From assembly GCA_030041495.1 (NCBI GenBank), contig JASHNT010000037.1, positions 1 to 42,970 of the forward strand: a stretch of DNA of 42,970 nt, written 5' to 3'. Below are positions 1 through 42,970 of the stretch, one piece after another. Source of the DNA: Bryobacteraceae bacterium (GTDB lineage: Bacteria > Acidobacteriota > Terriglobia > Bryobacterales > Bryobacteraceae). Below the pieces are notes generated by a model. That model saw nothing but the letters and a program-made list of their open reading frames with translations, had not been told where the DNA came from and made no database searches. Both the position numbers and the translations under genes were made by a program. How positions within the stretch are numbered: the first letter of the stretch is position 1; each line of letters begins with the position of its first letter.

Positions 1-515
1 TTCTCCGCTTCGGCAGTCTCGCCGTAAATCTTAACCAACTGGGCATAGTCAATGTCCGCGCCGAAGGCCGCTTCAACCGCATCCACATACACGCCGTAAC
101 CGTCTGTGGTCAATTGCACGCGGTTGGCGAGCCTACTGGAGAGGTCCTTCATAAACGACCATGCGGCGCTTGCGCTGCGGTCTCCGATCATCCAGGAGCA
201 AACCAGCTTGCTTTCGGCGTCGATGGCTGTCCAGGTCCACACCGAGCCCATGCCGAACTCGCCCTTGCGATCCGCTGGCACGTTCTTGTCCTTCGCGCCG
301 ATGTAGCTCCAGATTTCGTCGCACTGCACCCGCTTGCACCGCAGATTGCGAAGAGTTTCATCCTGATAGACAGCGCAAGCCGCTCCGGCCTGAATCAGCA
401 GCCGGGTGACGGTGTTCTTGCCGACGTTGAACATCCGCGTCACGGAGCGGATTGAGCTTCCTTCGCATAGAGCCGAAAGGATTTGCGCCCTCCGGTCGGC
501 GGCCAACTGATTCAT
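1..515 (-). CDS. IS1-family-like transposase, 3' part beyond window
   Basis: A minus-strand reading frame opens with ATG at 515-513 and stays open to the window edge, about 171 codons. The N-terminus (MNQLAADRRAQILSALCEG) reads as a helix-turn-helix, followed by CKRVQCDEIWSYIGAKDKNV, a conserved block of the single-ORF IS1-like transposases common in soil bacteria. The Asp in CDEIW and the one in TTDGYGVYVDAV are plausible catalytic acids; the third falls outside the window. There is no frameshift inside the visible part. It would cut and rejoin DNA to move its own element. The family is recognised from remembered sequence; activity and the far inverted repeat cannot be judged. Confidence 0.85.
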   Translation of the reverse strand, partial: MNQLAADRRAQILSALCEGSSIRSVTRMFNVGKNTVTRLLIQAGAACAVYQDETLRNLRCKRVQCDEIWSYIGAKDKNVPADRKGEFGMGSVWTWTAIDAESKLVCSWMIGDRSASAAWSFMKDLSSRLANRVQLTTDGYGVYVDAVEAAFGADIDYAQLVKIYGETAEAE

Positions 516-585
516 ATGGACTAGTATGCTTGATCGGTCACGAAAAGTCAATCATAATTTTATTTCTCCTGCTAAGCTTTGGTGT

Positions 586-645
586 TATACTGTTTTCCCC
601 AAAAACCCGATTTACTTCGTACGGCGTTTGTGCGTCTAATCGGGT
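586..645 (+). promoter_or_regulatory. Putative promoter and leader hairpin before the DUF5678 gene
   Basis: A TATACT -10-like hexamer lies at 586-591 in an AT-rich stretch, with no convincing -35. Downstream, ACCCGATT (605-612) and AATCGGGT (638-645) are perfect inverted arms of 8 bp around a 25-nt loop, ending 16 nt before the start codon at 662. The hairpin could control translation of the downstream pair. The base composition is unlike the rest of the window. Confidence 0.35.
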
Positions 646-661
646 AGAGGATCGGAGTGCG

Positions 662-862
662 ATGTCATTCGAGCAGAGAGCGCAGATTTTAAGAGAAGCA
701 CCGCCAAATAGTTGGATCGCCCTATCCGAGGACGAGACTCAGGTTGTCGGGCGTGGATCTACATACGCTGACGCGCTGGAAGCTGCCAAGCTTCACGGAG
801 AAGAAGATCCGCTGCTCATCAAAACCCCAGAAGACTGGAAATCTCTGGTTCTGTGCGCATAG
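662..862 (+). CDS. DUF5678-like small protein
   Basis: A 66-residue cytoplasmic protein. The start is the ATG at 662, preceded by GGAG at 654-657; the frame is open further upstream to 452, but that part runs antisense to the transposase and does not look coding. The segment PNSWIALSEDETQVVGRGST, then a helix with EAAKLHGEED and a final LIKTPEDW, matches the DUF5678 pattern: a short beta-hairpin meaning 'what I do with my value', then one helix. The biochemical function of the family is not known to me. Its last 10 nt overlap the start of the aspartic-protease-like gene, so the two are almost certainly translationally coupled. It could be a partner, substrate or inhibitor of that protease (inference). 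Confidence 0.65.
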   Translation: MSFEQRAQILREAPPNSWIALSEDETQVVGRGSTYADALEAAKLHGEEDPLLIKTPEDWKSLVLCA

Positions 863-1293
863 CCTATAAGGTATTCCCGCTCGCAAAGCCGAGCCCGATC
901 TACCCTGGCAAGAACTTTACATGGACACCGCTATTGAACGTTGCGTTGATGTACAACCATGTCAGATCGGCTCGCTTTGAAGCTGTCGTGGATTCGGGCT
1001 CTCCATGGTGCCTCTTTCATGCTGACGTTGCAAAAGCCATAAAGATAGACTTGACAACGGGGCTAGAAGATACTCTTGGCGGGGTCATAGGCGGAGCGCA
1101 AGGCAAAATGTGGTTCCACAAAGTGAAGATTTGCCTCCCTGGAACAATGCTTGAAGTGGTGGCTGGGTTCTCGCCGACCCTATCCGTTGCTGGCCTCTTA
1201 GGGCGTAGCGGATTTTTCGATAACTATTCAGTAACCTTCGACCCTTGCACAGAACCACCGGGGATGAACATCGAAAGAATTGCTCGGGCTTAG
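853..1293 (+). CDS. Retropepsin-like aspartic protease
   Basis: A 146-residue protein starting with GTG at 853, inside the end of the DUF5678-like gene (10-nt overlap). The segment FEAVVDSGSPWCLF carries the catalytic D-S-G motif at residues 47-49, and GLLGRSGFFDNYSV near the C-terminus matches the second conserved block of single-domain retropepsin-like proteases (usually a 'LLG' followed by an aromatic run). One DSG per chain fits enzymes active as homodimers. No signal peptide or membrane segment is seen, so it should act in the cytoplasm. Its substrate is unknown; the coupled upstream protein is the obvious candidate. The 3' end overlaps the convergent small gene by 4 nt. Confidence 0.7.
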   Translation: MRIAYKVFPLAKPSPIYPGKNFTWTPLLNVALMYNHVRSARFEAVVDSGSPWCLFHADVAKAIKIDLTTGLEDTLGGVIGGAQGKMWFHKVKICLPGTMLEVVAGFSPTLSVAGLLGRSGFFDNYSVTFDPCTEPPGMNIERIARA

Positions 1294-1541
1294 TCTTTCC
1301 GCCATCTTGTCTCCGCAGCTTTCTTGGCGATTTCCTTACGTTTCTCTGGTGTGAGCTTTGCCGCTCTGGCCTTTCCGCCCTTTAGGCCCCCAAGTCTGCC
1401 TAACGTGACCGCTGCCGGGTTCTTAGTAGGATCTATCGGCTCCTCTTTTGGAATCTGCCCAGTTGCTTGTTGGACTACCAAAAAAGCGATCTGATTGATG
1501 TCCTTCGGCCCTTGGCCGCGCTTGCTTGAACGGTTCGGCAT
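1290..1541 (-). CDS. Small Lys/Arg-rich conserved protein
   Basis: An 83-residue basic protein with ATG at 1541-1539 and an AGGAG close upstream. The core, TLGRLGGLKGGKARAAKLTP followed by EKRKEIAKKAAETRW, is a pattern I recognise from many hypothetical proteins of soil bacteria and phages, sometimes labelled histone-H1-like because of the Ala/Lys-rich tail. The basic C-terminal helix suggests nucleic-acid binding, but no function is established. It is transcribed toward the retropepsin gene and ends within its last codons. It belongs to the accessory islet next to the transposase. Confidence 0.65.
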   Translation of the reverse strand: MPNRSSKRGQGPKDINQIAFLVVQQATGQIPKEEPIDPTKNPAAVTLGRLGGLKGGKARAAKLTPEKRKEIAKKAAETRWRKD

Positions 1542-1593
1542 CGCTCCTTCAAGTGTGCGGGAAAGATTTTATTCATTCAAGTGCGGTTTTATG

Positions 1594-1635
1594 CAAACGG
1601 ACCCACTACCTCAATGGTGGTAGTGGGTCCGTTTG
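1594..1635. repeat. Perfect 17-bp inverted repeat (hairpin)
   Basis: Arms at 1594-1610 and 1619-1635 are exactly complementary over 17 bp around an 8-nt loop. There is no T-run on either side, so it is a poor intrinsic terminator. It lies 53 nt upstream of the basic small protein gene. A degenerate copy of its first half lies at 1803-1825. It may be a mobile-element end, a small non-autonomous element or a binding site. Confidence 0.6.
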
Positions 1636-1664
1636 AATCTTAAGAAAGATTAACTGGACTGGAA

Positions 1665-1790
1665 CTACTTGGAGGGGGCTTTTTGCCCAGTTACCTTTTC
1701 ATGGATCTGGACCAACTGCTTAGCCAAGAGGGATGACAACAGGCTTTCCATTTCCGAAACGTCTATGACGCCTTGCTGCCCATGCCACAT
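1665..1790 (-). CDS. Possible 41-aa ORF
   Basis: Between the inverted repeat and purD, a minus-strand frame runs from ATG 1790-1788 to TAG 1667-1665. The translation begins MWHGQQGVIDVSEMESLLSS and continues as an amphipathic Leu/Lys/Gln helix, which looks protein-like. No good ribosome-binding site precedes it, and no homologue is recalled. It may be a remnant of the mobile islet. Otherwise 1542-1842 holds only the two repeat copies. Confidence 0.25.
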   Translation of the reverse strand: MWHGQQGVIDVSEMESLLSSLLAKQLVQIHEKVTGQKAPSK

Positions 1791-1802
1791 CTGCTGTGAG
1801 GT

Positions 1803-1825
1803 GGACCCAATACCTCAGTAGTGGT
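1803..1825. repeat. Degenerate copy of the 1599-1621 sequence
   Basis: Aligned without gaps, 1803-1825 and 1599-1621 agree at 20 of 23 positions (shared core GGACCCA-n-TACCTCA). The copy lies 18 nt upstream of purD. The two copies flank about 180 bp that contains the possible 41-aa frame. They could be the ends of a small element or two binding sites of one protein. Confidence 0.4.
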
Positions 1826-1842
1826 TACACTGGCTGCTTCTC

Positions 1843-3072
1843 ATGAAAATTTTCATCATTGGAAGCGGCGGCCGCGAGCACGCGCTGGCGTGGAAGCTGG
1901 CAGGCGAGGGGCATGAGATTTTTGCGGCTCCGGGCAATCCCGGGATTGCGCAGGTTGCGAAGGTCATTCCGGGTGCGGATTACTTCGCCATCGCGAGCAG
2001 CGTTAACCCGGATCTAACTGTGGTCGGGCCGGAAGCGCCCCTGGTGGCGGGGGTGGTCGATCAATTTCGCAGCGCGGGCCGCGCGATTGTGGGACCCGAT
2101 CAAGCCCATGCTCAGATTGAAGGCAGCAAGATTCACTCGAAAGAGCTGATGCAGCGGTTAGGGATTCCGACGGCTCGCTTCGCGCGCATCGACACGGCTG
2201 AGGACGGGCTTGCCGCACTGGCGCGGTTCGATTATCCGGTGGTCGTGAAGGCGGATGGTCTGGCGGCGGGCAAGGGCGTGATCGTTGCGCAGCATCGCAG
2301 TCAGGCGGAAGCCGCGGTGCGAACGCTGGGACCAAGGCTGATCATCGAAGAATTTCTCACCGGCGAAGAAGTCAGCTTCATCGTGTTATGCGATGGAAAA
2401 ACGGGGCTGCCTCTCGAAGCAACTCAAGATCACAAGACCGTCGGCGATGGCGACACCGGACCGAACACCGGCGGAATGGGGGCATACTGCGACGGCCGCA
2501 TTCTTTCTTCGGCCGACGCGGAGAAGGTGATGGCAACGGTGATCAACCCGGTCATCGACGCCACGCGATTCACAGGATTTCTGTATGCAGGCCTGATGAT
2601 GACCCAGGCTGGTCCGAAGGTGCTGGAGTTCAATGTACGCCTGGGCGATCCGGAGACCCAACCGTTGATGCATCGCATGGAAGGCGGGTTCGGCGAAGTG
2701 CTGATGCGCGCGGCGACGGGATCATTGAATGGGGCGGAACTGCGCTGGAAAGCCGAGCCTTCGGTGTGCGTGGTCATGGCGGCTGCCGGATACCCGGGGC
2801 AGGTGCGGACGGGCGACGCGATCAGTGGAATTGAGGATTGCGGCGCGGTGGTGTTCCAGGCAGGGACCCGTTTGGGAGCGAAGGGACTCGAAACCGCGGG
2901 CGGGCGAGTGCTGGGAGTTACAGCTTCGGGCGGGGCTTTACGCGCCGCGGTCGAGAACACCTACGCAGCGGCCGAAAAGATTCACTTCGAGGGTATGCAT
3001 TACCGCCGCGATATCGCTCGCAAAGGGCTCAAGCGCTGGGACATTGGTACAATCAAGACTTCGGGGACGTAG
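1843..3072 (+). CDS. purD: Phosphoribosylamine--glycine ligase (GAR synthetase)
   Basis: A 409-residue ATP-grasp enzyme that joins glycine to 5-phosphoribosylamine in purine synthesis. It opens with the family signature MKIFIIGSGGREHALAWKL; the ATP-grasp core shows VVVKADGLAAGKGV, EEFLTGEEVSF, GPNTGGMGAY and EFNVRLGDPETQ. The start ATG at 1843 is fixed by that conserved N-terminus. The usual PurD ending corresponds to HYRRDIARKGL; here about a dozen extra residues (KRWDIGTIKTSGT) follow. The stop TAG is nucleotides 8-10 of the downstream tRNA-Arg gene, so gene and tRNA overlap by 10 nt. The extension looks like read-through of a lost stop codon into the tRNA promoter. Confidence 0.97.
   Translation: MKIFIIGSGGREHALAWKLAGEGHEIFAAPGNPGIAQVAKVIPGADYFAIASSVNPDLTVVGPEAPLVAGVVDQFRSAGRAIVGPDQAHAQIEGSKIHSKELMQRLGIPTARFARIDTAEDGLAALARFDYPVVVKADGLAAGKGVIVAQHRSQAEAAVRTLGPRLIIEEFLTGEEVSFIVLCDGKTGLPLEATQDHKTVGDGDTGPNTGGMGAYCDGRILSSADAEKVMATVINPVIDATRFTGFLYAGLMMTQAGPKVLEFNVRLGDPETQPLMHRMEGGFGEVLMRAATGSLNGAELRWKAEPSVCVVMAAAGYPGQVRTGDAISGIEDCGAVVFQAGTRLGAKGLETAGGRVLGVTASGGALRAAVENTYAAAEKIHFEGMHYRRDIARKGLKRWDIGTIKTSGT
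3048..3053 (+). promoter_or_regulatory. Putative -10 of the tRNA-Arg gene, inside purD
   Basis: TACAAT lies 9 nt upstream of the first nucleotide of tRNA-Arg, within the extra 3' codons of purD. No clear -35 is visible at 16-18 bp. If used, transcription would start about 2-3 nt before the mature tRNA 5' end. Confidence 0.35.
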
Positions 3073-3139
3073 CTCAGATGGATAGAGCGGTCGCCTCCTA
3101 AGCGACAGGTCGGCAGTTCGAATCTGCCCGTCCCTACCA
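3063..3139 (+). tRNA. tRNA-Arg (anticodon CCU)
   Basis: A 77-nt cloverleaf: acceptor GGGGACG/CGTCCCT (first pair G-U), D arm GCTC/GAGC, anticodon stem GTCGC/GCGAC with loop CTCCTAA, variable AGGTC, T arm GGCAG-TTCGAAT-CTGCC, discriminator A and encoded CCA. The anticodon CCT reads AGG codons. Nucleotides 1-10 lie inside purD, whose TAG stop is tRNA positions 8-10. Confidence 0.97.
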
Positions 3140-3230
3140 GGATTCTGCCGCTAAGTGTGCGTAACGCCCGTTTCGCTGCGATCGAATTGCGTCAAGAGGC
3201 CGGGTGTGCTATTCGTAGGTGTTCAACCCC

Positions 3231-3491
3231 ATGGCTTATGTAATTGCGGAACCCTGCATCGGCACGAAAGATACGGCGTGCGTAGACGCCTGTCCGGTCG
3301 ATTGCATCCACCCCAAGAAGGACGAACCGAATTTCGATAAGGAAGAGTTGATATACATCGATCCGGTGGAGTGCATCGATTGCGGCGCGTGCGTGCCGGT
3401 ATGCCCGGTTTCGGCGATTTTCGCCATTGACGACCTGCCCGAGAAGTGGACCGATTTCGCTCAGCGCAACGCTAAGTATTTCGGCCGCTAA
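3231..3491 (+). CDS. fdxA: 7Fe-type ferredoxin
   Basis: An 86-residue soluble electron carrier. The first ligand set C-x7-C-x3-CP-x2-C (CIGTKDTACVDACPVDC) and the second C-x2-C-x2-C-x3-CP (CIDCGACVPVCP) match ferredoxins with one [3Fe-4S] and one [4Fe-4S] cluster. The C-terminal tail DDLPEKWTDFAQRNAKYF is also usual for this group. ATG at 3231 is chosen because family members begin with M-x-YVI; an in-frame GTG at 3219 would add four residues. It lies 91 nt after tRNA-Arg and may share its transcript. Its end overlaps the convergent helicase gene by 20 nt. The redox partner is not evident from the neighbours. Confidence 0.93.
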   Translation: MAYVIAEPCIGTKDTACVDACPVDCIHPKKDEPNFDKEELIYIDPVECIDCGACVPVCPVSAIFAIDDLPEKWTDFAQRNAKYFGR

Positions 3492-5421
3492 AGAATTTCT
3501 CCACGTCCTTGCGCGCAGTTGTGAAGCGGTAGGGCGGCAAACTGTCGAAGAAAATCTGGCCGTAGCGCGTCTTTGTGATGCGGTTGTCCAGCAAAGCCAG
3601 CACTCCGCGATCCGTACGGCTACGGATCAAACGCCCGAAACCCTGTTTTAGCGCAATCGCAGCCTGCGGGACTTGATATTGATGGAACGCGTCTCCTCCG
3701 TCATTCTTGATGGCGGTGATGCGCGCTTCCACCACCGGATCGCTGGGCACTGCGAACGGCAGTTTGTCGATGATCACGCAGCTTAACTGCTCGCCGGGAA
3801 CGTCGACACCCTGCCAGAAAGAAGAAGTGGCGAACAAGACCGCGTGGGGCGTCGACCGGAACTCTTCGAGCAGAGCGCTGCGCGGGCCGGTGCCCTGCAT
3901 CAAGGTCTGAAACGGCACGTCGAGCGAGACGCGGTCGTAGATCAGCCGCATCTGCTGGTAGCTGGTGAACAGTACGAAGGCGCGGCCCTGGCTGAGGTTC
4001 AATAGCTCGATAATCTCTTCCGCGGCGGCATCGACGAAGCTGGGGTTGCGCGGATCGGGCAGCGACTGTGGCACATAGAGCAGGGTTTGATGGTAGTAGT
4101 CGAAGTGGCTAGAAACAACCAGCGTGCGAGCGGTGCGCAGACCGAGCCGTTCCTTGGTGTAATCGAACCCTCCGGAGACGGCGAGCGTGGCGGAGGTGAG
4201 GACTACGATGTCGATGCAGTCGAACAGGCGCTCATCGAGTATCTGCGAAACATCGATGGGAGTGGCTTGCAGGAAAGTTCCGCGGCCACGGCGCTCGATC
4301 CAGTAGACGTAGCGCCGGTCGCCGGATTCCATCCAGAATTCAAGGCGGCGGGCGAGATCACGGGCGCGGGCAACCAGCAGCAGCGATTCTTCCGGTGGGG
4401 CTTTGAGCAGCTCTAACTGCAAGGCGACCAGCTCCAGCACGCGGAGAGCGTCGCGATAGGTCTCTTCGTTTTTTTCGAGGAACGCATCGTGGGAGCGGAA
4501 TCCGGTGCGGCCCTCGGTGCCACCGAATAACGCAAAGAACCGCGCGGCGCAATCGCCTAGCGTGACGAGGGTGCGATCGAGCTCTTGCGAGCCGAACTGC
4601 TTGCGATGCGCCAGCGCCGAAACATCGCGCGCGAGCTCGTCAAACTGGTAGCTGGAAATCGAGACGCCAAAGTATTGGCCGGCGACGTCTTCGACGTCGT
4701 GGGCTTCGTCAAAGATAACGGCGGCGTAGTCGGGAATGATTGCGCCTCGCTCGTCACCCTTCACCGACATGTCGGCGAAGAACAGATGGTGATTGACGAT
4801 GACGATGTCGCTTTCCTGCGCGCGTTGGTGCATCAGCGTGATGAAGCAGCGCTCAAACTGCGGACATTTTTGGCCGGTGCACAGATCGGAACGGGCGTCA
4901 ATCTTGGCCCACGCGGTGGAGTGTTCGGGAAGAGTCCTGATTTCGGCGCGGTCGCCGGTCTCCGTGGTCTTTTCCCATTGCTGAATGACCTGAAAATCGG
5001 CGACCTCTTCCAGACCTTCGAGCACGGGCTCCTTTTCGGCGTCGTAAATTTTCTGGCGGCAGGCATAGTTGGAGCGGCCCTTCATGTAAGCCACGCGGAA
5101 GGAGCCCATCTGCGGGGAAAGATGCCGTTCCAGGAATGGGATGTCTTTGAAGAAAAGCTGCTCCTGAAGATTTTTGGTGCCGGTGGAGATGACCACTCGC
5201 TTGCCGGAGAGAATGGCAGGAACAAGATAGGCGAGGGTTTTGCCGGTACCCGTGCCGGCTTCGACGATGAGATGCTTCTTTTCGGCTAGCGCGCTTTCGA
5301 CGGCTTCGGCCATTTGAAGCTGGCCCTCGCGGTACTCGAAGCTGGGGTGCCACTTGGAGAGAAGGCCGGACTTGGAGAAGAAGTGACGGACGGTGAGGGT
5401 CTTGGGGGTCGGGGAAGGCAC
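3472..5421 (-). CDS. dinG: DinG/XPD-family ATP-dependent DNA helicase
   Basis: A 649-residue superfamily 2 helicase with Walker A EAGTGTGKT (residues 54-62), NHHLF at 210-214, DEAH at 238-241, and a late motif GFGRLIRSRTDRG. Cysteines at 121, 181, 186 and 192 sit between the ATPase motifs in the spacing expected for the [4Fe-4S] cluster of this family. Such enzymes unwind DNA 5'-3' and help resolve R-loops or other blocks to replication. The start is GTG at 5421-5419, near the usual distance before the Walker motif; a TAAAAT hexamer lies just upstream. There is no exonuclease domain, as in short DinG proteins. Its 3' end overlaps fdxA by 20 nt, tail to tail. Confidence 0.93.
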   Translation of the reverse strand: MPSPTPKTLTVRHFFSKSGLLSKWHPSFEYREGQLQMAEAVESALAEKKHLIVEAGTGTGKTLAYLVPAILSGKRVVISTGTKNLQEQLFFKDIPFLERHLSPQMGSFRVAYMKGRSNYACRQKIYDAEKEPVLEGLEEVADFQVIQQWEKTTETGDRAEIRTLPEHSTAWAKIDARSDLCTGQKCPQFERCFITLMHQRAQESDIVIVNHHLFFADMSVKGDERGAIIPDYAAVIFDEAHDVEDVAGQYFGVSISSYQFDELARDVSALAHRKQFGSQELDRTLVTLGDCAARFFALFGGTEGRTGFRSHDAFLEKNEETYRDALRVLELVALQLELLKAPPEESLLLVARARDLARRLEFWMESGDRRYVYWIERRGRGTFLQATPIDVSQILDERLFDCIDIVVLTSATLAVSGGFDYTKERLGLRTARTLVVSSHFDYYHQTLLYVPQSLPDPRNPSFVDAAAEEIIELLNLSQGRAFVLFTSYQQMRLIYDRVSLDVPFQTLMQGTGPRSALLEEFRSTPHAVLFATSSFWQGVDVPGEQLSCVIIDKLPFAVPSDPVVEARITAIKNDGGDAFHQYQVPQAAIALKQGFGRLIRSRTDRGVLALLDNRITKTRYGQIFFDSLPPYRFTTARKDVEKFFSGRNT

Positions 5422-5509
5422 CTGAAGAAGATTTTAACCGCGAATCGAGGCGCCTTTGTCGATGGCCCTGCCTCAGGGTTGGATTGCCGCGTGATCTTAT
5501 GCGAGGGAT

Positions 5510-5704
5510 TTGGACGAGGTGCTCGATTCGCAGGAGAGGATGCTGGCTCGGGTGAAGGCGATGTTGGGAGAGCAGCCGCGCACGCAAGTGTTGCCGATCG
5601 AGCATGGGATGACACTCGCAGAACCGAGGATGGTGGAGAAACTGGCCCGGCTCCTCGGTGGAAGACCCGATGTTGCGAAGATGGCCGCGGCGGTCGAGCT
5701 TTAA
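5510..5704 (+). CDS. Possible 64-aa protein of unknown function
   Basis: In the gap between the helicase and sigma-factor genes, a frame starts with TTG at 5510 (GAGG just upstream, in-frame TGA shortly before) and ends with TAA at 5704. Codons are GC-rich in third position like real genes here. The product is mostly helical (DSQERMLARVKAMLGEQPRT, then EPRMVEKLARLLGGRPDVAK). I do not recognise it. It could be a genuine small protein or the C-terminal remnant of a lost gene. It overlaps the end of the sigma-factor gene by 4 nt. Confidence 0.35.
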   Translation: MDEVLDSQERMLARVKAMLGEQPRTQVLPIEHGMTLAEPRMVEKLARLLGGRPDVAKMAAAVEL

Positions 5705-6615
5705 AACGCTTGGCTGGAGGTGATGCCGCTAGCCTGGAGGGCGGCCTGCATCTTTTCGAGCGCGGATTTGTGGATTTGAGAAACGCGGCTCTCGTTGATG
5801 CCCAGCACGCCGCCGATTTCCTTCATGGTCATTTCATTGGTGTAGTACAGCATGACCACTTTCTGGTAGCGCTCCGGAAGAGTCTTCATCGCGACGCCAA
5901 GGACGCTGCGAAGCTGTTCGCGGGCGCAGATGGAATCGGGCTGGGTCTCTGGGCTGGAAGGAAAATCGGGGGCGGGCAGCTCATCGCCTTCGTTTGACCG
6001 GGTGGACGCGGAAATCAATCCGACGTTGCGAAGATCGAGCATCATGGTGCGCCAGCGCTCGACATCCATGCCGAGCTTTTCGGCTACTTCGGCTTCGGTT
6101 GGAGCGCGCTGCAGCGTGGAGGCAAGGTCGCGCGTGGCGGCTTCCACCTGCTTGTGGCGGCGGCGCATGTCGCGCGAGGCCCAATCGAGCTGGCGCAGGC
6201 TGTCCAGAATCGCGCCCTTGATGCGGTGCTTGGCGTAACTGGAGAAGACCACCTGCTTTTCGGGATTGTATTTGCCGGCGGCGTCGAACAAACCCAGAAT
6301 ACCGGCGTGAACCAGGTCATCCAGGTCGACGTGGACGGGGAGATTCTCGTGAACGCGGACGGCGATGGCTTTCACCAATGGCAGGTGTTCCAGCACGACG
6401 CGATCGCGGCGATCCTGCTTGGCATTCGCCGGGGCCGAAGTGCGCGGATGAGAGGAATGCGCGGTAGTGGCCGTGCCCATCGGCTTGACGGGAACGCTGC
6501 GTCCCTGAATCGTTCGGCGCGCCGGCCGTACGGGCGCGGGGCTGACAGCGCCGATCGCGGCGACCGGCGCGGGGGCGGCTGCAGTGGCTCCGGATTTGTA
6601 ACTCATCGTCATCAT
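5701..6615 (-). CDS. FliA/WhiG-type RNA polymerase sigma factor
   Basis: A 304-residue sigma-70-family factor. Region 2 shows HLPLVKAIAVRVHENLP, DLDDLVHAGILGLFDAA and FSSYAKHRIKGAILDSLR; region 3 reads APTEAEVAEKLGMD; region 4 reads LPERYQKVVMLYYTNEMTMK with the HTH GVLGINESRVSQIHKSAL. This is the FliA/WhiG arrangement. ATG at 6615 is chosen because GAGGGAG precedes it at good spacing; an in-frame codon at 6678 would add 21 poor residues. About 75 Ala/Pro/Arg-rich residues before region 2 are unusual for FliA. No flagellar or chemotaxis genes lie nearby, so the regulon cannot be inferred. Confidence 0.93.
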   Translation of the reverse strand: MMTMSYKSGATAAAPAPVAAIGAVSPAPVRPARRTIQGRSVPVKPMGTATTAHSSHPRTSAPANAKQDRRDRVVLEHLPLVKAIAVRVHENLPVHVDLDDLVHAGILGLFDAAGKYNPEKQVVFSSYAKHRIKGAILDSLRQLDWASRDMRRRHKQVEAATRDLASTLQRAPTEAEVAEKLGMDVERWRTMMLDLRNVGLISASTRSNEGDELPAPDFPSSPETQPDSICAREQLRSVLGVAMKTLPERYQKVVMLYYTNEMTMKEIGGVLGINESRVSQIHKSALEKMQAALQASGITSSQAF

Positions 6616-6998
6616 CTTCTTTGCATCTCCCTCTTTTTCTTCCGACCGACAGTCAGGAGAATGCACGCCCCCAGCCACTCTTTCACAGCGGACCGGAAGC
6701 GAACTTCCTGTACGGCAACAGTCCTTGTATTTTGAGCGAGAAACCCTATGCTGCTCCGCTTGGCCGCGCGAGCCGTGTCCCCCGCAGTTCCGGGGGGAGT
6801 CGGACTGCTTCGTACCAAAATGGAACCGCTTAAACCGAGTTCTCTCCCGAACTGAAACGTCAGTACCCGAATGGGCACCTCAATTCCAACCGAAACAACC
6901 GGCAAATAAAAGGGTAAGAGGAAAGGGCCTACGAAGTATCTCGAAGATTCACCTTAGGTGGGCCCTAATAATCTGCCCACAAGGAATATACCCGGTCC
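6616..6998. other. Long non-coding stretch upstream of the sigma-factor gene
   Basis: About 380 bp with no convincing gene. It holds one strong hairpin, CCCCCG (6779-6784) and CGGGGG (6791-6796) around a 6-nt loop. On the minus strand it would lie in a leader about 165 nt before the sigma-factor start. I compared it by eye with common riboswitch cores and found no match. Short open frames on both strands here lack good starts or recognisable products. Confidence 0.4.
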
Positions 6999-7208
6999 CT
7001 AGACGTCTCTGCGCTTCAGTACCAACAGGAGGGTCTTGAATGCAAAGAGCCCTAGGCAGAGCCAGACGACGAGTCGAGGGCGTCCATCCAGGCGGAAAGC
7101 GGCCAAAACAGCCAAGGCCGCGTAGGTCAACATGGCTAACAAAAAACGGCGGTTGTAGCGCGGCGTCGCGATGGGTTGCGGTTCGGGCTCGGCGTCGAGA
7201 GGCTGCAT
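6999..7208 (-). CDS. Small two-helix membrane protein
   Basis: A 69-residue protein, ATG at 7208-7206, 16 nt after the TonB-like gene on the same strand. After a Pro-rich cytoplasmic-looking N-terminus and RYNRR, two hydrophobic helices (FLLAMLTYAALAVLAAF and LVVWLCLGLFAFKTLLLVL) are separated by a short polar turn DGRPR and closed by KRRD. Positive ends suggest both termini face the cytoplasm. No family is recognised; it is probably the last gene of the Gfo/Idh/MocA - TonB operon. Confidence 0.65.
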   Translation of the reverse strand: MQPLDAEPEPQPIATPRYNRRFLLAMLTYAALAVLAAFRLDGRPRLVVWLCLGLFAFKTLLLVLKRRDV

Positions 7209-7224
7209 GAAGCGTTAGAGAACC

Positions 7225-8220
7225 TTAGTGCGCAACTTGATTATAGGCGAAAGCCATCTGCAGACGGATTTCGTTGCCAGTGAACCCCGCAGGGAAAGGC
7301 GGGAAAGGAACCGATTCGCTGATACCGGCTACCGCGGCTTGGTTGAGATCGTTGCCGGCGGGCGAGGTGAATTCCAGTTGCGGCACGCTACCGCGGCGGT
7401 CGATGGCGAAGCGCAGCACGACGACACCTCGGCGGCCGGCGCGGGCGCTTGCCGGAATCACTGCCAGCCAATGCTGCTTGACCACGGCCAACACTTGCAG
7501 CAGGTACGGCTTGAAATCGACGTTATGGGGATCGCTGAGGAGCTGCAGAGCGCTGCACTGATCACAGGGCGAGGGAAGGATGCCGGGCACGCGCGGAGAA
7601 TCCTCCACGTCGCCAACGGTGACGCCGCCTCCGCCTGCCCGCAACGCCTCCTTGAGAGGATTCGGCTTGGGGGCGGCGGGCTTGGGTTGCGCAGTCGCAT
7701 TGGGCTTGGGAGGGGCGCCGATGGACTCGACGCCGGTCAATCCGGAAGTCGCGCCTAAAGATGGCAAGGGCGTTTCGAGTCCGGCCTGGAGTTGCGGCGC
7801 CTGAAGCTGCGCGCCCTTGATCGTCAGGGCATCGGGGCCAGGAGCGGGCGCCCCTGGCGGCGGCGTGAATACACGGCGGGGATGCGGCGTCTCGGCGGGC
7901 TGGGCCTGAAAGGCGCTACGCGAATCGAGCTGCTTGAGGACCTTCCCCTGGTTGGGCGCCTTCTGCGTCAACTCCGATGTGGGCGGCACGTAGAGGATGG
8001 TCGCCCTGTGGATATCCGAAAAGATTTCGGGCGCGTTCTGGTAGCCGCCGGTATCGGGCAAGAAGATGAGGAGCAGGACGATCAGGACATGGACCAGCAG
8101 CGAACCAACGACATCGCGCGCGATTCTGCGAGGTGCGACTGGTTCGCGCCAGGACCGCAGGAGGTCGAGTTCAGCAGGTTCGGCTGGCGGCGCGCTCGGC
8201 AACGTAACCCCCAATTTCAA
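7225..8220 (-). CDS. TonB-family energy transducer-like protein
   Basis: A 331-residue inner-membrane protein. A single hydrophobic helix (LLVHVLIVLLLIFLP) near residues 43-58 is followed by a long Pro/Ala-rich periplasmic linker and a C-terminal TonB-like domain (GVVVLRFAIDRRGSVPQLEF, then SVPFPPFPAGFTGNEIRLQM). TonB proteins couple proton-motive force to outer-membrane receptors such as the one at 25357. The start is TTG at 8220, only 2 nt after the stop of the oxidoreductase, so coupling is likely; GGA lies about 9 nt upstream. ExbB/ExbD are not in the window. CDQC in the linker (CxxC) is unusual and may form a disulfide. Confidence 0.85.
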   Translation of the reverse strand: MKLGVTLPSAPPAEPAELDLLRSWREPVAPRRIARDVVGSLLVHVLIVLLLIFLPDTGGYQNAPEIFSDIHRATILYVPPTSELTQKAPNQGKVLKQLDSRSAFQAQPAETPHPRRVFTPPPGAPAPGPDALTIKGAQLQAPQLQAGLETPLPSLGATSGLTGVESIGAPPKPNATAQPKPAAPKPNPLKEALRAGGGGVTVGDVEDSPRVPGILPSPCDQCSALQLLSDPHNVDFKPYLLQVLAVVKQHWLAVIPASARAGRRGVVVLRFAIDRRGSVPQLEFTSPAGNDLNQAAVAGISESVPFPPFPAGFTGNEIRLQMAFAYNQVAH

Positions 8221-8222
8221 GC

Positions 8223-9188
8223 CTAGATCCGTGGTGCTTGAGCTTCCAGCGTCCGCGCGACCAGACGGGAGTGCTCCTCAATTTTATCAAGAATGCCGGT
8301 GGCGACTTCTAGTGCAGAAAGGCCATGTTCCCCTGTTACAACGGGCTGTTTGTGCGTTGTGACGCACTCGAAGAAGGCCTCCAGCTCTAGGCGCAGAGGC
8401 TCATCGGAAGTGACGGGGAGGGGACTGAAGTCGATGGTGAGCGGCGGTTTGACCTTAAAACGTACGGCATCTTTGCGAGCATAATCGAGCGAGATGTATT
8501 CGTGGGGTTGAAACAGGCGCAGCTTGCGGACGCGCTCCGTGGAAACGCGGCTGGCGGTGAGATTGGCGACGCAGCCTCCAGGGAATTGAAGCCGCACGTT
8601 GGCGATGTCGACTTTGGGGGTGAGGATGGAGATCCCGGCGGCACGGATTTCCTGCGGCAGTTCGCCGGTGAGGGTCAGCACGATGTCGATATCGTGAATC
8701 ATCAGGTCCAGCACCACGTCCACGTCTAGGCTGCGCGTGGTGAATTCGCTCAAGCGGTGAATTTCGAAGAACAGGGGCTTGGTGACCACTCCGGCGAGGG
8801 CGATCACCACCGGATTAAAGCGCTCCAGGTGGCCCACCTGAAGGACGCGGCCTGTGGAACGGGCGGTTTCGACCAAGGTCCGGGCCGCGGAGGGGGAGTG
8901 GGCGATGGGCTTTTCGACCAGCACATCCAGGCCAAGGTGCACCAACCGGCAGCCGATTTCGGAATGGGTTACGGTGGGGGTCGCGACCACGGCAGCCGCG
9001 GAGGCGCGGGCCAGGGCCTCCAGAGAATCGAAGACGGGGCAGCCGTAAGGCTGAGCGGCCTCCGCTGCGCGGGCTGGGTCGAGGTCGAACACTCCGGCCA
9101 GGGTGGCGTTCGGGGAGGCGTGGATAACCCTGAGGTGATTGCGGCCAAAAGCGCCGGCGCCCACTAGGGCAACGCGAGGTGCGGGCAT
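8223..9188 (-). CDS. Gfo/Idh/MocA-family NAD(P)-dependent oxidoreductase
   Basis: A 321-residue enzyme with an N-terminal Rossmann fold, RVALVGAGAFGRNHLRVI, the family signature VLVEKPIAHS with the conserved Glu-Lys-Pro, and GHLERFNPVV. Family members oxidise or reduce sugars and related alcohols; the substrate cannot be read from sequence. In Acidobacteria and relatives similar genes often sit near lipid A genes, but none is here. ATG at 9188. First gene of a three-gene minus-strand operon with the TonB-like and small membrane proteins. The 98-bp gap to the divergent hybrid kinase should hold promoters for both directions. Confidence 0.9.
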   Translation of the reverse strand: MPAPRVALVGAGAFGRNHLRVIHASPNATLAGVFDLDPARAAEAAQPYGCPVFDSLEALARASAAAVVATPTVTHSEIGCRLVHLGLDVLVEKPIAHSPSAARTLVETARSTGRVLQVGHLERFNPVVIALAGVVTKPLFFEIHRLSEFTTRSLDVDVVLDLMIHDIDIVLTLTGELPQEIRAAGISILTPKVDIANVRLQFPGGCVANLTASRVSTERVRKLRLFQPHEYISLDYARKDAVRFKVKPPLTIDFSPLPVTSDEPLRLELEAFFECVTTHKQPVVTGEHGLSALEVATGILDKIEEHSRLVARTLEAQAPRI

Positions 9189-9260
9189 GTAACCAAACCT
9201 AGCACGCCGGGCCCCCTAGACCTAATCTATTCAACAACAACCGACGATTTCCGGACTAAG

Positions 9261-9275
9261 GCCCCTGTGCGGGGC
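9261..9275 (+). promoter_or_regulatory. Short GC hairpin before the hybrid kinase start
   Basis: GCCCC (9261-9265) and GGGGC (9271-9275) form a 5-bp stem with a 5-nt loop, ending 11 nt before the ATG at 9287. It could limit ribosome access, but such short GC hairpins arise often by chance in this base composition. Confidence 0.25.
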
Positions 9276-9286
9276 TGCTTGGGATA

Positions 9287-13042
<3,756 letters not shown>

Positions 13043-13551
13043 GGTGTGGCACCACACCGAGCATACGCTCCACCACCATGAGCTGGGCGCGATGATGCAT
13101 CTCATGCTCCTTCAGACCTAACAGCATCTCGAAGCGGGTCTTGAAGGGCGGGTTGTTCGGAGCTGGCACCTGCCGCACATGCTCAGCCAGAGTGGCGTCG
13201 GAGATGCCTTCCAACCACCTAGCGGTGAAGTCGCGGCCCTCGGTCAGGAGCCTGATGATCTCCGCTTTGGTATGTGGTTGCTTCTCCAGGGCCATCAGTG
13301 GCGCGACAAAACCCATGAAGTCGAAGCCCTCAAAAGAAGTCAGCTTGCGGACGACCTGTGTCTCGTGCGCGATCTTCGGGATGTTAGTGATGTGGATCAG
13401 AGTTTCCGCGACGCTGCGGTTCTCCGGCGTGGGGCGGAAGCCGTAGTCCTCTTCGCGGATGTCCTGGGCAATTTCAATGGTATTATCGCGCACCGTGCGG
13501 AAGGCCGATGCCAGATCTTTCGCTCCGTAATAGGTCATGATGATAGTGTAG

Positions 13552-13827
13552 ATGACCCGGCACCCGCCCGAGTTTCAAGATACCGATCCGGCCGCGATGG
13601 AAGTGTGGCTGGAGCTGCTCAGGAAGAAGACTCCGGGCGAAAAACTGGCGGCGGTGCTTGGCGCTTCCGACCTATTGCTGGCTTGTTACGAAATGGGCGT
13701 GCGCCGCCAGCACCCCGGTGCAAGTGAAATGGAGATTCGGGCGCGTGTGGCCGCGCGACACCTGCCTCGGGAGCTCGTGATCGCCGCCTACGGTTGGGAC
13801 CCGGAGCCCAATGGCCACCTCCACTGA
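13552..13827 (+). CDS. Conserved small protein paired with a nucleotidyltransferase
   Basis: A 91-residue helical protein, ATG at 13552. The central part, EVWLELLRKKTPGEKLAAVL, then a Leu-rich helix, YEMGVRRQHPGASEMEIRAR and a terminal RELVIAAYGWDPEP, is a pattern I recall in front of nucleotidyltransferase genes in Acidobacteria, Chloroflexi and cyanobacteria; it has no established function. It overlaps the next gene by 17 nt, so their expression is coupled. Size, order and overlap resemble toxin-antitoxin pairs, with this protein as candidate antitoxin or partner (inference). It is not an HEPN domain by eye: no R-x4-6-H motif. Confidence 0.7.
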   Translation: MTRHPPEFQDTDPAAMEVWLELLRKKTPGEKLAAVLGASDLLLACYEMGVRRQHPGASEMEIRARVAARHLPRELVIAAYGWDPEPNGHLH

Positions 13828-14395
13828 CGCTTTCCTCAAGGTGCTGGGCGTGCTCGATCAGATGGAGGTGCCGTACCTGGTCGGCGGATCCGTCGCAAGC
13901 TCCATTCACGGGATCAGCCGCCCGACGATGGACGCTGACATCGTCGCGGACCTCAAACCCGAGCAGGTTGACGAATTCGCAGCGTTGCTCAAGAGCGAAT
14001 TCTACGCGGACCCGGCCGCGATCCGGGATGCGCTGTCGCGAAGACGGGCATTCAACTTGATCCACTACGCCAGCACGTTCAAGGTTGATGTTTTTCCGTT
14101 GCGAGCCGATCCATACAGCCGAGCATCATTTGGACGGCGAGAATTCGAGGAGAGCCGCTCCTTCGGTCCAGAGCCGATCGAGTGCGCGGTGGCGTCCGCG
14201 GAGGACACGATTCTGAGGAAGCTCGAATGGTATCGCGCGGGAGGCGAGAATTCGGAGCGGCAGTGGAACGATCTGCGCGGAGTGATGCGCGTGAGCGGCG
14301 CGAGGCTGGATCGCGAGTATATGCGGAAGTGGGCGGAATATCTTAAAGTCGGCGACCTGCTGGAGGAGTTGCTCGCCGAAAAGTTAGAATCGTAG
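13811..14395 (+). CDS. Nucleotidyltransferase-fold protein, toxin-antitoxin-like pair
   Basis: A 194-residue protein with a minimal nucleotidyltransferase signature: LVGGSVASSIHG (GGS at 25-27) followed by TMDADIVADL, whose acidic residues would bind the metal. A later FKVDVFPL supplies a third acidic position, and AVASAEDTILRKLEWYRAGG is the conserved helical region of AbiEii-like and related families. Such proteins transfer nucleotides to protein or RNA, for example tRNA ends or a partner toxin. ATG at 13811 overlaps the 91-aa gene by 17 nt. valS begins 7 nt after its stop, an interesting position for a gene that might act on tRNA, though this may be coincidence. Confidence 0.8.
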   Translation: MATSTDAFLKVLGVLDQMEVPYLVGGSVASSIHGISRPTMDADIVADLKPEQVDEFAALLKSEFYADPAAIRDALSRRRAFNLIHYASTFKVDVFPLRADPYSRASFGRREFEESRSFGPEPIECAVASAEDTILRKLEWYRAGGENSERQWNDLRGVMRVSGARLDREYMRKWAEYLKVGDLLEELLAEKLES

Positions 14396-14402
14396 TTTCC
14401 CC

Positions 14403-16946
<2,544 letters not shown>

Positions 16947-17606
16947 ACGCTACGAGACGCTCGATTCGACCATGACCGTCGCGGCGCGGCTCGCAAAAGA
17001 AGGCTGTGAGCACGGGACGGTGGTGGTCGCCGATGAGCAGACGGCGGGAATCGGACGGCATGGGCGTTCGTGGCACTCGGAACGAGGAACGGGGCTGTAC
17101 GTTTCGATTGTCTTGCGTCTAACGCGGCCCGCGCCGGTGATGATGCTGGCCTTGGGGCTCGCCGCACGGGAGGCGATTGCGAAAAGTTCGAGACTCGAGC
17201 CGGACTTGCGTTGGCCGAATGACGTGTTGATCGGCGGAAAGAAGTGCGCCGGGATTCTGGCACAAGTCGAGGGAGATGCCGTGATCGCCGGGATCGGGAT
17301 CAACGTGAGCCAGAGGGAACTTCCACCGGAGTTGGAGGCGACGTCGCTGCTGATGGAAGGCGCGACTACCACTCGCGAGGAGGTTCTGGTAGCGTTGATC
17401 GAAGCAGTGGAGCGGTATTGCGCGAAAGAAGCGGAGGAGATTCGAAGCTTGTTTGAGGCCGGATCGAGTTACGCGCGCGGGCGGAGGGTTCGCGTGGAGG
17501 CAAACGCCATCGAGGGTGTCACGCAGGGGCTCGACGCGGCCGGATTTCTGATCGTGAGGAAAGACAACGGCGAGCAGGCGACGATTTTGGCGGGAGGGGT
17601 GAGGCC

Positions 17607-18377
17607 GTGCTGCTAGCGCTGGACGTCGGCAACTCCAACGTGACCATTGGCGCGTTCGATGGCGAGAAGATCGCGGGACGCTGGCGGCTGCGGACGATTC
17701 ATGAGCAGACCGCGGACGAGTGGGGCATTCTGATCCGCAATCTGTTCTCGCTTTCGTCACTGGATTTGGCCGCGGTGGATGGGGTGATTATTTCGAGCGT
17801 GGTTCCGGTGGTGGATCAGCCGCTGGAGGCGATGGCGGAGCGGTATTTTCATCGCCAGCCACTGTTTGTGAACTACGCCACGAACCTGGGGATCACGATT
17901 CGCTACGACAATCCTCGTGAGGTCGGCGCGGATCGCCTCGCCAACGGCGTGGCGGGGTATCGCAAGTTGGGAGGGCCGGTGGCGGTGGTGGACCTGGGCA
18001 CGACAATCAACTTCGATATTGTTTCGGCTGACGGAGTCTTTCTGGGCGGCGTGATTTGCCCGGGCATCGGAATGTCGATCTCGGGGTTGGTGGCGCGCAC
18101 GGCGCGGCTGCCGATGGTGGATTTTCGCGAGCCCGAGAAATTGATCGGCTCGAACACGGTGGGCAGCATCACATCGGGCTTGTATTACGGCTTCGTGGGG
18201 ATGATCGACGGGATTCTGGAGCGGCTGCGGGGCGAGCTGGGAGGGAACCTGCAAAGCGTAGCTACAGGAGGCCAGGGGCAACTGATTACCCGCGCCTCGC
18301 GCTGGGTCACCAGATATGAACCCGATCTGACCTTGGAAGGACTGCGCTTCATCTGGGAGCGCAATCGCGCGTCCTGA
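17607..18377 (+). CDS. coaX: Type III pantothenate kinase
   Basis: A 256-residue ASKHA-fold kinase that phosphorylates pantothenate, the first step to coenzyme A. Motifs: LALDVGNSNVTIGAFDG at the N-terminus, PREVGADRLANGVAGY, VVDLGTTINFDIVSADG and GGVICPGIGMSI. Family members need a monovalent cation and are not feedback-inhibited by CoA. GTG at 17607 lies within the last codons of birA (10-nt overlap), and the stop TGA overlaps the next ATG by one base, so the three genes are translationally coupled. birA-coaX linkage is common in bacteria. Confidence 0.97.
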   Translation: MLLALDVGNSNVTIGAFDGEKIAGRWRLRTIHEQTADEWGILIRNLFSLSSLDLAAVDGVIISSVVPVVDQPLEAMAERYFHRQPLFVNYATNLGITIRYDNPREVGADRLANGVAGYRKLGGPVAVVDLGTTINFDIVSADGVFLGGVICPGIGMSISGLVARTARLPMVDFREPEKLIGSNTVGSITSGLYYGFVGMIDGILERLRGELGGNLQSVATGGQGQLITRASRWVTRYEPDLTLEGLRFIWERNRAS

Positions 18378-19048
18378 TGCCGGACGGGGCGCCCGAGAAC
18401 TACTTCAACTACTTCACCGAAATCGAGGAGCATTTCCGCGTTGCGCGCGGTACCGGGCTGTTTTTGGTTTCGCCGCTGGACTGGGCGCTGATCGAGGCGT
18501 GGAAGAATTCGGGAGTGCCGCTGGAAGCGGTGCTGCGCGGGATCGACGACGCGTTCGAAAAATGGCGGGCGAAGCCGGCGAAAGCTCGTGTGCAGAAGGT
18601 GAATTCGCTGGCATTTTGCGCGCAGGCGGTCGCGGTGGAGGCTCAGGCGATGGCGGAAAATGCTCCGCGGCCGCGCAAGGTGGCTCCGCCGCCGTTCTCG
18701 ATCGAAGATGTGCGGGAATTTTTCAAGAAGAATGCCGCGGCGCTGCGGAGGGCCGGGCTCGGGGAAGTGGCGGCGTCCATCGAGGCGCTGGACGTCAACG
18801 AGCTGTACGGGGATCTGGAACAACTGGAGCAGAGGCTGACGGCGATCGAGGAGAAGATGATCGCGGGACTGAGGCTCGCGGCGAGCGACGAAGCGCTGTT
18901 TGAGGCTCGGAAGGCGCTGGATCGGGAGCTGAAGCTGTACCGGAGCAAGATGACGGCGGAGCAGCTCGCTCGGCTGGAAAAACAGTTTTTAGAGCGAAAG
19001 CTTCTGGAGGCAGCCGGTTTGCCCCGCCTAAGCCTGTTTTATCTGTGA
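18377..19048 (+). CDS. Conserved acidobacterial hypothetical protein
   Basis: A 223-residue soluble, helical protein. It opens with NYFNYFTEIEEHFRVARGTG, FLVSPLDWALIEAWKNSGVP and VLRGIDDAFEKWRAK, a block I recall from acidobacterial hypothetical proteins located after coaX. The C-terminal half (LEQLEQRLTAIEEKMIAGL, ARKALDRELKLYRSKM) should form a long coiled coil. No enzyme motif is seen. ATG at 18377 overlaps the coaX stop (TGATG). The conserved position suggests a link to CoA/biotin genes or simply operon inheritance. Confidence 0.75.
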   Translation: MPDGAPENYFNYFTEIEEHFRVARGTGLFLVSPLDWALIEAWKNSGVPLEAVLRGIDDAFEKWRAKPAKARVQKVNSLAFCAQAVAVEAQAMAENAPRPRKVAPPPFSIEDVREFFKKNAAALRRAGLGEVAASIEALDVNELYGDLEQLEQRLTAIEEKMIAGLRLAASDEALFEARKALDRELKLYRSKMTAEQLARLEKQFLERKLLEAAGLPRLSLFYL

Positions 19049-19132
19049 AACAAACTTGAGCTAAACTGGTGCTGTAGGCGGAGGTGGGTCTTCTCCAGTA
19101 GCCCGTTGCCCGTTGCCACCCGCCCGGCTACG

Positions 19133-19945
19133 ATGCCGGGCAGCGCCCTAGTCGCGGCGCGTAAGGCAGCTTGCGGCCTGCTGGACCTGTTGTTTCCCGA
19201 TGAATGCCGCGTCTGTGACGAACCCCTCCGGCTGTGCGAACCTCCCTATGAAATTTCGCGAGTCCCGGTTTGCAGCCGCTGCTTGAACGCGCCGGAATTT
19301 TTCCGGGCGGAGTTCTATTGCGCGGCATGCCGGACGCCGTTCGTCAATCGCGCCCCGCTCGATGAAGCCGGGCTGTGCGCGTTGTGCCGGCTGGGACTGA
19401 ACGGATTCGATCATGTGTACACGTTCGGGGCTTACGACGGGACGCTGCGCAGGCTGATCCACCTTTTCAAATTTGAGGGAGTGGAGACGCTGCGGAAGCC
19501 GCTGGGCGCTCTCCTGGCACGGGCGCTGCCGCGGGAGTGTGGCTTCGACGCGATCGTGCCGATGCCACTGCATTGGCGGCGGCGATGGCAGCGCGGGTTC
19601 AACCAGTCAGAACTGCTGGCCAAGGAGATCGCCCGGCGATGGAACGCGCCGGTCGCCGATGTGGTCCACCGCAAGAAAGCGACCGCGCCGCAGGCTGGCC
19701 TCACCAGCGCGCAACGGCGCAAGAACGTGCAAGGAGCTTTTGAAGTGAAAAAGGGCAGGCGTTTGGAGGGAATGCGCCTTCTCTTGATCGACGATGTCCT
19801 GACCACAGGGGCGACGGCCAGCGTGTGCGCTCGAGCGTTGAAACGGGCGGGGGCAACCGAGGTGACGCTGCTGGCGCTGGCCCGGCGAGATCGCCGTGGT
19901 GGGATGGAAGTGGCGGCCGGAGGGGCCGCGGGTTTGGGGAGTTGA
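19133..19945 (+). CDS. ComF-family phosphoribosyltransferase-like protein
   Basis: About 270 residues. The N-terminal part has four CxxC pairs (CRVC, CSRC, CAAC, CALC) forming a double zinc-ribbon; the C-terminal phosphoribosyltransferase domain has the PRPP loop LLLIDDVLTTGATASV, with VPMPLHWRRRWQRGFNQSELLAKEI before it. ComF proteins assist DNA uptake in competent bacteria, and relatives occur in non-competent ones; the substrate is not defined. ATG at 19133 is preferred to TTG at 19106 because upstream codons look unconserved. It is followed after 6 nt by the HNH gene, which suggests a shared DNA-related role (inference). Confidence 0.9.
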   Translation: MPGSALVAARKAACGLLDLLFPDECRVCDEPLRLCEPPYEISRVPVCSRCLNAPEFFRAEFYCAACRTPFVNRAPLDEAGLCALCRLGLNGFDHVYTFGAYDGTLRRLIHLFKFEGVETLRKPLGALLARALPRECGFDAIVPMPLHWRRRWQRGFNQSELLAKEIARRWNAPVADVVHRKKATAPQAGLTSAQRRKNVQGAFEVKKGRRLEGMRLLLIDDVLTTGATASVCARALKRAGATEVTLLALARRDRRGGMEVAAGGAAGLGS

Positions 19946-19951
19946 TTCGCC

Positions 19952-20485
19952 ATGATTGGGAACGCTCAAGAACGATTGCATAAGCCGGTGTTAGTGTTGA
20001 ATTCCAGCTATGAGCCGATTAACGTGTGCGCCGCGCGGCGCGCGCTGGTGCTGGTGCTGAAGGGGGTGGCAGCGGCGGAGGAGCACGGCTCCGGCCAGGT
20101 GCATTCGGCGCGCCACGCCATCGGTGTCCCTAGCGTGATCCGGCTGCTGGAATACCGGCGCATTCCGCACCAGACTCGTTCGCTGTCGCGCAAGAACATT
20201 TTGATGCGCGACCGTTACACTTGCCAATATTGCCTGCGCACCTACAATTCTTCTGAGCTGACGCTGGATCACGTGATTCCGCGCTCGCGCTCCGGCGAGA
20301 CGACGTGGGAGAACCTGGTGGCGTGCTGTCATCCTTGCAACAATCGCAAAGGGAGCCGGACGCCGGAGGAAGCGGGAATGCGGCTGGCTCGCGCGCCGCG
20401 GCCGTTCAGCCTGCACACCAGCAGGCACCTGATGCGGTTGCTCGGGAAGAGCGACGATCAGTGGCGCAAATACCTCTTTTACTAG
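19952..20485 (+). CDS. HNH endonuclease
   Basis: A 177-residue protein with an HNH core: [20 protein letters not shown], then [20 protein letters not shown] and [12 protein letters not shown]. The two CxxC pairs bind structural zinc; His in LDHVIP and Asn in TWENLV are catalytic positions. The N-terminal part, [20 protein letters not shown], is characteristic of a widespread stand-alone group of bacterial HNH proteins whose role is not settled. ATG at 19952. Downstream it converges on the methyltransferase with a 28-bp gap containing a GCACG...CGTGC inverted repeat that may help termination. Confidence 0.92.
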
Positions 20486-20513
20486 AGCCGCGAATGCACG
20501 TGAATAGACGAGG

Positions 20514-21197
20514 TTAGCGTGCTGTAAGTACGCGCGACGGATAGAATCCCTGTCGCACGAACTGATCGGTGAGGATCTGGAATCCCGCTTCGCGAATCAT
20601 TTCTGGAACCCCGGCCTCGACTTGGCGTCCCCAAAACGCGGGGGCGAGGGAGCCGCAGACGCCGTAGAAACGGTTGAAAACCGGGCCGTTCTGCCCGATC
20701 ACCACCAGGGAGAACGTTCCGCCGGGGCGCAGGACGCGGCGGATTTCATCGAGCGTGCGCACAATGTCCTCGCGAGCGAGCAGCTCCAGAAGATAGCAGC
20801 ACATGACGGCGTCAAAGCTGCGGGTGCGGAAGGGCAGGTCGCGGACATCGACGGCTCCGCAGTGGGTTTGCGTGCCCGGAAATTCGCGGCGGGCTTGTTG
20901 CAAGGTCCGGGCGGCCATCTTTGGCGACAGGTCCAGCCCGAAGGTTTTGCCGCTCGGATTGGAGCGCACCAGCCGGCGGAACATTTCGCCGCTGCCGGTG
21001 GCTACTTCCAGCACGCGCATACCGTCGCGAATTCCGGAATGCCGCAACGCACAGGTGTGCGCTTTGGAATGAAAGAAAAACGTGCTGAGCGGATAAACCG
21101 AAGAGAGAACATCGTAGACGCGCCGCGTGCGAGCAGCGATGGTCCGCGGCATCTGCTCGACGCGGGGAAGCAATAAAGAATAGTTCAAATCACCCAA
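20514..21197 (-). CDS. Class I SAM-dependent methyltransferase (UbiE/MenG-like)
   Basis: About 227 residues. Motif I is VLEVATGSGEMFRRLV, motif II VDVRDLPFRTRSFDAVMCCY, and LDEIRRVLRPGGTFSLVVIG is the post-motif III region, as in ubiquinone/menaquinone methyltransferases and many small-molecule methyltransferases. The N-terminal TRRVYDVLSSVYPLSTFFFH also resembles UbiE. The start chosen is TTG at 21197 because GAGGAG lies 9 nt upstream; alternatives are TTG 21257, inside the kinase gene, and ATG 21152. It follows the LytS-type kinase on the same strand and probably shares its transcript. Substrate unknown. Confidence 0.85.
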   Translation of the reverse strand: MGDLNYSLLLPRVEQMPRTIAARTRRVYDVLSSVYPLSTFFFHSKAHTCALRHSGIRDGMRVLEVATGSGEMFRRLVRSNPSGKTFGLDLSPKMAARTLQQARREFPGTQTHCGAVDVRDLPFRTRSFDAVMCCYLLELLAREDIVRTLDEIRRVLRPGGTFSLVVIGQNGPVFNRFYGVCGSLAPAFWGRQVEAGVPEMIREAGFQILTDQFVRQGFYPSRVLTAR

Positions 21198-21225
21198 GGA
21201 TGAAAGCTCCTCTGCCTGGCGAGTA

Positions 21226-22563
21226 TTACCCGCTGCCCACCAAGGATTCAACTCCAACTACACTACCACTGGTTTGCTCCGGAAGTTCGATCCCGGTGCT
21301 GGTGCCTTCGCCGACGTGGCTGTCGATCCACATGCGGTAGTCGTTTGCGAACAACACTTTCAGGCGCTGGTTCACGTTGTTGACGCCGATGCCGTTCTCA
21401 AACAGCGTAGCCAGCTTCGCTTCCGGAATGCCCACACCGTCGTCTGCGATGACGATTTGCAGACGGCCTTCGGAAAGCTGGCTGCGCACGCGGATAGTGC
21501 CTCCACTGACTTTATTGGCAAGTCCGTGGCGGATGCTGTTTTCGATGATCGGTTGCAGGAGCATGCTGGGAACCAGCAGATCCACGGTGGCAGGGTCGAT
21601 CTCCTTGACGAAGCGCAGCTTGTCGCCGAAGCGGACCATTTCAATGGAAAGATAGTCTTCGATGAAGGAGAGTTCTTCGCCGAGCGTGGTGAGATTGTCT
21701 TGTTGGCGCAGCAGACGGCGCAGGATTCTCGATAGCTTCTGCACGACCTGGCGAGCCTGCTCCGGATCGAGGCGGATCAGGGCGGTGACGGAGTTGAGCG
21801 TGTTGAACAGGAAGTGGGGGTGAATCTGGCTCGTGAGGGCGGCCAGGCGGGCTTCGTTCAAGCGCATCTGTTGCTGCTCGAGTTTCTTTTCGGTGCGCGA
21901 GCTGTTCCAGATTTTAATGGGTAGCGCAGTTGCGCCGACAGTGGTCGCGTAGACCCAGACCCAGCCCCAATTGCCGGCCTCGCTCCATTGCGGCACGAAG
22001 ACGTAGCGGTGGCCATCGGGAACGTTAAAGGCTCCGGTGATCTGGCGCAGCAGCTCGGCTAGCAGAATCATCGCCACGCAGCCGATACTGAAGGCGGGAA
22101 GACGCAGGTCGCCCTTGCGCAGCAGGCGGAACATGGCAAGCTCGGGAAACGGAGTGAAGCGCCAGATGAATTCTTTATCAGGCGCGAGGTCACGCAGCAA
22201 GGCTCCCATGACTCCGGCGGCAGCCAACAGAGGCATGGTCATCAATTCGCCGCCGAGCATGGCGGGGATGGAGATTAACACCCCAGCGAACAGACCCGTG
22301 ACGTATCCGCCGATCATGCCCATGACCAGGCTGCCTTCGAGGCCGATGTCGACGGCCTGGTAATTGCCATGCGTAGCGATGCGGGTCCAGACTCCCGCAC
22401 CGAAGATGAGCGAGCAAACCAGAGCGAGCTGGACGCGCTGGGAAAGCATCCGGTCCTCGCGCATCAGCATCCGCTGGAACCAGCCGAAGCGGCTCAGGAA
22501 ACTCGCAATGGACGCCGCCACGGCGAGCTTGACCAGCAGAAATACCAGTAACTGAGGGACCAT
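21226..22563 (-). CDS. LytS-type membrane histidine kinase
   Basis: About 445 residues. The N-terminal half has five to six hydrophobic helices with the 5TMR-LYT pattern (DIGLEGSLVMGMIGGYVTGL). The C-terminal half has the LytS-type phospho-acceptor box IHPHFLFNTLNSVTALIRL near residue 250 and an ATPase domain (MLLQPIIENSIRHGLANK, IADDGVGIP). ATG at 22563 is chosen because it starts directly before the first helix; the frame extends upstream to 22635. Kinases of this type usually signal to a LytTR response regulator, which is not adjacent here. It overlaps or abuts the methyltransferase gene downstream. Confidence 0.92.
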   Translation of the reverse strand: MVPQLLVFLLVKLAVAASIASFLSRFGWFQRMLMREDRMLSQRVQLALVCSLIFGAGVWTRIATHGNYQAVDIGLEGSLVMGMIGGYVTGLFAGVLISIPAMLGGELMTMPLLAAAGVMGALLRDLAPDKEFIWRFTPFPELAMFRLLRKGDLRLPAFSIGCVAMILLAELLRQITGAFNVPDGHRYVFVPQWSEAGNWGWVWVYATTVGATALPIKIWNSSRTEKKLEQQQMRLNEARLAALTSQIHPHFLFNTLNSVTALIRLDPEQARQVVQKLSRILRRLLRQQDNLTTLGEELSFIEDYLSIEMVRFGDKLRFVKEIDPATVDLLVPSMLLQPIIENSIRHGLANKVSGGTIRVRSQLSEGRLQIVIADDGVGIPEAKLATLFENGIGVNNVNQRLKVLFANDYRMWIDSHVGEGTSTGIELPEQTSGSVVGVESLVGSG

Positions 22564-22636
22564 CGATCTCTTACACGCGCACAACCCGAAGCGGGCAAGC
22601 TGCCTTTGGCTGTGCGCTTTTACCGCTGCGGACAAT

Positions 22637-22642
22637 TATAAT
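22637..22642 (+). promoter_or_regulatory. Consensus -10 hexamer upstream of ribA
   Basis: TATAAT at 22637-22642 exactly matches the sigma-70 -10 element, without a good -35 at 17 bp. It contains the first bases of an in-frame ATG at 22641; if the hexamer is used, transcription starts near 22649 and the usable ribA start is the ATG at 22668. Confidence 0.45.
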
Positions 22643-22667
22643 GAAGTTACTCGCCCTTTATTCTTTC

Positions 22668-23267
22668 ATGTCCCCAACCGATGACGTGCGCAAGGTGGCC
22701 GAGGCCGGTTTTCCCACCCGGCACGGACACTTTAGAATCTATGCGTTTGAGACAGCCGGGGGCGAGGCCGAAGAGGCGATCGCTCTGAAGATGGGCGAAT
22801 TGGCGGGCGATCCTCCGCTGGTGCGGATTCATTCGCAATGCCTGACCGGCGATGTGTTCCACAGCCTGCGCTGCGATTGCCGAGGCCAATTGGAGCTGGC
22901 TCTGGAGGCGATCGTCAAAGAGGGACGAGGCTTGCTGATTTACGAGAATCAGGAGGGCCGCGGGATCGGACTGCTGAATAAGTTGCGCGCCTACGAGCTG
23001 CAGGATCAGGGTGCAGACACGGTGGAGGCGAATCAGAGGCTCGGGTTTGAGGCGGATCTCCGCGCGTATGCGCTGGCCGGGGCGATCCTGCGCTACTTCG
23101 GGCTCACGGCTGTGCGGCTGATGTCGAATAATCCGGAGAAAATTCAAGCGTTGGAGCGGGCGGGCGTGCGGGTCACGGAGCGGATTCCGACGATCGTTCC
23201 TCCGATCGAGTCAACCGAAGAGTATTTGCGAACCAAGCGGGACAAGCTCGGGCACCTTTTGGATTAG
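22668..23267 (+). CDS. ribA: GTP cyclohydrolase II
   Basis: About 199 residues. The enzyme opens GTP to start riboflavin synthesis. Zinc ligands are Cys58, Cys69 and Cys71 in HSQCLTGDVFHSLRCDCRGQ, followed by the GTP-binding signature YENQEGRGIGLLNKLRAYEL and RLMSNNPEKIQAL. It is a stand-alone RibA, not fused to DHBP synthase (RibB); no other rib gene is in the window. ATG at 22668 is preferred over ATG at 22641 because of the overlapping -10 element, but the longer form (208 residues) cannot be excluded. Its last codons and stop form the first unit boundary of a 47-bp tandem repeat. Confidence 0.93.
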   Translation: MSPTDDVRKVAEAGFPTRHGHFRIYAFETAGGEAEEAIALKMGELAGDPPLVRIHSQCLTGDVFHSLRCDCRGQLELALEAIVKEGRGLLIYENQEGRGIGLLNKLRAYELQDQGADTVEANQRLGFEADLRAYALAGAILRYFGLTAVRLMSNNPEKIQALERAGVRVTERIPTIVPPIESTEEYLRTKRDKLGHLLD

Positions 23268-23412
23268 TGGCGCGGCACAACGGAGCCTTCGCCCTGTGCC
23301 GCCGGTTGGATTAGTGGCGCGGCACAACGGAGCGTTCGCCCTGTGCCGCCGGTTGGATTAGTGGCGGCACAACGGAGCGTTCGCCCTGTGCCGCCGGTTG
23401 GACTAGCGGCCG
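23259..23412. repeat. Tandem array of 47-bp palindromic units
   Basis: Units start at 23259, 23306 and 23353 (47, 47 and 45 bp), with a partial fourth from 23398. Each begins TTGGATTAG, the last two codons and stop of ribA, and contains an inverted repeat of about 9 bp (GGCGGCACA / TGTGCCGCC) around a 15-nt loop. Units 2 and 3 are nearly identical; unit 1 differs by one base and unit 3 lacks a CG. It fills the gap between the convergent ribA and gap genes and probably acts as a bidirectional terminator or mRNA 3' stabiliser. Confidence 0.9.
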
Positions 23413-23424
23413 GACGACACGCAG

Positions 23425-24438
<1,014 letters not shown>

Positions 24439-24474
24439 TCAGTGTAACAAGCGATGCCGTTTTATCATCTAGAC

Positions 24475-25047
24475 ATGGTCCTTTCTGACGTCGATATCCG
24501 GCGCTACCTGGAAGAAGGCAAAATCAAGATCACGCCGGAGCTCCCCGCCGAGCAGTTGGGAAGCTGCTCCGTCGATTTCCGGCTGGGTAACGAGTTCAGC
24601 GTATTCGAACACAGCCGCCACGGGATGATCGACCTGAGGGAACGCGCGGCAATTCAAGGCTTGATGCGCACGATTGAAGTGGGCGACGGCGAGCCGTTTA
24701 TTCTTCAGCCGCATGAATTCGCGCTGGCGATCACCAAAGAGACGCTGGAGCTCGACGACGACGTGCTCGGGCGATTGGAGGGGCGCTCGAGCCTGGGGCG
24801 CATCGGCATCATCGTGCATGGGACGGCGGGATTATTCGATCCAGGCTGGATCGGACGGGCGACGCTGGAGCTCAGCAACCTGGGGCGCATGCCTGTGGCG
24901 CTATACCCCGGGATGCGGATTTGCTCGTTTACCTTCGAGCAGCTTTCCTCGCGCGTTGAGGTCCCCTATCGCAAGAAAGCCGGTAACAAATACGCGGGCC
25001 AGGACCGGCCGCTGGCGAGCAAGCTGGCGAGCGAAACCAGCAAGTAG
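24475..25047 (+). CDS. dcd: dCTP deaminase
   Basis: 190 residues of the dUTPase/dCTP deaminase fold. It converts dCTP to dUTP for thymidylate synthesis. LGSCSVDFRLGNEFSVFE, EGRSSLGRIGIIVHGTAGLF and DPGWIGRATLELSNLGRMPV are the conserved blocks; the last contains the catalytic Glu. The C-terminal KYAGQDRPLASKLASE resembles bifunctional dCTP deaminase/dUTPase tails, so dUMP could be the product; this cannot be settled by eye. The start is ATG 24475; an in-frame codon at 24454 adds seven poor residues. Divergent from gap. Confidence 0.95.
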   Translation: MVLSDVDIRRYLEEGKIKITPELPAEQLGSCSVDFRLGNEFSVFEHSRHGMIDLRERAAIQGLMRTIEVGDGEPFILQPHEFALAITKETLELDDDVLGRLEGRSSLGRIGIIVHGTAGLFDPGWIGRATLELSNLGRMPVALYPGMRICSFTFEQLSSRVEVPYRKKAGNKYAGQDRPLASKLASETSK

Positions 25048-25303
25048 CGCACGGCGGCGGGCCCCTCCTTCGATGGCGGATGCTTCCGCGATTTATCGCT
25101 GCCGCCTGACGATCATTACGCCGGCTGGCTGGAATAGTAGTTGTTGCGTGCGTTCAACCCGTCGGTGTCCGGCTCCCTGTACAGCGCGGGCCGCCCATTC
25201 CTGAAAGGTGTTGGAATCGAGCGTAGTCTAGCGGCAAAGCGTGCGGCGGCTGAAAGATCCTCGGGAGGGATTTCCTGGTGTCGGGGAGGCGGCCCATGGG
25301 GTT
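25048..25303. other. Intergenic stretch between dcd and the TonB-dependent receptor
   Basis: Roughly 310 bp lie between the convergent dcd and receptor genes. Open frames here are GC-rich shadows without recognisable products. Apart from the hairpin at 25304-25329 nothing specific is seen. Confidence 0.4.
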
Positions 25304-25329
25304 GCGGCCCTGGACTTTCGCAGGGCCGC
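25304..25329 (-). terminator. Strong hairpin after the TonB-dependent receptor gene
   Basis: GCGGCCCTG (25304-25312) and CAGGGCCGC (25321-25329) form a perfect 9-bp stem with an 8-nt loop, 27 nt downstream of the receptor stop codon. There is no T-run on the minus strand, so termination may be Rho-assisted or the hairpin may protect the mRNA end. Confidence 0.5.
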
Positions 25330-25356
25330 CCCGAAGGTTGGCTACAACTGGGAGGG

Positions 25357-28300
25357 TTAAAACTTGAATGACGCTACAACCTGGCCTTGACGCGGGAGGT
25401 TAGCGGGCGTGCCCACCGCGCCCGACGCCGCGCCGGCCGTGTTGATCCAGCCGAAGCCGGAGGCGATGGTTTCGCCCGCGGAGCAGGCGCCGACGGCGCC
25501 GGTGGCGCCATAGCAGGTAGGCGCCGTCTGTGGGCTGGTGGTGCTCGGGTTTATCAGGGTCGTGCGATTGAAGATGTTGGTGAACTCAGCCCGGACATTG
25601 AGGCTGTATTGTTCCTTGATGCGGAAGATGCGTCCCGCTCCGAAATTCTCTACCGGCCGGCGCTGCTGCCGGAAAGCGTTGTAGTATTCTGCGCCGCCGT
25701 ACTGGCCGGGAGCAGGATTGGCCCACGCCGCCGGATTCAAAACAATCGTATTCTGCGGGTTGAAGCAATGGCAGTTTAGATCGACGTTGTAAAACGGCTG
25801 CCCCGTGGGGATCTGATATTGGCCCGAAAGGAAAGTGAGGTTGGCCATCGTAGCGGTGGCGAGGGAACCCGAGTAGCCGGGGCCCGCCGCAGTGGCTGCC
25901 GGAGCCGCCAGAGGAAGTCCGCTGGCATATGCGGCGAACGCATCCAGGGTCCAGTCGCGAACGATGTACGACACGATCTTGGGCCCCCACTTCGGCAATC
26001 TGTAGTCGATGCTAAAGCGAGTCACGAAAGGTTGGTCGAACTCCCCAAGGCACTTCGCCAAGGCGTAGTCTTCGGGATCGGGAGTTCCACAGAAGCTAGT
26101 GAGCGATTTGGACCAGGTGAAGGCGAACGTGGCCTGCAGGCCGTGATAAATCCGCTGGCTGGCTGTCGTTTGCAGAGAGTTGTACCAGGTCTCGCCAAGA
26201 GGCGCTTCAATCACGGAGGGATTCGAGTTGAACTGCGGGAACGGCCTCAGAGACTGCGCCACGGAAGCGGTTAGCGGGAAGCCGGCGAACGGAATTTTAC
26301 CCTCGAAGGGTCCCGCGCCGGGCGAACCGACCTGCGATAGAAGCATCGCCAGATCCGCTGGATTGCTGAGGCTCAGCCCGTACTGGCTCAGCAGTTGCGG
26401 GCTGAGGTAATTGTAGACCACCATTTGGCCGCTTGAGTCGTTATAGGTCGGCCACCAGACTCCGCGGTTGCCGACATACGCCGCGTCGACCACTAGATCG
26501 CGAGTGAGTTCACGCTGGACGGTGAAACTGTATTGGTACTGCCGCGCCGGCCTTCCGGCGTTCTGATCCATGTACTGCGGGGCGGCGCCGGGAACGACTC
26601 CACCGATCGGATAGTAGCCGGGGCTCAAATTCGGCCATGCGATCTGCGCGGCCGTGAGAGGCTGGCCATTGATCGTCACGCCCTGGCCCCAGGTCATGAT
26701 CCCCTGACCGGGAACGGTAGGGCCGAAGGGATTGCTGGCCCCGGAGTTGCCGGAGACGCCGCCGAACAGAGCGCCCGCGCCTACGCCGGAGTAGACGATG
26801 CCGAAGCCGCCGCGAAGCACTGTCTTCGGTTCAACCTGATAGGCGAAACCAAGGCGCGGCCCGAACGCAAAAGGATAGTTGTGCGCGAACTGGCAGTTAC
26901 AGGTAGCCTGGTAAATCGTCGCCCCGGGATGGCCTCCGGCGCTGGGGTTGGCGAGAGTCTCGTCTAAATCCGGGGAACGGCCGTACTGCTCCTTATAATA
27001 CGTCGAGTAGTCATAGCGAAGGCCGTAGTCCAAGGTGAATTTTCGCGTGATCTTCCAGCTATCCTGCGCGTACATTCCCAATTGATATTTTCCATAGCGA
27101 GCATCGTAGGACGGATCGATATTGACATGGTCTACCGAGCCCAACAGGAAGCTGGCGTAGGGAAAGCCCAGGCTGTAGGCTCCGATCGCGGAGGAGGCCG
27201 CTCCATTCGAAATTGTCGCAGCGTAGGGATCGGCGGTCTCCGCGGCGGAGAAAGCGAACTGTTCCGAGGGGACGCCGGTCTCATAAAATCCTTCGAAGTT
27301 CAGGGTTCCACCGAATTTGTAGGTGTGATTGCCCTTGACCCAGGTCAAGCTGGCAATATTGTTGAAATTCGAAAAAAGGTCGTCAGCGCGGGATGGAGGG
27401 CCGAGCGTCGTGGCGCCGCCGCCAAGGGTATTGAGGAGGCCGGTAACGTCGGGGAACGTCGTCAGGCCGGTGAACGCCTGGCTGCAGAGATCCACGCTGG
27501 AGCAGGGATTGTAATGGGGAGTAACGGACGGGCGCCCCAGGTCGTCACGGTTGAAGCCGACGCCTAAATGCAACAGCAGCGTCGGTGTAAGGGTACGATC
27601 GTAGTTCAGTCGCTCGGCCTGAGAGTAGATTCCCGCGCCGAAGGTGCCGGAAATGGGTTGAGGCAAGCCATCCTCGCCATAGCAGGTAAGACAGTAGCTG
27701 CCGGTGCGGCTCCAGTAGAAGGAAACCTTGTCTTTGGCTCCGATGTTCTGGTCCAGTTTGAGCGATGGAATGAAGGTCGACCGATGCGTATACTCGGTGT
27801 TCTGGTAGTTGTTGATGACTGAATTGACATTGCAGGTGCCGCCCGCAATGCAGACCGGCGAGGGATACAGGGCCTGCATCGCCAGAGAAACCTTGTCCAG
27901 GCGGGTAGGCGGGATCAGATTGCCGTTGAACGGAGTCGTGACAATTTGTCCATTCGGCGCTACTTGCCGCGTGAGCGGATCGAAAATCTCATTCGCGAAC
28001 ACGGTGTTTCCCATCGGATCGGTTCCCAGGTTTTTGTTACCCGCAGCCGTGATTGCGCTGGCGAAGTTGCCGCTCTGATACGCCGACGTGGGCACTGAAA
28101 TCGGGCTTGGCAACACATAATTATCCTGAATGAAGTTCTCCCAGCCGAAAAAGAAAAACGTCTTGTTGCGGCCATTGTAGACTTTGGGGATCCACACCGG
28201 ACCGCCCACGGTAAAGCCATAGTCGTTGCGCGTGTTTTCAGGGCGGGTCAATTGGCCCTCGCCGTTATTGGTGAACGGCACTCCGCCGTTCAAATCCGCA

Positions 28301-29082
28301 TTCTGTAGATACTCGTAAAGGCTGCCATGAAACTCGTTGGTGCCCGACTTCATCACCATGTTCACCACCGTGCCGCCGGTTTGCCCGAACTCGGCCGAGT
28401 AGTTGCTGGTCTGATAGGTTAGCTCCCCGATGGAGTCCTGACCGGGCGCGTTTTCCTGCTGGGATTCCTGCGCCATGATGTTGGTGTTATCCATGCCGTC
28501 GACCAGCGCTGTCTCCGTCGCGTAAGGGTTGCCGTTGATATGGACGGTCAATCCAAGCGCATTGAAGTTCGGCCCGACTGCCAGCGCCCCAGGTAGAAGC
28601 GACGCTGACGCATACGGGTTGCGAACGCCGGAATTGTCTCCGCCGACTTGGAGCAGCGGCAATTGGTCCATCGCGGCCGTGGAGACCGTCTGGCTTAATT
28701 CGCCGCTTTCGGTCTTGAGCATGCTAGCTTCCGTGGTGACGGTCACCGACTCAGCGGTGTTGCCCACTTCGAGCGCGGCGTCGACGCGAATGGTCTGGGC
28801 ATTCTGCACCACAAGGCTCGACCGGACAAATTTCTTGAAGCCAGGCGCGCTGATATCCAACTCATAGGTTCCGGCGGGCAAATCCGTCAGCGTGTAGTTC
28901 CCGGTGCTGGAACTCGCTACTGGAAACTTCGCATTGGTGTCGGTGTTGCGGGCCTCGATCGCGGCGGCGGCCACGACGGCCCCAGCGGGATCGGAAACTG
29001 TGCCGGTAATCGTGCCGCCGGTTTGAGCCAAAGCAGCACCTGAAATCAAGAACAAGCTGAATACAACAGCTCGAAAACGCAT
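25357..29082 (-). CDS. Oar-like TonB-dependent receptor
   Basis: A 1241-residue outer-membrane protein. Signal peptide RAVVFSLFLISGAALAQ, then a carboxypeptidase-regulatory-like beta-sandwich (TGTVSDPAGAVVAAAAIEAR, residues ~20-105), a plug region (LVDGMDNTNIMAQ, YQTSNYSAEFGQTGGTVVNM) and a ~22-strand barrel ending in the aromatic VVASFKF expected for outer-membrane insertion. This architecture is highly expanded in Acidobacteria, where the receptors are thought to import polysaccharide fragments or metal chelates; the substrate is unknown. There is no adjacent SusD-like gene. A good promoter (29174-29202) and a two-hairpin leader precede it, so it can be expressed apart from the ABC genes upstream. 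Confidence 0.95.
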   Translation of the reverse strand: MRFRAVVFSLFLISGAALAQTGGTITGTVSDPAGAVVAAAAIEARNTDTNAKFPVASSSTGNYTLTDLPAGTYELDISAPGFKKFVRSSLVVQNAQTIRVDAALEVGNTAESVTVTTEASMLKTESGELSQTVSTAAMDQLPLLQVGGDNSGVRNPYASASLLPGALAVGPNFNALGLTVHINGNPYATETALVDGMDNTNIMAQESQQENAPGQDSIGELTYQTSNYSAEFGQTGGTVVNMVMKSGTNEFHGSLYEYLQNADLNGGVPFTNNGEGQLTRPENTRNDYGFTVGGPVWIPKVYNGRNKTFFFFGWENFIQDNYVLPSPISVPTSAYQSGNFASAITAAGNKNLGTDPMGNTVFANEIFDPLTRQVAPNGQIVTTPFNGNLIPPTRLDKVSLAMQALYPSPVCIAGGTCNVNSVINNYQNTEYTHRSTFIPSLKLDQNIGAKDKVSFYWSRTGSYCLTCYGEDGLPQPISGTFGAGIYSQAERLNYDRTLTPTLLLHLGVGFNRDDLGRPSVTPHYNPCSSVDLCSQAFTGLTTFPDVTGLLNTLGGGATTLGPPSRADDLFSNFNNIASLTWVKGNHTYKFGGTLNFEGFYETGVPSEQFAFSAAETADPYAATISNGAASSAIGAYSLGFPYASFLLGSVDHVNIDPSYDARYGKYQLGMYAQDSWKITRKFTLDYGLRYDYSTYYKEQYGRSPDLDETLANPSAGGHPGATIYQATCNCQFAHNYPFAFGPRLGFAYQVEPKTVLRGGFGIVYSGVGAGALFGGVSGNSGASNPFGPTVPGQGIMTWGQGVTINGQPLTAAQIAWPNLSPGYYPIGGVVPGAAPQYMDQNAGRPARQYQYSFTVQRELTRDLVVDAAYVGNRGVWWPTYNDSSGQMVVYNYLSPQLLSQYGLSLSNPADLAMLLSQVGSPGAGPFEGKIPFAGFPLTASVAQSLRPFPQFNSNPSVIEAPLGETWYNSLQTTASQRIYHGLQATFAFTWSKSLTSFCGTPDPEDYALAKCLGEFDQPFVTRFSIDYRLPKWGPKIVSYIVRDWTLDAFAAYASGLPLAAPAATAAGPGYSGSLATATMANLTFLSGQYQIPTGQPFYNVDLNCHCFNPQNTIVLNPAAWANPAPGQYGGAEYYNAFRQQRRPVENFGAGRIFRIKEQYSLNVRAEFTNIFNRTTLINPSTTSPQTAPTCYGATGAVGACSAGETIASGFGWINTAGAASGAVGTPANLPRQGQVVASFKF

Positions 29083-29102
29083 CTCGTCCCCCTTTGGGAT
29101 AA

Positions 29103-29160
29103 TTCACCCTTAAAGCGGGTGAACTCGCGGGACCTTCGCCTTTGTTCGGCGAGTCCGCAA
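29103..29160 (-). promoter_or_regulatory. Two-hairpin 5' leader of the TonB-dependent receptor
   Basis: TTCACCC (29103-29109) and GGGTGAA (29117-29123) make a 7-bp stem. A second hairpin follows at about 29125-29156, with inner arms TCGCC/GGCGA and an outer GCGG-AC/GT-CCGC stem with a bulge. Both lie between the predicted transcription start near 29167 and the ATG at 29082, with the ribosome-binding site (GGGGGACGAG) just after. No known riboswitch class is recognised. Confidence 0.5.
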
Positions 29161-29173
29161 ACTGACCGTGTCG

Positions 29174-29202
29174 ATTCTATTACTGCGGACTGCTTGTGTC
29201 GA
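29174..29202 (-). promoter_or_regulatory. Sigma-70-type promoter of the TonB-dependent receptor
   Basis: Read on the minus strand, TCGACA (29202-29197) and TAGAAT (29179-29174) are separated by exactly 17 bp and each matches consensus at five of six positions. This is the best promoter visible in the window and predicts a leader of about 85 nt. Confidence 0.7.
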
Positions 29203-29257
29203 GTAGAGTTCTATTGATTTCGTCTATCAACTGATATGATATTGGCTGGCGCGAGGA

Positions 29258-30037
29258 TCAGGCGCCGAGCGGTTTTGAGCCGATGGGGTGGGATATCGGC
29301 TCGTCGCGCTCCACTTTGCCATCGCGGATGTGGATGATGCGATGGGCGTGGAGAGCGATGTCGTGCTCGTGCGTCACCAGGACGATGGTATTGCCGCGCT
29401 GGTGCAGCCGGGCGAACAGCGCCATGATTTCGTTGCCGGTGGCGGTGTCGAGCGCGCCGGTGGGTTCGTCGGCCAGAAGGATAGACGGGTTGTTCACCAA
29501 AGCCCGGGCCACGGCGACGCGCTGGCGCTGGCCTCCGGAAAGCTCGCTGGGCTTGTGGTTCATGCGCTCGGCCAGGTCCACTTCGCGTAGAGCGAGTTTG
29601 GCGCGTTCGGCGCGCTCCTTGGCCGGGATGCCCGAGTAAATCAGCGGCAGCTCGACATTGTGCAGCGCGCTGGCGCGAGCCAGCAGGTTGAAGGTCTGGA
29701 AAACGAAGCCGATTTCCTTATTGCGGATGTGCGCCAGCTCATCATCGTTCATGTCGCTGACCAGCTTGCCGTTCAAATAGTACAGGCCCGAAGTGGGCGT
29801 ATCCAGGCATCCAACCAGATTCATCAGCGTGGATTTCCCCGAGCCGGAAGGCCCCATGATCGCCACGTATTCGCCCCTGCGGATCTCGATATCGACGCCG
29901 GAGACCGCGTGAATGGTCTGGTCGCCCATCACGTAGGTCTTCATCAAGTCCCAGGTGCGGATGATGATGCCGTTGCGGCGGAGCTGTTCGCCGCGCCCGG
30001 CCTTATCCACTTTGTCCATGACCGCCGTGTTGGCCAT
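29258..30037 (-). CDS. MacB/LolD-type ABC transporter ATPase
   Basis: 259 residues. Walker [14 protein letters not shown]-loop FVFQTFNLL, signature [15 protein letters not shown], Walker [14 protein letters not shown] and H-loop LVTHEHD. The combination matches ATPases of MacAB/LolCDE-type machines that drive export or lipoprotein release rather than import. About 30 extra N-terminal residues precede the domain. It starts 6 nt after the adaptor gene, so the two are co-transcribed. No FtsX/MacB-type permease follows; the next gene is the TonB-dependent receptor. The membrane partner must be encoded elsewhere, possibly one of the orphan permeases typical of this phylum. Confidence 0.93.
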
Positions 30038-30043
30038 CCCGGG

Positions 30044-31468
30044 TCAGCTCTTGGTATCCGTGTCTGAGACAGTTTGGATGGTGTTGTCGACCTTGACGCG
30101 GGCGTTGTTGCGCATGCTGCGAATAGCCTTGTAACTGCCGATGACGATGGTCTGGTCGGGTTGCAGGCCGTTCAGCACCTCGATATCGGTGGCGCCGGCG
30201 ATGCCAGTGTCGACCTTGACGAATTGCGCGTGGTCGCCTTGCACCACGAAGACTCCCTGAATTTCTTCGCGGCGCGCTTGTTCTTCGGCCGGATCCAGAG
30301 GTTTGTTGGGATCGGCGTTTTGTTGTTGTTCCAGGTCGCCCTTGGTGCGGACGGTTAACGCCTGGATGGGGATGGCCAGCACGTTACGGCGCGTGGCGGT
30401 GGTGATCTTGGCGGTCGCGGAAAGGCCCGGACGGATGTCCTCGGGCGGATGGTCCAGCGCGATGGTCACCTTGAAGTCCTTGGCTTCCTGGGTCGAGGTC
30501 GCGCTCTGTGAAGCGGACAAACCGGAGGAGCGCACGATGGCGGTATCGCCGATCTGAATCACTTTGCCGGTGAACGTCTGGTTGGGAATCGCCTCAATGG
30601 TGACCTCGGCGGGCTGGTCCAGCGCCACGTTGACGATGTCGGTCTCATCCACGTCCACTTCTGCGGTGATCAGCGACATGTCGGCGATGGTCATGATGGT
30701 GGAGCCGGACGAATTCTGGACGCCTTGCACCACGGTCTCGCCGACGCGCACCGGCAGGTCGGTGACGACGCCATCCAGCGGAGCCGTCACATCGTAGCGC
30801 TCGAGCACGTTATCCAGCCGCTTCAGATTAGCCTGCGCCTGCACCACCTGCCTCTGCGAGGCGGTCAACTGAGCCACGTTCTGCACCCGCTGCGACTGCG
30901 ACTGCGCCAAGCGGGCTTGATTCTCGTTGACACTGGCCAGCGCCGATTCATAGTCGGCCTTCTTTTGATCGTAGTCCTGCTTGGCGACCAGTTTGTCCTT
31001 GTACATCTGCTCGTACCGAGTCAGATAATCTTTGGCGCGAACCAGCTCATTCTGGTAGCGATCGAGGGTGGCTTGTTGGGTTTTGATCGCGTCGTCCTGG
31101 GCTTTGATGGCAGCTTGTGCCGCATCCACGTTGGCCTGGGTAGACGCGATGGTCGCCTTCTGCGCGGCAACGTCGGCGTCGGCCTGGGTATTTTCGATGC
31201 GCGCAACCACCTGATTCTTCTTTACGCGGTCTCCCTCCTTGACGTAGATGGCCGTAAGGGGGCCCATGGCGTTCGCGCCTAAGTTAATGTAATTCTTTGG
31301 CTTAATCTCGCCGGATGCGGTGACGACGGCATTCAGGTCCTGCCGCTCCACCAAGCCGGTTTGCACGGTCACCAAATTGCGCTGGCTCCAGCGCTTTGTG
31401 CCCACAACTCCGCCGGCGATCACCGTGATCGTAAGCACACCAAGACCGATCTTTCCTGCTGTAGTCAC
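30044..31468 (-). CDS. MacA/HlyD-type periplasmic adaptor protein
   Basis: A 474-residue membrane-fusion protein. An N-terminal anchor helix (KIGLGVLTITVIAGGVVGTK) is followed by the half-lipoyl segment VTASGEIKPKNYINLGA, a long coiled-coil hairpin (about 90-210, Gln/Ala-rich), the second half DVTAPLDGVVTDLPVRVGETV, and beta-barrel and membrane-proximal domains ending near 460. It bridges an inner-membrane ABC transporter to an outer-membrane channel. GTG at 31468; no strong ribosome-binding site. First gene of a pair with the MacB-like ATPase. No TolC-like gene is in the window. Confidence 0.93.
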   Translation of the reverse strand: MTTAGKIGLGVLTITVIAGGVVGTKRWSQRNLVTVQTGLVERQDLNAVVTASGEIKPKNYINLGANAMGPLTAIYVKEGDRVKKNQVVARIENTQADADVAAQKATIASTQANVDAAQAAIKAQDDAIKTQQATLDRYQNELVRAKDYLTRYEQMYKDKLVAKQDYDQKKADYESALASVNENQARLAQSQSQRVQNVAQLTASQRQVVQAQANLKRLDNVLERYDVTAPLDGVVTDLPVRVGETVVQGVQNSSGSTIMTIADMSLITAEVDVDETDIVNVALDQPAEVTIEAIPNQTFTGKVIQIGDTAIVRSSGLSASQSATSTQEAKDFKVTIALDHPPEDIRPGLSATAKITTATRRNVLAIPIQALTVRTKGDLEQQQNADPNKPLDPAEEQARREEIQGVFVVQGDHAQFVKVDTGIAGATDIEVLNGLQPDQTIVIGSYKAIRSMRNNARVKVDNTIQTVSDTDTKS

Positions 31469-31586
31469 CTATTTACAGTCTCCCAATAATGCCACGACGC
31501 AAACCTTAGCCCAAAAGTTCCGCAGTTGCTTCGATTCCGGTAATATTCAATTGTCGCAGAAAAAGCGGCTCGCTGTCACCCCGGCC

Positions 31587-33398
31587 TCAGTCCCTCTCGA
31601 TTCGCAGAAGTTGCACCACCGGATCGGCGAGCTCTTCAAATTGGAGCCGGGCGATCTGGCGGACGTGGAGGCGGGCGGTGCGGGCTCGCAGCCAGCCGGT
31701 CGCGAGCAGGAACAAGAGCAGCAGCGTCCAAACCGGACTCGCAAGCGAGACACGGATCACGGAGCTGAGGCCGCCGACGTACAAAGCCGAAGCAAGGCCA
31801 TATTTAATCACGGTGACCACGGGGGGATCCTTGCCGGGAAAATAGGACGAGGTGAAGGGAATGCGCTCGAGGGAGAACAGCAGCAGCTCCATCAGAGCCA
31901 GTGCGGCGAAGGCGCAGGCCAGCTCGACCAGCAGTCCGATTCGCCAACCGAGCAGAGCGATCTCCACGGGCAGGGTTAGCAGAACGACCGGAGCGACGCA
32001 CCACCAGATCAGGAAGCTTTCGGCTCCGGCCAAGAGGGCGCGGGCGTGCCCGGGCTCATGAACGCGAAAGATCCAGTTGGCGCGCAATTCGACGGGCAGG
32101 CGAAACAGGTAGCGCAGACCGGCCAGGGCAAACAGAGAAAACGCGAGAGGCACAGCGATCACGGCTTCGGCGAATGCGGGCGCACGTACCGGAACGTGAC
32201 GCCAGGCGCCTCCGGCGAGCAAGCCAACAAAACCTTGGGAGATGATCGCCAGCGCGATGGCGGCGAACGCGGTCAGTATGAGGCGATGCTGGCGGCTGCG
32301 CGCCAGGCTCTTGGCGATGAAACCGAAGACGGCCAGCGAGCGGGAATTGGGGATCATGCGATCACCCAGTTTTGCGGTCCATAGGCGAACGCGCGGCGGG
32401 GCTTCGGCAGAACCGGCCGATTCAAGCACGCGCGTGCGCTGGCGGCGGTAGCTCCATAAATAGGTGAGGATCGCCGAGGCTGCCATGAGCGCCACGCCGG
32501 CGGCGGCGATCACGGAGAGGCGCAGCGCGAACGGCTCGCGATTTCCCGCAATGACTTGGTCCACGCCCAGGAACCACAAGGGGGGCGCGAAGATGGCCCA
32601 CGCCGGGCGCTGTTCCATGTAGGAATAGAGATTGGGAATCGAAAAGACCAGCGGAGCGGAGCATAGCAGAAGCGCCAAAAGGGCTCCTTGAATGGTGAGC
32701 GAGACGCGAGGGAACTGTTTCACCGGCACCAGGTTCAGCAGAACTCCTTGCAGCGCGACCAGGGCGAAAAAGACGAAGAATCCGGCCAGACACCAGGACA
32801 CGAAGATTCCGGGGACTTGAAGGATGAGCCGGCCCCCATGGCGGCCGTCCATTACTGCGGGAAAGACGATGCTGGGCAGGGCTCCGGTCGCCAGGACTGC
32901 CAGCGAGGCAATCCCCAGCAGGGCGGTGAATTTCGCGACGAAGACTTGCCGGATTCGCACCGGCAATCCGGCTAAGGCCAGATAATCGCGCAGGCCGGGA
33001 AACAGAGCCGGCCATTGGAGCGTGGTGAACAGCGCCGTAATCAGCATTGCCAGTGCGACGAAGAACAGAAAATCGGCCAGAGCCGCGCGATGATAGGGCG
33101 CGGGATCTTCGAGACGGTTCAGCCCGGCGTACTTGTGATAGTACGCCTGCGCGCTGATGAGGCTGAAGGAGATGAAGATGGCGAGCGCGCCGCCGGCGAC
33201 GACTTTGGCTTGCGAGGGATCGGAGATCAATTCGCTATCGAAGAAGCGGCGGAAGAAGTGACGGCGGAGCTCAAAGGGGATCGAATGCGTTTCCGACAGC
33301 CAGCGGCGGAGCCGCGCGCGCAGGGGCGCGAGGATGGCGGAAGCTGCGCCTGATCCCACCAGGAACGCCGCCGAGACGAGTATGAAAATGACCCACAC
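31587..33398 (-). CDS. Large ABC-2-type membrane permease
   Basis: 603 residues with about 12 hydrophobic helices in two halves, separated by a polar stretch near 330-370 (RTRVLESAGSAEAPPRVRLW). The first half begins with one helix and a basic cytoplasmic segment, then ISFSLISAQAYYH. No family signature is certain, but position 18 nt after an ABC-2-type ATPase makes it its membrane subunit. The substrate is unknown. I recall similar long permeases next to such ATPases in Acidobacteria. The gene ends 118 bp before the adaptor gene, so the downstream pair may have a separate promoter. Confidence 0.75.
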   Translation of the reverse strand: MWVIFILVSAAFLVGSGAASAILAPLRARLRRWLSETHSIPFELRRHFFRRFFDSELISDPSQAKVVAGGALAIFISFSLISAQAYYHKYAGLNRLEDPAPYHRAALADFLFFVALAMLITALFTTLQWPALFPGLRDYLALAGLPVRIRQVFVAKFTALLGIASLAVLATGALPSIVFPAVMDGRHGGRLILQVPGIFVSWCLAGFFVFFALVALQGVLLNLVPVKQFPRVSLTIQGALLALLLCSAPLVFSIPNLYSYMEQRPAWAIFAPPLWFLGVDQVIAGNREPFALRLSVIAAAGVALMAASAILTYLWSYRRQRTRVLESAGSAEAPPRVRLWTAKLGDRMIPNSRSLAVFGFIAKSLARSRQHRLILTAFAAIALAIISQGFVGLLAGGAWRHVPVRAPAFAEAVIAVPLAFSLFALAGLRYLFRLPVELRANWIFRVHEPGHARALLAGAESFLIWWCVAPVVLLTLPVEIALLGWRIGLLVELACAFAALALMELLLFSLERIPFTSSYFPGKDPPVVTVIKYGLASALYVGGLSSVIRVSLASPVWTLLLLFLLATGWLRARTARLHVRQIARLQFEELADPVVQLLRIERD

Positions 33399-33416
33399 GT
33401 CAGCTCCACATCCCGT

Positions 33417-34181
33417 TCAACTGCGCATGGCCGCAATGAGCCCGTTGACCACGCGCGCGGGATCTTCTTGCTCGGTCAATTGCGCGAACACGCCTTCAAG
33501 CGACGGCTGCGCGAGCAGGCCACGTAAGCGCTCCACGCGATCGTGCGCCACGGCTTTGCCCTTGCGCAGGATCAGGACCGTCGAGCAGACTTTTTCCACG
33601 ACCTCCAGCACGTGGGAGCTGTAGAGAATCATCTTGCCTTCGTCCGCGAGCGCGCGGATCAAGGTGCGCAGCACAATGGCGGCGTTTACGTCGAGACCGG
33701 AAAAAGGCTCATCGAGAATCAGCAATTCCGGATTGCCCAGCAGCGCCGCGGAGACCAGCACCTTCTGCCGCATCCCTTTGGAATACGCCGAGAGCGGCGC
33801 ATGCCGGTCTTCCCACAGCGAAAACAGCCGGAACAGTTGGTCCATCCGCGGCTCCAGCACAGCGCGCCCGATGCCGCGCAATCGGCCGACCAGTTGCAGA
33901 TATTCGAGGCCGCTCAGTTGCGGATACAGGTGCGGCTCTTCCGGCACGTAGCCCACCTGGCTCAAGAAGCCGGGCCAATCCGCGCGCACGTCGCGGCCGT
34001 GGAACAGGATCTCGCCGATGGTCGGCTCGATCAAACCGATCAGCATTTTCACGGTGGTGGATTTGCCCGCGCCATTGGGACCGAGGTAGCCGAGAATCTC
34101 GCCGGGGCGGATGCTGAAGCTGACCCGGTCGACCGCGGGAATCCGGTTGTAACGCTTGGTCAAGCCGCGAACTTCCAACAT
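33417..34181 (-). CDS. ABC-2-type transporter ATPase
   Basis: 254 residues. Walker A LGPNGAGKSTTVKML, signature YSKGMRQKVLVSAALL (a KGMRQ variant usual for exporters of the CcmA/NatA group), Walker B LLILDEPFSGLD and switch SSHVLEVVEK. It should power the 603-residue permease downstream (18-nt gap) to export a lipid, drug or other compound. ATG at 34181. Its predicted promoter has a -10 only 9 nt from the start codon, so the mRNA may be nearly leaderless. Divergent from the PadR-type gene, which probably represses it (inference from the shared operator). Confidence 0.93.
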   Translation of the reverse strand: MLEVRGLTKRYNRIPAVDRVSFSIRPGEILGYLGPNGAGKSTTVKMLIGLIEPTIGEILFHGRDVRADWPGFLSQVGYVPEEPHLYPQLSGLEYLQLVGRLRGIGRAVLEPRMDQLFRLFSLWEDRHAPLSAYSKGMRQKVLVSAALLGNPELLILDEPFSGLDVNAAIVLRTLIRALADEGKMILYSSHVLEVVEKVCSTVLILRKGKAVAHDRVERLRGLLAQPSLEGVFAQLTEQEDPARVVNGLIAAMRS

Positions 34182-34190
34182 GGCGAGTTC

Positions 34191-34236
34191 ATTCTATCAC
34201 CCTATGTAGCGCTCTACAATAGGAAAGGTGTATACT
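34191..34236. promoter_or_regulatory. Divergent promoters with a PadR-type operator candidate
   Basis: Minus strand: TTGTAG (34219-34214), 17-bp spacer, TAGAAT (34196-34191), serving the ABC ATPase. Plus strand: TATACT at 34231-34236 ahead of the PadR gene. TGTAG-n4-CTACA (34205-34218) overlaps the minus-strand -35 and sits at the -35 position of the plus-strand promoter. Its ATGT...ACA character fits PadR operators. Confidence 0.5.
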
Positions 34237-34250
34237 GGACGCTGAATTTT

Positions 34251-34556
34251 ATGGCCGACGAAGTCAAGCTCACCCACACCTCCGCGCTGATCCTGCAAAC
34301 CATCGGCGCGGGCTACCGTTATGGATTCGACGTCATGGAGGCGACGGGACTGCCCAGCGGGACCGTGTATCCGGCGCTGCGCCGGCTGGAGCAGCTCGGG
34401 CTGATTCACTCCACGTGGGAGAAAGAGAGCAAAGCTCTCGCCGAGCAACGCCCCGCGCGCAAATATTACAAGTTGACGGCTGCCGGCACGCAGACGCTGA
34501 GCAAGGCGGTGGAGCGCTATCCTCTTCTGCAACACATGAAGGGAGCCTCGTCATGA
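34251..34556 (+). CDS. PadR-family transcriptional regulator
   Basis: A 101-residue winged-helix repressor. SALILQTIGAGYRYGFDVME is the PadR helix pair, SGTVYPALRRLEQLGLIHS the recognition helix and wing entry, and RPARKYYKLTAAGTQTLSKA the wing and following helix. PadR proteins usually repress transporter genes until a ligand binds. ATG at 34251 fits the family's usual start; the same frame is open far upstream but runs antisense to the ABC ATPase. Its stop overlaps the next gene's start (ATGA), a coupling typical of acidobacterial PadR-ADOP pairs. It likely controls the divergent ABC operon and itself. Confidence 0.9.
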   Translation: MADEVKLTHTSALILQTIGAGYRYGFDVMEATGLPSGTVYPALRRLEQLGLIHSTWEKESKALAEQRPARKYYKLTAAGTQTLSKAVERYPLLQHMKGASS

Positions 34557-35773
34557 GGCGGCCGGAGTGGCTGATCCGCGCGGCAAGTTTGCTGGTGCCC
34601 TCCGAACGGCGCGCGGAGTGGATCAAGGAGTGGCTTGCGGAGCTGCACTACGCGCAAGAACATGCCGGAGAGGCGCGGTCCTACGCCTTTGCGCGCGGAG
34701 CGTTCCATGACGCCGTGTGGCAGCAGCGCGATTTCTGGACGCCGAAGCGCGCCCGGCGTGTGGCGCAATCACCCGGTATGTGCTTGGCAACCCTAGCGGC
34801 GCTGCCGGTGGTGATCGCGCTGGCCAGCGGTTTCTTATCGCTGACACGCCTGGCGGTGAAGCCGCTGCCCTATCGCGACGCCGGCAGGATCGTACTGATT
34901 TCGCAAGCGGGAAGCATGGCGGAGCGCTCCGGCGTTCCCAGCGCGAACGTCACTCTGTGGCGGGATTACGCGCAAACGCTGGATGGAATCGCCACATATC
35001 AATGGCGGCCGGACGCTGGCAGCGCCACCGTCAGTGAAAACTTCTTCAGCGTTTTGGCGCCGGAACGGCGCGCGGGGCGCGGCTTCTGGTTCCTCTCGCC
35101 GAAGATCACTCGCTGGCAAATCGGGCGGCCCGACAAAAAAGCCCGCTACGGGGTGGTTGCGCGCTTGCGGCCGGAAGTCTCGCCGAGCGAAGCGTCGGCT
35201 GAGCTGAGCGCAATTCTGCGCAAGAACGGAGTTCAGGATTGGGACAGTCTTGTGGAACTGACCCCGTTGGCCAGCCGGGTGCATATGGTGTTTTGGGTGT
35301 TCGCCTCCGGGCTGGGGTTGGCGATCCTCATCATTCTGCCGACTCTGCGGATGCGGATGCCCACTTGGAATCCCACCGCGGCGGGGTTCTTCCTCGCCAA
35401 GACCGGGCTTCTGCTGGTCAGCGTGCTTTTGTGCGGGATCGAGTTCACGGGCGCGTCGTCTATCACGATGCTCGGCGGTGCGAATGGGCTGGTGGCCGTA
35501 TCGGCGTGGCTGTTCGTCATGGGCTCGACCGGCGCGCTGACCTGGTCGATCGCGGACCAGAGGCAGCGCTGCCGCGTGTGCCTGAAGCGGCTCGGGATGG
35601 CCGCGCACGTCGGCTGCCCCGGCTGCCTGCTGCTGGATTGGGCGGGAACCGAGCTGGTCTGCGTGGAAGGCCACGGCATGCTGCACGTGCCGGAGATGGC
35701 CGCCTGCTGGCAGGATCCGGACAAGTGGACGTTCCTGGACGAGAGCTGGCAGGAATTGTTCGAGCGGGGTTAG
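34553..35773 (+). CDS. Shortened ADOP-like membrane protein with Cys-rich C-terminus
   Basis: 406 residues starting at the ATGA overlap with padR. The N-terminus (LVPSERRAEWIKEWLAELHY) and the region around LPYRDAGRIVLISQ, PSANVTLWRDYAQTLDGIAT and SENFFSVLAPERRAGRGF resemble the prefix and MacB-like periplasmic parts of ADOP (acidobacterial duplicated orphan permease) proteins. Those normally exceed 800 residues with duplicated FtsX domains; here the FtsX helices are missing. Instead there is a helix near 85-105, three or so helices around 245-335, and a C-terminal domain with CRVC and CPGC and a late Cys/His pair (CVEGHG) that could bind zinc. It may be a decayed permease turned sensor or PadR partner. 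Confidence 0.65.
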   Translation: MRRPEWLIRAASLLVPSERRAEWIKEWLAELHYAQEHAGEARSYAFARGAFHDAVWQQRDFWTPKRARRVAQSPGMCLATLAALPVVIALASGFLSLTRLAVKPLPYRDAGRIVLISQAGSMAERSGVPSANVTLWRDYAQTLDGIATYQWRPDAGSATVSENFFSVLAPERRAGRGFWFLSPKITRWQIGRPDKKARYGVVARLRPEVSPSEASAELSAILRKNGVQDWDSLVELTPLASRVHMVFWVFASGLGLAILIILPTLRMRMPTWNPTAAGFFLAKTGLLLVSVLLCGIEFTGASSITMLGGANGLVAVSAWLFVMGSTGALTWSIADQRQRCRVCLKRLGMAAHVGCPGCLLLDWAGTELVCVEGHGMLHVPEMAACWQDPDKWTFLDESWQELFERG

Positions 35774-35801
35774 CGAGCAGCCTTAAGCAATCAGCCTTCA
35801 G

Positions 35802-36152
35802 TTAGCGGTTCTCTAGCGTGACCTTGGTAGCGAACGCGTTATGCGAGCCGTCGCGCGAAGGGTGGGCGCTGATCAGCACGTGATCGCCCTTGCGGAAGGA
35901 GTCGATCTTCCAGCCGTTGATCATCAGCAGATTCGGGCTGGCCATCTCGAAATCCCACATCTGGATCGTGCCGGAAGCGTCTTTGATGTCGAGGTATAGA
36001 CGCGCGTGGGGATTGCTCCAATCGACCTTGGTGATGGTGCCGTTGAGCATGATGATCTGCGAGGTGTAGTATTTGGCGGACAGGGAGTGGTGCGCGGCCA
36101 GGGGTAGCGCCGCGAAAACACAAATTGCGGTAAGAACAACTCGATTAACCAC
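35802..36152 (-). CDS. DUF6152-family exported protein
   Basis: 116 residues. GTG at 36152 is chosen because AGAGGAG lies 7 nt upstream and a signal peptide (VVLTAICVFAALPLAAHH) starts directly after. The mature part, HHSLSAKYYTSQIIMLNGTI, DWSNPHARLYLDIKD, a W-x-FEMASPN stretch and GDHVLISAHPSRDGSHNAFA, is the DUF6152 pattern, a small beta-barrel found in Proteobacteria and Acidobacteria; its function is unknown to me. It is the second gene after a secreted amidohydrolase, 47 bp apart on the same strand. Confidence 0.85.
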   Translation of the reverse strand: MVNRVVLTAICVFAALPLAAHHSLSAKYYTSQIIMLNGTITKVDWSNPHARLYLDIKDASGTIQMWDFEMASPNLLMINGWKIDSFRKGDHVLISAHPSRDGSHNAFATKVTLENR

Positions 36153-36199
36153 CGTACGACTCCTCTGACTCGAAACTATACTCGCGTCGCCCGCAAGTG

Positions 36200-37552
36200 T
36201 CAATGGAGGTCGTCGCGGATGATTTTGCCGCCCTTCATCACGAACTTGACTCGCTGGAGCTCGGTGATATCGGTGAGCGGGGAGCCGGAAACGGCGATCA
36301 GGTCCGCGTATTTTCCAACCTCGATCGAGCCGATCTGGCTCTGCCAGCCGAGAGCCTCGGCGTTGACCATAGTGGCGGCCTGGATCGCCCGCGCGGGGCT
36401 CATACCGGCGTGCTTGACCAGAGCCTCGAAATCCAGGGCCTGCGTGCCGTGAGCGTAAGTCGCGCCGTCGGCGCCGCTGCCTAGCATAATCTTCAAGCCC
36501 TTGGTGTCGATTGCCATCGTCACGGCCTTTTCGAAGATCGGAATCATGCGATATTTGCCGCCGGTGTTTTTGGCGTCGGTGTCGTCAATATTGGGCTCGA
36601 TGTAGCGTTGCAGGGTGGGATCGTAAAACAGCCCTTTTTGGACCATCAAGTTGGCCTGTGCCTGGTCGAGCCCGAAGGCGTGTTCGATGGTATCGCAGCC
36701 GGCCAGGATCGCGTTCTTCTGGCCCTCGCCACCGTAAACGTGACACGCCGCTTTCTTGCCGAGCTTGTGGGTTTCATCGATCAAAGCCCGCAGCACGGGC
36801 ATGGGGTAGGTGACCTGATATTGCGCCTCGCCCGAGGCGGTGAATGAGTAGCCGCCGGTGGGGAAAAGCTTGATCCAATCCGCGCCGTGCGCCACCTGAT
36901 CCCGCACCGCGGCGCGTGCCTCCTCCACGTTGCGGACCACGGCGCTGGCCAGCGGATCGTCGGGACGCGCCGGATTGGGAGGCGTGGCTCCCCAGACGAT
37001 GCCGCGCGTCGAAACCTGATACCGCGGGCCGTCGATGCGGCCCTGATTGATCGCGTCGCGGATGGCCACGTCGCCGTAGCCATTGCCGTGCGTGCTCATG
37101 TCGCGAGCCGCGGTGAAACCGGCGCGCAGGTCGGCTTGAACGTTCGAGACAGCGATGAGCATGGATTGCTCGGTCGAACCGTTGGCGCGGCGTTGGTCGA
37201 ACATGTGCGTGTGCGCGTCGATCAGTCCGGGGAGGACGGTGGCCTGATTGAGATCGATGACGCGGGCTCCCGCGGGAATCTTGATACCTGACGCAGCGCC
37301 GACGGCGGTGATTTTGTCGCCTGCGATCAGGATCACTTGGTTGCCGAGCATCTGCCCGGTCTTGCTATCGAACATTCGCCCGGCGCGAATCGCGGTGGTT
37401 TGGGAAGCGGGAGGGCATTGGTAGACTCCGCCGTCGGAACCGAGGCAGGGGGTTGGGCCGGCACCGCGCCAGGGAGCGGGCGGATGTTGCACCTGCGCCC
37501 ATGCGGCAGCGGACAGAATCAAGGTGACGCCAGTGAAAGATTTGCGTGGCAC
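36200..37552 (-). CDS. Secreted metal-dependent amidohydrolase
   Basis: 450 residues of the amidohydrolase superfamily. A signal peptide (SFTGVTLILSAAAWAQ) is followed by the metal-binding GLIDAHTHMFDQ (HxH), later His residues in AACHVYGGEGQ and DTIEHAFG, and the catalytic Asp in LGSGADGATYAHG. A C-terminal segment GKYADLIAVSGSP closes the second beta-sandwich. Close relatives include Xaa-Pro dipeptidase- and imidazolonepropionase-like enzymes; the substrate is probably a peptide or amide taken apart in the periplasm. GTG at 37552. CLGSDGGVYQCPP near residue 36-46 is an uncommon Cys pair. Co-directional with the DUF6152 gene. Confidence 0.9.
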   Translation of the reverse strand: MPRKSFTGVTLILSAAAWAQVQHPPAPWRGAGPTPCLGSDGGVYQCPPASQTTAIRAGRMFDSKTGQMLGNQVILIAGDKITAVGAASGIKIPAGARVIDLNQATVLPGLIDAHTHMFDQRRANGSTEQSMLIAVSNVQADLRAGFTAARDMSTHGNGYGDVAIRDAINQGRIDGPRYQVSTRGIVWGATPPNPARPDDPLASAVVRNVEEARAAVRDQVAHGADWIKLFPTGGYSFTASGEAQYQVTYPMPVLRALIDETHKLGKKAACHVYGGEGQKNAILAGCDTIEHAFGLDQAQANLMVQKGLFYDPTLQRYIEPNIDDTDAKNTGGKYRMIPIFEKAVTMAIDTKGLKIMLGSGADGATYAHGTQALDFEALVKHAGMSPARAIQAATMVNAEALGWQSQIGSIEVGKYADLIAVSGSPLTDITELQRVKFVMKGGKIIRDDLH

Positions 37553-37593
37553 GGCTCACATTATAGGCCGGGGCGTCTCCTGCTGCGACCAGG

Positions 37594-37797
37594 TCAGTGC
37601 TGGTTTCGATAGAAAACGTATAAGAAGATCGCGGCGGTTACTCCAGCGAAAGTCTCAATCAGCGAAACGATAAAATGCACCGGCGCAACGAACCCTCCCG
37701 CCACTCCAAAAATGTTCTCGATCAATCCCACGATCAGCATTATGGCCAAGAGCACCGATCCGAGGAAGGCAAGAAATACAGCATTCTTGAGTCTCAT
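37594..37797 (-). CDS. Small two-helix membrane protein
   Basis: 67 residues, ATG at 37797-37795, 41 nt upstream of the amidohydrolase start. Two hydrophobic segments, AVFLAFLGSVLLAIMLIVG and FIVSLIETFAGVTAAIFLYV, are joined by a Gly-rich loop, with a basic start (MRLKN) and end (YRNQH). No family is recognised. It may be the first gene of the amidohydrolase operon. Confidence 0.65.
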   Translation of the reverse strand: MRLKNAVFLAFLGSVLLAIMLIVGLIENIFGVAGGFVAPVHFIVSLIETFAGVTAAIFLYVFYRNQH

Positions 37798-37908
37798 ACC
37801 GTGGATGGAGCAATTCGCGGCCCAGAAGCGGATCGCTAACCCCTGATTTCACGCGCCCGCTACCTCGGGCTAGGAGTCTCCATCTTATGAAGCAGGAGGT
37901 GACGGGAG

Positions 37909-38457
37909 ATGAAGCACTATCGTTCATTTGCGTTGGCAGCGTGTCTGAGCGCGGCCGGGGTGTTTGCGGCGTATGGCTCCACGGGCGATCCGATCAATCC
38001 GCAATCGCAATCCGATATCGCCAGCCAGGTACAACAGAAACTCGCAAGCCTGCCCTACTACACGGTCTTCGATAGTCTCGGGTTTAGGGTTGACGGCACC
38101 CAGGTGACGAGTACGGGCCAGGTCGTGAACCCCGCGCTGCCCGACGAGGCCAAGAGCGCTGTCATGGATGTCTCTGGTGTGACCACGGTCATCGACCAGC
38201 TCCATATTCTGCCACGGTCATTCATGGACGCCGGCATCCGGCGGGCCGTGTTGCGCGCAATTTACGGCGCTCCGGCCCTGCAGCGTTACGGAGAGCCGGT
38301 CGTCCCATCGATCCACATCATCGTGGATAGCGGGACGGTGACCTTGATGGGAATGGTCGCGACGCAAGGCGATAGAACCGAGGCATACCTTCGAGCCATG
38401 TCGGTCCCCGGAACCTTCGGCGTCATTAACGACCTGATTGTGAATTTGGGCGTGTAA
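37909..38457 (+). CDS. Exported BON-domain-like protein
   Basis: 182 residues. A very strong ribosome-binding site (AGGAGGTGA) precedes ATG 37909. The signal peptide is SFALAACLSAAGVFAAYGS. Two BON-type repeats are suggested: QQKLASLPYYTVFDSLGFRV with VTSTGQVVNPALPDEAKSAV, and RAVLRAIYGAPALQRY followed by IHIIVDSGTVTLMGMVATQG and VPGTFGVINDLIV. BON domains bind phospholipid and occur in periplasmic stress proteins such as OsmY. It should act in the periplasm or at a membrane face. The strong initiation signal suggests high expression. Divergent from the small membrane protein. Confidence 0.85.
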   Translation: MKHYRSFALAACLSAAGVFAAYGSTGDPINPQSQSDIASQVQQKLASLPYYTVFDSLGFRVDGTQVTSTGQVVNPALPDEAKSAVMDVSGVTTVIDQLHILPRSFMDAGIRRAVLRAIYGAPALQRYGEPVVPSIHIIVDSGTVTLMGMVATQGDRTEAYLRAMSVPGTFGVINDLIVNLGV

Positions 38458-38782
38458 AGGAAGAATAACCAGAAACAACAAAAGGAGCAGTGGTCCGGGC
38501 GGCCCATCATAAGAATCTCTACGAGCGCCATCGTCTTGCGCTTCACGCGCTGAGCCGTGCTCTCAGGCACTGTGCTCAATTCTCCGGCGCTTGCCGATCC
38601 TCAACCCCATCAAGGCCGTCCGGTCACCGCTCCCTTACTCTTGCCGGGTTCTATCTGGAGAGCCTCCTTTGCAATCGCACTCTTTCTGGTGCAATCGTGA
38701 GGCCGCGGTTGTGGCGTCTCTTGATGATTGAGAATAGGTGACGGGCGCCGCAGATTGCGCGTTATGGCTGGGTGAAAGCTGG
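38458..38782. other. Non-coding stretch between the BON gene and tRNA-Val
   Basis: About 325 bp. No convincing gene: frames here either lack starts or run through tRNA-Val in antisense or sense. GCAATCG occurs twice near 38671-38697 around a small GCAC/GTGC hairpin; nothing else stands out. Confidence 0.4.
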
Positions 38783-38859
38783 TGGTGGGCGCGCAGGGAC
38801 TCGAACCCCGGACCCCCTCGGTGTAAACGAGGTGCTCTAACCAACTGAGCTACGCGCCC
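38783..38859 (-). tRNA. tRNA-Val (anticodon UAC)
   Basis: Read on the minus strand: acceptor GGGCGCG/CGCGCCC, D arm GCTC/GAGC, anticodon stem CCTCG/CGAGG with loop TTTACAC (anticodon TAC, reads GUA and probably other GUN codons), variable GGGTC, T arm CGGGG-TTCGAGT-CCCTG, discriminator A and encoded CCA. 77 nt. Positions 1-10 lie inside the aminotransferase gene, whose TAG stop is tRNA positions 8-10. A GATACT -10-like hexamer lies 10 nt upstream. Confidence 0.97.
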
Positions 38860-40034
38860 GACTCCTCTAAGTATCTCTTAAGTCGCTCAAGCGCCGCCTC
38901 CAGCATGTTCTTGCCGGAGCCGTAGCACAGGCGCACGCTGCCCTGGCCGCCCGCTCCAAAGGCCACGCCGGGCGCGAGGCCGACTCCTGTTTCGAGCAAC
39001 AGGCGCTTGCAGAAGGCGAAGGAATCGGCGATGCCCTCGATCTCCGGAAAGAGGTAGAACGCGCCTTCGGGAACCGGAACGCTAATCCTTGGCATGGAGT
39101 TGAGCGCGCCCAGGCACAGGTCGCGATTTTCGCGCAGGCGGGCGAGCAGTTCCTGTAACGACGCTTCGCCGTGTTCCAAGGCTGCCTCTCCGGCCTTTTG
39201 CACGAAGGCGACGGGACAGGAGACCAGGAATTCGTTGAGGCGCGAGGCGCGGGCGATAAGGTCGCGTCGCGCGGTAAGCCAACCGAGCCGCCAGCCGGTC
39301 ATGCACCAGGCTTTGGAAAACGATTGGATGACGGCAACGGCGTCATCCCGGGTGCACAGGCGGAGAATGGATGGCGCGACGCATTCTTCCAGCGCGGCTC
39401 CGGAGTAGTACAGGCGTTCATAGACTTCGTCGGCGACCAGCCACAACCTATGCCGCCGGGCGAAGTCGAGCAGGCGCTGCTGATCCTGCTGGGTCGCAAC
39501 CCAGCCCAGAGGGTTCGAGGGCGAGGTGTAAAGCAGGAGCCGCGTGCGCGGAGTGACTGCGGCTTCGAGAGCGTCGAAGTCGATCGCGTAAGCGCGGCCG
39601 TCGCGTGGCTGGGCGATCTGCTTGACCACGGCGTGAGACATGCGCAGAATCGCCGAGCCGTTGGGCCAGGCGGGCGTGAGCACCAGAGCTTCATCGCCGG
39701 GATCGACCAGGCAGCGCAGCGAAACCGAGAGCGCCTGCACTCCGGAGGCGGTGACGGCCATTTCGGCCGATGGATCGAGTGCGACGCCATGCAGCCGATG
39801 GGTGTATCGGGCGATAGCTTCGCGCAGCGAAGGAAGGCCGGCGTTTTCGGTGTAATATGTGAAGCCTTGGGCCAGGGCTTCTTCCGCGGCGCGCTTGATA
39901 AATGCGGGCGTGGGAAGATCGGACTCGCCGAAATACAGCCGGTAGACTCCTTTCATCTGCATCGCGATTTCCGCCAGCTCACGCACGCGGGAATCGGGCA
40001 CGGCCAGAGCGGATGCGGCGACGCGGGCGGACAT
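38850..40034 (-). CDS. PLP-dependent class I/II aminotransferase
   Basis: 394 residues of fold type I. The PLP-binding Lys241 lies in QSFSKAWCMTGWRLGW; YTSPSNPLGW (Asn174) and LVADEVYERLYY (Asp202) are the other cofactor contacts, and VRLCYGSG near the end holds the carboxylate-binding Arg. It resembles aspartate/aromatic aminotransferases; the amino donor and acceptor are not defined. ATG at 40034, 18 bp from the divergent holB. Its last ten nucleotides are the first ten of tRNA-Val, and its TAG stop is tRNA U8-A9-G10. The C-terminal helix LERLKRYLEESGA has no separate stop before the tRNA. Confidence 0.95.
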   Translation of the reverse strand: MSARVAASALAVPDSRVRELAEIAMQMKGVYRLYFGESDLPTPAFIKRAAEEALAQGFTYYTENAGLPSLREAIARYTHRLHGVALDPSAEMAVTASGVQALSVSLRCLVDPGDEALVLTPAWPNGSAILRMSHAVVKQIAQPRDGRAYAIDFDALEAAVTPRTRLLLYTSPSNPLGWVATQQDQQRLLDFARRHRLWLVADEVYERLYYSGAALEECVAPSILRLCTRDDAVAVIQSFSKAWCMTGWRLGWLTARRDLIARASRLNEFLVSCPVAFVQKAGEAALEHGEASLQELLARLRENRDLCLGALNSMPRISVPVPEGAFYLFPEIEGIADSFAFCKRLLLETGVGLAPGVAFGAGGQGSVRLCYGSGKNMLEAALERLKRYLEESGA

Positions 40035-40052
40035 GGTAAGTTTCAGTCTACG

Positions 40053-41099
40053 ATGTCGGCTCCCTTCGAAGCCTCTTTCGAAAACTACTACGGCAATGCG
40101 GACGTGGCCCTCGCCCTCCGAAAGATGATCCGCGCCGCAAAGATTCCGCAGACGTTGCTATTTTCTGGCCCCGAAGGCATCGGCAAAGCGACTCTGGCGC
40201 GGCGCTTCGCGGCGGCCTTGCTCGGAGGAGCAGAGAAAATCGAACAGGACGACCTGAGTTTGCAGGCGAACCAGGCGCTGGTAGAGGATCGCGAAAAATG
40301 GACTTCGGACAAGCGCAACGACGATCCGCTGGTGTTTTCGACGCATCCGGATTTCACAACCTTTGCTCCGGACGGCCCTCTGCGGCAGATCACCATCGCG
40401 CAGATGCGGCTGTTGAAGCAGCGCGCGCCCCTCAAGCCGTTGCACGGTGATTGGCGCGTGTTTCTGATCGATTCCATCGACCGCGCCAATGAGCAGGCGG
40501 CGAATTCGCTGCTGAAGACTCTGGAGGAGCCTCCCCCGCACCTGATCCTGATTCTGACGGCGCGCAATGCCTACGACCTTTTGCCGACCATCCGCTCGCG
40601 CGCGGTGCCGTTTTATTTCGGACGTTTGAACGCAGACGCGATGCATTCCTTCCTGCAAGCTCGCAGGGTGGATCAGCCGGAGCGGAGGCTGGCGTTAGCG
40701 GATGGCTCGCCGGGCGCGGCGGTGTCGCTGGATCTGGAGGCTTATGACCGGCGGCGCGGGGCGATGCTGGCGCTGCTGAAAGTCGCCGGAGGATTGGAAC
40801 CGTTCGGAACTTGGATGAAGCATTGCGAGTCGATTGCGGCGAGGCGCACCGAGAAGCTCGAGCAGTATTTGGAGGTCCTGTATTTGCTGCTGGGCGATGT
40901 GCTGCGGCTGGAGCACGGCGTCGAAGAGGTGCGCAATCAGGACGTGGAGCGGGATCTGCGGGCGTTGGCGGGAAGGGTTTCCTTCGACTGGCTGCGGAGG
41001 GCTGTGGAGCGCGTGGACGCGCTGGTGGAGTTGGCCCGGCGGAACATTCAGAAGCCGATCGCCCTGGACGCGCTGGCAGTGGAATTGCGCTCCCGCTAA
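40053..41099 (+). CDS. holB: DNA polymerase III delta' subunit-like clamp-loader protein
   Basis: 348 residues. AAA+ fold with Walker A FSGPEGIGKATLARR, VFLIDSIDRANEQAANSLLK, KTLEEPPPHLILILTARNAY and the sensor RSRAVPFYFGR, all in the HolB/DnaX arrangement; the cysteines of the DnaX zinc module are absent, so delta' is the better name. It loads the sliding clamp with delta and tau/gamma. ATG at 40053; the frame is open far upstream, but that part is antisense to the aminotransferase. hfq follows after 46 nt on the same strand. Confidence 0.93.
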   Translation: MSAPFEASFENYYGNADVALALRKMIRAAKIPQTLLFSGPEGIGKATLARRFAAALLGGAEKIEQDDLSLQANQALVEDREKWTSDKRNDDPLVFSTHPDFTTFAPDGPLRQITIAQMRLLKQRAPLKPLHGDWRVFLIDSIDRANEQAANSLLKTLEEPPPHLILILTARNAYDLLPTIRSRAVPFYFGRLNADAMHSFLQARRVDQPERRLALADGSPGAAVSLDLEAYDRRRGAMLALLKVAGGLEPFGTWMKHCESIAARRTEKLEQYLEVLYLLLGDVLRLEHGVEEVRNQDVERDLRALAGRVSFDWLRRAVERVDALVELARRNIQKPIALDALAVELRSR

Positions 41100-41145
41100 C
41101 GCTCATGTTATTCAAGAATCAATAGCGCCCCCAAGGAGCCTGCCC

Positions 41146-41451
41146 GTGGACCCCGCAAACCGAAGGCTGATTCGCCCGAACATCAACGAAATGAAGGAGC
41201 AGCGCAATCCCGGCTCACACGGTAAAGACGCGCAGAAGAAGACCTCGCCGCCGGAACAGACCAACGCCGAAAATTTCTACTACTTGAAACAGATGCAGTC
41301 CAAGACGCAGATGACCATCGTGCTCAAGGACGGAGAGACGCTGAAGGGCGTGATCGAGTGGTACGACAAATGTTGCCTCAAGGTGAACCGCGACGGCGAG
41401 CCTAACCTGCTAGTGTATAAGTCCAACATCAAGTACATGTATAAGGCGTAG
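41146..41451 (+). CDS. hfq: Hfq-like Sm RNA chaperone, divergent
   Basis: 101 residues. GTG at 41146 has AAGGAG 7 nt upstream. About 45 charged, probably disordered residues precede an Sm domain: NAENFYYLKQMQSKTQMTIV, LKDGETLKGVIEWYDKCCLK and LVYKSNIKYMYK. The last matches the Hfq Sm2 motif (YKHAI) with changes, and IEWYDKCCLKV replaces the usual FDxFVVLL. Hfq forms a hexamer that pairs small RNAs with mRNAs. Such divergent, N-extended forms are what I expect in Acidobacteria. holB and hfq are co-directional; the end overlaps the convergent hypothetical gene by 23 nt. Confidence 0.85.
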   Translation: MDPANRRLIRPNINEMKEQRNPGSHGKDAQKKTSPPEQTNAENFYYLKQMQSKTQMTIVLKDGETLKGVIEWYDKCCLKVNRDGEPNLLVYKSNIKYMYKA

Positions 41452-41830
41452 CAGGAAAGCTCGCGATAAATGCGCGCGCCTGCGCAGCCATGACCGGGTC
41501 GGGCGGCAAGGCGGCAGCGTGGATTTCGCCGTGCTCGATCGGTGCGTGGTCTTTTTCCAGGATGTAGATTAGTCTGAGCGGCTCTTCCGCGATCACCGAA
41601 AAGCGCACGGCATCGGACCCCGCATCGGCGGGAAAATGCCCGCAACGGCCACGGGCGTAGCCCTGGTTGCACAGCTCGCGTTCTTCTTCCGACACCGGTC
41701 TTGACGCTCCCGCAGCGTGGCATGAGCCTGAGAAGCAATCGCCCAACGGGAGGCGGGGCCGGTGGGTCCAGCGCTGCTGCCAGGGTTCGGGCGGAGGGTC
41801 CAGCGCGGGCTCGAAAAAAGGACAGGCCAT
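41429..41830 (-). CDS. Conserved acidobacterial hypothetical protein, Cys-rich
   Basis: 133 residues. ATG at 41830 is chosen because the conserved part starts MACPFFEP; the frame continues upstream only through the palindromic repeats. PRLPLGDCFSGSC, CNQGYARGRCGHFP and AVRFSVIAEEPLRLIYILEK recall a family of short acidobacterial proteins. The Cys set (CPFF, GDC..GSC, ELCNQGYARGRC) could hold a metal or Fe-S cluster, but this is inference. Tail to tail overlap of 23 nt with hfq. Its promoter region is the 31-bp repeat array. Confidence 0.7.
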   Translation of the reverse strand: MACPFFEPALDPPPEPWQQRWTHRPRLPLGDCFSGSCHAAGASRPVSEEERELCNQGYARGRCGHFPADAGSDAVRFSVIAEEPLRLIYILEKDHAPIEHGEIHAAALPPDPVMAAQARAFIASFPATPYTCT

Positions 41831-41837
41831 ATACTCG

Positions 41838-41954
41838 CCCTGGAGCGGACACGCCGCTCCGCATTCCACCCTGGAGCGGACACGCCGCTCCATATTCCAC
41901 CCTGGAGCGGACACGCCGCTCCATATTCCGCCCTGGAGCGGACACGCCGCTCCA
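41838..41954. repeat. Tandem array of 31-bp palindromic units
   Basis: Four units start at 41838, 41869, 41900 and 41931, exact 31-bp period, the last truncated at 41954. Each holds the palindrome TGGAGCGG-n5-CCGCTCCA; unit 1 ends CCGCTCCG. Linker bases differ slightly (GCATTCC versus ATATTCC). It occupies most of the 153 bp between two divergent start codons, so it could be a multi-site operator. Units are head to tail without unique spacers. Confidence 0.9.
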
Positions 41955-41983
41955 GAGCAGCTAACAAGCGGTATCCTAGCAGA

Positions 41984-42295
41984 TTGGCAAGCTCACGGAT
42001 TGAAGTCCTCCGGCAACTGCTGGAACAGAATCCGGCCAGCACGTTCGCGCGCTACGGCCTGGCGATGGAATACGTGCAGGCCGGAGAGCTGGAGCCGGCC
42101 ATGGCGGAGTTCCGGACGGTCATCGCGGCCGACCCGGCTTACTCCGCGGCATATTTTCACGGCGGCCAGACCCTCGAGAAGTTGGGCCGCACCAACGACG
42201 CCCGGGAACTGTACCGGCGCGGCATCGAAGCCACCCGTGACGGGCACGCGCGCGGGGAGATGCAGGCGGCTCTGGAGATACTCGGGGAAGGTTAA
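41984..42295 (+). CDS. Small TPR-repeat protein
   Basis: 103 residues. The start is TTG at 41984, which begins the conserved MASSRIEVLRQLLEQNP; the frame upstream runs through the repeats. Two to three tetratricopeptide helices pairs are visible: FARYGLAMEYVQAGELEPAM, AEFRTVIAADPAYSAAYFHG and KLGRTNDARELYRRGIEA. TPR proteins are scaffolds for protein contacts; the partner is unknown. No signal peptide. It is divergent from the Cys-rich protein across the 31-bp repeat array, and a secreted protein gene follows 27 nt downstream. Confidence 0.8.
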   Translation: MASSRIEVLRQLLEQNPASTFARYGLAMEYVQAGELEPAMAEFRTVIAADPAYSAAYFHGGQTLEKLGRTNDARELYRRGIEATRDGHARGEMQAALEILGEG

Positions 42296-42322
42296 CCGGA
42301 TTATACTTAGCTAAGGATTTTC

Positions 42323-42970
42323 ATGCGTTACGCGGGTTTTGCCCTCATTTCCGCGCTGCTCGCCGGGTTGCCCGCGTGGTCCCAACCGAAGTCCCAACCG
42401 GCAAAAGAAGCCGTGTCGGTAAATGGTGGGAGCCGGCTGGACGTGAACCAGACCTTGTTCGTGGTCCTGGCGGCGGCGAACCTGTCGGGTTACGATGCGG
42501 GCGCGGACTGGAACTCCAACAGCCCCATTCGGCAAAAGGTTCGCGAGCGTTTGGAGGGCATAAAACTTAGCTCGATCGTCCCGTTGCGCTCGCTGCTGAA
42601 ACAAGCCCGGCCCAGGGACCCGGCTAGCGAGCTGTATCGCTACGTGGAATTCGCAATCCTGTCGGCGGGCCCGCCGGACTTTACCCCGGCGCGCGCGGAT
42701 TTGCCGCGGCCGCCTTCGCTGGCGCCCCTGGACGATCTTCCTCCGCTGCTGGCCGACTTCTACAAAGAGGCGCACCTGGATGAGCTGTGGAAGGAACTGC
42801 AGCCGGATTTTGATGCGTTCCTGGACGAACTCGGGCCAGCGGTGAGCCAAGCGGTGGCGTCGGCCGACGGGTACTTGCGCGGGGACACGGCCCTGTATCT
42901 GGGGCACCGGTTCCTGGTGTGGGCGGAGCCGCAGGGCGCGCCGAACCAGGTGCTGACCTTCGGCTACATG
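42323..42970 (+). CDS. Exported protein of unknown function, partial
   Basis: ATG at 42323 opens a frame that runs to the window edge (216 codons seen). A signal peptide (YAGFALISALLAGLPAWSQP) leads to an acidic, helical body: LDVNQTLFVVLAAANLSGYD, a Pro-rich PPSLAPLDDLPPLLADFY, then WKELQPDFDAFLDELGPAVS and a strand-rich LYLGHRFLVWAEPQGAPNQV. I recall similar acidobacterial exported proteins but no function. The end is missing, so length and catalytic residues cannot be judged. Confidence 0.75.
   Translation, partial: MRYAGFALISALLAGLPAWSQPKSQPAKEAVSVNGGSRLDVNQTLFVVLAAANLSGYDAGADWNSNSPIRQKVRERLEGIKLSSIVPLRSLLKQARPRDPASELYRYVEFAILSAGPPDFTPARADLPRPPSLAPLDDLPPLLADFYKEAHLDELWKELQPDFDAFLDELGPAVSQAVASADGYLRGDTALYLGHRFLVWAEPQGAPNQVLTFGYM

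Follow-up and report, generated by a model that had tools for sequence, protein, structure and literature searches.

Stop codons at nucleotides 8–10 of downstream tRNAs in a Bryobacteraceae genome: probably a short, tolerated gene overlap

The window analysed here is the whole stretch of 42,970 nt at positions 1–42,970 of contig JASHNT010000037.1 from Bryobacteraceae bacterium (GCA_030041495.1). ARAGORN identifies only two tRNAs in it, tRNA-Val(tac) and tRNA-Arg(cct), and each is entered by the end of a protein gene lying upstream on the same strand (Table 1). The 3′ end of the first of these genes, encoding an aminotransferase, reads CTT AAG AGA TAC TTA GAG GAG TCG GGC GCG TAG. Its final ten bases, GGGCGCGTAG, are nt 1–10 of tRNA-Val and comprise the third base of a Ser codon, a Gly codon, an Ala codon, and a TAG that coincides with nt 8–10 of the tRNA. 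A first-pass annotation of the sequence had claimed precisely this overlap of 10 nt, and the coordinates of the ORF and of the ARAGORN prediction agree on it. The second gene, purD, ends in GGT ACA ATC AAG ACT TCG GGG ACG TAG, of which the last ten bases are nt 1–10 of tRNA-Arg. An overlap of 10 nt follows for any gene that enters a TAG-type tRNA in this frame. tRNA-Val is the only carrier of the UAC anticodon among the 45 tRNAs found in the draft genome.

Table 1. Features at the two gene–tRNA overlaps of the window (positions count from the first letter of the window)
Feature	Positions	Strand	Remark
purD, phosphoribosylamine-glycine ligase	1843..3072	+	TAG stop 3070-3072
-10-like element TACAAT before tRNA-Arg, within the purD frame	3048..3053	+	sequence
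tRNA-Arg, anticodon CCU	3063..3139	+	single among the 45 tRNAs found
purD/tRNA-Arg overlap, 10 nt	3063..3072	+	sequence
tRNA-Val, anticodon UAC	38783..38859	-	ARAGORN
Aminotransferase/tRNA-Val overlap, 10 nt	38850..38859	-	sequence
PLP-dependent class I/II aminotransferase, PRK06108-like, 394 aa	38850..40034	-	TAG stop 38852-38850
Weak -10-like hexamer GATACT, 3′ end 10 nt before tRNA-Val	38870..38875	-	by eye

The aminotransferase and purD are real genes. The protein of the former matches Aminotran_1_2 (Pfam, E=8.6e-59) and exceeds the cut-off of the NCBIfam family PRK06108 (496.8 vs 422 bits), and that of the latter matches GARS_A (Pfam, E=4.7e-57). The PRK06108 match extends to residue 391 of 394 and to profile position 394 of 396, so that the aminotransferase reaches its natural C-terminus.

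The same geometry occurs a third time in the genome. The draft assembly contains 45 Rfam tRNA matches, of which two, at 34.2 and 30.8 bits, are weak, and ARAGORN also returns 45. We checked all frames entering a tRNA from upstream and followed those of at least 300 nt. On contig C8, the gene of thymidylate kinase (tmk; PF02223, E=1.5e-45) has its stop codon at nt 8–10 of a tRNA with anticodon CAU. Three unrelated genes of this genome (aminotransferase, purD, and tmk) therefore stop at this position, in 3 of its 45 tRNAs. Among the other entering frames of at least 300 nt, a single one (L045) outscores its rival frames, narrowly, and the rest were excluded on codon score. L045, which would end with TAA at nt 8 of the tRNA-like match of 30.8 bits, was dropped because it scores 0.03 per codon and the tRNA is doubtful. 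The expectation of the first-pass annotation that the pattern recurs is thus borne out by a third unrelated gene with identical geometry on another contig, and by the purD case, which is common to four genomes (see below).

To place the aminotransferase overlap among its homologues, we searched 61 genomes and obtained 30 loci, 20 with at least 40% identity, counting the one from this genome, and 10 at 32–34%. Of the 29 other loci inspected, one (L063) is cut by the end of its contig, and a tRNA overlap is absent from all 28 readable ends. Most homologues of at least 40% identity continue for no more than about five codons beyond the alignment (13 codons in L054 and 10 in L056). Since the family profile matches to residue 391 of 394 and most homologues end nearby, the tRNA overlap appears to have lengthened the aminotransferase hardly, if at all. 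The nearest homologue, from genome G008, is 78% identical over the aligned part and is followed 1286 nt downstream by a tRNA-Val(UAC). This tRNA differs from the present one in its 5′ half, and blastn (E 1e-3) aligns neither the tRNA nor its flanks with those found here, so that a common ancestry of the two tRNA-Val neighbourhoods gains no support. A deletion or a move may have joined the aminotransferase and tRNA-Val in this genome. For tmk, 36 genomes were searched and 30 loci inspected; none of the 29 other loci, three of them with less than 400 nt of downstream sequence, has a tRNA directly downstream.

For purD, a search of 36 genomes gave 30 inspected loci, 19 from the same genus and 11 from outside it. 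Within the genus, tRNA-Arg(CCU) lies directly downstream of purD on the same strand in 14 loci and on the opposite strand in one, and no such tRNA lies within ~1.5 kb in the other four; outside the genus, none of the 11 loci has a tRNA-Arg within the fetched flank. Relative to the tRNA, purD ends at +10 in four of the 14 same-strand pairs (this genome, G008, G009, and G012), at -5 in four, at -12 in two, and at -14, -20, -24, and -60 in one each, and so stops before the tRNA in 10 of 14. In all four overlapping genomes the protein is extended by ten codons after the residues KRW, with the pattern xxxTIxxxGT. The TI is encoded by the ACAATC of the hexamer region (Table 1) and the GT by the acceptor strand of the tRNA, so that the extension reads as a translated putative tRNA promoter followed by the acceptor strand. 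On a PurD tree of 30 rows, the overlap label requires two changes, and the four overlaps fall in two clades of a genus whose deep forks are unresolved; this topology is consistent with one or two origins of the overlap. A wider survey by PurD alignment, from which records near the window may be omitted, places Bryobacterales MAGs nearest among the best 80 of 593 confirmed stretches, with 64% identity in the best. Homologues that stop ahead of the tRNA, which the first-pass annotation held to count against its reading, are thus found for all three genes.

We then enlarged the sample to nine genomes and asked where genes end relative to tRNAs in general. The set comprises 420 ARAGORN tRNAs, some of them doubtful: 45 from this genome (G000), 78 from G030, 47 from G013, 46 from G020, 45 from G040, 44 from G026, 43 from G010, 39 from G012, and 33 from G008, after two weak G008 matches were left out. 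We kept the 413 tRNAs with at least 450 nt of upstream sequence, dropping seven, in a survey that sees ORFs down to about 270 nt. A same-strand ORF with coding score ends within 300 nt of the tRNA in 176 of the 413 cases, and 168 of these 176 end before the tRNA; the remaining eight include two without a family match. Counted per 10 nt, such ends number 14–18 from -60 to -11, six from -10 to -1, and zero from 0 to +9. Inside the tRNA, seven ORFs end at exactly +10, of which five are verified, and one ends at +23. The five verified genes, found at 5 of 413 tRNAs, are the aminotransferase, tmk, and purD in this genome, G008, and G012, and represent three families. The ORF ending at +23 is a tyrosine integrase of G012 (PF00589, E=2.9e-17; L198:282-1520), whose stop codon occupies nt 21–23 of a tRNA(CAU), giving an overlap of 23 nt. 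It is a counterexample to the exit at nt 8–10 and possibly belongs to an element inserted at the tRNA. Open frames of at least 300 nt enter the 420 tRNAs in 80 frame/tRNA pairs, and in most of these the score marks the frame as the shadow of a gene read in a different one. Pfam was run on eight proteins, and the other entering frames were excluded by codon score alone. Three candidates with stops at nt 8, L402 (G020), L244 (G026), and L186 (G013), have no Pfam match and were not counted as genes; the first two are the unverified ORFs of the +10 class.

A stop codon is present at nt 8–10 in 235 of the 420 tRNAs (212 TAG, 22 TAA), and exits at this position must be compared with what arbitrary entry would produce. 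We let an imaginary gene enter 408 real tRNAs at -15 in each frame, i.e., in 1224 trials. It stopped before the tRNA in 256 trials, at nt 1–7 in 13, at nt 8 in 188, and deeper in 767; the nt-8 share among the cases reaching the tRNA is about 0.195. Against this share, an exit at nt 8 in five of the six verified entering loci has P=0.0014, and in three of the four gene families P=0.025. With four entering families the numbers are very small, and the excess is suggestive. We also took all genes whose stop codon begins no earlier than -15 (n=13), a limit chosen after the distribution had been seen. Seven of them stop before the tRNA (codon score is the only basis for four of these, and the Pfam match of L017 is below its cut-off), five at nt 8, and one deeper, where 2.7, 2.0, and 8.1 are expected. 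In this set, the nt-8 excess taken alone has P=0.037, and P=0.19 by family. Deep entries, one in 13 against the 8.1 expected, have P=6.3e-5, and P=9.4e-4 when families are counted once per class (1/10). The shortage of deep entries is the strongest signal in the nine-genome sample.

These results bear on the simplest alternative, pure coincidence, under which run-on is random, a third of the frames lead to a stop at nt 8–10, and there is neither preference nor avoidance. Some of the tests fit it. Compared with the 128 ORFs ending at most 100 nt before a tRNA, the frame of the entering genes is biased for all seven ORFs (Fisher P=0.004) and for the five verified ones (P=0.025), and P is 0.13 with three families, a comparison in which the entering genes are reduced to families and the 128 are not. 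The three families in four, set against one third, have P=0.11, and the frames that enter tRNAs irrespective of coding are spread 104/115/128 over the three phases. The deficit of deep entries, which persists by family, speaks against coincidence, and we regard this explanation as unlikely. The frame count in this genome and its relatives, which the first-pass annotation had proposed as a check, accordingly gives a divided answer: families exit at nt 8 more often than under random entry, but with families counted once the Fisher test does not separate them from genes that end ahead of the tRNA.

The short stretch before the tRNAs has features of its own. The first-pass annotation had pointed to a -10-like hexamer about 10 nt before the tRNA, and by eye the hexamers upstream of the three overlapped tRNAs do end 9–10 nt before them: TACAAT (Arg), AACAAT (CAU), and GATACT (Val). 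The observation is good for purD/tRNA-Arg, where TACAAT, ending 9 nt before the tRNA, is a good -10-like hexamer, but weak for tRNA-Val: GATACT fits the -10 consensus TATAAT at four of six positions as judged by eye, TACTTA at 38868-38873 (-) is an alternative reading, and a promoter scan of 38700-39000 returned no site. Across the 413 tRNAs, TANAAT has its maximum 10–14 nt upstream (24 observed vs 0.5 expected in the bin), and only 75 of the 413 have an exact TANAAT within 40 nt. A TANAAT hexamer precedes tRNA-Arg in all 14 congeneric purD-tRNA pairs, the distance from its end to the tRNA ranging from 9 to about 40 nt. We infer from these motifs that tRNA-Arg may be transcribed independently, from a promoter internal to purD, and gene ends often seem to sit on top of an apparent tRNA promoter. 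In three congeners, G014 (L086), G001 (L091), and G007 (L092), the TAG stop of purD is the first half of a TAGAAT hexamer before tRNA-Arg, so that stop codon and likely promoter would share letters.

In our judgement, the stop at nt 8–10 is probably a short, tolerated gene overlap, which arises occasionally as a by-product of the letters of the tRNA. Upstream genes would often end in or beside the short pre-tRNA stretch that seems to hold the promoter. The position of the stop would drift, with most genes retaining one ahead of the tRNA. A gene left without a stop of its own before the tRNA, by rearrangement (maybe the aminotransferase, an order of events that we infer) or by drift of the stop (purD), would run into it. 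In one frame out of three, and in tRNAs with U8-A9-G10, such a gene would stop after two whole extra codons, at small cost to the protein. Either of the two remaining frames would carry it far into the tRNA; such deep entries are rarer than expected and have presumably been removed by selection. The letters would be kept for the tRNA itself, and their function as a stop would be secondary. Because entry is tolerated mainly where U8-A9-G10 ends the gene at once, the tRNA is a last exit and not a preferred terminator.

An extended form of this reading holds that U8-A9-G10 is a permitted last exit, deeper runs being selected out, and that in addition the gene and the tRNA are rivals for one RNA molecule, since RNase P would remove the stop codon from a transcript spanning both. 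We consider this combination rather doubtful. RNase P cleaves just before nt 1 of the tRNA, and each spanning transcript could thus either be translated or be matured into tRNA, but not both. That this choice is regulated, cleavage at nt 1 leaving a non-stop upstream message, would follow from the geometry of the overlap and the position of the cleavage site. The next in-frame stop lies beyond the tRNA for the aminotransferase (nt 248) and purD (nt 179), and inside it for tmk (nt 20), and the purD overlap occurs in four genomes. The aminotransferase and tmk overlaps are, however, absent from the relatives examined, and the apparent promoter between purD and tRNA-Arg would uncouple the two, which makes regulation of this kind very improbable. 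The proposal that upstream genes in Acidobacteria use tRNA 5′ ends as a terminator codon that is preferred and under selection can draw on the three cases in one genome and on the frequent nt-8 exit of verified entering loci, but with the overlap at 5 of 413 tRNAs only, in 0 of 28 other aminotransferase and 0 of 29 other tmk loci, and with 10 of 14 purD-tRNA pairs ending earlier, we give it hardly any credence. The same counts, with 168 of 176 ORFs ending before the tRNA and homologues mostly stopping earlier or lacking a tRNA at that place, do not sustain the suggestion of the first-pass annotation that the conserved 5′ part of tRNAs acts as a ready-made terminator as a rule.

Short overlaps between same-strand genes, in which a stop codon lies inside the next gene and a few bases are shared, are familiar in bacteria. 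The present overlaps resemble them in sharing few bases and in placing the stop in the frame of the first gene; they differ in that the downstream gene is a tRNA, whose bases are fixed by RNA structure and which carries an RNase P site. We know of no completion of stop codons by polyadenylation for the bacterial case. Among the listed titles and abstract beginnings, mostly of non-subscription literature, none describes bacterial genes that stop at nt 8–10 of a tRNA. In animal mitochondria, protein genes with their complete stop inside the following tRNA have been described: cob of Phallusia fumigata stops at position 20 of trnF, and polyadenylation of an abbreviated stop codon is assumed to complete the stop once the transcript has been processed (PMC2220002). 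The likeness to this tRNA punctuation is that a protein gene enters a tRNA and finds its first complete stop inside it, and the difference is that a full TAG at nt 8–10, on a bacterial chromosome, takes the place of the stop completed by polyadenylation. In mycobacteriophage Fionnbharth, the C-terminus of gene 37 is extended by 18 aa where a tRNA-Lys gene overlaps it (PMC10865867); this case differs from the present one in that the tRNA lies on the opposite strand, without a stop at nt 8–10.

Should larger data show the same deficit of deep entries, tRNA 5′ ends would limit the compactness of gene ends measurably, and the overlaps would be natural cases in which RNase P should yield non-stop mRNAs. 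There is also a consequence for annotation: where a protein gene overlaps a tRNA, some genome pipelines trim it or reject it, and genes of this kind would then be clipped or lost.

Two further observations concern the tRNAs themselves. This genome contains, at C17:99877-99965 (+) (L040:2001-2092), a Leu-like tRNA of class II (Rfam, 52.9 bits) that has the anticodon loop CTTTAAA and hence the anticodon UUA. Such an anticodon would pair with the stop codon UAA and might, through wobble, also decode UAG. A Leu(CAA) tRNA was not found among the 45 tRNAs of the genome, and UAA continues to terminate genes, at 5 of the 21 gene ends close to tRNAs. The UUA tRNA could be a nonsense suppressor or a Leu tRNA that has mutated. 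In the family-level relative G030, 26 tRNA matches are packed within ~7.4 kb at C1:2135037-2142440 (L477), a dense array that resembles the tRNA arrays of phages and mobile elements.
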